From positions 20,424,863 to 20,488,862 of the forward strand of contig NC_134849.1 of assembly GCF_965363235.1 (NCBI RefSeq): DNA of 64,000 nucleotides, given 5' to 3'. This document shows positions 1 to 64,000 of this stretch, piece by piece. Both the position numbers and the translations under genes were made by a program. How positions within the stretch are numbered: the stretch's first letter is position 1; each line of letters begins with the position of its first letter. Source of the DNA: Mytilus galloprovincialis. Lineage: Eukaryota; Mollusca; Bivalvia; Mytilida; Mytilidae. The notes under the pieces are model-generated. The model was not told the origin of the DNA, ran no database searches, and was given only the letters and a program-made list of their open reading frames with translations.

Positions 1-189
1 CATGCGGTCTATATACTTCAGAGACATTGCAAAGAACTTGAAGTTTCATGCTTTTTCACCACTTTTTAGCTCATAAGGCTTAGAGGTTTAAATGAGCTAT
101 AACCACCACTATTCCTTGATGCTAATTATAAAAATCTCTGAAACTATACTGGGACCAAACTTAAAATGACTGCTTGAAACAAAATCATA

Positions 190-800
190 GGGATATTGTC
201 ATGATTACCCTGTGAGTAATATTATAATTATATTTGGTATATGGGATCCTTGCAAGGTCTACATGTCTGTCAGACAGCATTTATCTCACCTCCAACTCAT
301 TTTATGAATCCACTTTCAAGGTTAAGTTTGAATGGTCAAGTCCCCATCTCATATATTATCAGCAAAAGGTCAACTGTATTGGGTGTATGTAATTATTGTA
401 AGGTGTACATGTCTGTTTGGTAGAGTTTGACCATATTTTTATGGTTGATTGGTCATTGTTCATTTTTCAAAGTTATATCTGTTTCTCAGACAAGTAATAT
501 TTCAACTCTATTTGGTGTATGGAATGATTGTTACGTGTAAGTGAAGTCTGTGTTGTCTGGCATGGTTCATATGACCCTGACCCCATTTTATATTGTTCAT
601 TTATCAAAGTTAAGTTTCTATATTATGCCCGTTTTTCTTATTGTACATGTACATGGAAAACAATATACTGACTATAATTGATGTATAGTATGATTATAAG
701 GTGTCTGGTAGGGTTTCTCATACCTTGACCTCATTTTATACATGGATCACTGATAATGTTAAGTTTAAATGATACTAGTAGTGAAACCTTTAAATTACAC
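190..800. repeat. Diverged tandem repeat, unit roughly 160-180 bp
   Basis: The phrases 'tttggtgtatgg', 'gtacatgtctgt' and 'gaccctgacc/accttgacctcattttat' recur three to four times in the same order and direction. This makes a degenerate tandem array. A further diverged unit lies at about 3190-3430. The flanks (1-190 and 800-1200) show nothing I recognise. Confidence 0.6.
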
Positions 801-1224
801 TTTCAACAAAAGTTCAACCATGATAAGCAAAGTGATCAGCAGGTGAGACAGTTCAGAGTGATCAGTCTTGTTTAAAAAAACCCACACCAAATTGTAAACC
901 TAGCCAATAATGTAGGAGGAGTTGAGAACACCATTTTTTTTACAGCAAATATGAAAGACCATTTTTGTGTTTTTCCGAAGCTGTAATGAATAGCAGAAAA
1001 CTCTGAATTACTATTATTATAAGCAAGATAGGATTTACAACTAGATCAACATTATGAAATCTTTAATTGACCATTATAAGAGTTATCTCCCATAGAGAAA
1101 CTCGAAATAGCACAAATGATCAGCAAAGAACAATCTAAAAATAATTGAATATGGTTGAAATCTTCAGTGTACACATTATAAGCTTAGTTGTCATCGAATA
1201 ACAATGTTTATAAAGATATTCCTA

Positions 1225-3185
1225 AACTGTTGGAACCAAAACTCCCAAAATCAATCCCAACCTTCCTTTTGTGGTCATAATCCTTGTGTCAAAATTTCAT
1301 AGATTTCTATATACTTAAACTAAAGTTATAGTGCGAAAACCAAGAAAATGCTTATATGGGCCCTTCATGGCCCCTAATTCCTAAACTGTTGGGACCAAAA
1401 CTCCCAAAATCAATCCCAACCTTCCTTTTGTGGTCATAAACCTTGTGTTAAAATGTCATAGATTTCTATTGACTTATACTAAAGTTATAGTGCGAAAACC
1501 AAATGTCTTCGGAAGACGACGCAGACGACGACGCCAACGTGATACCAATATACGACCAAAAAAAATTCAACTTTTGCGGTCGTATAAAACTTAAGAATCT
1601 GAATACACAGTTAGATTTGGCATATCAAAGAACCGCAATAATTTATTTTTTTATGAAATCAAACGAAGTTTCATTTTTGTCCCTTTTGGTCACCAATTCG
1701 TTAGGACCAAAACTCCCCAAATCAATCCAAACCTTCCTTTTGTGGTCATAAACCTTGTGTTAAAATTTCATAGATTTCTATTAACTTATACTAAAGTTAT
1801 TGTGACCATAAAAGGAAGGTTGGGATTGATTTTGGGAGTTTTGGTCCCAACAGTTTAGGAATAAGGGGCCCAAAGGGTCCAAAATTAAACTTTGTTTGAT
1901 TTCATCAAAAATTGAATAATTGGGGTTCTTTGATATGCCAAATCTAACTGTATATGTAGATTCCTAATTTTTGGTCCCGTTTTCAAATTGGTCTAGATCT
2001 ACATTAAGGTCCAAAGGGTCCTTCGGGTTCTTTGATATGTTGAATCTAAAAATGTACTTAGATTTTTGATTATTTGCCCAGTTTTCAAGTTGGTCCAAAT
2101 CGGGGTCCAAAATTAAACTTTGTTTGATTTCATCAAAAATTGAATAATTGGGGTTCTCTGATATGCCAAATCTAACTGTGTATGTAGATTCTTAATTTTT
2201 GGTCCCGTTTTTAAATTGGTCTACATTAAAATCCAAAGGGTCCAAAATTAAACTAAATTTGATTTTTCACAAAAATTGAATTCTTGGGCTTCTTTGATAT
2301 GCTGAATCGAAACATGTACTTAGATTTTTGATTATGGGCCCAGTTTTCAAGTTGGTTCAAATCAGAATCCAATATTATTATATTAAGTATTGTGCAATAT
2401 CAAGAAATTTTCAATTGCACAGTATTCAGCAATAGCAAGAAATCTTCAATTGCACAGTATTGTGCAATAGCAAGAAATTTTCAATTGCACAGTATTGCGC
2501 AATAGCAAGAAATCTTCAATTGCACAGTATTGTGCAATAGCAAGTATTTTCAATTGCACAGTATTGCGCAATAGCAAGAAATATCTAATTGCACAATATT
2601 GCGCAATAGCAAGAAATTTTCAATTGGAGTTATCTTTTTTGTCCAGAATAGTAGTTGAATCAACTTAAATCATTGTTTTATACAATATACAATGTATATT
2701 CACTTTTACTACCAACTGATAAATTACAACAATCTTTACAATTCATTGATAACAAGCACTTTTTTTACATTTTAATATTTTATGCTGTATTTAAATGAGT
2801 AGTTATTATTGCAAACTCCATTAGAAATTTGAATTGAGACTAGTTTTGGAATAAGGGTAAGGGACATGTGAAAAAAAAATTGGGTGGGGGGAGGTTCATT
2901 TTTTTCTCATTTCAGATTTCATAAATAAAAAGAAAATTTCTTCAAATATTTTTTTAGGGAAATAATATTAAACAGCATAGTGAATTGCTCAAAGGCAAAA
3001 AAAAAATTTTAAGTTCATTAGACCACATTCATTCTGGGTCAGAAACCTATGCTGTGTCAACTATTTAATCACAATCCAAATTTAGAGCTGAATCCAGCTT
3101 GAATGTTGTGTCCATACTTGTCCCAACTGTTCAGGGTTCAACCTCTGCGGTCGTTTAAAGCTGCACCCTGCGAAGCATCTGGTTT
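1225..3185. repeat. Large interspersed repeat, copy 1
   Basis: This block opens with several imperfect copies of 'ccaaaactcccaaaatcaat...ccttccttttgtggtcataa' in both orientations. It continues with repeated 'ggttctttgatatgc(c/t)gaat' modules and a 35-bp tandem array, and ends near 'gcggtcgtttaaagctgca'. The same ordered modules recur at 7550-9762 (interrupted), 10337-10717 and 10718-11680, so this is a dispersed family with defined ends. The acidic ORF at 1503-1751 lies wholly inside the repeat; I do not regard it as a gene. No transposase was seen, so the family looks non-autonomous. Confidence 0.75.
2390..2628. repeat. 35-bp tandem array with TTGCGCAAT palindromes
   Basis: Starts of the unit (CAATTGCACAGTATTG...) at 2412, 2447, 2482 and 2517 show an exact 35-bp period, about seven units in all. 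Many units carry ATTGCGCAAT or ATTGTGCAAT. The array is an internal part of the surrounding interspersed repeat and recurs at 10905-11185. Confidence 0.85.
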
Positions 3186-3189
3186 CAAT

Positions 3190-4030
3190 GTATCAGGTAG
3201 ATTAGACAATTGGTTGAACTATATTTGATATATAGACTATTAAGAGTTATACATGTCTGTCTGGCAGAGAACTTATGACCTTGATCTCATTTTCAATGTT
3301 CAATCGTTATTTTTTTGGTTTTCTTATGTTTCCAGGTACATTAATCAGTAGGTCAACTACATTTGATGAATGAAATGTTTGTAAGGTATGTCTGTATGGC
3401 AGGGTTCACTTGACCTTCACCCCCTAATTAGTACTTGATTATGGTTCAAGAAAAAGCATGCAACTTTGATTGATAATTATCTCATTGGAAATCATATCAC
3501 ATCTCCTAACTTTAATAAGACATTTCAGGGTGTGCAAACTTGTTTAAACCTTGAGGATCAGAAAAGTACTAGGGTGTTTTAGCCCAGATTTTTTGTCAAT
3601 GTATATGTATTGTCATCTGATTCAGTCATGAATGCAATTGTAAGGTACAGTTTTCTATGCTTTCAAACTATTTATATTTGAATCCATCCTGGTTTTCTAA
3701 CTACAACTGAAAACTTCATGTGACAAATACCATGTAAACTATTGGTGACATATAGAAAATTGAACTCCATAAAATTTGAACTTGGGTCAATTTTCCAACC
3801 AGGGGTCAAATGTGGAAAACAATAGGGCCAGAGTGGTGTTGTTTTTAATCTGTCCTACATTATTCTTATTTAACATTGTATCCTTTGAATCTCTGTTTTA
3901 ACATCGTGACAGCTGTCAAATTGGATATCAATATTTTAGAAGTATAGATGTTTAAAATTATAAACATGATGGAGAGATCTAACACAGGATATATTCCAAA
4001 ATAACTGATAACAGACTCAACTTATATAAA
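3190..4030. other. Non-coding stretch, one diverged tandem unit then nothing recognised
   Basis: About 3190-3430 holds another diverged copy of the repeat seen at 190-800 ('acatgtctgtctggcag', 'accttgatctcattt'). From 3480 to 4030 I see no long reading frame, repeat or RNA gene. Confidence 0.4.
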
Positions 4031-4215
4031 AAATTAGATGATTGCCAATAAGACAAATCTCAACAAGAGACCAAAATAACACAGAAATTAACAACTATAG
4101 GTCACCGTACGACCTTCAATAATGAGAAAAGCCCATACCTCATAGTCAGCTATAAAAGGCCCCTAAATGACAATGTAAAACAATTCAAACTAGAAAACCA
4201 GGGCCTAATTTATGT
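4030..4215 (-). repeat. Common interspersed repeat, inverted copy
   Basis: Contains 'gattgccaataagacaaatctc', 'agagaccaaaataacacag', 'tcaacaactatagg'-like sequence and 'agctataaaaggccc'. This is the reverse complement of a family whose plus-strand copies end in GTTGTCTCATTGGCAATCAT. Other copies lie near 13.1, 14.7, 17.8, 19.2, 33.4, 48.15 and 60.5 kb. Confidence 0.7.
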
Positions 4216-4350
4216 AAAAATTGAACAAACAAATAAGTTTACTGATTCTGTATATAATGATATTAAATAAATAGAAATAACAAGTTGTTAGTTGTAGTAC
4301 ATTTAGGTCAGGTAAGTCAGGTAAAATCATTTGACTCCCCAGTGTATATT

Positions 4351-6015
4351 TCATTTAGATGAGAAATTGAACTTTGTCAGGTTTTTGCCTACGACATCAC
4401 ATATAAAACCTGAAGATTCACAATGTTTCAAACAAATACATCTAGGACACTCCAGTCCATCACTAAGCAGTACTTTACTCTCCTTTCCATCTTTTGATAT
4501 AACTATTATTCTATTAGAATCTCTATCTGCTACAATAATGTTACCATTAGTATCTGTACAAAGTCCCCTTGGTTCTGATAAATCCTGTGTATATCTCCAG
4601 ATCTGTTTACCTGATCGATCAACACAGTATACTGCTTTACCATAATAGTCACTATAGATTACTCTGTCATTACAGTAAACAAAGTAATTTAGGTTTGATT
4701 CACACTTAACTTGTATGGACTTTAGTGTATTTCCTTCTAAGTCTATAATACGGATTTCATCATCACTCAAACCTACAACAAGAGAATCATCTGTTGATGA
4801 TAATCCCCAGCATTGTTTGTCTAATGTGATAACTTTGGTTACTGTTTCATTCTCCATATTGAAGATCTTAATGGCATTCTCTCTAGGATAAGTTACGGCA
4901 ATAGTGTCCTCATTGATCTGTGTAACACTCCAGACTTGACCAGGTATAGGTAAGTTTTTCAGTAGTTTGCCATCAGGAGTAAGTAGGTTAACTTTGTTTA
5001 ACCATTCCACTATTATAAGTCTTCCATCCATCAGACAAATCATGTCATTGATATTTCCAATGTTGATCTCTATATTTCTCTCAATGTTGATGGTCATGTT
5101 GTTTATGTTTGATTGTTCTTGTGATTCTACTTGTGCTTCCCTTCTCACACCTGTTTCTGTATTCAAATCCATATCTGATTTCACAACAGTTAATTCTCCT
5201 AAGGATCCTAACTTTTTTATTATCTTTTCAGTTTCATTGTTTTTCTCCATTTTGATGTTAAATTCTTTTGCCCTGTCGTCTTTGTCCAGATCATCTATGT
5301 ACCGTTGGCATTGATGTACTTGTTGTTCAATCTGATGTACAACTAGAAATGATTTGAGTTTTGAGGCATGGGGTATGACTGTATGTAGTTGGTCTTGCAT
5401 TTTCTTTAAGTTTTTCTGTTTTCCTTCAATTTCAGCTATTAAATCTGTGGCTTTTGATTTTTCCTGATTCAAGATGGTATCTGCTTCTTGGTAGATCTTC
5501 TTCTCTAGGTGGGTTAAATGTTCATCTATTTCATTGCGTATTTTTACAATGAATTCCTTAATGCTTTTATGTTCTTGTTCTCCTCTTTTAATGTTTTGTG
5601 ATTTGTTATTTACAATTTTATCTAAGATATGTAAGATGGAATTGACATCTTTCTCTACTGATTTTTTCTTTTTTTCAATCTTGGTTATTTCCACAATGCT
5701 AGCTAAACTTTTTATTCCCATACACTTTGAATGACTATTGGAAATACATTCATCACAGCAAGGCATTAAATGACTCGGGCAATATAAGTTGAGCTGTTGA
5801 CCATGTTTGTCACATTCTGTTTTGATAGCTCGGACAGAAGGGTTATAACTTTTAATATCAACAGTCGTATGATCACGTGACAATCTATATCTTTTGTGAT
5901 GACCAGAACATGTTGAACACAATCCTTCATCACAGTTGTAACACCAGATGTCAGCTTTAGTGGTAACTTTTCCTTCTATACAAGGTCCACATGGAATAGG
6001 TTTACTGGATGCCAT
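4351..6015 (-). CDS. RING-less TRIM-like protein: two B-boxes, coiled coil, NHL-type propeller
   Basis: Encodes 554 residues from the start MASSKPIPCGPC. Seen: a B-box 1-like zinc motif (C9, C12, C25, C28, C33, C36, H39/H40, H49) and a B-box 2-like motif (C68, H71, C79, H82, C86/C87, C90, H95). A long Lys/Glu-rich coiled coil covers about 110-275, then a charged linker, then from about 325 a series of beta-strand repeats ending WxYTxDLSxPRGLCTDxNGNIIVADxxSNRI, typical of NHL-type six-bladed propellers. There is no RING finger upstream of B-box 1. An open frame adds 12 residues upstream, but these are preceded by TTTTCAG directly before GTCATGG. I therefore take 6018 as a splice acceptor and 6013-6015 as the true start; a 5' UTR exon should lie further upstream. 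Such proteins are greatly expanded in bivalves. Without a RING, ligase activity is unlikely, and a role as scaffold or RNA/protein binder in the cytoplasm is inference. Confidence 0.88.
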   Translation of the reverse strand: MASSKPIPCGPCIEGKVTTKADIWCYNCDEGLCSTCSGHHKRYRLSRDHTTVDIKSYNPSVRAIKTECDKHGQQLNLYCPSHLMPCCDECISNSHSKCMGIKSLASIVEITKIEKKKKSVEKDVNSILHILDKIVNNKSQNIKRGEQEHKSIKEFIVKIRNEIDEHLTHLEKKIYQEADTILNQEKSKATDLIAEIEGKQKNLKKMQDQLHTVIPHASKLKSFLVVHQIEQQVHQCQRYIDDLDKDDRAKEFNIKMEKNNETEKIIKKLGSLGELTVVKSDMDLNTETGVRREAQVESQEQSNINNMTINIERNIEINIGNINDMICLMDGRLIIVEWLNKVNLLTPDGKLLKNLPIPGQVWSVTQINEDTIAVTYPRENAIKIFNMENETVTKVITLDKQCWGLSSTDDSLVVGLSDDEIRIIDLEGNTLKSIQVKCESNLNYFVYCNDRVIYSDYYGKAVYCVDRSGKQIWRYTQDLSEPRGLCTDTNGNIIVADRDSNRIIVISKDGKESKVLLSDGLECPRCICLKHCESSGFICDVVGKNLTKFNFSSK

Positions 6016-6182
6016 GACCTGAAAATTTCCAAGATAGAAATTATTTTGCATTCTTGTCGATGTCCAAATAGTTAATGGTGAATGGATAATGATATTTGGC
6101 CAGAAATGACCAATGTAAAAAAATTCAAAGGAGAAAACTTAACAAACTGATTTATGGACAAAAAATGAACGAAAGCAAATAT

Positions 6183-6425
6183 AAGGCCAAATAAAAATAT
6201 ATGTGTGGTTCCAGTAACCCTACCGTCCCTACTTTTTCAGCTTCAAAATAGCCTACCCTAAAGATTTTTTTGGTCATTTTTCATTAAGCACTGTTAAAGT
6301 CAGAATGTTGCTCCCATAGACTCGATGTAAAAAAAAACATAAAATAAAATAAAAAATCCCTACCTACCTACCCTAACTTCTTTTCAGATGTAACTGGAAC
6401 CACACATACTTTTTTATTTGGCCTA
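6183..6425. mobile_element. Short inverted-repeat element (MITE-like), about 240 bp
   Basis: The left end AGGCCAAATAAAAATATATG continues 'tgtggttccagtaaccctacc'. The reverse complement of the right end reads 'taggccaaataaaaaagtatgtgtggttccagttac'. Terminal inverted repeats are thus about 35 bp with few mismatches. There is no coding capacity. The end sequence resembles that of the element at 7966-9133. Confidence 0.8.
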
Positions 6426-6660
6426 ATGTACAACAAACTCCAGTCACTTAATTACAGGCTCCTGACTAGGGACCGGGACTTGTTGAATGATTCAATGTTT
6501 GTCGTTTGTTGCTGTATATTTTATTTGTTTATCTTGCATTGATTCACCCTGTTGTATTGGCCACTAGCTGTGCTTTCTTGTTAATTACATACAACAAAAT
6601 TAATTTGAATATATAATTCTCAATCACACAGGTAAAAATGATAGATTACATTGTAGATTA

Positions 6661-7101
6661 TAAAGGAGTTAGTACGGTAAGGGCAATATTTGGCCCTGAT
6701 TATAAAGTTTAATGTTACAAGACAAAAAAATGTTTTAAGTTGACTTGGAGACGTGTAAGAAAGTTAAATAGAACTATTTTTGTCAATGATCGTCGACAAA
6801 CTAAATCTTAAAAAAAGACATGAAATATCCTTACACACATTATTTTAAAAGATCTTTGTTGTCCATTTATGCCCTCTATGTTTCCTGTCCAATAATCTAT
6901 GGAAATTTTGCCATTTTCATTTATTTTTTTGTGGAAAATCAATATTAGTACATCATTATAAAACACAGAAACGTAAATTTTCAACAAAATGGCTTATTTG
7001 TATTAGCTTTAATTTATTGTGATATTGCTCAATAAATCCTAACTTGAAATTTACGCTTAAAAAGGGGGACATTTTAGAACCTTACTGAACCTACTCCTTT
7101 T
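6661..7101. mobile_element. Inverted-repeat element, 'GGAGTAGGT' family, copy 1
   Basis: Starts 'taaaggagttagtacggtaagggc' and ends 'accttactgaacctactccttttaa', which are inverted repeats of about 20 bp. The same ends bound the element at 61893-62477, so this is a family of about 440-580 bp. It is AT-rich inside and has no reading frame of note. Confidence 0.75.
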
Positions 7102-7464
7102 AACAAAAAGACATATTTTTTACAATGTATGCACATAGGTTACATACACATTACCCTGTATTTTATACCTATAGCTAGTCATTAAATAAAATAACTATTA
7201 ATTTAACCAGATACCTGTTGATTTTGTTATGACAAAAGTTTAGTTCTCTTTCACCGTTTGTTCAATGTCAACCAACAAGGAAGTTATTTAGGACACGCCT
7301 ATCCAAGTTAACTTATCAGTAAATATTTAAATGACATGGAAAATAACTGATCCAAATAATAAAAGCTAAAAATAGATTTTAATCATCGGGACATCAGTGG
7401 GATTTAAATTTTCTATTAAGGAAAATTGTTATTCTTGTTTAAAATTGATTCTACATACAGAAAG

Positions 7465-7465
<1 letters not shown>
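7102..7465. other. Non-coding stretch, nothing recognised
   Basis: No long reading frame, repeat family or RNA motif was seen here. It is AT-rich throughout. Confidence 0.4.

Positions 7466-7505
<40 letters not shown>
7466..7505 (+). repeat. Uninterrupted run of 40 G
   Basis: Forty consecutive G residues, followed by T and a short G-rich tail. Such a run could form G-quadruplexes and is error-prone in sequencing, so its length is doubtful. It directly precedes copy 2 of the large interspersed repeat. Confidence 0.95.
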
Positions 7506-7506
<1 letters not shown>

Positions 7507-7965
7507 GGGAGGCATTATTTGCTATTTCTATTTACCAATTCTGATAATTTTTATACGACCTTAAAAATAGAAAATTTTTTGGTCGTATATTAGTATCACG
7601 TAGGCGTCGTCGTCTGTGTCGTCGTTGTCGTCAGAAGACATTTGGTTTTCGCACTACAACTTTAGTATAACATGTATAAGTAAATAGAAATCTATGAAAT
7701 TTTAACACAAGGTTTATGACTATAAAAGGAAGGTTGGGATTGATTTTGGGAGTTTTGGTCCCAACAGTATAGGAAATTAGGGGCTAAAAAGGGTCCAAAT
7801 AAGCATTATTCTTGGTTTTTCGCACAATAACTTTAGTATAAGTAAATAGAAATCAATGAAATTAAAAAACACAAGGTTTATGACCACAAAACGAAGGTTA
7901 GGATCGATTTTGGGAGTTTTGGTCCCAACAGTCTAGGAATTAGGGGCCAAAAAGGGCCCAAATAA

Positions 7966-9133
7966 GGCCTAAAAAAAAAATGTTGTGTTTCCGGTCACCC
8001 GACCGACCGTCCTTCAGACCCCCCGACTCAAAAGTTTTTAAAGCTGATGTGGGAAAAAAAATAATTTGTATACCTACCGACCGTTTTTTCTGAAAGAAAA
8101 TAAAAAATTCTAAGTCCCTCGATCTTTTTATCGCCCCAAAAGAAAACAACGCTAATTTTAAACTCGAGGCTCATTTTTAGAATGTACTGGAAAGTGGAAT
8201 CGTCTTGGCTAATTATATATGCGGGAGCATGCGCAGTAGTTATTTTCATTTGTCAGTGTTTGAACATGGCAACACAACGCGTCCTATTCAATGTTTAACG
8301 CAGAAAGTGTGACCATTTCGTGGAGAAAAAAATATTTCTAAATTTTACAGAAAGTAACACCTTTTTTGACATTAGCAATGAAATTCATCCAATGTCTAAC
8401 ATCGATGAAAAAAAATACACAACACAAATTTTGTGCTCGGCCACCGGCAAAAATGACTGGACCGAGATTGATGACAATTACACAACTGTTTGAACAATGC
8501 AATCTTTTGGAATTAAATTTATCAAATTTTCATGCCAGACCCTTCTTCAAAATGAACCTGATATTAATCCATCTGAAACGGGTCAGCCAATCAACGCTTT
8601 AGACATTCTGATGAAAAGCCAGATGCTTTGCCAAAAGAAAGTGTCCTGCCAAGTACAGTGTATATAATATATTTGTCTATCTGTAGGTTTGGGATGATGT
8701 TTGGTTCATGTTCCTATAAATGAATCTGCCCCACATCTTCTCAATTTCTTTCTCTGACAATCCCAAACTTTTGCATGGTCCTGAAATGGGGGAATTGGGT
8801 TTAAAAAGCTAATTTCCTAGGGGAAGTGCTGCCCAAATTTTTTTTAAGGTTTGGACTTAAGTTTTTTTCAGGGGTATTTTAAAAGGGGGTAAACTAAAAG
8901 TTATTTCAGGGGGATTTTAAAAGGGGTAAACTAAAAATTATCTCAGGGAGATTTTTAAAGTGGGTAATCAATCTCTTTCTATTAAATCCCAAACTTTTGT
9001 CTGGTAACTGGAAATTGAGTTTTATAAATTAATATTATAAAAAAAAAAAAAAAAAAAGAAAAATCCCTACCTACCGTCCCTTCAAAATTTCAAGGGGGTG
9101 ATCGGAAACACAACATTATTTTTTTTAGGCCTA
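7966..9133. mobile_element. 1.17-kb inverted-repeat element nested in the large repeat
   Basis: The left end reads 'aggcctaaaaaaaaaatgttgtgtttccggtcacc'. The reverse complement of the right end reads 'taggcctaaaaaaaataatgttgtgtttccgatcacc'. Ends are thus inverted repeats of about 35 bp, and both sides continue the same host repeat, which shows an insertion. Reading frames inside are short and unrecognised (for example 8366-8602 plus), so it is probably a non-autonomous DNA transposon. Internal 'aagggggtaaac...aggggtattttaaa' phrases repeat three times around 8850-8970. Confidence 0.8.
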
Positions 9134-9593
9134 AGCATTATTCTTGTTTTTTGCACCATAACTTTAGTATAAGTTAATAGAAATCAATGAAATTTAAACA
9201 CAAGGTTTATGACCATAAAACGAAGGTTTAGATTGATTGTGGGAGTTTTGGTCCCAACAGTTTAGGAAAAAAGGGGCCCAAAGGGTCCAAAATTAAACTT
9301 TGTTTGATTTCATCAAAAATCGAATAATTGGGGTTCTTTGATATGCCGAATGTAACTGTGTGTGTAGATTCTTAATTTTTGGTCCGGTTTTCAAATTGGT
9401 CTACATTAAGGTCCAAAGGGTCCAAAATTAACCTTATTTTGATTTTAACAAAAATTGAATCCTTGGGGTTCTTTGATATCCTGAATCTAAACATGTACTT
9501 AGATTTTCTATTATTGGCCCAGTTTTTCAAGTTGGTCCAAATCGGGGTCCAAAATTAAAGTTTGTTTGATTTCATCAAAAATTGAATAATTGT

Positions 9594-9616
9594 GGGGGGG
9601 GGGGGGGGGGGGGGGG
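9594..9616 (+). repeat. Run of 23 G
   Basis: A homopolymer inside copy 2 of the interspersed repeat. It sits where other copies have a shorter G-rich stretch (about 2883-2890 and 10411-10422), so it probably expanded from that. Confidence 0.95.
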
Positions 9617-10107
9617 TGTTCAATTTTCTTATTTCAGATTCATAAATAAAAAGAAAATCCAAATTTAGAGCTGAATCTGAATGTGGTGTCCATACTTGCC
9701 TCAACCGTTGAGAGTTCAACCTCTGCGGTCGTATAAAGCTGCGCCCTGCGGAGCATCTGGTTTTATATTGGCATGATTTTCAACAGAAGTTAGTTACACA
9801 ATAACTGAAAAAATCTTTTAGCATTACTTTTTAATTACAATATCAAATGTTTTGAATCAGTATATTATATTTTGCAGGAAATTTGTGATTTTAAGTAATG
9901 GCAGACAAATTTGCATAAAAGGGTAATTAAACATGCCAATTTTTTAGGGTCTAGCTAAAGCACCCTACCTGGGTGCTGAAGATTTTCTTGCTGTGTTGAC
10001 CTATTGGTTGCCTTCAGCTGTTTTCTGCATTGTCTTTGGTCTGGTCGATTCTCATTTTGCGATTTAGAAATATATTATTTAATTTTTTTTCCTGACATCC
10101 CTTTTAG

Positions 10108-10248
10108 GTGCTGCTGAAAGTGACATGGATTTGGATTTGCTGGCAAAATCTGAGAGTGACAGTGAAAGTAGTCATATCAACCAGGATAATGTTAGTGTAC
10201 AGAGGAGTGCTGTTACCGCAGCTACAGCGGGTTCAGATGCAGGAACAG
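10108..10248 (+). CDS. UBR5: Single exon of a UBR5-type E3 ubiquitin ligase
   Basis: A 141-bp open segment lies between a good acceptor (cccttttag, AG at 10106-10107) and a good donor (ggaacag|gtaagt at 10249). It has no stop in the frame that reads ESDMDLDLLAKSESDSES, then HxNQDNxSVQRSAVTAATAG, SDAG. From memory, human UBR5 has MDLDLLAASESDSES, NQDNASGRRSVVTAATAG, SEAG at the matching place, a Ser/Asp-rich linker in the middle of that roughly 2800-residue HECT ligase. The exon starts and ends in the same phase (length divisible by three). No neighbouring UBR5 exon is recognisable in the window. Either the introns on both sides exceed about 10 kb, with the TRIM-like gene nested opposite, or this is a displaced exon copy. 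The exon itself shows no decay. Confidence 0.8.
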
Positions 10249-10336
10249 GTAAGTGTTGTTATAGCAACCATAGCAACTCTTTGAGGGATTACCTTTAATT
10301 TGGACATTTGTTTTGGAACATTCAAACATTTACAGA

Positions 10337-10717
10337 AAATTCAACTCCATTAGAAATTTGAATTGAGACTAGTTTTGGAATAAGGGTAAGGGACATGTGA
10401 AAAAAAAATTTGGGGGGGGGGGGGATGGGGAGCAATTTTTCTCATTTCAGATTTCATAACTAAAAAGAAAATTTCTTCAAACATTTTTTTTGAGAGGATT
10501 AATATTCAACAGCATAGTGAATTGCTCAAAGGCAAAAAAAAAATAAGTTCATTAGACCACATTCATTCTGTGTCAGAAACCTATGCTGTCACAACTATTT
10601 AATCACAATCCAAATTTAGAGCTGAATCCAGCTTGAATGTTGTGTCCATACTTGCCCCATCCGTTCAGGGTTCAAGCTCTGCGGTCGTATAAAGCTGCGC
10701 ACTGCGGAGCATCTGGT
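10337..10717 (+). repeat. Large interspersed repeat, right-end fragment
   Basis: Matches about 2815-3185 nearly base for base ('aactccattagaaatttgaattgagactag' through 'gcggagcatctggtt'). It begins 88 bp after the UBR5-like exon and is followed directly by another copy. Confidence 0.8.
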
Positions 10718-11680
10718 TGGGCCTGTTTTCAAATTGGTTTACATTAAGGTCCAAAGGGTCCAAAATTAAACTTAGCTTAATTTTACCAAAAATTGAATTC
10801 TTGGGGTTCTTTGATATGCTGAATCTAAACATGTACTTAGATTTTTGATTATGGGCCTGGTTTTCAAGTTGGTCCAAATCGGGGTCCAAATTATTATATT
10901 AAGTATTGTACAATAGCAAGAAATTTTCCATTGCACAGTAATGCGCAATAGCAAGAAATCTTCAATTGCACAGTATTGTGCAATAGCAAGAAATTTTCAA
11001 TTGCACAGTATTGCGCAATAGCAAGAAATCTTCAATTGCACAGTATTGTGCAATAGCAAGAAATCTTCAATTGCACAGTATTGCGCAATAGTAAGAAATA
11101 TCGAATTGCACAATATTGCGCAATAGCAGGTATTTTCAATTGCACAGTTTTGCGCAATTCCAAGAAATATTCAATTGCACAGTATTGTTCCGTTTTCAAA
11201 TTTGTCTACAATAAGGTCCAAAGGGTCAAAAATTAAACTTTGTTTGATTTAAACAAAAATTAAATATATTGGGTTCATCGATATGCCGAATCTAACCATG
11301 TATTTAGATTTTTAATATTTGGGCCCGGTTATCAAATTGGTCCACATTGAGGTCTAAAGGGTCTAAAATTGAACATTATTTGATTTCATCAAAAATTGAA
11401 TTCTTGGGGTTCCATGATATGCTGATTCTAACCATGCATTTAGATTATGGATATTGGACCATACTAGGTAAATGTCCAATTTAAAATTTTTAAGTTTTTA
11501 AGTTTAATTTCTTAGACCACATTCAATCTGTGTCAGAAACATATGTTGTGTCAACTATTTAATCACAATCCAAATTCAGAGCTGTATCAAGCTTAAATGT
11601 TGTGTCCATACTTGCCCAAACTGTCCAGGGTTCGACCTCTGCGGTCGTATAAAGCTGCGCCCTGTGGAGCATCTGCGGAG
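10718..11680 (+). repeat. Large interspersed repeat, copy 3, with 35-bp array
   Basis: The modules 'ggtccaaagggtccaaaattaaact' and 'ggttctttgatatgctgaat' are followed by a 35-bp tandem array at about 10905-11185. The copy then ends in the family's terminal 'tctgcggtcgtataaagctgc' at about 11640-11675. It is left-truncated. The reading frames here (10665-10954 minus) are repeat-derived. Confidence 0.75.
10905..11185. repeat. 35-bp tandem array, second occurrence
   Basis: Seven to eight units of CAATTGCACAGTATTGCGCA-type sequence. This is the same array as at 2390-2628, carried by another copy of the same repeat. Confidence 0.85.
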
Positions 11681-12640
11681 AAAACCATGAAAAAACGTTG
11701 ATGACGTCACGGTCACATGACTTAATTATGTCTATGGGCTGATAACAAAATAACGTCAGCCAATCAGAAGACGCGTTACATCCAAAATTAAATTATTACA
11801 AAATAATATACAAAAACAAATAGGACTAACACGAACCAGCAACTACCATTCAAATACAATCTTCTGAATTGGACAGGCTCATAAAGAATAAGGCGGGATT
11901 CAACATGTTTGAAGGCAACTTACTATGAACAGTAGTATAACAGTGCAGCATAAGAATTGACCACATTTTGTATTTTTAGCTAGCTGCTATTTTGAAAACT
12001 ATAATAAATAGAGGAATGGCTTTAACAGAAATTATGACCAGATAGAAAAATATCTACGAATAAGTCAACAGGGCCAAATTTTAGATGAATTCATTATTTG
12101 TCCAAAACGACTTTTACCCATTGCAATAGTTTGCAGTAGCTACTATAGATAGCAAAAATTTGCAAAATATACTTTATATTTAAAGAATGAATATTACCCT
12201 TATCACAAACTTGCAATTGTAGTACTGTTTTGCAAATACGGTGTAATATTTTCCTTATTTATCTCCAGGAAATCATAACTAATAAGCATAAGAGATCCAG
12301 AGAAAGTTCTTAAACGTTTTGTCGAATATGTAAAAATATTACTTTTTGTAGTAAAAATTACAATTACGAAAGACAATTGTTAAAAACATTTTCTGCACAC
12401 TATAATAATTGGCAAAGGAGTGTTGAAAAGGCATATTTGACACATTTATGAAAATATCGAGAAAAAACATAATTAATTCATGTTTCCCCAACCACAAAAT
12501 CTTGTGATCTTTAATTCAATATCGAACTTCCAATGTTATCCTTATTCTCTTTTTTATCTTCTATGTCCATAACAATATATACAACAATATATAGAATGAG
12601 AAACATATTTGAATTATCAATATAATATATCTGAGCAGCG
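11681..12640. other. Non-coding stretch, nothing recognised
   Basis: About 960 bases with no long frame and no repeat that I can match within the window. It starts with a GC-richer 60-base segment ('cgttgatgacgtcacggtcacatgac') that contains a TGACGTCA palindrome, a CRE-type sequence. I cannot tie this to a gene. Confidence 0.35.
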
Positions 12641-13635
12641 TTTTGTCGAGCCTTCGACTTAGTCGAAAAAGCGAGACATAGCGATCCTACATCCCGTAGG
12701 CGTCCACAAATATTCACTGTGTGGTTAAAGTTTTTGAAATTTTAATAACTTGGATAGAAGCTTGTTTATATTCAGAAGATAGTATCCAGAAGTAAATTTT
12801 GTAAAAATAAAATTCCATTTTTTACGTATTTTACGTATAAAGGGACTTAGTTTGTTTGGGAAACATTACATTCACTCTGCGGTTAAAGTTTTTGAAATTT
12901 TAATAACTTTCTTAAACTATACTGGATTTCTACCAAACTTGGACGCTTGTTTATGTTCAGAAGATAGTATCCAGAAGTATATTTTGTAAGAATAAAATTC
13001 CATTTTTTCCGTATTCTACTTATAAATGGACTTGAATGGTTTTACACTTGTAATTTTGGGGCCCTTTATAGCTTGTTTTTCGGTGTGAGCCAAGACTCCG
13101 TGTTGAAGGCCGTACCTTGACCTATAATGGTTTACTTTTATAAATTGTTATTTGGATGGAAAGTTGTCTCATTGGCACTCATACCACATCTTCTTATACC
13201 TAATTAGTTTTTTCTGCTGGGAAACATTACATTTACTCTGTGGTTAAAGTTTTTGAAATTTTAATAACTTTCTTATACTATTTTGGATTTGTACCAAACT
13301 TGGACAGAAGCTTGTTTATGATCAATAGCTAGTATCTAGAAGGAAATTTTGGGAAAATTTGTACCTGTGTATCTTTATTTTACCTTATGTATCTTATAAA
13401 TGGACTTTTTATTCTAGTTAGCTTTACATACAGTCTGCAGTTAAAGATTTAAAAAAAAATTATTAGATTTATAAACTTTTATGGATTTTTACCAAACTTG
13501 GACAGAAGCTTCTTACAATCAAAAGATAGTATCAAGAGGAATAATTTTATTGATTTTTATCCTCATTTTTGTTGAGCCTATGATTAACAGTAAAAGTAGG
13601 CGAGGCACTGGGTTCCGCGGTACCCTTACAAATTT
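12640..13635. repeat. Diverged tandem repeat around 'gcggttaaagtttttgaaattttaat'
   Basis: The sequence '(g)ttaaagtttttgaaattttaataact' recurs at about 12724, 12880, 13240 and, more diverged, 13438. Each is followed by 'taccaaacttggacagaagcttgttta' and 'agatagtatccagaag'. The block is framed by 'gtcgagccttcgacttagtcg' and 'ttgagcctatgattaacagtaaaagtaggcgag'. A common interspersed repeat interrupts it at 13035-13200. Confidence 0.7.
13035..13200 (+). repeat. Common interspersed repeat, plus copy
   Basis: Carries 'ggggccctttatagcttg', 'gttgaaggccgtaccttgacctataatgg' and 'agttgtctcattggcactcatacc'. It is nearly the reverse complement of 17735-17890. Confidence 0.8.
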
Positions 13636-14340
13636 TTAGATGTTACATTGGTATTCTGCTTAAAAGGGTGCATTTGAATACAGATTAAGCAATGCCATCA
13701 TAATATATTTTGTAAACATTTAGGTACTACATGTAACAAAGAGGAAGTGACAATCTGATCAAAATTTAAATCTTTATTAACTCGCTAGACCGAATTCTTC
13801 TGTCCCTATAATGCATGTATTTTCTAATTTTCATTGCTTTTTATTGATTTTGCTATTTAAAAAAAAATGTGCAATATATTTTCATGTGTCTAACTATGAA
13901 CAATGATCTTGCTGAGTCTTGAAAATCAATACTTTTGAGCTTGCCGAGAATGAAAGTAGAATGTTATAAATGTTAAAACAGTTCATTAGCTAGACTCAGA
14001 ATGGTCGTTGGTCATTGTAAGGCACTTGAAAATAAAAATAAGCAAATACATAATATGCAGTATAGGGATAGAAGAATTTGGTTTATAACTCGCGTGCTTG
14101 CATATAAGGATAACGAAATCAGAGGTCTATATTGTAATTAAAGATTAATAATGAATCAATTATTTAAAAATGACAGTGGTTTGATTAAGGCTTTCATCTG
14201 ATGACTGTCCAGTTGGAAAACGTTCTTTATTATTTAACATTTACACATTTTTCTTTTCTTTTGAAAACGAACCGTCAATCATGTACAGAAGACTAATTCA
14301 TAATTGTTTGCCTAACGTTCAGTTGCGAATATTTCAAGTA
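13636..14340. other. Non-coding stretch, nothing recognised
   Basis: AT-rich sequence without a long frame, repeat match or RNA gene. Confidence 0.35.
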
Positions 14341-14349
14341 TATTCAGAA

Positions 14350-14625
14350 CGAACTAGAGCTGTGGTGTAGTGGTTTGCGCATAGGACTACACACACAAAG
14401 GTTCCTGGTTCGATCCCCCTCCTGTGGAGAAAATTTCAGGGACCATAAATGGCTGACCCGTGTTAAGAGAGAGCAATATCTCTTGCACGGGAAAGACAAC
14501 CTTGTAGATTTAGGAAAAAAGAGCAGGCTAATGCCACCACAAGACAGCACTCGCATCCACAAAGTGAAAATAGATTAATATAAGTTGTAATAACTTGTTT
14601 CCCAATCCTCTATAAAAAGATATGT
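14350..14625 (+). mobile_element. tRNA-derived SINE
   Basis: The head at about 14355-14430 has pol III promoter-like boxes: an A-box-like TGTGGTGTAGTGGTTTGCGC and a B box GGTTCGATCCC (about 14409-14419). The 5' and 3' ends of the head do not pair as a tRNA acceptor stem, and a further ~190 bp of non-tRNA body follows. It is therefore a SINE and not a tRNA gene. The ORFs on both strands here are fortuitous. Confidence 0.75.
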
Positions 14626-14639
14626 TTTAACTAACACGT

Positions 14640-14805
14640 ACTTTTCAATGAAGCATGTTTATCATTTGGGACTTTTATAGCTTACAGTACTATGCGGTAT
14701 GGGGCTTTGCTCATTGTTGCAGGATTATAGTTGTTAATTTTTTTGTCATTTTTGGATATTGTGGAGAGTTGTCTCATTGGCAATCATACCACATTTTTTT
14801 TTATA
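14640..14805 (+). repeat. Common interspersed repeat, plus copy
   Basis: Contains 'gggacttttatagcttacagtactatgcggtatggg', 'tttgctcattgttg' and GTTGTCTCATTGGCAATCAT. Confidence 0.8.
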
Positions 14806-15034
14806 TTAACACACCAAATATCTAACTAAAACCTCATTTCTCTGTTATATAAAAGAAAAATAAGTAAAAACAATGAACTAAAGTTTTGTCAGAAACACCT
14901 TAAAAAAATAAATCCATCAGTAATAAATATCGACATGCAGCCAGTTTTGAAACTTCGAAATTTAAACGTTCCACAAAATCCATTGAATTTATAAGATATC
15001 CATTTTTTTTCTTCATAGTTAGTGTATCAAATAA

Positions 15035-15275
15035 TTAGAACGATTAATTGATTGGCCCTTTTAAGCGCCACTTTTGGCCTGTTTCGTGGCGGTCAGTTTT
15101 TATTGATGAAGCAAACCGGAATTCCCGTAGAAAACCACTGACCTTCGAAAGGAAAACTTGCAATCCTAGTCAATTAAGATTGGATTCGAGTGCACCCGCA
15201 CGAACGGGGTTCGAACTCACAACCTCAACTTATGAAAAGATGGAAGGTAATATTTGTTAGCTCTAGTAAGGTACG
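15035..15275 (-). mobile_element. tRNA-derived SINE with conserved central domain
   Basis: On the minus strand the B box GAGTTCGAACCCC (about 15193-15210) is followed by 'gaaggtcagtggttttctacggg', 'ccggtttgcttcatcaataaaaactgaccgccacgaa' and 'agtggcgcttaaaa'. This layout matches my memory of widespread metazoan SINEs with a deeply conserved central domain (Nin-DC type) ending in 'aagtggcgttaaacacc'. The family name is from memory. The 70-residue frame on the plus strand is an artefact. Confidence 0.65.
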
Positions 15276-17520
15276 ACCCCTAGATTACTACAAGGTTACG
15301 TTTAAAATAACCTCACCAGGCTACTTTTTCCAAGAAGCAAAATATACAGTTCTAAATTGATCAGTTCTCGGTTTGTAACATTTTTACCAGTCCTTTGAAA
15401 TGAGACGGTTCGTCATAACCTTTTGACGAATACGGCCGTATTTTCACCACACATTTTACTCCTAGTACAGACAAACCTATGCACCTGCAAAAGTTGTTTG
15501 GAATGGATCTATCAACAAATTTCAACAAAACAGAACCCAAGCGGCACCTATCAATTAAGTTTTTAAACTGGAGCAAAAATCTGTGCAGGAAATATACGAT
15601 ACTCTACAATACATATACGATACTCTACAATACGTTATATAAATAAAATCGAGTAGCTCACTGTACACATTAGAAACGATACATGATACCGTATCGAATA
15701 ATCCATGCAATTACTGAAGTCAAGTTCAACGGACTATAAAAATACTTGAAATACTTAACCTGATGGTATAATTTAATGCCGTCTTATAATCTGAAATCGG
15801 CTGCTGTACTTCAGGGTAGATTTCACACATCAACAACAGCACGTCATAATAAGTATAAAGGAACACATGATATTGTAAAATTTCCCGACCAAAAAAGTAT
15901 AGAAGTTCAATCATAAAAAGAAGAATATGCTGAATTGATTCTCAGCTCCGTAAATATCAACTTCAATAATTGAACAACAAAACTATGATTGTAAACTTTT
16001 TTTCAAAAGGTCTGGTAACCCAATTAATAAGATCCAAAGGACAATTTCTAAACTTTGCTAACTTTATAATCGAAATATCGTTTAACGGTTGCTTGTGGTA
16101 ACTGGGAATATCCCCCCCCGTTTAATCAAACTTCTGTATTATATGCAATTGAACCAATCATTCAGCTTAAATTTTACACTTTAATATGTCATATCATATA
16201 TTAAACCGAATAAGCGATGATAAATTTATATTAGTAAAAGCAAAGAAACTAAAACTACTGACTTTTCGAAACTCGTGCGAAAATATCAAAATATTAACAA
16301 AATAAGAATATGTGAATTATTCACGCTTTATTCGCACTACCATATTCATTGAACATCAACATCTGGGTAAAAAATTGAAATACGTTATGAAAAGTTCACA
16401 TCATAATGATCATCTGTATTTCATTGCAAGTGATATGCCCATTACTTCATGGTATAAAACTAAGAGGGTGGTAAAGGGTTATTTTCGTGCAACGTGTTTT
16501 GCCATTTTTATTTCACGTGCAGCCGTGAAAAAGGTTCGTTATTCACCGTGTTTCGTGAAATCGGTAAAAAGATCAACGTGCAAGAAATTTTTAATTGTTC
16601 GTTCATCGTGAAATGGCAATTTTATTCCGCGTTCTTCCGTGCAGATACCCCCCTTTACGCCCCTCAACTAATAATGCATAAACCAACACTTTTACCTATA
16701 ACTTTACGGACGGATGGACGGATGCAGTAAAGTCCCCATGCAGTCCCATACCAGAAATGACAACATTCTTTACTTTCGCTGTCTAGGCATAAAATATGAT
16801 CATGTTGATGACATTCTAGTAATCAATTCATAAAAATATTTATAAACTATTTCATTCAAAAAAATCAATTTGTAAAAACATGCGCACAAAATCTGCAACA
16901 CGTTGACAGATCTATAAATATCGATGGTTTAAGACGGTAAGTAGACTTCGTTATTATTTTCTTTATTCTTTATCATTAATGTACATTATAACATTGTTAG
17001 CTTGTGATCGCCATAACTGAATTGAAGCCATGTCAATGATCGCTAATACTGATGAGGTTAATTTAATATACACTAAAAAAATATGCATTACTTTTTAACT
17101 TTTTATTCATTTAAAAACATTTGTCATATGATGATTGAATTTGTTATTAAACGGTCAAAACCTATAATGTCCTTAAGAAAATTGTATTTAATCGAAAAAC
17201 AAAGGATATTGGGGAACCATCCATGACACAGAATCAGTACAAATGCAAATGATTAACGCTTTTATACTTGTTCTTCACTTTAAGTCATAAGTGAGTCCTT
17301 CAACACGGATAAAAAAAAAAACCCACCCAAAACAACCTCACTGCAAGTATAAGACGGCCCCCACGACCGGTTTCTTTTTAGGCAAAATTATTTCCGAGAA
17401 TTTGTATTTTTGTACAGCAAAATATAACCGAGCACGCCGCTTCACTATTCCTTTTTCATACTTTTTTATTTAGCTTTGTAGCCTCTTTCTTTCACCATCC
17501 AGACATCAGTTTTGAATTCG
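15276..17520. other. Non-coding stretch with one GC-richer repeat-like block
   Basis: No gene is supported. About 16470-16670 is a more complex block ('ttcgtgcaacgtgttttgcc', 'ccgtgaaaaaggttcgttattcaccgtg', 'ccgtgcagataccccc') with overlapping reading frames of 99 and 78 residues but no domain. It looks like a dispersed repeat. At 15592-15632 'aatatacgatactctacaatac' is tandemly duplicated. Confidence 0.4.
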
Positions 17521-17523
17521 GTG

Positions 17524-17570
17524 TATTGATTGATTGATGGTGTTTAACACCACTTTCGGCACTCATGACC
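17524..17570 (-). mobile_element. SINE 3' tail fragment
   Basis: The reverse complement reads 'gccgaaagtggtgttaaacaccatcaatcaatcaatac'. This is the tail expected of the SINE type at 15035-15275, with its (ATCA)n end. The rest of the element is not recognisable. Confidence 0.6.
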
Positions 17571-17734
17571 TTGTCACAAATACCAGTTCTTGATTCAATC
17601 TGATTACTTTTGTTGACTATGAACCCAGAAAACCTCTTTGAACCACAAGACAGTCACATACGTTTAATTAAGTAAGATTCAATTCTTGGTAGCTTGACTG
17701 CAGAATTTTAATTGTTTGTTTTAATTACTAGATA

Positions 17735-17890
17735 TAAGAAGATGGGGTATGAGTGCCAATGAGACAACTCTCCATTCAAGTCACAATTTATAAAAGTAAA
17801 CCATCATAAGTCAAAATACGGTCTTCAACACGTAGCCTTGACTCACACCGAACAGCAAGCTATAAAGGGCCCCAAAAGTTACAAGTGTAG
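17735..17890 (-). repeat. Common interspersed repeat, inverted copy
   Basis: 'agaagatggggtatgagtgccaatgagacaac' through 'agcaagctataaagggccccaaaagttac' is the reverse complement of 13035-13200. Confidence 0.8.
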
Positions 17891-18536
17891 ATATGTAATG
17901 TGAGATGTGTTCGCATGTGAAACTGGTTTAACACTTCTGGTGTCTGGACCATATAAGGCTATACGAACCGGGTAATAATCTTTGTTGTCTGTTTCCTTGA
18001 GGGAATAGGTTGCTGAATGTAAGTGCAGTCTGTTGTAATGTCTTATTTGTTTTGGGTAGTCCTGTTATCCTTTCTAGAAAACATCAGCTAAATGAACGTG
18101 GCAGGGTACATTATTCCCTCATCCTAAACAACAAAAAAGAAACTAAGTGCAGATCTTAGAGGACTCACAATTACTGACAGCTAGTTCAAACCCAATTACA
18201 ATTACTAAAATCATGTATCTAAGGCTAAGATATCAATCAGTACATCCAATGGATTTAGGAGAAAGATGTCATAAACAGTCAGAGAAAAATACATGACCTT
18301 GTGCAATGCTAAAATGTAGGAGGCTTTCATTTACATATATAGAAATCGTACGTTTTCTCATTTTATATTTGCGTATGAGTTATTATAAAGGATGCGAGTC
18401 AACGGCGAAATAGAAATCATTCTTCAACACTCGTCTCAAATCGGGAGATTCCGTTCCTCATCGTAAAAGTTAGCAGGTTCACACGATTAATGTCGACCGC
18501 ATTTTTAAGTTTCTAGTAGAGATTGACATTGAATTT
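17891..18536. other. Non-coding stretch, nothing recognised
   Basis: No long frame, repeat match or RNA gene was seen. Confidence 0.35.
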
Positions 18537-18802
18537 TACAGCCGATTTCTTTGAGTGTGTAGCTAAAGGTAATTTCTTTTGTTAGTTTGCTTGCTAGCTG
18601 AACCGAGAAGTTATTATTAGGTAAGGTATACTACCCTCCTTTAGAAGTAGCCTTGTCCTACAGACAGATAGATTGGTTATCTGTAGGACTATTCTTAGAG
18701 GAGAGCAGATTACCTAACCTAATAATAACTTCAAAGATCAGCTAACAAGCAAGCTAACCAAAGAAATTACCTTTAGCTACACACTCAAAGAAATCGGCTG
18801 TA
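18537..18802. mobile_element. Foldback (MITE-like) element, intact copy
   Basis: The two halves are near-perfect inverted copies over about 110 bp, from TACAGCCGATTTCTTTGAGT on the left to 'caaagaaatcggctgta' on the right. They are separated by a spacer that itself holds the inverted 'cctacagacagatagattgg/ttatctgtagg'. There is no coding capacity. Transcribed, it would form a long hairpin. Confidence 0.9.
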
Positions 18803-19044
18803 AGCTTGATTTGTTTTTAACATTAACCTCCTTCACCTGTTCAATGACCAAGTAGCAATGACCTTTAAAACTGTAGATGTAGTTTCAATTTAAACTGAGG
18901 CTGACATATATACATGTTGTGCACACTTCTTTCGCAGTCTTGTCCTGAACATGCATGAAATATTTGTCACTGGACTCTAATTATCCAAATATCAATCAAT
19001 CTTTCGCAATAAGTCTTGCATGAAAACGAAAATACACATCATTC

Positions 19045-19290
19045 AAGCTATGTATGTGCCTGTCCAAAGTCAGGAGCCTGTAATTCAGTGGTTGTCGTTT
19101 GTTTATGTGTTACATAATTTTGAATTGTTTTACATTGTCATTTCGATGCCTTTTATAGATGACTACGCATTATTGACTTTGCTCATTGTTGAAGGCCGTA
19201 CATTGAACTATAGTTGTTAATTGCTGTGTCATTTTGGTCTCTTGTGGAGAGTTGTCTCATTGGCAATCATACCACATCTTCTTTTTTATA
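19045..19290 (+). repeat. Common interspersed repeat, longer plus copy
   Basis: Starts 'tatgtatgtgcctgtccaaagtcaggagcctgtaattcag' and ends in GTTGTCTCATTGGCAATCAT, 'accacatcttcttttttata'. This copy shows the family's fuller 3' portion. The 66-residue frame here is repeat-encoded. Confidence 0.85.
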
Positions 19291-19630
19291 AGAAAATAAA
19301 AAAGGACTATATTTGTATAAAGCATATGCGTTTAGAACTACTTTTATTAACATTAAATAACTATTGGAACTATGATTGAATTATACCGATCCTTTCAAAT
19401 CTATAATTTTACAATTTGATACAAATGAAATTGATCACAAAATACACGATTGCATATACATGGTATAAACAATAAATAGACAACAGCTGCTGTGTTTGTT
19501 ATTTACCAAGGGACATGTTAATCTATACGTAGATAGATATATATATGACTCATGTAAGTTTTAACATGAAATTAACAAGTACAAATTACATAAATGTAGA
19601 AACATACCAGGTTAAGTGTTTAAGAGGGGA

Positions 19631-19649
19631 GGGGGGGGGGGGGGGGGGG
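19631..19649 (+). repeat. Run of 19 G
   Basis: A G homopolymer flanked by 'taagaggggag' and 'agataccagaggaacag'. It sits at the end of a retroelement 3'-tail fragment. Confidence 0.95.
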
Positions 19650-19765
19650 AGATACCAGAGGAACAGTCAAACTCATAAATCGAAAATTTACTGACAACGG
19701 CTAAAAATGAAAAAGTAAAGACAAACAGACAAATAATAGTACACAAGAAAATAGATATACAGCTG
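19650..19765 (-). repeat. Retroelement 3'-tail fragment
   Basis: 'agataccagaggaacagtcaaactcataaatcgaaa' and 'acaaacagacaaataatagtacacaa' match the tail found next to reverse-transcriptase remains at 31062-31320 and 50286-50580. It is also found alone at 58886-59035 and 59800-59995. Confidence 0.75.
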
Positions 19766-19942
19766 GTATTTAAAAAAACATCCCCCATTCATATATTGTA
19801 GTTTTGAGAAATCCTGACCCATAAACATATTTCATGGCAAAAATGTACCGTTTAACACATATTTCGATTTTAAAGGAAAATAGACGTGACATTGTTAAAG
19901 TGTGACGAGGGACACAAAGTCGTTTGAGCACGTATTACTGTT

Positions 19943-20030
19943 CAGCCGATTTCATTGAGTGTGTAGGCAAATGAAATATCTTTGGATAGCTTGCTTGTTA
20001 GATGAAGTGAACGTGAAGTCATTATTAGGT
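19943..20030. mobile_element. Foldback element, second copy, left half
   Basis: 'cagccgatttcattgagtgtgtaggcaaatgaaa' through 'gaagtcattattaggt' matches the left arm of 18537-18802. Its right half lies at 25221-25402, with 5.2 kb inserted between them. Confidence 0.8.
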
Positions 20031-20353
20031 TAGTAGTCCGGCCGATTTGTGCAGATATAGAGCAGAATGGCTCACTTGATGAGGAAATCATGAAACTTTG
20101 CATAGTAGTTCTTGGTTATATACCCTTTGATTTCAGCTATGGACCCACTCTGAAAAATCCAATATGGCTACCATTTTCAAGATGGCGAAAAAACGGTATA
20201 AATATCAAGATAGTCCTCAAGGTATTCTATATAATTTCGGAAATTAAAGTAATGATTCTTTAAAAATGGACTTCATGTTCTTGAATTTGTTATCAATTAG
20301 TTTTAAAATATAAAAAAAATAATTTGATTCTTTCTATAACACATACACATGTA

Positions 20354-20518
20354 CCAGAGTTCGCGAAATCTTTTTTTTACCTGGTGGTCCTTGAAGAAAA
20401 TCTGCTGGTCCTCACTATTAAATCTATTGAAAAATACTTTTAAAATTGTGTCAGTCCTATGCAAAATTTTGGTGGTAAAATCCAGAGGACCACCACTTTT
20501 AGCGAACTCTGATGTACA
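20354..20518. repeat. Imperfect inverted repeat (hairpin), about 165 bp
   Basis: The left arm 'ccagagttcgcgaaa...cctggtggtcctt' and the right arm 'agaggaccaccacttttagcgaactctgatg' pair imperfectly. It looks like a small MITE or palindromic remnant. The overlapping reading frames on both strands are by-products. Confidence 0.6.
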
Positions 20519-20805
20519 TTGGCAAATATGACTGCATATACAAAAACTGAAATTCAAAATGTTAATCAATATGTTACATGTTATTGTAATTGTTCTTTAA
20601 ACGCTTTCAGTTTTAATGGTTGGAATGAAATAGGTTGAAACGAGTCGATTGAACGTTAATATAGGTCGGTTAAATGTGGTGGAATAGTAGGTAACCTATC
20701 TGAACTTTGAGGCAGTGCCGAGGGCACCTTGTCTCGTGTCTCTGCAATGCCACGTCTTACGTCACTAACCGCGTTTTCATCTGCCGTTTACACTACATCG
20801 TCAAA

Positions 20806-23800
20806 TTATTCTATGTAATCAATAGGTGTACCTTTCTTCAGGCGGATTAGACGATTGCCATAATTTAAAATGGTTAAGGGGCAACTATTTCCTTTTCCAA
20901 CTACGTGCGAAACCAATTCGCAACTATTCAGCGAGCATGGTCCTAAAATGCACTCCTGGTCAGCACTTTTATTTGTTTTAAAGGTAACAGTCATTTTTGA
21001 GTTTGGCGGAACTGTGATGGTTCGTTTTATGCAAACTTGCTGAGTTGAAATCTCGTTTCCACTGTTAACAAATGCCGCATTTATCCCTTTATTGTTGATG
21101 GTAATTGTGGGAGTTCTCAGGTTTACAACTGCGCTCAGTGTGTCCAAAATATCTAGCGTAAGTATAACATCATCTGTGTATGGCTCTTTGCACACATCCC
21201 ATTGTATGTTTACTCTATTAGTGTCGAAAGTCGTTCTTTATAATCTTCCCAATAACAAGCTGTTAACCCAAACCCAAATTAATTTCTCATTTACTAATGT
21301 TATCAGTGCAGCAGTGTCCACAATCATGCTCACATTCTGGTCATGTATAGTACCTCGTACTGCTAAGCTCTTTCAAATGGTTCGTCTGATGACAATATCG
21401 GACTAGGCCGTTGGCCTCTGTTTGATTTTGTGATGAGGTGATGTTTCATGGCCAATAGTCTTTGTAATCGTGCGTTGGCCTACTGGCCCGACCTTTTGCT
21501 GTTTAAAGACTCCATTGGATGGGTTGCACTTTGATTTGCTCCGTATCCTGGTGAAGGTGACCGTTGCCTGAAACAACCGTGATTTCTGGAGTTTATCCGT
21601 GAAGAGGCTAACCGTTTTCTTTAGGGACTTTATGATCTCGAGCTAAATGGGGGTGTTGATGATCGATAGGCATTAAGCTTGGGTGTATTTCCATCTGGCG
21701 ATCTACCTCGTTTGTATTGCTCAGGAGATCTTCCACTTGTATATGTAGAGCAAAATTATATCTAGGTGAAATTTGATCCGGAGGAAAAAATGTCACAGTA
21801 GTTGTTGCTATTTTTTTATCCGGAGGTAAATATTTCTCTATGATATTTTTTCCTTTGACGTGAAATTCTATCTGGGTAGTTAACTTATTGAATAGTTATT
21901 AGAAAAAACTTATCCTTTAAGGTTTATGTACCCTTCTGTAGCCATTTTTGTACGATTTTTTCAAACCTCAATTGTATTAAAACTAAAGATATAATAAATA
22001 ATAGAGATAGGCCATTTAGTACATTTTCTAAGGGGAAACTTGATGTAAAGCATTATTTTTTACTGTTTCATTGCATTTGATAGAAAAAGAGGACTTTGTG
22101 GCAAAGTATAATACCTGTGAAATATTATCTGTCTTATTAAATTAAGTTGTAAGTCATCTTTTGATATAAATGAATATATAAAAAATAAGATTCAAGGAAA
22201 AATTTCACTATAAAATAGATTCAGAAATATATTATATTAATATCTTTAAAATATAAATTGCTCATAATTACCTCCCTTTGAAAAATTATGCAAATTTGGT
22301 CTACCTTTGTGAAACATCATTTTATAATTATAGTCAGGTATATATTGATTGTGAGTAACTTACATAGTAGTTAATGGGACTCTATTTCACACGATTCTGT
22401 GAAATATAGTACGGCAAATATATACCGGTACATACTATCCGCATAACACAGATAGATTTTCACTCCTCTGGAAAAAATCAACCTGTGAAATACCATGCCT
22501 GGAAAAAAATTACCAGGACAACTTATCCTCAGGATAAAATATCACAGAGGAAGAAATAAACCGTTACATATATTGATCAGGGGATCTTCCATTGAACTGG
22601 TAATCTTCCATGATTATTTGATCAGAAGAACCGAGGTTATATTGATCGGCCAATCCACAGTTATGCTCAGTTGAAAGCATAACATCAGCTAGTTTTGTGA
22701 CAATTTGTATGAGGTTATGCACCTCATTATCCAAAGGACTGCTCATATTTCCTTTATCGGTCGGTGATACTGCGCCATCAGCAAAGTAGACTTGTCGATG
22801 GTCATAATTGGCACTTTTTGATCCATATATCGCCATCTGGTTTGCTATTGAGGTTTTCAATTGTTTTAACGCCTTGTTGAATGTTTCTGGGTTCCTCTCT
22901 ATTACATACCTTGAAATCTTTGTCTTTACACCCTAGGAGGAATGCTTCGGTTCCAATCTGGTTTGATCGTCTTTCTTGCTGAAGCGCTGCTCTGAATGAA
23001 TGTTTTTTTTAAGGCCTTGGAATCATCATCTGTGTTTACCTTGCAAGCGTACCCAAAGCCGACATCGGTCTGGCAATCGGGGGCCTACACACATTTTTCC
23101 TGTTTTCCAATTGTCATCTACCGACAGTTCGTTCAAATTGGTAAATGAACGCCTCCGAATTCAAGGATCCTCTTCAATTGAGTTTTTGCATTTTTGGGAG
23201 CTGTGGGCTTCGGTTCCGGTCCCTTGCACCAAGATTTTCTTGCCATCAGGTATAATTTTTCTCCAATAAGGAGTCTGAAGAAGAGCTGTTGCCACACTCT
23301 TTTTGTTTCCTCTGCCCTTTCCTGGATCGGTCAGTTGTCAGCTTGCTGTTATGGGAAGCCTGTTAGAGCTACAGGAGCTGACGGGGTTGTCATAATTGGA
23401 GTGATAAATGTGGGATTTGCCATTGACTCGACGGGGATGATACCGTAAGTAGGCACTGTATTTAGCATTGGAAAAACTTGATAGAATACACTTGCAGCCA
23501 ATTGATTCTATAATGGTGTGCTGCCCTGAACCAAATATTATTGACTCATAGTAGATGGTAAGTGTGCGTTAGAAGACACATAAGCCTTTTTGATTAGTAC
23601 TAGAGGTTTATAGTATGTTCTTAAATGGAGATTGTTGTTAAATAATTTGAACTGTCTCGTGCAGGGCCAAGGGCCATGACATAGGACTTTTGACTTAAGG
23701 TGAAGATACCTTCAACAGAGTTGGCGCGGTTGATGGTTCATGCGAACTACAAGTGGGGAAACCCAAGGCATGGCTTTTGTTGTGAACTTTTGATAAACTT

Positions 23801-24633
23801 GCGTTGTACTGGCAAAGGTAAAATGTTCGCTTAGATGATGTGTCCATTGCAAGAGTTTTAATTTCTTTATTTCGATTGTCCACTAATTCATTTACAACAG
23901 ATGCCAGTTTTTGGAAGGTATCCTGCTGTTTAAATGCAATTTTAAATTGAACTGTGTCTCTTTTCACAGTTGTTGTCAGCTTGTCCATCCGTCTCAACAC
24001 AACATTGAATATTTTATTGGTCTGACCATAAATTCTACCAAGCAATTACCACTAGCCTTGTGGTCTATCCTGTATTCAGACTGCTGCAGTTGCTGAGATA
24101 TTGCTCCCATCTGTTCGTTATAAATATTCATTGCCTCTTTCTGTTCAGCTTGAATCGTAATGAGATCAACACAGATTTAATCAATTCGCGCTTCGCTCTG
24201 TTTTATACTACGGTAAATCTCAGCTGTTAGAGCATTAGATTTTCTATCTGCTAAAAATTCTTGGTACAATTCGCCGTTTCAGAATCTAATGCATCCTGGG
24301 TAATATTTTCAAAAGTGTTCACCAAAACGTCGTGATTGGTTAAATATGTCATAAACAATGGAAATTCAACCAATGACGTGACGTTATTTTCATTTTGGGT
24401 ACGAACAATGAAATTACCCATGATTCTTTAGATTCTGAAACGGCCAATTGTTTAATAGTCATTTCTGAGCTGTCCTCTATTAAAGAGTCTTCAGCTGTGG
24501 GTTTCTCCATATCTCCAAGTGATTCAGTTTCTGTCATTTCAATATTCTTGTCCTTGTTGTCTTCAATTCCTGCAATTTCACTGATATGTGTTAAAATGAT
24601 TCTCAATTCACAGTATAATATCTCAAATTGCAA
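20806..24633 (-). pseudogene. Old LTR-retrotransposon-type fossil: gag and protease remains
   Basis: Minus-strand frames between 24633 and 20806 read, in order, as gag-like low-complexity and helical segments followed by a segment resembling the end of a retropepsin domain and the stretch beyond it (20806-21195). This order matches an LTR retrotransposon, probably Gypsy/Ty3-like. No reverse transcriptase, integrase or paired LTRs were recognised, so the copy is partial. It is clearly broken, with about five or more interruptions, and looks old. Another repeat may be inserted at about 21800-22560, where a run of AT-rich sequence with inverted 'ttcctctgtgatatttta'-like ends separates gag-like parts. 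Confidence 0.55.
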
Positions 24634-25220
24634 AATATTGCGACCCGAGAAATAAGATAGGCACTGAATAACATCTTAAGGCAGATGAATCCCAAACCAC
24701 AGCTTTTATTTGTGACCCAAGACAACAAATAGTGCAGCTATTAATGAAAGCTACTACTGCTGCTTTTTATGAAAGCTACTACTTTGTGTATAAAATAACA
24801 AGCAAGGCAAAATCAGAAAGGGCAAAAGTGGGACAGATACTTAATGACACTATACATCAATAAAATGCTAATATTCAGGTCAATTCTCAATAATGAATAT
24901 TTGCTTATTTTTCAAGGCGGCCATTTTGAAAATAGCCGCCATTTTGCATTTCAAAGATAGATCAAAACAAAATCTTGCTAAGTACACCAAGTCATTTAAA
25001 TATGTTGATTTTTGTGCTTCCAGCATCAAATCCACTGTGGTTTGTGCAATACTGGAAAATATTTTAGAACGTACGGCAGCCATCTTGAAATAAGCCGCAA
25101 TATTGAATTTTGAGGGTGGGTCCATAGCTAATATTGCTAAGTACACAAAAATGTACAATCATGCAAAAAATGGCGCTTTTCTCATTATTTGAGCAATTTT
25201 TTCACCGATCGGCCGGACTA

Positions 25221-25402
25221 TAGGTAAACTTCCCTGCTTTGAGAGTAGACTAATCAGTCAACCAATCTATCTGTCGGTTGGACTCGGCTACTTCGTAAGA
25301 AGGGTATACACCTGACATAATAATGACTTCACGGTTCATTTTAAAAACAAGCTAACTAATTCAAGATATTCTCTTTGCCCTAACACTCAGTGAAAAATCG
25401 GT
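25221..25402. mobile_element. Foldback element, second copy, right half
   Basis: Runs from 'taggtaaacttccctgctttgagag', through 'ccaatctatctgtcggttgg' and 'ataataatgacttcacgg', to 'actcagtgaaaaatcggtt'. It matches the right part of 18537-18802 with moderate divergence. Confidence 0.75.
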
Positions 25403-25841
25403 TATAATATATAATTGAACATTTTTCAAATAAAGGTCAATATTTGAGGCCGTGTATAGTTAAACAGCTACTAAGCTTATAAAGTTCGAGAGTAACACTA
25501 ATCATAGTGTATTGTATTGTTGTTTATCATGTTATTATATGTAGTGGTAACAGGTTTACATCCCGCCTTTTATCAATTTCAATAACTAGGTATGTTTGAA
25601 ATAAATAATGTCCTCAGCAACTTTTCGATATGTATTTGAAGTGTTTATCAACAAATTGATTTAACATTTCTAACATGTCTAATGAGACTTTTAACATATC
25701 AGTTACATGATAATATCAATACTTCAGATAAAGATTGAAAAAAAAAATCTTTCAGATAATCAAGAGCGAATTCAGTGGTAAAAACTAATGAAGCCAATTA
25801 ACATGTAATATGGCGATTACACATGCTTGCTATTATTTCAG
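25403..25841. other. Upstream region / first intron of the GRIP-like gene
   Basis: AT-rich with no reading frame. It ends in the acceptor 'ctattatttcag' at about 25842, ten bases before the start codon. A non-coding first exon and the promoter must lie further upstream, but I could not place them. Confidence 0.45.
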
Positions 25842-25851
25842 AATGTAGCAG

Positions 25852-28800
25852 ATGGAGGAAAATAAAGAACCTGCAATAGATTGTTCGTGTGGTATGGTAG
25901 AGCAGGCAGTGGTATTTGAAGATAATGGTGATTTAGACAACACAACAAATACACAAAATACATTAGAAAACCTGACTTTGTCTAGTTTTGAAAAGTCAGA
26001 TGTAGACACTGACAGTTTAGAAAGTCTTTCAGTCACATCATCAATACTACCGGAAGTAATGAAAAACGGAATTATCGAACCGGAAGTAATATTATCAAAT
26101 GGAAAGGTTGAAGACGAATCACTTGATGTCCTTAAAAATTTGAAAAACACATCTGGATCAAGTTTTTCGAATGGTTCCTCTGTTTCAAACGATGACTCAC
26201 CATTACATAATTCTTCTTTAAACAAAAGCAAAACGGGAAATATGAAAGGACCAACGACAGGAAAGAAATTGTTCAAGAACAAAACCTTTGACTTCAGTCA
26301 TGTGAAATCTAGAACAAATTCAAATTTCCATAAATTTAGGGACATAAACAAACCAATATCACCATCAGACAGAAGATTGTCTGAGTCCTGTATTTTACAG
26401 ACCTCGTTAGAAAGCCATGGTATCCGCGAGACCAGATTGAGTCGATCGAGATTTGAAAGATGCCACGTGACACATGACGGTATCGAATGCGAGGGAAATG
26501 ATTACTTAACCCCAACACAAAAGAAAGACAATTTGATTAGAGACTTGAAAAATGAAGTGAAAGAACTAAAAAAGTTACTAAGTGATAAAACAAGAGAACA
26601 AGAGTCAGACAGAAACAAATTTGAGAAGAAAATAGAAATAATGATGGCGGAAAAGGGAACTGAGATAGTCATATTCAAGAGTGATATAGAGACACTAGGA
26701 AAAAAGAACGAAGACTTGGTGAAGTCATACCAAGTCTCAGTCAACACAATTAATATACTGGAAGATACTATAAGAGAACTTAAAGTACGTATACTTTTTT
26801 ACTTTGTATTAAACATCAGGTTGTTAATTCATGTTTTGAAGGCCAGATAAACTTTCAACGCCATGGGAAAAGGGGGGAAGACACAGGAGCCGTTTTTAAG
26901 TCAAACAAGTCTACAACCAATTTTTGGAAAACTAAAGTCCCAGCAAACTTAACCCCATAACAATCTTAATTTAATCTCATATGTACCCTGAAGAGTAAGA
27001 GGCCCTGATTCGCACGTGACACCCAACACGACACAAACAATGAGTAACCATGGGAACAATGTAGTAGTAATTAGCTTGTCAATCACAGTTCTGACGGATT
27101 GCAAAGAATCGTGTGTATAGTAGAGCATTTATTTCAACTGAATTACGGAGTGAGGGTGTATAATTTCACGAATGAAACCAACCCTTTTCTGCTGCATACA
27201 AATATTATTTTACATAAGTGAATTGTTGATTTTTAACGGTTTAAGATAAATTTTACCTAGTTTTTACACGATCCGTCATTCGTTCGAATTTTACCTGTGC
27301 ACCTGCGTTGACTCAAATCGCACCGTGTAAACACCAAAATCGTATAGTATTTGGTAACTGAAAGCAATATCGTATCGGGTGAACAAAACGCTGTACGATT
27401 TACATTGGCGACAGTATCAAATCGGATGAAAAACTAATGGAAAATCGTACCGTGTATTGTTATATTGTGATTTTTAAAATATTTAAGTGGAGGCAAAGTA
27501 ACCTTTTTTGTGTGGTTTGATATACCTGACATTTTTAATTTTTATGAAACCGTTTTATTCCAGGAGGCAATGGCTGAGAAAGAAAGGAATAATGAGAAAG
27601 TATTTTTGGAAACTTATAAAAAAGGTCAGATGTCAGCATTGTTTGAGAGAAATGAAGAGGTAAACTAGTTATTAAATATATCTTTAGATGTTAGGATGAA
27701 GTACAGATATATTCATGAAAACTGAACAGACGTATTCTTTTTAGCAATTCGCTCCAAGACGGTGAAGCATACTAGCTCAAGCTTTTAAGTTACATTCGAG
27801 ACTAAACTGTAGCGCGACCGACTTCTAACACAAGTTTTAAAAGGTGAAGACAGTCATTAAGTGATTTAAGAGTTTTCACCAAATTTTAGAGATATGACTG
27901 CTTCCTTTGTATTGGTTTCTCACATTAGCATGTTGTATTCTTCTGTGAATTCTTGCACTTTATCCTTTATTTACACTCAAATCTGTTTTTGATGAAATAA
28001 TGTCAATCAAGTACAGTGCATCGGACACACGATATGTAACACGGATTATTTTCGATAACTATTTTTATCACTATTTTACGAAATTTTCCATTGATTTTGC
28101 TGACTGATAACTTTCTTTCTCAACGGAGTCGAGGGATATGAAAATTATCGCTAAAAACTCAGGGGGAACGTGTCGTTGCTAATGAAATTGAAATGAAATT
28201 GACGAGAGTAGATCGATCTCGTTGAGCTGATCAACGATAATCTATAAGTATTAAAAGTTACCAGCAATATTCGCCGGGTAGCCCCTTTCTCGTACGATAT
28301 GATGTCGGGGAATATTGTTTTTTTTTAATATTTAGTTGCTAAGCAACAAACCATGATATAACTAATTTGCAGGAATTTGGAATGTAAATACGAAAAATCT
28401 GTTCTTAAATATATATGCCGTTAAATATCTCTCGATGTAGAAAGCATGGACATCATCAAACCTTATGTCCCTCTAGAAAATAGTGTTTTATATTATATAA
28501 AGTTTAATTTTGTTTACTTATGTTTTTTTTAATTATTTAGTTGGAAAGAATTGCTGTATCATGTGATGGATCAAGAATAACAATAAAAGAACTGTTACAA
28601 AAACTTTTACTTACGGAAACAGAACTCGGAAAATGGCAATCGATACGCCGACAAGAATCATATGACGAAGCTCCTAAACCGGAAACGGAAGCAGCTGTTA
28701 CACTCAGATTTCTCAAGGACGCGTTCTTTCATTATGCCACAGATACCAAAGATTGTGACTTTCACTTAAGAGCAATGATAAGGATTTTAAACTTCACTGA

Positions 28801-28867
28801 TGTTCAGAAAAAGAAAATAGCAGACAGTATTGTTTCGAAAAGGAAACACAAAAATTCATCAATATAA
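25852..28867 (+). CDS. Coiled-coil protein with C-terminal GRIP/GRAB-like domain (3 exons)
   Basis: Exons 25852-26784, 27564-27659 and 28541-28867 have GT/AG borders (aaa|gtacgt; ttccag|gag; gag|gtaaac; ttatttag|ttg). All join in phase 0 to give 451 residues. Residues 1-190 are acidic, Ser/Asn-rich and probably disordered. Residues 200-225 hold a conserved-looking RLSRSRFERCHVTHDGIECE, and about 225-380 is coiled coil. The end (about 391-440; AAVTLRFLKDAFFHYAT, then HLRAMIRILNFT) has the helix pattern of GRIP or GRAB domains, which bring golgins to trans-Golgi membranes through Arl1 or Arf1. The usual GRIP tyrosine appears as Phe, so GRAB or a diverged GRIP is possible. I suspect a quick-to-court-type protein. 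The start follows a 5' UTR acceptor by ten bases. Polyadenylation signals AATAAA lie at 28960 and about 29015. Confidence 0.8.
26785..27563 (+). other. Intron 1 of the GRIP-like gene
   Basis: A 779-bp intron from gtacgt to ttccag. Around 27290-27470 the phrases 'aatcg(c/t)accgtgta', 'aatcgtatagtattt' and 'atatcgtatcgggtgaac' are variations on one theme. They suggest an unidentified diverged short repeat. Confidence 0.6.
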
Positions 28868-28959
28868 GTTAAATGATTGGGAGCAGATTTACTCTACGTT
28901 AGTTAGTATGTGATCGAGTACTTTTGAAAAAAACGTGTCTTTCTATTGATGATTTTGTG

Positions 28960-28965
28960 AATAAA
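28960..28965 (+). terminator. Polyadenylation signal of the GRIP-like gene
   Basis: AATAAA lies 93 bp after the stop codon. More A-rich AATAAATAAA sequence follows at about 29014-29030. Confidence 0.6.
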
Positions 28966-28969
28966 TCAT

Positions 28970-31060
28970 GAATAGTACACCTGTGAAATCAAATAGGAGC
29001 TAATAATTTGACTAAATAATAAATAAAAAAACCTTTACAATGCATCAACAATACATACAGAAATAGATATTTTTAAGTATATCTTTTGAATTATTTTGAA
29101 TATTTTCCTTTATTTTATTTAGTGAAATAAATAAATCTGAAGTATGTTTGTGTTGTAATATGAAGATTGTATGGTGATAATAAATGAAGGATGATGATGG
29201 TGGATTTGTGTTAAATTTCAATTAATACACGCATATCAGGGCAGAATAATGTTTAAAACATGTAAAATAAAAATGAGCCCTTATTGGTACATGACTCGAC
29301 ACGTTGATCTCCTTTTTAAACCTGAACTGGTAACATTCAACAAAAGATATGTCACGATACTCATACAATATTCTGACTTAAGGCGGACCAATCGGTGTTC
29401 CTCCAACAAAGCTCATGCTTGACAGAAGGATATTAAACATGTTAAATAACATTTACCCAAACTTTGGTTTTACCTCTCCGGGGAAATATTCATTACAATT
29501 CCAAATATAAAACAGCCGCTATCATGAATTGGGATATGATAGTTGATAACAGTGTTTCTCTCCTTCAACTTACCTGTGAATTGTTAAATAAAAAAATGTA
29601 ATGCGTTCGTAGATTACTACCATCAGGAACGCACAAACCAAATGATTTGAAAGACAACGTTACTGATTCATAAAGCCCCAAGTTTACAGAAAGTCCGAAT
29701 CACATCTTTTATGATGTTGTCATATTTCGGACTATGCCACCTTCTTATGGATATACGTTTGCGGCGCACAGCAGCTGATGAAAGTATAGCATACATCGTC
29801 TACCCTAAGGACTTGCTTGGTCAAATTCATTTCGGGTATCACTTGATTGTAGCTGTTTCTCTTGAAAGTGGATCATTATTTTAACTGAACTTATAATAAA
29901 CTAATTCTAAGCTACCAAACATTGTTAACACAAAGCTTTTGCCTGCATCACCGAATCTGAAAAGGATGTATAGTTAACGTTCGACACTCTGGTCCTTACA
30001 AAAGACCAATGATAGTAATCTTTTGTTAAACTTTCTTTTTTTTATGAAAGGGAAAGACTTTGTATTTGTTATGCATGATGATAATGTTCAGTTGTAATAA
30101 ATAAACAATTGATTTAAATCAGACGGAAGCTTCCTGTTGGCCGACAGTTTGAGATTTTACTATACTCATTAAACATGATAAAATATTATTTCGTGGCTTT
30201 TATGAAGTAATTGATTAACCATTTGATCTGCAGCTTGAACACGCATTGTTATAGGGAGTAAAGTACTTCACATCCGGCGTTTCTCCACTTGTGAATGTGC
30301 CGATAGTTCATAATTTACAAATATCAGTTACCAAGAAAATAATAATTGGTAAAATTTTCAATACTTCTAGAAGGTTAATATTTAGTCTGCATTGTGATTA
30401 TTTTAAAATTCTTTGCGAAGAAATAGAAATGATACAACATTCACTGCAAAAGGAACATTCTCCTAAGGGTGGTGTTGCTTTAAAGGGAATGATTGATTAT
30501 TCTTCAGTGTGCATGTAACCTTTATCAATAGATACACATCCGATTTTGTCTTGCTATATTGTTGTTATAACGAAGAATGTTATTGAGTATACATGAACTA
30601 GAGGGAGAGTAGATTCATTAGCACAACTGACATGAGGACAGCCGTGAATCCCTCAATTGATGAAAATGTAATGTTTTCTTCAAAATGGTTCCAGTATTAT
30701 TTTACGATAGAAAGAAAATTTAAGAAACTCTGTATACTGATCAACTAGTTTACATTTTAAGTCTCTAGTTGAACAAAACTATTTGAATTTTGAAAATCAT
30801 TAGTGTTTTACATTTGTGGTGGCATGGTAAGAGGCAAATGTTATAAATGTGGAGTTAATCTTATATGGGTGTCAATATCAAATGATCGTACATCCTCTTA
30901 TTTCAGATTGGTCAATATCTCTAATACATCCCAAAATGAGCAACACAGAAGTTGTGCGTAAAACAAAAAATATCGTTGTACTGATAATAGACATGTTTGG
31001 ATTATTAACAAGGGACTGAACTTAATTATTTGTGATGATTTATAGGGTAGATGGCTATAT
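28970..31060. other. Intergenic, nothing firmly recognised
   Basis: About 2 kb past the polyadenylation signals. No frame has domain character; the 75-residue frame at 30291-30518 is unsupported. About 29370-29830 is more complex than its surroundings and could be an old repeat. Confidence 0.35.
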
Positions 31061-31061
31061 A

Positions 31062-31596
31062 AAAGAGGGACGTAAGATACCAGAGGGACAGTCAAACTCA
31101 TAAATCGAAACAAACTGACAATGCCTGGCTAAAAATTAAAGAAGACAAACAGACAAACAATAGAACACATGCCACAACATAGAAAACTAAAAAATAAGCA
31201 ACACGAACCCCAACAAAAACTAGGGGTGATCTCAGATGCTCCGGAAAAGTAGGCAGATCCTGCTCCACACGTGTTGCTTATGTTATAACACATCCGGTAA
31301 ATAATATTATTCGGTAGGTCACATTCATGAAAGGGAAGGGGATTGTAGTTGCGACGTAAGGAACATATCCGATATCATTTGTGAAACGGGTTTTCCGTAA
31401 CGGTCAACCAAAACGTGATGGCGTCCGTAAAATTTACGAAGGGATGATTTCAACTTCACTATTTGGAACTCTTGGTTTAAAAGCTTCCTTGTGAGCAGCA
31501 ACCCTCTACCAAGAACATCATGATAGGGAATGCAAGCATGGGAAGATCGTATCAATTGGGAGATATATACCCCGTATGCAGGTGCTGCTTGAATGT
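31062..31596 (-). mobile_element. Retroelement 3' end, part 1 (reverse-transcriptase tail)
   Basis: The minus frame 31325-31555 matches the C-terminal part of the 50588-51013 frame (LLTRKLLNQEFQ, KLKSSLRKFYGRHH, VSQMISDMF). It is followed by the typical tail ('gacagtcaaactcataaatcg', 'acacgaaccccaacaaaaactagggg'). Part 2 continues at 32278-32510. The copy is broken. The family is not settled; I favour a Penelope-like or similar non-LTR retroelement. Confidence 0.6.
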
Positions 31597-32277
31597 ACTT
31601 TAAAAGATCCCGTCAGTATGATATTGTTCTATTATATGTCATTATGATATATTTCTATTATGAATTACAATATACGTTGAACCACAAACGTCAAAATCAT
31701 TCAATCAAGTAGTGGAACTAGCTATTTGTGGATTTTTATAAATTCTATATATAACTTTTGGACTAGTTTAAATCTCGGTCTATTTCTGAAATTTATTCTT
31801 CCCTATTTTTGATTTTTTAACCCTGTATGCTAACATTGCCTATGTAAATTTTAAAATTGTTTGTATGCACATTGATCAACAAATCTATGTGACGTAAACA
31901 AAATATTCTGACGTCAGACACACACACCAATGAATGTGTTTGTAGATAGTAGATGTTTTTGTGTTCTGTCAAATTGTTTCTTTTAAAATTGTTATACGAT
32001 GATGACTGATGTACCCATATTTTGACTAGTTAACGCATCAATGTAAATATAACGGAATTTGATGAGACTGTCATTAAAGTGAGAGGGTTAGCGCTATAAA
32101 ACTAGGTTAAATCCACCATTTTCTACATTTGAAAATGCCTGTACCAAGTCAGGAATATGACAGTTCTTGTCCATTCGTTTTTGATGCGTTTTGTTATTTG
32201 ATTTTGCCATGTGATTATGGACTTTCCGAATTGATTTTCCTCTTAGTTCAGTATTTTTGTGATTTTACTTTTTGGTA
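31597..32277. repeat. Insertion between the two parts of the retroelement remnant
   Basis: In the copy at 50.3-51.1 kb the flanking sequences are contiguous ('gtgctgctggaatgttgctacttagaaatgg'). Here they are separated by 680 bp. The right part of the insert (about 32125-32275: 'ctgtaccaagtcaggaatatgacag', 'ttgttatttgattttgcca', 'gactttccgaattgattttcctc') resembles the inverse of about 38775-38865, so it carries another dispersed repeat. Confidence 0.6.
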
Positions 32278-32510
32278 CTTAGAAATAGAAAGTTCACAAT
32301 TGCAAAGCTGAAATCATCTCCTTTGTCGTAAAGTTTTGTTTTCAACCGACCCTTATTGTCAATTTCTAGATGTAAGTCAAGATAAAAGGCCGATTTAACT
32401 GTATCTGTTGTATCCTTTATCTCCAGTTCGATGGAGTAGATGCGTTCAACATAGTCACCAAATTTTTAATTATTTAGTGAAAGAACGTCATCTATATAGC
32501 GGAAACTATA
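32278..32510 (-). mobile_element. Retroelement 3' end, part 2
   Basis: 'acttagaaatagaaagttcacaattgcaaagctgaaatcatctc' through 'agtgaaagaacgtcatctatat' matches about 50840-51050, the region coding the YLDLHLEIDNEGRLRTKLY segment. It is part of the same broken copy as 31062-31596. Confidence 0.7.
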
Positions 32511-33174
32511 TAATTATGGTGTAAAAACTATGTAGCTATTAAATGTATGCATAGAACTAAATACGCAATAATGTTATTGAGTGAAAAAAAGATTTACCCC
32601 AAGAATCGCATCACATAAGACTTATTTTGTGTTTGCTGAAATATAGAAAACGAATCTCACTTCGTACCGCAAAGTTTACAATATGAGCAGAGGAATTGAG
32701 GAAAAGGCGTCCACTACCTGTAACTAATACCGCATCTGTACCAAGATCGCAATAGGACTCGGCAGGGGTAGTATCATGCAAACATATCTTTAGTTTCATT
32801 TAAGAGAAGACTCACGAACGGTTAACGAGAAAGTTATGATGGTTCTAAGAGCGTAACTTTAATCCCCTTTTTGGAGTACTCTCTACAATTTCACAGCTAT
32901 CTTAGTATACACTTACGATTGCGAGTAAATATAGTACTCTTATTTATCGACTATTTCTAATAAACTCATCATAGATACCAGGATTGCATTGTTATGTTTG
33001 CGCCAGACGCGTGTTTCGTCCTATCGACTTTTCCGAAGTCACTTCATTTGATTTTTGAGAGATTATAAGAATTCCAGGAAAACACGATATTAAAAGTCAT
33101 CTGTGCGTTTGATAAAACGGTCGTAAAACATGCTTAAATTCTTATGTTGTACGTACTGTAACATCATTGTCCCA
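32511..33174. other. Unassigned stretch with one shared repeat core
   Basis: At 32965-33020 'gataccaggattgcattg...gcgccagacgcgtgtttcgtc' is the diverged inverse of the 'agacgaaacgcgcgtctggcgtac...aatcctggta' core in the 360-bp tandem repeat at 62950-63660. The minus frame at 32611-32799 has no recognisable domain. Confidence 0.5.
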
Positions 33175-33545
33175 AGTTAGTGGAGGTTAGCGCCTTCAAA
33201 CATGTTAACCCCAGCACAATCTATATATGATATTATATTTGCCTTTCCAAAGCTAGGTCAAAAGTCATAAGTTTAATATTGAGCATCGATTGTTAGCAAG
33301 TGTTTGTCGTTTGTTTGCAAATGTGGTTGACATGATTTTCGTTGATACATGTCTGTCAATTTTTGTTTTTCGTAAAATAATTGTTTTGTTCTAGATAAGG
33401 CTGTTATTTTTCTCACTTGCATATAATATATTTTATTCCTTTTATAGGCAACTATACAGTATGAGTTTTTCTCATTGTTGAAGCCCTAAAGGATTATAAA
33501 ATATAATTGCTTACATCCATTTCATGTACACTTTGGTGGAATTAA
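33175..33545 (+). repeat. Common interspersed repeat, long diverged copy
   Basis: Starts 'gttagtggaggttagcgccttcaaacatgttaacccc', continues 'gtgtttgtcgtttgtttgc' and 'ccttttataggcaactatacagtatgag', and ends 'ctcattgttgaagccc'. It shows the family's 5' portion, which is absent from most other copies here. Confidence 0.65.
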
Positions 33546-34122
33546 GGATCGTGTTAAGATATCCCCGAACTTTTCACGCCTCACTTTTTTTGTATCAGAA
33601 ATATCATTTTGAGTTTAATTCGCAGATAGGTCATGTAGGTTTTTTTTTCAAATGAGGCATTACCCCGATAGAGATAATAATGTATAATCTTACAAACAGA
33701 ATCATCTTTATTTGAAAAATTTAGTTGTAATCTTTCTAACATAAAGTCGCCTGTAATAATAAAAAAAAACCATTTCGTTTTTGAATACTGCAGTATTCTT
33801 AAACAGTAAAGGTAATACTGATATTAAATATTGACTGCTGTTTTTCTCCGCCATTTTCTGTTGACATGTTGATGTGTGTTGTTCGTCATCTTATTATGTT
33901 TGATCTGTACGAATGCATTAATACAAAGGCTTAAAAGTACCAGTCATCCTGAGCACGAAAAAGTACTTTGGTTTAACAGATCACTTTTATCTAATTTTAT
34001 TTGCACGATTCAATATTTAAAAATAGAAGCGTAACATTGTACTATTGCTATGAACATGATGAAATTTAAATAACAATTAACTTTTAAATACCTAAAAGAC
34101 TAAATGGGTTGATTTCGATAAC

Positions 34123-34137
34123 GAAAGTGGAAATTCC
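34123..34137 (+). promoter_or_regulatory. Composite IRF/kB-like motif, unit 1
   Basis: GAAAGTGGAAATTCC, in the context 'cgataacgaaagtggaaattcctgttgg'. GGAAATTCC fits an NF-kB/Rel core and GAAAGTGG fits an IRF half-site. The unit lacks a clear donor downstream. Confidence 0.45.
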
Positions 34138-36246
34138 TGTTGGATTCGATCCATTATTTTTGTTTACAAAATACCAATTAATTTCTATTCCGTTATATAT
34201 TTGGGTTTTCCCTTATCTATTTCTATCTTTAGTAAATTTCTTTTTTCACATGTTCTTTAACATGTTTATTAGAAACAGTCTCTCACACTAAAAATAAAGA
34301 TTTATATGCACCGACCATGCAGTTTACATGTACATTGATAGATTGGGGCGACATGGAAATATATATTTTTTAAGATTTGTACGATGAAAATCGAAAAATT
34401 GTTAGATGCATGTCTTTTCAATAATTGTCTTACCTTAATGCAGCATATAATTAAACATTGTTTCCCTCTGTTAAAGTGGATACATGTTATTTGTTTTGAC
34501 AAAATTTCGAAGTTACATATAACAAAATGGCGACCAAATAATTTTCAAACCGGTAGACGATGTTCGACACTTATTTTGCACATGCAAATAATTCAATAAG
34601 ATTTAACTGTTTGTATTGCAATTAAATATGACACGTTAACTTATTGTAACTCGTATGATAATTAAGGATAAAGCTAGATTGTGGAGATATTAATTAATTA
34701 AAGTCATCAACGTGATCAAAGAAAACAAACATGGCAACGTGGCCTTATCACGATGTACGTTTTGATTAGACCTAATATATATATTAGTATTTTACGATTG
34801 TTTATGAAATCATTTTATTATAATATTCTATATTAACAAAAGGAAACCACGGATGGATGGTAACAAAGATGAAATATCTATATATTATATATTTTTTAAA
34901 ATCATTACACGGGTAACCAGTACATTTTACATAATCCTAATTAAACCAGTCACATACAGAGTTATCGAACCTAATTATGACTGGAATAGTTGCATATGGT
35001 TAGTTATACTTAAGCACATATATATTCGAAAACAGTATTAAATACTTTTTGTAACATTTTTTGATTGTTTTTTGTAGATTGTTGAGGCAACCTTTTTAGT
35101 TTATTCAAAAAAGAGGACTTATTCCGAGATGTGGACTGTATTTACACAATTACAAACATTTGTAATTTGTTATCATTTGATAAACATGTATTGAAAGTAT
35201 TTTATATTATATAAAAAAGAATGGTCATCGTGCCTGACAAGTTCTAAAACTAGTGTTTTAGTTATTTATATTATGAATGAGATAAGAAACAGATTGGGCC
35301 GAGGTATATAGAAATTATATAGTCTAGTACATAAATAATTTATGTTCGTTTGAACGAAGAGAATTTAGAAAATAATGTTCACTTATGTTTTTTCCCCGTT
35401 TTCTTCTGTTGACATGTGATGTTCGATGTCTGTCATTTTGGTGTATTCGATCTATATAAATTCATTAATAAAAGTTGTATACAATATTCTTCACAAAATG
35501 AACATAATTAATATCGTAAAACAATTAATTTTAAATTATAATATATTTCACTGCGTCATACTGATACGAAATTAAAATCAAGGTAAAACAAAAATACAAA
35601 ACCCTAAGGTAACTTATTATTTCTTATTATTAAAGATTAGCTGGTATTATGCCTTCCGTCATTCTCTCTTTTCTTGCTTCTGTCCGGTATTTGTCGTCTT
35701 TTGCCGTTTTATATCGACTTCTCTTAAATTCTACTTATTTAAAGCGTACACCGTTTGAACAATTGAACAATATGATATAGTAAACATTACGACGACATAC
35801 TGTTTTTGTTTTTCTATCTCCCAGTTTTTCTATCGAAATATGTAAATGTTATCATCATGATTATAAATGGACTGTTGTTTCTCTCTCCGTTTTTGTTGAT
35901 GACATGTTGATCTTCGATGTTCGTCATCTTGGTGTGTTTGATGTTAAAAGAATGCATAAATACAAGACAAAACAGAGCGAGTCAGATTTATGACAAAAGC
36001 GTACTTTGTTTCAACAATTTATTTGTGAGTGCGGGTTTTTTTCCTTCTAAATTTATAAGTATGATTCAATATCTAAAAATAGTTTCGCAGTTTCATAGTT
36101 TATTAAAGAAAACTCAGCCGCAAAAGACTGCGTAACAGGAGCATATTAATAAGTGTTACATTGCAATAATGATATAAACTTTAAATTACAATTAATTTTT
36201 GAAAGCCTCAGGAAATGATTTGGTCAATTTCGATAACGAAACATGC

Positions 36247-36261
36247 GAAAGTGGACATTCC
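36247..36261 (+). promoter_or_regulatory. Composite IRF/kB-like motif, unit 2
   Basis: GAAAGTGGACATTCC, with one change in the kB core relative to unit 1. The donor-like aaag|gtaagt follows at 36325. Confidence 0.4.
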
Positions 36262-37252
36262 TGTTGGATTCGATGCAAGCGTCCATTTATTTTAAAATTT
36301 TATTAGGATTATATTGTAGCAAAGGTAAGTTTATTTTTTTTATTAAATATTCTTCACAAAATGGACTTAATTTATATCGTTAACAATTAGGTTTAAATTT
36401 TAATTTATTTCACTACTTCATCATGTTCATACTGAAACAAAAAAACAAAAACAAACCAAAACAACACATCCCTAGGTAACGTAAATAAGAGAGGTCTATA
36501 AAAACTTACAAAACCAAACGTTAGACTTTATGATCCAACAAAACGATTGAAAAAACATTGTAGTAATCCTGACTGCTTCAAATTTATATGATAATGTTGA
36601 AAAAATCAATCTTAAAATTTACAACTATAAGACTCTTGCAACAAAAAAGAGCATTTCTTTGTTTTTTTAATAATCATTTGTTATAATGGCATGCATGGTT
36701 AGAAGAAAAAAAATTCTAAACATAAATCTAAATCATAATATTAAATTGTATTTCATTATTCATTATGAACTGGTATTATTCCTTCCATCATTCTATCTTT
36801 TCTTGCTTCTGTCCGTTATAATTAATAAGTCAACTTTTGCCGTTTCATATCAACTTCTCCTAATTTTACTTATTCAAAGTGTACACCGATTAAACAATAT
36901 AGTCAAAATTTTGACGACATAATGTTGTTTGTTTTTCTATCGCCTAGATTTGCTTTCTAAATATGTAAATGTCATTATAATGATCATATATTGACTATTG
37001 TTTCTCTTTCTATTCATTTCGCCATCGTAGTGTGTTTCATCTTAACGAGTGCATACATACAAGGCTAAACAGAACAAGTCTTCTTTAGGACAAAAGAGCA
37101 CTTTGTTTCAACAATTTATTTTTTGAGTGTGGTTTTTTTCTTTCTATATTTATAAGTATGATTCAATATCTAAAAATAGAAATGTAACATAACAACCATG
37201 ATATAAACTCTAAATCACAATTGACTTTTGAATGCCTCTCAATTTCGATAAC

Positions 37253-37267
37253 GAAAGTGGAACTTCT
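37253..37267 (+). promoter_or_regulatory. Composite IRF/kB-like motif, unit 3 (degenerate)
   Basis: GAAAGTGGAACTTCT. The IRF half is kept and the kB core is altered. The donor-like caaag|gtaagg follows at 37328. Confidence 0.35.
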
Positions 37268-37828
37268 TGTTGGATGCGATCCAAGCGTATATCTTTTAAA
37301 TACCTGTAAGCTTATATTGTAGCAAAGGTAAGGTTAAATTTGATTAAATATTCTCCAAAAAATAAACATGATTTATATCTTTTCCCATTACATATCCACT
37401 TCTCTTAAATTTTCATTATTTAAAGCGACTCAATAATAAATAAATACACCGTTTAAACAGATTAGTTAACATAATGACGACATAATGTTGCTAGTTTTTC
37501 TATCGCCTAGTTTTCTACCTAAATATGTAAATGTTATCATCATGATTATATATGGGTTATTGTTTCTTTTTATCTTTCTTTCGTCATCTTGGTGTGTCTG
37601 ATATTTAAAAAATGCATAAATACAAGGCTAAACAGAACGAGTCAGCTTTAAGACAAAAGATTACTTTGTATCAACAATCTATTTTTGGGTACTGGTTTTT
37701 CTTCTTTTAAATAAGTATAATTATAAGTATGATTCAATATCTATAAATAGAAGTATAACATAGCAATAATGATACCAAATTTAAATTACAATTAACTTGT
37801 GAATTCCCCAGGGAATAATTTTGATTAC

Positions 37829-37843
37829 GTAAGTGGAAATTCC
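37829..37843 (+). promoter_or_regulatory. Composite IRF/kB-like motif, unit 4
   Basis: GTAAGTGGAAATTCC. The kB core is perfect and the IRF half is changed at one base. The donor-like caaag|gtaagg follows at 37919. Confidence 0.4.
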
Positions 37844-38584
37844 TGTTGGATGCGATCCAAGCGTCCATTTTTTAAACATGTTAAATACCAATAAGCTTAT
37901 ATGCAATTTGTAGCAAAGGTAAGGTTTATTTTATTAAATATATTTCACAAAATGGACATGATTTATAACGTAAACAATTACTTCTAACGTTTAATTTATA
38001 ATACTGAAACGATATATAAAAAATGAATAACAAAAATAACGAACTCCCAAATAACTTAAAGATATTTATAAAAACTATCTAATCAAACGTTAGACTTTAC
38101 CATGTTAACAATCCAACGTAAGAATTGTTATAATCCTGACCGCATCAGATTGATATGATAATGTTGCAGAAATCAATACTCACTACTGTAAGACTCTTGC
38201 AAAATGAAAGAGGGTTTTGTTTGTTTAAGTAATCATCATCTTATTCTTTACACAAAGTTTACACAGAACGAGCAAATTATAGATAATAGTATGACGAAAT
38301 ATTGTTATGTTTGTTTTTTCCATTATCAAGCTTTGTATCTAAGTATTTTTACAGCATTAGAAAATGTTTCAACACAATTCTTTGTTCAAATGGTTAAAAC
38401 GCATTTTAAAAATATCAATAATATGGACTTTTTCTCTCTATGCTTGTCATTGTTAAGTAAAACTTTGTTTTTGTTAAAAGTTCTAAAAATAGATGTGTAC
38501 TATAGCGATAAGAATAGAATACTTAAATAACAGCGACATTTTGAATACAAAAAAAAAAAAAATGACTTGGCTAATTTTAATATC

Positions 38585-38599
38585 GAAAGTGGAAATTCC
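38585..38599 (+). promoter_or_regulatory. Composite IRF/kB-like motif, unit 5 (nearest the gene)
   Basis: GAAAGTGGAAATTCC, identical to unit 1. TATA-like 'atttatttatatctatac' follows, then a donor-like ctagg|gtaagt at 38659. From there to the acceptor before the coding exon (39324) is 666 bp. Confidence 0.45.
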
Positions 38600-39330
38600 T
38601 GTTTAATTTGATATAAGCGTTCATTTATTTATATCTATACAAGAGTTAAAAAGCTAGGGTAAGTTCTTTGAATACATTTATGTTTTAGATATTTCTGAAA
38701 TTTTACTTTAACAGATATAGTAAAGTTTTCAAAAAGTATACACATCATATACATGTATATACAAAGTAAAAACTCAAAACGGAAAGTCCCTTATCAAATG
38801 GCAAAACCAACATCTCAAACACAGCAAAAAAATGGACAACAACTGTCATATTCCTGACATGGTAAAGTCATTTCATTATTTTAATAATGGTGGATTAAAC
38901 CTGGTTTTTGATAAACCTGTCTTGTGTATGACAGCAATGTGTGAAGAAAACAGACACATAATCGGTGAACATGTAAAAATAGGGGTACAGCAGTAAACAT
39001 GGGGTTACACACTTAAACAGGATGAAAAGCAAATGTGCCAACAAAGATAAGTAAAGAAGACAAAATGTATAAAGACAAAGCAGTTTAGCAAAATGAAACA
39101 CTAATCTACAAAATCATCTCATCTCAAAATAATGCAATGGCAAGATGTAAAAGCAACTAGCCAAGCAAAAAGGATATTTCCAAAAACGGAACACAGTCCA
39201 GGTTAAGAGTTAACAAAGACAAATAAAAGAACACTAAAAAATCGTATTACATTTTGTACTTCATTATTAAGGTAGATTTAAGACATTCCGTGTACGCACA
39301 ATAAATTCAATTTATAACTTACAGGCAAGA

Positions 39331-42300
39331 ATGAATCGGATCTCGAGAAAGGATAAAAAGGATAAAAAGGATAACGATCAAAATGGATTAAGGAAAATAA
39401 CGTACTGGGAAAAATACGGGGTCAAACGTTTTCCTTACCGAGGAAGGCGCAGATACTCACCATGTGTTTACCAATCAGAAGACGGAGGGATCGTTATCTC
39501 AAACGACGTTTTCGGGCTAACAATCAGACAATTTGAACGAATGTTTCAAGCGTGTTTAGACAGACGGAAAGCACAAGAACAGTATATACTAAATCTAAGA
39601 TATCCTGACAAATTGGCAAATGAATATCTGGAATACTTAGATAACAGAAGATATTTGAATGAAGGTAATTGCATTGTTATATTTGTAACTCAATAAACGA
39701 TGTAATACAAATGGAGAAACTGTCTAAAACGGGAAAAAAGGGACTTGACTTTGAATCGAAAACCAAATACAGATAGTTGATACTCTAAACTAATTACTGA
39801 AAAAAACGTGACAAAGGGGCAATCAAGGTTCAAACATAATACAGTTTCATCTTTATTTATCTCTTAAATCTACTCTGTAAGAGACCCTTTGGACACAAAA
39901 CATTGTCAGTTGGTGCATACGTATTTAGGGGTAAAGTGCTTGCTTTGAATTTTGTAGTTTCCTGTCAAAACGCTCTTTTCCTTTCTATACTTTCCGAAAT
40001 CGTTTGCCAAATTTCTGCCTTCTGGACTTAACTGAGCAGTGTGTGAGATTTATTTTTGGCAACTTAGGTAAATTGAGTCATCCTGATTTCAGGTAAAGGG
40101 TTGTATGAAAGTCTGTGAGAATAATAATATTGTAACAAACCTAGGGTTACTATAAACTGTTTAACCATCATTCAGGAGTAGTGAAGTCGACGACAGTGTG
40201 AAGAAACAGATTTGTAATAAACATAACAATGATATTTATTTCAACAGTATTTTGACTTCTTCTTTCAATATAATAAACATCAAATACACATTCATCATTC
40301 AACAGATAAAGCAATAAATCGGGTGGTCAATATAAAAGGTAGTTGACGGTTCAAGAGATTGATTCAGAATGACATGTTTGTCTACAGGCTCCTATTTATG
40401 TCTTTTGGCACTTACTATGTCGTAAGAGTAAACATCTAATCGTCCAATCAAAAGCAACGTCTCATACGTCTTTTGGCTAGTAACGTTTAGAAAGACACAC
40501 AGATTTCGTTATTCTTAGATAAAAAATATTATTAAGTTGTCCTCACTTTGTCCTTCTTGTCCGAATTATGTTTAAAAGCGTATGAAACTAAAAGGACATT
40601 TCTACATAAACGGACAGTAAATTCCTTTCTCGATACGGCGTATGAACTTGGGGGTAATTTACATAACCTTACGCATAAGATATAATGCTTAAATGAGATC
40701 AATGAAAACCCTGTTCTATCATAAATAAAGACAATGTTAATGAAAAGGGAGGCACAAACATAATAAATACGCAATTTACCTGCATTGATAAAGTGTTAAC
40801 TTAAACAAATAATAATATGAGCTCGTAAAGTGAAAGTACAAAACGGTGTCATGGCAGATGTAAACAAGTTGAATCGCACGACGATATTTGTCAAAATATG
40901 ACGGGATAATCAAAGTATTTTATAGGTAAACATTACCAAGATATACATATAAAACTGGCCCTTATCGCTTGCAAAGTACAAATAGTTTAAATCAGGAGTA
41001 TGAAAGTCAATGCATTTATCAGTGTTTGTGCACTCTCCAGAAGTTGACCACCCGGCAATATTCAAATAAATGTATGTAATATACAATAAATAATACGTTA
41101 AATAATAACAATTATCAGCCCAGATTTGTCACAATATGCTGACCAGGTAACTGACTGCTTCAAGCCTTCGTTAACTGTATTGAAGAGATTACGCAGTGGC
41201 GGATCCAGAAATTTTCATAAGTGGGGGCCCACTGAAGGCCTAAGAGGGGGGCCGCTCCGGTCACGCTTCTTTGAATCCCTATATAATCAACCAACATTTT
41301 CAGAGAAAAGATAGGGGCGGACCATCTGCTCACCCTTAATCCGCCTCTGAGTTCCAAGAATATTGTAACAAAGTTTTGGTTAGACCTTTCAAATGATTGG
41401 AAGCATAAAGGTTTGCAACAACCACATTCAGCAATGTTTGCATCTTTACTGATTGTGTTGAATTTGACATTTGTATGGTCGATTTGAAGTGCTTTAGCTC
41501 TGATACCTTCTTGGTCGTTTGTTGCTTTCAAAGAATTAAGCATTATCTTGACTTTCGATACATGACTTTATAAGTATCTATTTCAGTCCTTAATTTAATC
41601 CACTGCTTCTGAAATTGATTTTTACTGTGGTCTGTTCTTTTAATGAACAAATGAATTAAACAATAACTTTAAAACGTGAAATATTTAATTCAAAGGGTTT
41701 CGCAGTCAGTTAATACAACACCATGTTTCTTCGCGGCTAAATATTGCGTTTTTTTCTTCTTCAAAAGTTTCTCTACTTGAGCTTACAACCCTGTTAAATA
41801 GTTCATCACAAGGGAAAAAACATGTAAATGTCACATGATTCGATTGATCGAGATCAAAAATTTACATTAACAATATTTTGTAATTAACATGATTAACACA
41901 TGGACAAAGCGGTTGTGATTGTCCTGGATATATAGTATTTGGGCTTTTTCCTTTCATAAGCACACCATTAGACAACTATTGAACATAATAAATCATTTAA
42001 TGTCAGTTCTTGCAATCAACAACATATTATCAGATGCCTTTGTGATTGTACTATTGGTGTCGTTAATTCTTTAGATATGTCGATATTGCGACTTATCAAG
42101 GTTGCTTTCATGTTACATGACAGGGCTTCCAATGCATGTCGCTATTGTTCAACAATTTCTAATGTTTGTATTCCTACCAACAATCTACGAGTTGACCTGT
42201 TTTCACCTTTGAGGTTTTATCTGCGTACTTTCCTGAGGTTAATATAAATATAAACAGAAATGGCATCATTGTGATTGCAGATAAATAATGAAGTTTTAAT

Positions 42301-45300
42301 AGCAACTAAGCATCTTGCATTGAGGTATCATAATCTAAAGCAAAGATAGTATTATTTATTGTTGTTGCAACGTCAATATGGAGTTTGAACAGGCCTGTTT
42401 TGTTCGAATCGCATAATGTGTATCTCGCGGGGACTATGGTGTGCACAATTTATTTTCAATTTCTACTATTACATTATCACTTGTCAAATACAAAATACAA
42501 ACAACATTTATCCGGTCTTTATTTGTGACACTATCCCGTTGTAGAAGTCGCTGTAGGTGCTCATTGTTTTCTCTAAGGGTGCGTAGCATTGGTTACATAG
42601 ACATATTATTATCAAGCAATAATTTTTGATTCTCATCAAACTGGTAGCCAAGCTTAATTGCTGTGTTGTCGTTTTTTACAGCAACCGGATATACTTTGAT
42701 TTTTTTCTGTCTTCACAAGTGATGTAACAGCTTCCAGGGCCAGGTGATAATTCTATAAAGCTTTTATTTTAGGTTTTTAAGAACCTCTTTTTCGTGTCCC
42801 AAACCACATTGAACCTTTAAAATAATGACCGTCTTTTCGCCGCTTAAGTAACCAACAGAATTTTTGAGATATTTATATAAAATACCAGACTTTTGTAAAA
42901 AAAAAATGCGTTTTATGAGGGTACTTAGTCGATTGCAGGCATTATCATCCTTTTCTATTGAAATTGGAAATCTACCGTATATAGATTTCTGTTTTATGCT
43001 AAAACATATGTATTTTCATGATCATTCTAAAACATGTAGGCAATTATCAACAAATCATATCTTAAAAAATAGCACGGTGACACATCTTTTTTATTATATT
43101 TTTGAAAAGAGCATGGCAAAGTATAAGACAATTCTATCTCGGAAAACAGTTATGCGGAATAACAAATGATATCGACTCAATATATGTATCTAATCCCTCT
43201 CAATATGATTACCGGAAACGCTCTTTCGTCATCTCAACTTAAAAAGAATCATTTTGAGGTCTCAGATCTCAAAATAAAATAGCCGGTGGTGTATACATAG
43301 CAGATAGCCTTCACTCTTTCGAACAACCTGTTCTTTAATCTAGCAAATGTTCTCACACTCTAGCGAATGTCCTCAAACTCTAGCAAATGTCCTCACACTC
43401 TAGCAAATGTCCTCAAACTCTATATAATGTCCTAACAGTCTAGCGAATGGCCTCAAACTCTAGAGAATGTCCTAACAGTCTAGCGAATGTCCTCAAACTC
43501 TAGCAAATGTCCTAACAGTCTAGCGAATGTCCTTAAACTCTAGTAAATGTCCTCACACCCTAGCGAATGTCCCCAAACTCTAGAGAATGTTCTTATAATC
43601 TAGCAAATGTCCTCAGTGTGTGTTTGTTTTCTTCTATAATCGTAATCCATTTTCGAGATTTGAACATCGATAAACGACTGTTGCTTTCATACAAATCACG
43701 ACACTAGGCGCCCATTGGTACGAATTGGGCACAGTATTTGTAATTGAATCACAAAAATTCATCATGGTTTTCAAATAAATCATTGAATAAATATATATTT
43801 TATAGATTACTTGTCATGGAGTGGAACTAATTTGAAGGACAAATTCCTATACGAGCACTTAGTAGAGACAGTTGGAACTGAAGAAGACATGCGTAAAAGA
43901 CAGCAACTATTTATCATACAAGACGTGATAGAAAATACTGATTCAAAATGTACACAAATATCCAGTGGCAGTTTAGCAGAAGGACTCGATTTACAAGGTA
44001 GTGACCTGGATCTCATGTTGGTCTTCAACAACGTAGACGTAGACGTAATACAGGATTTAAGGAATATGAGACACCCAGTGCAACGTACAACATTGTTAAT
44101 GGAGACAGATACTGATCATCCTGGATTTAGAAGACTCCGATTGATAGCAGGAGCGAATAGGGAAAATGATCTTTTAACATATGAATACTTTGAAAGTACT
44201 AGTAAAGGTTTATGTTTATCAGTGAACAAATTTGTTGGTAATATAAAAAAGTCTACGAAACAGCAGCATCTATCAACACACGGCCCGTGTGTATCAGATC
44301 AACAAGGGACCATTGATATTGCATACTGCCTTAGAAGCAAATATTTACCGTACAGTATAATATCATGGGCATTGCGTTATCGACAACAATGGCCACCTAA
44401 TTCTACAATTGACAAAATTAAACAATACGGATGTTTACTAGTACCCATTGGACCAAGAACTATCCCAGACTGTAATATATTATGGAGATTATCTTTCTCT
44501 GTAGCAGAAAAACAACTTGTTCATTCGTTTAATTTCACTCAGCTGTTATGTTACTGTCTCCTCAAATTAACGTTAAAACTAATTATTAACACAAACAAAC
44601 ATGTCGACGGTTTATTGTGTTCTTACTTTCTGAAGACGGCTTTATTCTGGGTCTCAGAGGAGGTAGATATTGACACGTTTCAAATATCGAAATTATTTGT
44701 TTGTTTTTCTCACTGTCTAAATAAATTGATATCATGGGTAAAGAAGTGTTATTGTCCGAATTATTTTATACCTGAACACAACATGTTCCTAGGAAAAGTC
44801 AATTCAGATAATAATACAATACTGCTAATTGTTTTGTATGGCATAAAATGCGATGGAATTGACGGATTAACAAAACATTTATTTCCGAACGACAATGGAA
44901 GTTTATTAGGATCAAATAGTGATTTTTCGTTAATTAAGTTAGACTTTCTCTTTTACAGAATATGTTTCATGAGTAATATGTTAGACATATCACAATGTTT
45001 AAAGACACTCATGTGTATTGAATCTTTAATCAAGTCCAAATATGCTACATTTATTATTGAAGTATGTAACCATTATCACGCTGTCATAAGTCAATTTGCA
45101 GCACAATTACTACCACCACCTACAATAACGAGTGAAACTTACAACATACACAAACATTATCATAGACTTTTAATAGACGGTACAAAGGCAGATGCTGTTT
45201 CGGGTTGGTTGTTATACGCCTCGTTTTATTATGTAACAGGACAGTATAATGTAACACTCAGAATAACGGAATATGTTTTGTCAAGATGTTCATCTGGTAT

Positions 45301-45769
45301 GTTGTTCATTGGATGTTCAACCTACAGTGAAGATGATAAACTTGATTATAGAAATAAGGTACATTCTAAAATGACACTGAATGAAAAGATGCGAACAGCT
45401 ACTATAGGTTATGTTCGTTACTTACGGAACTCATCATTAATACCAAGGGAACTACAGCTGGAAGTGAATGAAGGGCACATGTTAATAACACCGACTGTTA
45501 TGTCTCACTGTCTTATATTTCTATGTTATCATCATCTTGGAAACATATCAAACAGGCAACAAGCTTTAAATGATTTATACTTAACAATAAAAAATAGGAA
45601 TTTTATTTGTTCAGATACGTTATCTAATTCATTAACAATTCTTGGAGTATGCTTTGAGATATCCGGTGACAAGGATACTGCCTTTCAGTGTTATGATTAT
45701 GCTTTACAATGTAATGATGTAACATGTTCCTCTGCAGCAGCGAGAAAATCCAAACTTTTAGAAATTTAA
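39331..45769 (+). CDS. cGAS-like receptor (Mab-21 family nucleotidyltransferase), 2 coding exons
   Basis: Exon 39331-39664 (donor gaag|gtaatt) and exon 43806-45769 (acceptor attttatag) join in phase (G+AT = Asp) and give 765 residues. Residues 1-111 are a basic extension (KKDKKD, WEKYGVKRFPYRGRRRY, FGLTIRQFERMF) that I cannot assign. The nucleotidyltransferase core has GSLAEG at 166-171, GSDLDLML with D178 and D180, and TIDIAYCL with D282: the full acidic triad of active cGAS/OAS-fold enzymes. PIGPRTIPD, then WRLSFSVAEKQLVHSFN at about 338, opens the Mab-21 helical half (to about 460; LLCSYFLKTALFW). The C-terminal 300 residues are helical and repeat-like. Known relatives sense nucleic acid in the cytosol and make cyclic dinucleotides for STING. 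The zinc loop of vertebrate cGAS is not evident, so the ligand is open. The start follows acceptor acttacag by six bases, so a 5' UTR exon is expected. AATAAA lies at 45821. Confidence 0.85.
40320..41053. mobile_element. Possible inverted-repeat element
   Basis: The left end is CGGGTGGTCAATATAAAAGG and the reverse complement of the right end reads 'gccgggtggtcaacttct'. Only about 11 bp match, so this is weak. The inside is AT-rich with no transposase. Confidence 0.3.
41194..41349. mobile_element. Short MITE, hAT-like ends
   Basis: The left end is CAGTGGCGGATCCAGAAATT and the reverse complement of the right end is CAGAGGCGGATTAAGG. CAGTGGCG-type ends are typical of hAT-derived MITEs. The 8-bp flanks do not match well, so it is old. 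It is 156 bp long. Confidence 0.65.
43339..43618 (+). repeat. 20-bp minisatellite, about 14 units
   Basis: Unit TCTAGCGAATGTCCTCAAAC with variants at a few positions (cacac, aacag). The register is an exact 20 bp throughout. It lies inside the intron, ending about 190 bp before the acceptor of the catalytic exon. Confidence 0.95.
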
Positions 45770-45820
45770 TATAGTTTGTCAGTTTCAACAGTAATTGTAG
45801 CATGCTATTTCATATTAGTA

Positions 45821-45826
45821 AATAAA
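45821..45826 (+). terminator. Polyadenylation signal of the cGAS-like gene
   Basis: AATAAA lies 52 bp after the stop codon, in AT-rich sequence. Confidence 0.6.
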
Positions 45827-45829
45827 GGT

Positions 45830-48440
45830 ACTGGTAATTCTAGATAATTGGTTTATTCCGATTGATTTACAATTCCGACTCTTACGGTGATTGAAGGCAT
45901 TTTAATACACACTCTGCACTCATCATTTTTTAATAAAAGTAGTATAACTGAAGGTCGTAAACAGAAACAGGAATTTAGAGCGAAGTGTACGGAATTAATA
46001 ACCCAATAGATCTTTTTTTATATTTTACATTTGGATTCTATTTGTAAAAGGTCATCAGAAAAAAAGTTAAAAAAGGGGGCAATCGTTTTTCATTTTGGTT
46101 AAATTAACAGCCGATATGCAAGACCTACGAAGGATATTTTTGGAAAATCATAATAAAGGCAGATATTTCACTTTATTATGATTTTCGTTATTCCAAAGAA
46201 TTGTTTCGAGAAAAGGTTAATGCTGTTATCAAATGAACTTTCGAATCCATTGGTGCAAACACTGTCCTTCGCAACCGCGCAAGTGTTCAAGCTATACCAT
46301 CTGAAAGTTTTATTATTAACAGAAAATTCCAAAATATAAAATGATGTTATTGATGTATATTGTAACGTCACCATAAGCTCTCTAAAACGTTGAAATACTG
46401 TATAGTGTTGTAACACAAATCGTGAGTGGGTGTAACCAATGTTCCTGCGAAATGGAATTTTATTAAGTGTAATCAATTGATACGCAAAATAAACGGACTT
46501 ATTATTAAAAAAAATTCTGCTGTCTTTAAGAATGTATTGAAAATACAAACACTGCAAGTGAAATGAAAGTTACTGTATGTACTGTTACTCTATTTGTTCC
46601 ATATTAAACAGGGTTCCAAATCATTTTTTAAATGTTTTCACTGTTAAAAATATCAGGGAGTTTGAATTGGTTAGAGAAGCACGGTGTTGACAATGATTTT
46701 ATAAAAATTAAAAACTCGGTTAAAATATTTGGATCGAGTTTTTATGTCTTGTTTTAAAAAAACAACAACATTCTGTGTGTTTGTACATTAAATCCTCACC
46801 ATTTCCAGCGCTATTTAAAGTATAAAACCCATTACATTTGTCGGATATACGCATTGCACGACACTGCAGTTAAAAACAAATAATTGTTAAATATCCCCTT
46901 GTTCGACTCTCAAACAAAAGTAATATTACATATGCATGTTTTCTTGAGATTTTTATTGTTTTAATAAGGTAAAAGAAGATGGAAGGTTCAACAAAAAAAA
47001 CGAAAATTGAAAACGCGGTATTGGAAAAACGCGTACGTGCAAAATTGGTGTATTTTAATTTTGTGTTTGAACTGTAACCGATTCCCTTTTGCTAAAATAT
47101 TTAGTTTAGTATATATTGTCAACTGCCCTATATAGTACAACAATAATATATATAGGTTTATTCCTGTGTGTTAAATAAAGGCAACAGTAGTATACGGCAG
47201 TTCAAAATTAGTATATCGATTGAGAAAAAAACAAATCCGGGTTACATACTAAAACTGGCAGAACTTAAGTGTTATCTATTGAAAAAAAAAATATTGATTA
47301 AACAGACTAATGAATTGTTATTACATTTATTTTGCAGACATCTGTTTTTCTCCAATAACGGTTTTTTTTCTATTTAAAACTCTGCAACAGGTATGCATTT
47401 CTGATGGATTTAAACTATTGTCTGTCATATTCTATATAGGTATGTTCCAAATATGATTAATATACGTAATAATATGCCACTTTGATAACGATGCATTATT
47501 ATATATTTTTTCTGCGTGTATATGTGTCTACTTTGTATTTGAAATATCTTCAATAAATGACATTTTGGACATTTTATTTTGTGTATATATATCCGATGAG
47601 ATTATTGCTATTGTATTAAGAGTTCTTAAAAACAATTATGGGTCACGGGCCTTATTTTCTGTACAACAGATGAATTATATTTATTGTATATCGAATGAAA
47701 TATTTTTTTAAACAAAAAAATATTTTTTGCTACATGACAAGAACGGACACTCAGACAAACACCTGATCAACCTTTACTGTGGCAGATAGTTGTCTTACTT
47801 GTAAGCATACCACATCGCCTTGTTTATATTGAATTACTTATACAACAATTTATTTGCATTATATACAGACACACTATAAATGTCCCTTTACACAAGGTAA
47901 ACTCATTTAGACCTATATCATTACATTATGAGCTTAGTCTCCTTGTTAATTACGAAGCAAGGTTGTCGGCTCTTTAAACTGTTGCTGAGTTTATAACGAC
48001 TTAATGAGATTCAGTCCTTGAATTGATGTAAATTGCATACAACAGTTTATTTTATCAAATCACTTATTTATTTGATTTGAACAAGTTTGATATGACTGGT
48101 CAATTGTTTAGATATTTTTGTTCTTTAAACTAAGATATAAGAAGATGTGGTGTGAGTGCCAATGAGGCAACTCTCCATCCAAATAACATCTTTTTTTATC
48201 TTATTAGACAGAACCATGGTGTTCATTGCGATTTGTTTTAAATCGTTCTCAAGCGTTTTGCATTTGCAGGAATCAGCATCGTTTTTTTTAATTTATTGCA
48301 TTAGATGTATGTTTCATTATAAAACGTTATTCTGATTTCATTTCACAATAAAATCTATCATTCATCATGACAAGAGGTAAATCAAATAAAAACTTCATAA
48401 AAATCATGTGTCCATGATCATAGCTAAACAATGTAATTAT
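45830..48440. other. Intergenic, mostly unassigned
   Basis: No gene is supported. The minus frame of 129 residues at 46168-46557 has no recognisable domain and no splice context. A short inverted piece of the common interspersed repeat lies at 48130-48185 ('agaagatgtggtgtgagtgccaatgaggcaac') and a diverged bit at 47785-47825. Confidence 0.4.
48130..48185 (-). repeat. Common interspersed repeat, short inverted fragment
   Basis: 'taagatataagaagatgtggtgtgagtgccaatgaggcaactctcc' matches the 3' terminus of the family. Confidence 0.75.
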
Positions 48441-48445
48441 AATAT

Positions 48446-48902
48446 GAAGGTGGCTCGGGACTATTCGACTGCGCGTAATATCATTGTAGTTATGTGACTA
48501 ATACAATATTTTCGTTATCATCCGTATTTGTTGAAGGGTCAAAATGACATTTTACCCATTTTCACCATTTTCCCGCCAAATATTTTTTTTCCTTATCGGT
48601 GACCTATGTTTTTTATTGGCTCATTCTTTGAAGCTTTATTCCAGCTTTTCATATTACATTTATGGACCAATTGTCATATATTTTTTATATTCCGATAAAA
48701 ATATTTCAACACCTCTATTTTCCCTATCATTTCATTCAAAAATGGTCCCTTTTACATACCTGTTTAAAAGTAAAATCTTTTGCTTAAATGGTCCGTGACC
48801 CTCTATTTTTTTCAACCAATTTGATTCATTTTCTTTAAAGAATAAAATAACCAAAAATACGGCACTTCTGATAGAAATTTCGAATAGTCCTGAGCCACCT
48901 CA
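48446..48902. mobile_element. Inverted-repeat element, about 455 bp
   Basis: The left end AGGTGGCTCGGGACTATTCG and the right end 'cgaatagtcctgagccacct' are inverted repeats of about 20 bp with one mismatch. The interior is AT-rich. The 84-residue frame at 48544-48798 is Phe-rich low complexity and not convincing as a protein. Confidence 0.75.
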
Positions 48903-48904
48903 AA

Positions 48905-50040
48905 TTTGAGAAAGGAAATGGTGAATGTATCAAAGCGACAACCACCCGACCATAGAGCAGACAACAGCAGAAGGCCACGAATGGGTCTTTAATGTAAAGA
49001 GAATTCCCGCACCCATAGGTTTCCTTCAGCTGGCCCCTGAAAATATGCATACCAGTACAGTGATAATGGACGCCATACGAAACTCCAAATTATACACAAA
49101 AAACTAAAATTAAAAATCATTCAAGACTAACAAAGGCAAGAGGCTCCTGACTTGGGACAGGCGCAAAATTGCGGCTGAGTCAAACATGTTTATGAGATCT
49201 CAACCCTCTCCCATACCTTTAGCAAATGTATAAAAGTAAACGCAAAACGATACGTGCATTAAAATTCAGTTCAAGATTAGTCCGAGTCCGATGTCAAAAG
49301 ATGTAACAAAAGAAAATAAATAAAATGACAATAATGCTTAAATAACAAAAGACTACTAGCAGTTAACTGACATGCCAGCTTCAGACCTCAATCTAACTGA
49401 TTGAAAGTGCACATGTATGTCTTCATCATATGAATATCAGGCACAATCCCTCCCGTTTGGGGTTTAGTATCATACTATCATTAAATATATGAGAAGAACA
49501 TAACCCGTGTCATGCCAACAACAGTTTTTTTGTAGAAATAAATGTGTTTAGGTTCGATGCAAAGACCCTATAAGTGAATCCATATTAAAGCCAAAATATG
49601 CAATCTGTAATGATCGGACAACAGTATCATTACTATAAACCTTTTTAATAAGTCTATTTAAAGGTTTTGTTAGTTTCTGAGGAGAATACTGACATTTTTG
49701 TGCTCTGTAAAGAATATTTCCATAAAAAAATGGATGTGAAATACCTGAACGTATACGATGTCTGCATGTTGAGTTATATTTACGAATTATTTCCTTATAC
49801 AAATGATAAAATTTAGTAAATGTTTTAACCAGTTTGTGATATCGAAAACCCTGGTGTAATAATTTTTCAGAAATACATAAATTTCTCTCGTTAAAATCTA
49901 ATATGTTGTTACAAATGTACATACACGAGCGAATCGTACAAGTTGAAATATATAAACACCATAAGATGGTGACAAGGGAACGTCACCATCTAAATATGAA
50001 TAATTAACAAAAGAAAATGTAAACTCATCTCTTTTATCCT
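48905..50040 (-). mobile_element. Retroelement 3' end with reverse-transcriptase tail, copy A
   Basis: The minus frame 49548-49922 (NILDFNERNLCISEKLLHQGFRYHKLVKTFTKFYHLYKE, then HRIRSGISHPFFYGN) resembles in layout the tail of the 50.6-kb element. It is the C-terminal end of a reverse-transcriptase protein. It is followed by a 3' tail at 48905-49530 ('aattcccgcacccataggtttccttcagctggcccc'). It is 5'-truncated. The family is uncertain (Penelope-like or other non-LTR). Confidence 0.6.
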
Positions 50041-50285
50041 AAATTTTTGTATTTTTGTATGGAAAGCTTCTTTTTATTACTTCATAGGGTTGTTAAAACG
50101 TTGACCGGGCGCAAATTTTTACGGTCAAAGCTTTAACACCTGAACGAAATTTCAAAAAGAAGCATTTAGTTCAATAAAACTGTTTGAGCTAATACCCAGA
50201 TAAACCGAAACAAATAAAAATACACGTAGTAAGCACTAATATTACAGTTATATTTCATTGGGTTGATGTGTTTGAGAGTTTGTCA

Positions 50286-51060
50286 TTGAAAGAGGGACGA
50301 AAGATACCAAAGGGACAGTCAAACTCGTAAATCTAAAACAAACTGACAACGCCATGGCTAAAAATGAAAAAGACAAACAGATAACAATAGTACACATGAC
50401 ACAACATAGAAAACTAAAGAATAAACAACACGAACCCCACCAAAAACTAGGGGTTATCTCAGGTGCTCCGGAAGGGTAAGCAGATCCTGCTCCACATGCG
50501 GCTGCCGTCGTGTTGCTTATGTGATTACAAATCCGGTAAATAGTCTAATTCGGTAGGTCAAATTCATGAAAGGGAAGGGGATTGTAGTTACGACGTAAGG
50601 AACATATCCGATATCATTTGTGAAACGGTTATTCCATAACGGTCAACCAACTCGTGATGGCGTCCGTAAAATTTACGAAGGGATGATTTCAACTTCATCA
50701 TTTGGAACTCTTGGTTTAATAGCTTCCTTGTGAGCAGTAACCCTCTATCAAGAAAATCATGATAGGAAATACAAGCACGGGAATATCGTATCAATTGGGA
50801 GATATATACCCCGTATGCAGGTGCTGCTGGAATGTTGCTACTTAGAAATGGAAAGTTCACAATTGAAAAGCTGAAATCATCTCTTTTGTGGTAAAGTTTT
50901 GTCCTCAACCGACCCTCATTGTCAATTTCTAGATGTAAGTCAAGATATGAAGCCGACTTAACTGTATCTGTAGTATCCTGTATTTCCAATTCGATGGGAT
51001 AGATGCGATCCACATAGTCACCAAATTTTGAATTGTTTAGTGAAAGAACGTCATCGTTAT
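50286..51060 (-). mobile_element. Retroelement 3' end with reverse-transcriptase tail, copy B
   Basis: The minus frame 50588-51013 (141 residues) reads YLDLHLEIDNEGRLRTKLY, then FPFLSSNIPAAPAYGVYISQLIRYSRAC, LLTRKLLNQEF and SSLRKFYGRHHELVDRYG: the C-terminal end of a reverse-transcriptase protein repeated in many bivalve loci. The tail 50286-50580 matches 31062-31320, 58886-59035 and 59800-59995. It is 5'-truncated at about 51060. The insertion looks younger than the copy at 31 kb. Confidence 0.7.
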
Positions 51061-51309
51061 TTCTAATATTCGTTATTTCTGATATTTATCGTTATGGAGA
51101 GACTAAACCAATATCCGTCTTGTGTAAAACTTCTGCACCCAGCTCGGGGAAGTGACAGTAAGATTTCGAGCATGCTCAGTTTATTTTCAGGGTTTCTCGA
51201 AAACAAAATTGCTTTACAAAGTAAGAACTTTACATCAACTCAACTCGTATTAGCATATGCATACGTTCGTTCGTGTGGAGTATCCTATATCTATATAAGA
51301 AACATTGTA

Positions 51310-51738
51310 ATATACTTCAAGTTCATCTAACGAAAGATTTAGGACATTTTTTTGAAATTTAAGTGTCTATGTCAATTGATTCAATTAGTTTGTGTGAAAT
51401 AATTTAACTGATTAAGTATTTAAAAACGCACCGATCTATGCTTAAATTTGAAAAATCTATCACTTTTCAGTTGTTTTTTGGCAAAAATAAAAATTGCCAC
51501 ATTCGTGTTCATCCTCAACCTTTATATATATTATGTATTATCATCATATACAACTTACATTTCAATATTATGAATGATCACGAAAGCAGCCACTTTCATT
51601 TAAGACGGAAACCGTCTATAATTTGAAAATAAATGCTAAAATTGTGACGTTCAGTAGTTTATCATGACTTAATGATGCTAGTACCCGATATCTGTGCATT
51701 TTTGTGTCAAAAACAGCACATAATTTTGTAGCAGAATC
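51310..51738 (+). mobile_element. 'GGAGTAGGT' family element, partial inverted copy
   Basis: 'cgaaagatttaggacattt' to 'gtacccgatatctgtgcatttttg...agcagaatcatt' is the reverse complement of about 61985-62425. The terminal repeats themselves are missing. Its right edge abuts the cGAS-like gene fragment. Confidence 0.75.
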
Positions 51739-51739
51739 A

Positions 51740-52050
51740 TTCTTCTTCCTTAAATAGCTAAATGATTTGAAATTGTGGGTTAAGAAGTGTTACTGTCCAA
51801 ACTATTTTATACCTTTACACAACATGGTCTTCGAAAAGGTAATTTCAGATAATACTACAATACTGCTAAATGTGTTGGAAGGCATTGATAAAATACTTAA
51901 ATCCGAATAACAAAAAAATTCTCGTTTCTTAAGAATCAATAGTGAATTTTCGTTCATTAAGCTATACCTTCTCTTTTACAAAATAAATGTATTGGAGTTT
52001 CCATAAGACAAATCAAAATGTTTAGAGGCACTTATAACAAGGTATTAAAA
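51740..52050 (+). pseudogene. Decayed fragment of a second cGAS-like gene
   Basis: Aligns by eye to 44715-45025 of the intact gene. 'gggttaagaagtgttactgtccaaactattttatacct' matches 'gggtaaagaagtgttattgtccgaattattttatacct'. 'cagataatactacaatactgctaaatgtgtt' matches 'cagataataatacaatactgctaattgtttt'. 'agtgaattttcgttcattaagctataccttctcttttac' matches 'agtgatttttcgttaattaagttagactttctcttttac'. Stops and small length changes break the frame. The fragment covers part of the Mab-21 helical half only (about residues 415-518). No intron or exon border is included, so duplication by DNA or by retrotransposition cannot be told apart. Confidence 0.85.
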
Positions 52051-52330
52051 GCAATTATCTGTAATGACCAAAATTAACTGGAAATCAACATCAAGTTTAG
52101 AAAACCGGAATTTCTTCTTACTGCTTAATTTCATCATTTTAGTTCAATTATTTTTTAATTTGATGTTACTGTAGTTTTTTTCTTTAGGTAATTTTATCAT
52201 ATTCAACTTATTTATCATGATGTAAAGACATATTGTGCATTTTAACTTACTTTAAGAAATAAATTGCAAACATTTGATAGTATGACTAAACCTTTTCATG
52301 TTATATAATCATGAACACTTAGGTTCTAAT
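52051..52330. other. Unassigned stretch
   Basis: AT-rich and without features. Confidence 0.3.
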
Positions 52331-52555
52331 CTTATTCCATGCATGCATGGACGAAGGCAACTAACTTTAACTTAGTCCATGCTTGGATAGATTAACACAA
52401 CAGACTTAGTCCATGCATACATGAACGAAGGCAACTAACGTTAACTAAGTCCGTGCATGCATGGACTAACACAGCAAACTTAGTCCAAGCATGCATGGAC
52501 GAAGGCAACTACTGTGAACGTAGTCCATGCATGCATGGACTAACACAACATACAA
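52330..52555. repeat. 74-bp palindrome-rich minisatellite, about 3 units
   Basis: 'acgaaggcaact' recurs at 52351, 52425 and 52499, a 74-bp period. Each unit has two near-palindromes of the form AGTCCATGCATGCATGGACT, alternating with 'gaaggcaactaa' and 'aacacaac' spacers. The last palindrome is perfect over 20 bp. A lone related 'agccatgcatacatgggt' lies at about 53043. Confidence 0.9.
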
Positions 52556-52727
52556 GGAATTTATTCAATCTGAAATAATTATATATTCATAGGTATATGA
52601 AATATGTTTGTGTATGTTGTTCTAAGCCTTTTTAATATAAGATAATCATGATAATTAAAAAACAATGATGAATTTTTGTATACAAATATGATGCTCTTCA
52701 AATTTCCTAGAATATGTAATAAAATTG

Positions 52728-52960
52728 AGAATGGAAATGGGGAATGTGTCAAAGAGACAACAACCCGCCCAAATAAAAAACAACAGCAGAGGGTCACCAA
52801 CAGGTCTTCAATGTAGCGAGAAATTCCCGCACCCGGAGGCGTCCTTCAGCTGGCCCCTAAACAAATATATACTAGTCCAGTGATAATGAACGCCATACTA
52901 ATTTCCAAATTGTACACAAGAAACTAAAATTAAAATAATACAAGACTAACAAAGTCTGTA
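52728..52960 (-). repeat. Retroelement 3'-tail fragment (copy A type)
   Basis: 'gaatggaaatggggaatgtgtcaaagagacaacaaccc' to 'aaaataatacaagactaacaaag' matches 48912-49130. There is no reverse-transcriptase remnant beside it. Confidence 0.8.
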
Positions 52961-55320
52961 ATTGATGATAATATAAACCCAAGTAAGTCTAATCCTTAGT
53001 TGGATGTAATAAAATAAATAATAACTGTTCAACTAACCCTTAGCCATGCATACATGGGTAACCCCGTTAGATTGACTAAAGACGAAACATTTGTAAAAAA
53101 TTGAAAAAAAAAAAATAATTGCCAGAATTCCAAAAAAAAAAATGATGCAAAAAGATATTGTTTTTAGATTCAGAAAAAAAAATAATGCAAAATTGTTAAT
53201 TTTTTTTTAAAATTCAGAAAAAAAGTTTTTTTTGCTGTCTTTCAAATCTCAATAGAAAAATAGAAAATTCTTTCTTTCAAAATTAAATTAAAAAAATAAT
53301 ACCCTGTGAAAATAAATAAAACCCACATTAAAATGGGAATATTCATGGCTGACAAAAGATTGGAATGTTCATATATCATTTCATTAGAAACAACTCTCTA
53401 GTGACCAGGAATGGTTGGAGGTTGAATTTTTGTTTGCCATAAACTGGAATGAATGAAAGTTCCTGTCCATTTAGTGCAAGTAAGTGTTTATTGTTTAAAT
53501 TTATCATGTCTGTATAAATCACTATGCTTCGTCTTTCATGCAATGCTTCATTGTTATATATCTTTATTCTCATAAACCAAAATCCATGGTACAGATATAT
53601 TTTAAACATTGATAATATAGAAGCATCGCACAAAACTGGTGTTATTTAAGTGAAACCGCGGACAAGATACATTGAAGTCATTAATAAATAAACATTAAAA
53701 GTGATCTTCTAAATTCTTGTATATCATTTTAAAGCTTTTAAATTCTACTTTTAGAATATTGCATTTTTTCATATGTAACAGACTATTTCATTAAATGATT
53801 AAGTGAAAATCATTTAAACCTTCATTTTTTAATATTATTTCCTTGTCCCGCTTTACACTTTAGGTTTTGGGAAACTCGGAATATATTTAAAAACCATATA
53901 AAAAATTCCACCAAACGATTTAAAAGTCTGTCTGGAGCAAGCACGGCATAATTGGTCGATGCTGTAATTTATTTATTTTCTTTGAAAAGACGGAATTTCG
54001 AAAAAAAAAAAAAGGATTTAGATTATACAAATTATGTGCTCCATGCACAAAACATTGCCGTAATTTTTTTCTGAAATGTCCAACAAAAAAGGGACACCAG
54101 AGCAATCACAATGATGTAAGTAAATAATTGTTATACTAGTATTTTTACAAAGCTCACACTTTTGCCTCATGCAATAATCAGGGATTTTAATAACAAATTC
54201 TTTTTATTCGAGTCAAATATTAATGTCCGACAACTTGTCCCCTTCGAACCCAATTGACGTAGGATCACGTTTTTCTGTTTTTTTTTCTGATATTTATTTA
54301 ATACAGTGCTATTTGCTACATAAATCAAAATATAAGGGAAAATCTCTTTTGTGATAGTAAGTTTTCATAAATTTATTCTAAAATACGAGATATTTGATCA
54401 AACTATGAAGTGCGATACATGTCCCCACATACGATTTTAACGTTATGTAAACAAATATACAATTTAGTTTGTTATCCCGATTTTGTTTTTTGTCCATGGA
54501 TTTATGAGTTTTGAACAGCGGTATACTACTGTTGCCTTTATTTATATACAACATTTACGTCAATTGTCATTATTGCGGTTTTCACAGACGTTTCAGAATA
54601 CAAGTAATGTTTTGTTACTTATTGAGAAATTTTTTTTTTTTAGGTAAAAGCTGAATACTGATTCATCGGAGGGGGGAATAATTGCTCGTGGAACTGCATG
54701 AAGTGTTTTCCGTAATTTATAAAGATAATCCGCTACAATTCAAAATCATAGAAAAGAAAACAGTTATTGTTCCCGCTGCTTCCTTTGTAAATTGTATATA
54801 TTTGGGCAGAACTTAAAGGCACTGACATGGTATATATACCGTACTCCATTCGCCTCGACATTCTGCAGTGTATGAATACGTGCATTAGCCATGTTAGCAG
54901 TGCGTAGTGTATTAAAAATATATCGTTACTTTTGTAATCAAAATGTATATTAAACAAATAATTTCAATTCAATTTAGAATCGCTAATTTTGAGATATAAA
55001 TCCTTTAGGATTCAACAGAAGAAGAAATTGATTATGAGAGGTTTAAATAGGTTTATCAATCATAATTAAAGCTAACAATTAAGTTGTTATTGTTGGCCTA
55101 ACGGAGTAAATTCCCTTTCAAAACAAAAGGAGAAATCCGAAAGGTTTCAACAGACGAAAACATTGATAAATGTAATGTACGATTGAAATAAATTCCTAAA
55201 ACACATTTTAAGCTAAAACGTTGTTATGGTTGGCATTTGTTTTCTGTAAAGACAAATGGAAGTAGGATCTTAATACCAAGTATTGAATATAAATCTGAAT
55301 AGGTCACTAACACACCATAT
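52961..55320. other. Non-coding stretch, nothing firmly recognised
   Basis: 53085-53330 is rich in A runs (several 'aaaaaaaa' tracts), possibly diverged retroposon tails. Elsewhere there are only short, unsupported frames on both strands. Confidence 0.35.
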
Positions 55321-55324
55321 AACT

Positions 55325-55410
55325 TATTAAATATGTCTAGTCGAATACAGTGCAAGGCGGTTTGGTGTCACGATATTGAGTTCGAATCCCGGCGAGGGAA
55401 GAACAAAATA
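55325..55410 (+). mobile_element. tRNA-derived SINE head
   Basis: The B box GAGTTCGAATCCC at 55378-55390 sits in 'ggtgtcacgatattgagttcgaatcccggcgaggg'. The A-box region upstream is diverged and there is no acceptor-stem pairing. The body after 55410 is interrupted by the Tc1-like element at 55471. Confidence 0.6.
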
Positions 55411-55470
55411 TTTGCGAAAGCTAATTTACATATCTTATATTTTTGGGCTGATGTTTAGAGGAATTATATA

Positions 55471-56759
55471 CACATGGAAAAAAGTATTGCAACACCTTGA
55501 TTTTTTAAAACTTGAAAAATCAGTCTCTTATTTTGAATGGATTATGATAAAATATTTGTAAAATAATATTGAAACGTAGTTTATGATAACATTTGCATTA
55601 AAACCAACAAAAAATGTAGGAAAAAAAAAGTTTTATTTTACCAAAATTTTCATAACAAAATGAAGTGTTTTTTGTACAAAAATGCATTTTACAACTTTTA
55701 CTGTAGTCGAACTTAACAATGTCAGACATTTCAAAATTAATCTTTAGATGATTGTTCACATCATTGTTGATCGTTATACGTCAACGAATTAGTACTTTGT
55801 GCGCAGCCTCCATTCAAACGGATAACTGCATCTTAACGTCTTCTGATTCCTGCCTTAAGTCGACTAATTTGTTGCTAAGGTAGCAGCAATCATTCTTGAC
55901 GAAGAGTATAATTTATTTCATGACGTATTTGAACTGGGGTGTCCTTTCGTGCACTTTACTCCCAATAGTGTCCCATATATGCTCGATATGGTTCAAATTC
56001 AGGCTACAATTGGACCAAGGAAGATAAACCGAATTTCATTGGAACAATGGATCTTCCTCCACGACGCTTATTTCCTACTTTGGCGAGATTTAAACTCTAT
56101 TGGATACGGGCATATGTGTGTCTGTTCGTAGACAAAGGTCCCCGAAATGGTATTATCGCACGATAACCACTAACAATGAGCCGATCACGAACAGTTCTTG
56201 TTTACATGCTCCTGTATGGTCATCACTCTCTTTTTAGGATTGTATTGTTTGCCATTGGTTTTCTTCTGACCAACCTTCAATATGCTTGATTTTCCCTAGC
56301 AGATATTATAGAGGGTCTTCTTGACGTCGAAATGTCTGTAACATCGTTTATTGCCTGATTTTTATTCTCAAAACGAGTTATTGTGCAATGGTGATGACCA
56401 ACAATACGCGCAGTTGTTACAGCGCCATCCCTGCTTCTCTCATGCTAATAATCTGCCATCTTGCTGCAGTTAAGTGTTGTCGAAGACCCATTACAAGGTG
56501 TCAATCACATAAATTTATAAACTTAGTTATTTTAAGTGCCGAAAACAAGGAGGATAAAAACATCTGTTTTCGGTGTTTACGAGTACAGTAGCTGCATTTG
56601 CAGTTTAAGAACTGATAGAGTCGATATTTAATGATTAAACTCAGGTGATATTTAAATAATGTTAAACTAGTTTTATTTCAACATTTCATTGGACAAAAAA
56701 ATAGAAAGTGTTTTTTTAATTTGATTTTCAATTTGGTGTTGCAATACTTTTTTCATGTG
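55471..56759 (-). mobile_element. Tc1-like transposon with degraded transposase
   Basis: The terminal inverted repeat CACATGGAAAAAAGTATTGC continues 'aacacc'. It is mirrored at the right end (ggtgttgcaatacttttttcatgtg) with one base missing. TA lies on both sides (55469-55470, 56760-56761), the expected target duplication. On the minus strand the N-terminal helix-turn-helix reads as WQIISMREAGM near 56440-56475. The motif SLNLNHIEHIWD near 55970-56010 corresponds to the family's SPDLNPIEHxW, but stops and frameshifts break the rest. At 1289 bp it is about the usual size. The well-preserved ends suggest it could still have been moved by a transposase supplied elsewhere after the gene decayed. 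Confidence 0.88.
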
Positions 56760-57059
56760 TATATATACAGAATGTACACAGCCTTGTAACTCCATCACTG
56801 TTGGTGATCCGATTGATAAATCTGCTGAGGAGCTGTCTCTGAATCAGACATACTTAAACAATTTTTAGAAATTATTTCTGTGACTTTATCTTGCATTATT
56901 TTGAAGGATTCTTTACAACAGATTTTGCAGTTGATCTGTAACAATTCCATCTTCATGCATTATATATCATGTACTATATTACGACGCTAGATTAAACCTG
57001 ACGCGGAAAGGTAACACCCGGCCTCCGAAAGCTTTTTTTTTAAATTTTAGAGCCTATCA

Positions 57060-57790
57060 TAAGACATAAGACATTTTATTTCACTAAAGCCCCCACATGG
57101 GGTATGTTAGTACAACATTTTTTTAACAAACAATAAAAGTGTGAACACATTAACATTAGAACAACATGGTTAACAAAGGTGCAATAATAGTATATATAAT
57201 TAATACAGATATTTCACAGGAAGTACAAATTATAGTAACATGATTAAGCACATGTATTAAATGTTTTAATAACAGTTTTGCAAATTTTGCTATTCCAGTA
57301 AGTGTAAATAAATCTGATGTATTCATCAATTCTTTAAATTTTAGAACATTTGGGTTTTTACATATATCTAAAGGTAAAAATTTAGCTCTAACATTGTTGA
57401 AAAAGGTATATTTGAATAAGTAATGAAACTCATCACCAAGTTCATTAGCATTACAAAGATTACAATGTCTTTCAGAACTATCAATATTAAAAAAGCTACC
57501 CGTTTCAATGGGCAATTTATTACTAAGGCAACGGAATTTGCATAAATACATTTTTGATCTGATGGTAACACTGATAAATATTTTTCAAAACAAAAATCAG
57601 ACTTGTATATTCTGTAATTAAGACATTTTGCAGAATTCATAACATTATTACTCCAGTTCAACATAGATTTATCACTTAAACATTTCTTGGCATTCTTACT
57701 TATATTATCAGATTTAGCAATTATTTGATTATCCCACATCAAATTAAATCCACATTCATATAAAGTTTTTTTAATTTCTAACAACAAAGT
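57060..57790 (-). mobile_element. LINE 3' end with zinc-knuckle tail
   Basis: Minus frames 57368-57787 and 57156-57551 overlap, so at least one frameshift lies between them. The second reads SSERHCNLCNANELGDEFHYLFKYTFF, the CxLC...DExHYL(L/F)xC motif at the C-terminus of many non-LTR retrotransposon reverse transcriptases. In the usual motif a Cys follows HYLFK; here it is Tyr. The 3' tail runs to about 57060 ('ataagacattttatttcac'). It is 5'-truncated. Confidence 0.75.
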
Positions 57791-57818
57791 ATAGTGCAGT
57801 CCAGTATATATGTTTCAC

Positions 57819-57840
57819 TAGATAGATAGATAGATAGATA
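57819..57840 (+). repeat. GATA-type tetranucleotide microsatellite
   Basis: About five tandem copies of TAGA, followed directly by 'tactttattctctaacaact'. This is the look of a minus-strand retroelement tail ending in a short tandem repeat. Confidence 0.9.
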
Positions 57841-58260
57841 CTTTATTCTCTAACAACTAGATACAAGTTTACAGAGAAACATACAATAAAAATACAGATA
57901 CAATAGTTATGGTGGCAAATACAGTTATATGATGACATACATGTTTAGTAACATGTAGAATTAATGATACAAGAACCGGATGGCCACAACATAACAATTT
58001 CAAGTTTATTTACTATTTATACAGTGTGTATATGTAAAGTATGTTTAAATGAACATATGTTCTCATAGTTTATGACTTTATTCATGATAGGTTGAAAAAT
58101 ACAGGCAAAGTTTAGATGTTTATGAAGTGTCCTATATTTTGACTTTAGTGGAACCTTAAAAAAGACAAAATTAAAAGAAAATAATGTAAAGAAAATATTC
58201 CTCATAGATACCAGGCCTAAATATTTGTACGCAAGACGAACTCTTTGTCTACAAAAGACT
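57841..58260 (-). repeat. Probable second retroelement 3' region
   Basis: 'actttattctctaacaactagatac' after the microsatellite reads on the minus strand as an A/T-rich 3' end with AATAAAGT. The minus frame 58017-58205 has LINE-like composition but no motif I can name. Confidence 0.4.
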
Positions 58261-58885
58261 TATCATTGACGCTAGAGTCATAACAATTAAAAATGCAAAA
58301 AAGAACACCGAGGACGTAAAATTCCAATCGAGTTTTGAAAGTGATTATTTAACTTTAATTGAAAATACCATTAGGTATTTTGGTCATTCGGAAATCTTAC
58401 CATTGTGTTACAACATTTTTTAAAGTTCTTAAAGTTAAGTTACAACACATATGACAAATGGTATGATAATAGTTCTTGTTAATGTTTTTCATCATGTTCA
58501 TGGAACAAACGAAGGTTCAAAGAATTAAAAAAAAATCTTTTAAAATTTTGTATTTGTTATTTTTAAAATACAATTTCTAAAAGCCTTCAAATTCAGTCTC
58601 ACTCAGACAATTATACGTATGACGTACTACATGTTGTGCCTTTGAACCTATGACGAGGCTTATCATTTAGTTTTTTTTCGTTTTATGCCAGGACATTGTC
58701 AGTTTCTTTTCAACTTAAGAGCTTTACTATCACCAGGTTATATTCTGCTCATCGTTTAGTTATATACGAAATGTAAATTAACGAATTTACATATGTTGAA
58801 AGGCCACCACTCGACTGTAACGTAAACCTTTTTATGTATATGTCTCAAAGACTACAACGAGATTCCGACGCATTTTTTCTTCCCT
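58261..58885. other. Non-coding stretch, nothing recognised
   Basis: No long frame, repeat match or RNA gene was seen. Confidence 0.3.
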
Positions 58886-59035
58886 AAAAGAGGGACGAAA
58901 GATACCAGTGGGACAGTCAAACTCATAGATCGAAAACAAACTGACAACGCCATGGCCAAAATAAAAAGACAAACAGACAAATAATAGTACAGATGACACA
59001 ACATAGAAAACTAAAGACTAAGCAAAACGAAACCT
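58886..59035 (-). repeat. Retroelement 3'-tail fragment (copy B type)
   Basis: 'agagggacgaaagataccagtgggacagtcaaactcatag' to 'acataga aaactaaagactaagc' matches 50290-50430 closely. Confidence 0.85.
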
Positions 59036-59799
59036 TTACTCCATAAACAAAGCTGCAACAACATGTGTTATTATTTTATTTATTTTTTGCTGAAATCAGT
59101 AAAAATTGCAATTAATCGTTGTTTTATTATTTTCTCCCGAAAGAAAAAAAAAACCTTACAAAATGGTCATTTTCGAGTATTTCAATTTTGCGCTGAAGTC
59201 TACCATCTAATCAACAAACAAATATCAACCAAATTTTCAAAATGGTACCGACCATGGCATGAATTTATAGTAGGTTACTTTTTTTTTCGCTTATAGTTTT
59301 CAAGTCAGTGATTTGTAATCTATTGTCAGAGTTTGTAAATAAGATAGCCTCGTTCAACAGATCTATTGACGGTTCATTATCATACGACTATCAAAATCAG
59401 CCACCAGACTCGCGTTCGAAAAACACAACATGCACTCATTTAAATATAAAAGTACTTATCGCCATACAGTACTACTTTCATATCAAAGGACTTAGTATGG
59501 TTGTGTCATCTCAATAAAGGAATATTGCACTCGCATTCAAATCTGTAACAAAATAATTCACCTTTCAGCTTTTTCTGTACTTGTAAATTTTCCCATTCTG
59601 GTATGTCACAAAAAGTAAAGGTTTCCTAAAGGTCAATATTGAAATGACAAATACAATTTCAGTAATCTCGGACAACCTAAAGCAGTGCCGCTGCAATTGT
59701 TACTTCATAGTCATGCACCCTTATGACGAAAAAAATTGATTTGACTATTTTGTTGTAAACAGTTTACAGTTTTTGTTGCAGACGGCATTTGTACCGATA
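59036..59799. other. Non-coding stretch, nothing recognised
   Basis: Two short plus frames (77 and 69 residues) without domains. Nothing else is supported. Confidence 0.3.
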
Positions 59800-59998
59800 C
59801 ATAAAGAGAAGCAAATGATACCAAGAGGATCATTTAAACTCATAAGTCGAAAATAAACTGACAACGCTTTGGCTAAAAAATAAAATGACAAACAATCAAA
59901 CAATAGTACACAAAACAACATAGAAAACCAAAGACTGATCAACACGAACCCCATCAAAAACTGGGGCTGATCTCAGGTTCTCCTGACGGGTAACAATA
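59800..59998 (-). repeat. Retroelement 3'-tail fragment (copy B type)
   Basis: 'agagaagcaaatgataccaagaggatcatttaaactcataag' to 'cgaaccccatcaaaaactggggctgatctcaggt' is a diverged match to 50286-50465. Confidence 0.8.
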
Positions 59999-60279
59999 TA
60001 TGTAAAGATGTGTAACAAATTTTATTAGTCGAATAAGTAGAACCATGTCAATTGAGGAATATTTACAAATGCATGTGGACACGACAACAATATAGTAAAA
60101 ACAGGAAAACTGCGAGTACTCTCAGATCTATATTTGGTGTCTTTTTGTTGTTGGGATGAAAACATTATCTTCCACGTCCGGTTTTTGTTTTTCTGAATTG
60201 TATCGATCTGATGAAAATTCCTTTTCAACTATTTTTTATTATTAGTTCTTAAGTTGTACCGTTACATCTTTGTTTCAGG

Positions 60280-60580
60280 TAAGAAGAGGATTTGGCGCCA
60301 GCTAACAATGTTTAAATCCGACACATTTCATTATTCAGTTGTTGTCGTTTGTTTGCTGTGTTTAATTTTTTTTGTGTTCATTGTTTTGTACATAAACCAG
60401 GCCGTTAGTGTTCTCGTTTGAATGGTTTTACATTTTTCAATTCGGAGCATTTTATAGCTGACTTTGTGTTTTGCTCATTGTTGAAGGCCGCACGATGACT
60501 TATTGTTGTTAACTTCTATGTCATTTGATCTTTGGTGGAGAGTTGATTCTGTAGCTATCATACCACATCTCACTATGTTT
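60280..60580 (+). repeat. Common interspersed repeat, long copy
   Basis: 'tcagttgttgtcgtttgtttgctgtg', 'accaggccgttagtgttctcgtttgaatggttttac', 'gctcattgttgaaggccgcac' and 'gagagttgattctgtagctatcataccacatctc' cover most of the family consensus seen at 19045-19290 and 33175-33545. Confidence 0.85.
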
Positions 60581-61892
60581 AAATGCATTGTAAAGTTGCT
60601 GGCCTACTTTCATTTTATATATGAATATATACGTAGACAACTGGCGTTGCAAAGGACAGCATAAGGTTGCAGTACCATTAAACCAAAATTAAGACACAGC
60701 CTTAAACTGAATAGTCCGTTTTGGTCATAATTTTAATGAATGGTATACATTTCTTGGGATTGAACACACAGTACTACCAAAGACTGGATATGAATTTAAA
60801 AAAAAATATCATTGATATTTATATTAATGTTTCCATGGCTCTCCATGTGTACACCATTACTGTAACAATCAATATGGTACTTTTTAAGAACACGTTTTAT
60901 TTTAATTTACTATGTCCTGTAATCTTACTGACAATTGCATTTTTGTATTTTGACGCAAGAACATGCCACTTTGTATAAACTTATGCCTCATACATTATAT
61001 CGTGATCAATACAAAGTTAATACAACACAATTATATATTATGACTATTTAACAGAAACTTGAGAATGTAAGGTTTATCAACAATTGTAAAATTCGAGAAG
61101 ATCAGTTGCTTGTTCTATTTTGACTGTTGTGTCTTACGAAACTGTTGCTGATGTAACATATTTTTATAGTATTTCAGTAGAGGTAGATCTTTCATAATCT
61201 TGGATTGTATGGTATTTTGAGCTTGTTTGAAAGTATGTTAACTGTTGTAGGATGAACGTTTTTAAAATATTTTATGTTTAGTGAAATTCAGAAAAGGTAT
61301 CAAAAGTCTTGTACTAAGAGACAGGACAATTATTTTAAGCCCACTCCCTATGCTCCAAAGTCCGTTATATTTCTTTTGTGTTCTGTTACGTTCCATGATT
61401 TTTTGCGTTTCTGTTCATAAACTATGAACATACGTATATTATAAATAAAGCATATTGCTATAGATTATCAGTTCCAAGTTTCTTCTCCACGGAGATCACT
61501 GCTAAATTATATCAAGGATTTCTTACTATATAAATCCTTAATAATATAGAGAGTCTCTATTTGTTATATGAGTTTAATCATAGTATACATGTAGAAAAAC
61601 GAGAAAATAATTGTCCTGTCCCCGAGTAATTATGAAAATAATGTTTAAAATCGGAAGTCTTGTCCATGACTGATGGCTGATGACGACTTTTTTCTCATTT
61701 TTCCCAAAATAACCCAAACTGAATAATCATAAGAATGGATGACAAATGCGACTTCGCATGGTACATATAGAACACAGCGGCATGAAGATTAATTTATTGT
61801 GGAAGGAAGAGAAGCGACACACAAAATGAGATCTTCTCGTTTAATAGTATAGATATTGAGTGGTTGATATTCAATAAATAACGTTGTACAAT
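60581..61892. other. Non-coding stretch, nothing recognised
   Basis: The plus frame 60721-60978 (85 residues, hydrophobic) has no start context or domain. Otherwise there is only AT-rich sequence. Confidence 0.3.
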
Positions 61893-62477
61893 AAAGGAGT
61901 AGGTTCAGTAAGACCCCTTTTTGGTCCCAAAATATAGCAGTTTTACAAAAGTATGAAAATGTAATCTTTTAGCTATTTACTGGAAAGTGGAATGCTTCTG
62001 CTACATAATTATGGGCTGTTTTTGACAATACAATGCACATATATCGGGTACTAGCATCATTAACTCATGCTAAATTACTGAAATCTTCACAATTTGAGAA
62101 TTTAGTTAAATTTTCGACGGTTTCCGTCTAAAATGAAAGTGGACGCATTCGTGTTCATTCATAATATTGAAATGAAAGTTGTATTTAATGATAATACATA
62201 AAATATATAAAGGTTGAGGATGAACACGGATGCGGCCACTTTCATTTTTGACAAAAACTACCTGAAAAGTGACGTTTTTTGGCATATTTGATAGATTTTT
62301 CAAATTTAGCTGGAATCGGAACGTTTTTAATGACTCAATCAGTGAAAACCTTTTACATAAACTAATTAAATCAATTTAAATAGACACTTAAGTGTTTAAA
62401 AAGTGTCAAAAATCTTTCGTTCGATAAATATGAAATTTGAGGCCAAATTCGGCCCTTACCGGACCTACTCCTTTTAT
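61893..62477. mobile_element. 'GGAGTAGGT' family inverted-repeat element, full copy
   Basis: 'aaaggagtaggttcagtaagac' at the left and 'ggcccttaccggacctactccttttat' at the right form inverted ends of about 20 bp. Internal inverted pairs 'gacggtttccgtctaaaatgaaagtgg' and 'ggccactttcatttttgac' add more fold-back potential. The same element, lacking its ends, lies at 51310-51738, and a family member at 6661-7101. Confidence 0.8.
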
Positions 62478-62949
62478 AATCAAACTGTTATTGAAATGAT
62501 AATAATAAAATGAACAAAATATGAACAAGAGTCATGTCTATTTATCGGCAAATCTAATGTATTATTGAAGTAGAGTCTAGTTATAACAAGACATAATGGT
62601 ATTAAAACCGAATCACACATTGTTGTCATTTGTTTATAACCATTGAATGGCGTGAATAACATCTAGAAGAAGAAGTTATGATAATAGGAGTGTGATCGAT
62701 CGTTCCTCATCTACTGATTCTAAAAGAACCGAATGATATATATGGTTTTGAATATTGTGATCAGTTGTTCTTTTATAGACAATTAAATGGAATAACAATG
62801 ATTGCCTAACGTCTTATCTCTACATTTGTGAAAAATCTTCATCAAATAAATGTTAATCATGTCAATATTGTGTTAATGTTTTAAATAGTGTAATATAATA
62901 GTGGGATACCTTGGTAAAACGTTTACTTTTTATTGAAATGGAAAGTATG
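62478..62949. other. Non-coding stretch, nothing recognised
   Basis: No long frame, repeat match or RNA gene was seen. Confidence 0.3.
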
Positions 62950-63657
62950 AATGCCACTGCTGGTGGACATTTCGTCCCCGATGGTATCTCCAGCCCAGTA
63001 GTCAACATTTCGGTGGTGACATGAATATCAATAATGTGGTCATTTTTATAAATTTCCTGTTTACAAAACTTTGAATTTTTCGAAAAACTAAGGATTTTCT
63101 TATTCCAGGCAAGGCATAGATTACATTATCAGTATTTGGCACAACTTTTTGGAATTTTGGATCCTCAATGCTCTTCAACTTTGTACATGTTTGTGTTTAT
63201 CAATATTTCGATTTGAGGGTCACTGATGAGTCTTCTGTAGACGAAACGCGCGTCTGGCGTACTAAATTATAATCCTGGTACTTTTGATAACTATTTAAAC
63301 AACTGGGTCGATGCCACTGCTGTTGGACGTTTCTTCCCCGAGGGTATCACCAGCCCAGTAGTCAGCATTTCGGTGTTGACATGAATATCAATAATGTGGT
63401 AATTTTTATAAATTTCCTGTTTACAAAACTTTGAATTTTTCGAAAAACTAAGGATTTTCTTATTCCAGGCAAGGCATAGATTACCTTAGCAGTATTTGGC
63501 AGAACTTTTTGGAATTTTGGATCCTCAATGCTCTTCAACTTTGTACATGTTTGGCTTTATCAATATTTCGATTTGAGCGTCACTGATGAGTCTTATGTAG
63601 ACGAAACGCGCGTATGGCGTACTAAAATATAATCCTGGTACTTTTGATAACTATTGA
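62950..63657 (+). repeat. 360-bp tandem duplication
   Basis: Two head-to-tail copies start 'atgccactgctg(g/t)tggac' at 62951 and 63311 and differ at only a few positions. Each ends 'agacgaaacgcgcgt(c/a)tggcgtact' and 'aatcctggtacttttgataactatt'. It looks like a satellite-type dispersed repeat. A diverged inverse of its end lies at 32965-33020. No gene was seen from 63658 to the end. Confidence 0.92.
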
Positions 63658-64000
63658 GGTCAACTGGTTATGATAATCTGAGCATGTTATAAATAAACGA
63701 AGACACTAGACCAGTTCAGATATGCAACTTTTTTCATCAACGTATATGAAATGATCATCTGCCGCTTTTCTCATGTTCTGTATCAGCCTAAATAATCATC
63801 TGCTGCTATTCTCCTCATGTTCAACATAAATAATTTATTATATAGAAAAGCGGGAAAATCAAAACGCATGAATAGTTAAGTGAACATGTATAGCAGCTTA
63901 ATGTCTGAATGGACCCACTGTCACCAGCACATTTACTGATATAAAACCTTACAATGTTGGACCTTCACCATAGGTATGTCGATATTAAACCTTACACTTT

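What the first reader, a model, noticed from the sequence alone, without database searches (positions are those of the whole stretch)
33830..38665. Tandem promoter-like units with an interferon-beta-enhancer-like IRF/NF-kB composite motif upstream of a cGAS-like gene
Seen: five same-direction diverged units, each with GAAAGTGGAAATTCC or a variant at 34123, 36247, 37253, 37829 and 38585. Four are followed 58-76 bp later by a splice-donor-like GGTAAG (36325, 37328, 37919, 38659). They stop just before an acceptor (39324) that precedes the start codon of a cGAS-like gene. Established: in the human IFNB1 enhancer the PRDI and PRDII sites lie side by side as GAAAGTGGGAAATTCC (from memory), one G different. 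Inference: each unit is a promoter plus short non-coding first exon under joint IRF and Rel control, giving the gene several inducible starts. The motif and donor are among the better-kept parts of units whose other sequence has diverged.
Basis: partly seen in the sequence, partly recalled or inferred. Interest (0 to 1): 0.88.

Follow-up and report, generated by a model that had tools for sequence, protein, structure and literature searches.

The report
Tandem promoter copies before immune gene
Upstream of an animal immune-sensor-like gene, the stretch that probably holds its promoter and first exon has been copied about six times, and the best-preserved piece looks like a binding site for NF-kB-type immune regulators, but only the copy nearest the gene is still complete and nothing here shows that any copy is used.

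Summary
Five motif copies lie where stated, four are followed 59-75 bp later by consensus splice donors, and the array ends before an intact Mab-21/cGAS-like gene. It is a tandem array of six diverged units (one lost its core), with no further copy found in the 64 kb (BLAST, E 1e-3). In all-five-unit rate tests the slowest stretch is 20 bp at the motif, or 40 bp around it (rate 0.15-0.5 of average, p 0.002-0.037); this weakens if U1 is dropped. The interferon-beta-enhancer reading is only half supported. A 9-bp kB site is present in 4 of 5 units and GGANNTTC half-sites in 5 of 5. The IRF half lacks AANNGAAA and GAAANNGAAA in all 5, and one base is missing against human PRDI-PRDII. Only U5, next to the gene, combines an exact motif with a donor. 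Best reading: a duplicated promoter/first-exon region with a conserved Rel-type site, one or two copies probably still usable. Joint IRF control and several inducible starts are unproven. No transcript data and no genome of this animal could be searched, so a dispersed repeat is not excluded.

The parts
33806..34165 (+). Unit U1: head of the unit and an exact motif; no donor, no tail
35374..35616 (+). Unit U1b: sixth copy, head joined to tail; A/T block, motif and donor deleted (junction about 35474/35475)
   Evidence: 33827-33926 vs 35374-35473; 35475-35616 vs 36338-36483
35618..36677 (+). Unit U2, the fullest copy (about 1.06 kb)
36749..37377 (+). Unit U3, tail truncated where U4 begins
37378..38236 (+). 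Unit U4
38248..38680 (+). Unit U5, nearest the gene and most diverged (60-64% to the others); only unit with exact motif and donor
34123..34137 (+). Motif, U1, GAAAGTGGAAATTCC
36247..36261 (+). Motif, U2, GAAAGTGGACATTCC
37253..37267 (+). Motif, U3, GAAAGTGGAACTTCT
37829..37843 (+). Motif, U4, GTAAGTGGAAATTCC (GAAA lost, kB 9-mer intact)
38585..38599 (+). Motif, U5, GAAAGTGGAAATTCC
38580..38619 (+). Slowly evolving block as placed in U5 (20-column peak 38584-38603); the part beyond 38603 is not significant alone
   Evidence: rate 0.2-0.3, p 0.002-0.012; 38606-38620 alone p 0.56
38483..38492 (+). A/T block CTAAAAATAG (TATA- or MEF2-like, recalled consensus), in register in five units (34017, 36073, 37170, 37741, 38483); conservation not significant
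   Evidence: p 0.16-0.43; p 0.073 without U5
36325..36330 (+). Splice donor, U2, AAG|GTAAGT (9 of 9)
37328..37333 (+). Splice donor, U3, AAG|GTAAGG (8 of 9)
37919..37924 (+). Splice donor, U4, AAG|GTAAGG (8 of 9)
38659..38664 (+). Splice donor, U5, AGG|GTAAGT (8 of 9)
39325..39664 (+). Exon after acceptor ACTTACAG, with start codon at 39331
43806..45769 (+). Main coding exon of the Mab-21/cGAS-like gene (765 aa with the previous exon, frame-consistent)

Best explanation
The 5' flank of a Mab-21/cGAS-like gene (probable promoter, short non-coding first exon and start of intron 1) was tandemly duplicated several times long ago. Shown: six tandem diverged units, none found elsewhere in the window, a block at the motif that evolves slower than the rest of the unit, and donors at a near-constant offset in four units. 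Inferred: the block is a regulatory core whose GGAAATTCC part binds a Rel-homology factor (NF-kB/Rel, or NFAT5/TonEBP). Inferred: U5, next to the gene, is the working promoter and splices its leader exon from 38659 to 39325. Inferred: U2 may be a second start, and U1, U3 and U4 are decaying copies or extra kB sites. IRF co-binding is possible but weakly supported by the sequence.
For: Tandem structure: 34 non-self BLAST rows at E 1e-3, that is 17 in-array pairs and 0 rows outside; U5 head and core homologous to U2, U3 and U4. Constraint: block at rate 0.2-0.3, bootstrap p 0.002-0.012 over five window sizes (400 simulations each, so 0.002 is the floor). The peak stays at an overlapping place with another alignment, with the securely aligned part only and with five-base columns only (p 0.003-0.037). 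The end units U1 and U5 are 60% identical yet share an unbroken 20-mer at the motif (permutation p 0.002). All 3 exact GGAAATTCC on + in the window lie in units and none is on -. A donor of 8 of 9 or better falls in a given 40 bp with probability 0.011 outside the array, and U5, the most diverged unit, still has one. Gene: Mab-21_C E 5.8e-12 and Mab-21 E 1.2e-5, both above cut-off; best PDB matches are cGAS-like receptor 1 (E 3.8e-9).
Against: No transcript or binding data. The constraint test weakens without U1 (p 0.113 at 20 columns, 0.047 at 40), and without U5 the 20-column peak moves to the A/T block (p 0.073). Plain column permutation is weaker (p 0.006-0.15 over all columns, 0.09-0.37 in the part where U5 aligns securely). 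The looser kB patterns are common: GGRNWTTCC 9 on + (4 at motifs) and 6 on -, GGANNTTC 18 on + (5 at motifs) and 17 on -. One of six units lost the core outright and U1 lost the donor. The exon from 39325 lies in a frame open from 39271, so the gene does not need an upstream exon. The acceptor's pyrimidine tract is modest (10 of 16).
Confidence: 0.5

Rival explanations
1. One reading: each unit is an inducible promoter under joint IRF and NF-kB control, an interferon-beta-like composite, giving the sensor gene several starts in a feed-forward loop.
For: One-base difference from human PRDI-PRDII in 2 of 5 units; 0 such matches in 60 first-order Markov windows. Oyster IRF2 and IRF8 activate the human IFN-beta promoter in HEK293T cells (PMC5557890, passages). 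Oyster cGAS mRNA rises 13-fold after poly(I:C) (PMC8218723, passages).
Against: AANNGAAA and GAAANNGAAA at 0 of 5 motifs. U4 lost GAAA. Exact motif plus donor in 1 of 5. PMC4743414 (start of abstract's listing) calls the enhanceosome so rigid that slight distance changes lose function, and one base is missing here; the same paper's passages report that most of its genome-wide factor pairs sit 1 bp tighter than in the enhanceosome, though NF-kB formed none of them.
Confidence: 0.15
2. Dispersed repeat or satellite: the unit is a transposable or repeat family that happens to lie here, and the block is part of that element.
For: The window has many tandem repeats (21 rows); inverted repeat arms flank the array (32098-32247 and 38761-38908). 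The animal's genome could not be searched.
Against: 0 unit matches elsewhere in 64 kb. Units are joined in tandem at differing breakpoints, as tandem duplication gives. No Rfam match in 33500-39400 reached its gathering score (1 match up to E 1, at E 0.8, not at the block). 0 exact matches to the 24-base block pattern in the viral and prokaryote collections, which says little for an animal repeat.
Confidence: 0.15
3. Decayed 5' ends of a gene cluster: units are promoter stubs of lost paralogues or neutral duplications, and the block's constraint reflects past use or chance.
For: A decayed paralogue fragment with in-frame stops lies on the same strand at 51692-52036 (E 3e-20; 3e-19 over a shorter stretch). 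Bivalve cGLRs radiate to more than 200 in some genomes (PMC9980059, passages). 4 of 6 units have a changed or missing motif (U1b, U2, U3, U4), and 2 of 6 have no donor.
Against: No clear coding remnant in any unit: the one tblastn hit inside the array, on the - strand, is weak (E 1.1; 0.055 without composition correction). The U2 tail matches the gene's intron only weakly (best E 0.002 with loose scoring). The constraint test points to selection lasting after duplication.
Confidence: 0.2

Closest known systems
Human/mouse IFNB1 enhancer, PRDI-PRDII
   Same: GAAAGTG directly followed by a kB site ending GGAAATTCC; 15 of 16 bases in order in U1 and U5
   Different: One G missing, so no GGGRNWYYCC 10-mer; no AANNGAAA core; the human PRDIII sequence is not in the 60 bp upstream of any motif; here repeated in units with donors, upstream of a sensor gene and not a cytokine; changed kB part in U2 and U3
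Tandem alternative promoters / alternative first exons (known from general knowledge)
   Same: Several similar start-like units, four with a donor, upstream of one shared acceptor
   Different: No transcript evidence; one unit complete, others decayed
Promoter tandem duplications carrying a factor site, e.g. TERT promoter duplications in cancers (PMC9481613, start of abstract in the listing)
   Same: Duplication multiplies a core promoter piece with a factor-binding motif
   Different: Those are found in tumours; this array is old (units 60-83% identical)
cGAS-like receptors (cGLRs) of bivalves
   Same: Mab-21 nucleotidyltransferase and C-terminal domains; acidic residues DLDL and IDI
   Different: SSGS in place of [QT]GS, 99 residues in place of 50-90 between acidic motifs, long C-terminal extension, and a 111-aa N-terminal exon without a Pfam match at E 0.01

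Membership tests
IFNB1-type PRDI-PRDII composite | GAAAGTGGGAAATTCC in sequence | tested here: not met
   2 of 5 units within one edit; exact in none
IFNB1-type PRDI-PRDII composite | IRF core AANNGAAA (recalled consensus) | tested here: not met
   0 of 5 in -20..+45 of the motif; ISRE GAAANNGAAA also 0 of 5; GAAANNNGAAA in 2 of 5
IFNB1-type PRDI-PRDII composite | virus- or ligand-induced, IRF and NF-kB bound | not testable with these tools
   no expression or binding data
NF-kB/Rel site | kB sequence | tested here: met
   9-mer GGRNWTTCC in 4 of 5 units, GGANNTTC in 5 of 5; 10-mer GGGRNWYYCC in 0 of 5; TonE TGGAAANNYNY in 3 of 5 (consensus patterns recalled). Binding not tested
Tandem promoter / first-exon array | homologous units in tandem on the gene's strand | tested here: met
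Tandem promoter / first-exon array | donor in each unit | tested here: inconclusive
   4 of 6 units at the homologous place
Tandem promoter / first-exon array | transcription starts and splicing to the shared acceptor | not testable with these tools
   no transcript data
cGLR | Mab-21 family domains | tested here: met
   PF20266 (46.1 vs 24.1 bits) and PF03281 (25.9 vs 24.1) above their cut-offs
cGLR | active-site pattern h[QT]GS-X8-20-[DE]h[DE]h-X50-90-h[DE]h (PMC9980059) | tested here: not met
   SSGS, gap 10, DLDL, gap 99, IDI: two departures, acidic residues present; cGAS-like by domain family, strict pattern failed
Transposable repeat | copies dispersed in the genome | tested here: inconclusive
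   none elsewhere in 64 kb; genome not held

The most novel reading that the evidence does not exclude
A mollusc-type cGAS-like sensor gene carries, by convergence, an interferon-beta-enhancer-like IRF/Rel composite multiplied in a tandem promoter array, so that the pathway's own transcription factors raise the amount of the sensor from several starts.
Probability: 0.13. Interest if true: 0.8.

Novelty: new member of a known kind. Interest (0 to 1): 0.42.

Why it matters
Some bivalves have very large cGLR families (PMC9980059, passages), and my few searches brought up no account of how single members are switched on. A slowly evolving Rel-type site inside a duplicated 5' region gives a concrete, testable candidate for induction of such a sensor by its own pathway, and a case of promoter duplication as a source of regulatory variety.

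Tried and rejected
Coding origin of the block: rejected; from motif to donor, one of three frames is open in U2 (0 stops), but all three frames hold at least one stop in U3, U4 and U5. Cassette exon: rejected by reading; the CAG upstream of the motif in U2 and U4 has no counterpart in U1, U3 or U5. Structured RNA: one chance-level Rfam match, not at the block. Donor conservation as separate evidence within U2-U4: dropped (318 of 435 columns invariant, so a 16-bp run is not surprising). A/T block as a second constrained element: not significant, though it leads the 20-column scan when U5 is dropped (p 0.073). Chance resemblance to the human 16-mer alone: 2 hits against 0 in 60 simulated windows, but the motif was picked after the fact from many known motifs, so I give it little weight. 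Relatives of the gene or block in other collections: none found in the viral and prokaryote contigs (in stretches matched a peptide pattern and none was confirmed by tblastn); by their description these hold no animal genomes, so the absence says nothing. No structure prediction was run.

Literature: 'cGLR' with 'Mytilus' gave 0 papers; 'cGAS-like', 'bivalve', 'promoter' gave 1, unrelated by title and not read; the mussel IRF promoter search gave 3, seen as a listing only; some searches were used as listings, apart from the papers cited with passages. The exact 15-mer turned up in one paper of the held library, as an EMSA probe in a Xenopus study (PMC3723657, passage); that this is the IFN-beta element with a base dropped is my guess.

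One pattern (GGANNNTTC) was mis-spaced and found nothing; GGANNTTC was counted instead. The 40-column window is significant, but 38606-38620 alone is not (p 0.56).
Full report
What is there. The stated motif copies are at the stated places: 34123 and 38585 exact, 36247 and 37829 with one mismatch, 37253 with two, all on +. With three mismatches allowed the window total (6) is ordinary (13 of 100 shuffles reach it). With at most one mismatch it is not (4 against 0.007 expected from base composition). Since the five are copies of one ancestor they count as one event. On the + strand the window has 21 such donors, 16 of them outside the array. A further one at 35609, in the tail of the sixth unit, has no place in the model.

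Structure of the array. A self-search of 33800-38760 against the whole window (E 1e-3) gave 34 non-self rows, that is 17 pairs, all inside the array and none elsewhere. From 35374 on the copies run in tandem: a sixth, core-deleted unit U1b (35374-35616), U2 (35618-36677), U3 (36749-37377), U4 (37378-38236) and U5 (about 38248-38680; its head was shown by a looser search). U1 (33806-34165) lies 1.2 kb upstream of U1b. U2-U4 are 80-83% identical to one another, U1 is 67-69% and U5 61-64% identical to them, and U1 and U5 are 60% identical to each other. This looks like old tandem duplication with differing breakpoints, not a set of element insertions with common ends. It cannot be told here whether the unit also occurs elsewhere in the genome, because none is held.

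Is the motif better kept? I fitted one tree and one rate to the five aligned units and looked for slow windows, with 400 parametric simulations per window size (lowest possible p 0.002). The only significant peak is 38584-38603 in U5 coordinates (20 columns: rate 0.20, p 0.005), with 38580-38619 at 40 columns (rate 0.30, p 0.002); over the five window sizes p was 0.002-0.012. The part downstream of the motif, 38606-38620, is not significant alone (p 0.56). With 300 simulations each, a different alignment, the securely aligned part only, and columns with all five bases gave an overlapping place with rates 0.15-0.5 and p 0.003-0.037. Dropping U2, U3 or U4 kept p at 0.010 or below. Dropping U1 gave 0.113 (20 columns) and 0.047 (40). 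Dropping U5 moved the 20-column peak to the A/T block (0.073) and left the 40-column peak at the motif (0.007). A cruder column permutation gave p 0.006-0.15 over all 242 five-base columns and 0.09-0.37 in the secure 122. In the same of 15 motif columns were invariant against 86 of 227 others (Fisher p 0.008), or against 50 of 107 in the secure part (p 0.048). U1 and U5 share one unbroken 20-mer, CGAAAGTGGAAATTCCTGTT (permutation p 0.002); their next longest is 10. The claim for the donor does not stand on conservation within U2-U4; it rests on U5, the most diverged unit, still having a donor at the matching offset (chance about 0.011 per 40 bp).

What the block could bind. The human and mouse enhancer does read GAAAGTGGGAAATTCC (PMC10308904 and PMC4743414, passages). 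Two of five units are within one edit of it; 60 first-order Markov windows held none. The kB half is credible: GGRNWTTCC in 4 of 5 units, GGANNTTC in 5 of 5, and all 3 exact GGAAATTCC on + in the window lie in units, with none on -. The looser patterns also occur elsewhere: GGRNWTTCC 9 on + and 6 on -, GGANNTTC 18 on + and 17 on -. NFAT5/TonEBP is an alternative Rel-family reader: its recalled consensus fits 3 of 5 units, and TonEBP binds human PRDII (PMC11476177, passages). The IRF half is weak: the AANNGAAA core present in the human element is absent in 5 of 5, as is GAAANNGAAA, and U4 has GTAA in place of GAAA. An A/T block CTAAAAATAG or close variant lies in register upstream in all five. 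If it acts as a TATA box the motif would lie inside the first exon; if not, the start lies between motif and donor. This was not resolvable.

The gene. The exon 39325-39664 and the exon 43806-45769 join in frame to 765 aa. The larger exon carries Mab-21 and Mab-21_C, and its best solved relatives are named cGAS-like receptor 1 (E 3.8e-9 and 1.2e-8). The published active-site pattern (PMC9980059, passages) is missed in two places (SSGS; 99 residues between acidic motifs), while DLDL and IDI are present. 'cGAS-like' is fair by family; activity is unproven. A decayed paralogue fragment lies at 51692-52036.

Mechanism. I think most likely a duplicated promoter/first-exon region with a Rel-type core; U5 works, U2 may, and the rest decay or add binding sites. 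All of this paragraph is inference. Supporting background: oyster IRF2 and IRF8 can drive the human IFN-beta and ISRE reporters (PMC5557890, passages), and oyster cGAS is induced by poly(I:C) (PMC8218723, passages); both concern other genes in another species. A dispersed repeat or decayed stubs together take about 0.35.

Noticed in passing
window 51692-52036 (+): Decayed second Mab-21/cGAS-like fragment, 45% identical over 133 aligned positions with in-frame stops: local paralogue loss.
   Followed up: partly
window 32098-32247 and 38761-38908: Inverted repeat arms, two pairs (81% and 73% complementary), perhaps element copies; the second lies inside the putative first intron between the U5 donor and the acceptor.
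   Followed up: no
window 34123-34170, 37253-37300, 37829-37876: Right after the motif, TTGGATGCGATCCAA is an inverted repeat in U3 and U4, part-kept in U1 and U2 and lost in U5 (read); unexplained.
   Followed up: partly
window 43339-43615: 20/40-bp tandem array about 190 bp upstream of the main coding exon.
   Followed up: no
window 2386-2626 and 10902-11187: Nearly the same 35-bp satellite unit at two places, each beside a 136-bp-period repeat.
   Followed up: no
window 62951-63655: Two 360-bp tandem copies, 95% matching, likely a recent duplication.
   Followed up: no
window 4351-6138 (-): 595-aa open frame with an NHL match above cut-off and B-box matches below it, TRIM-like.
   Followed up: no
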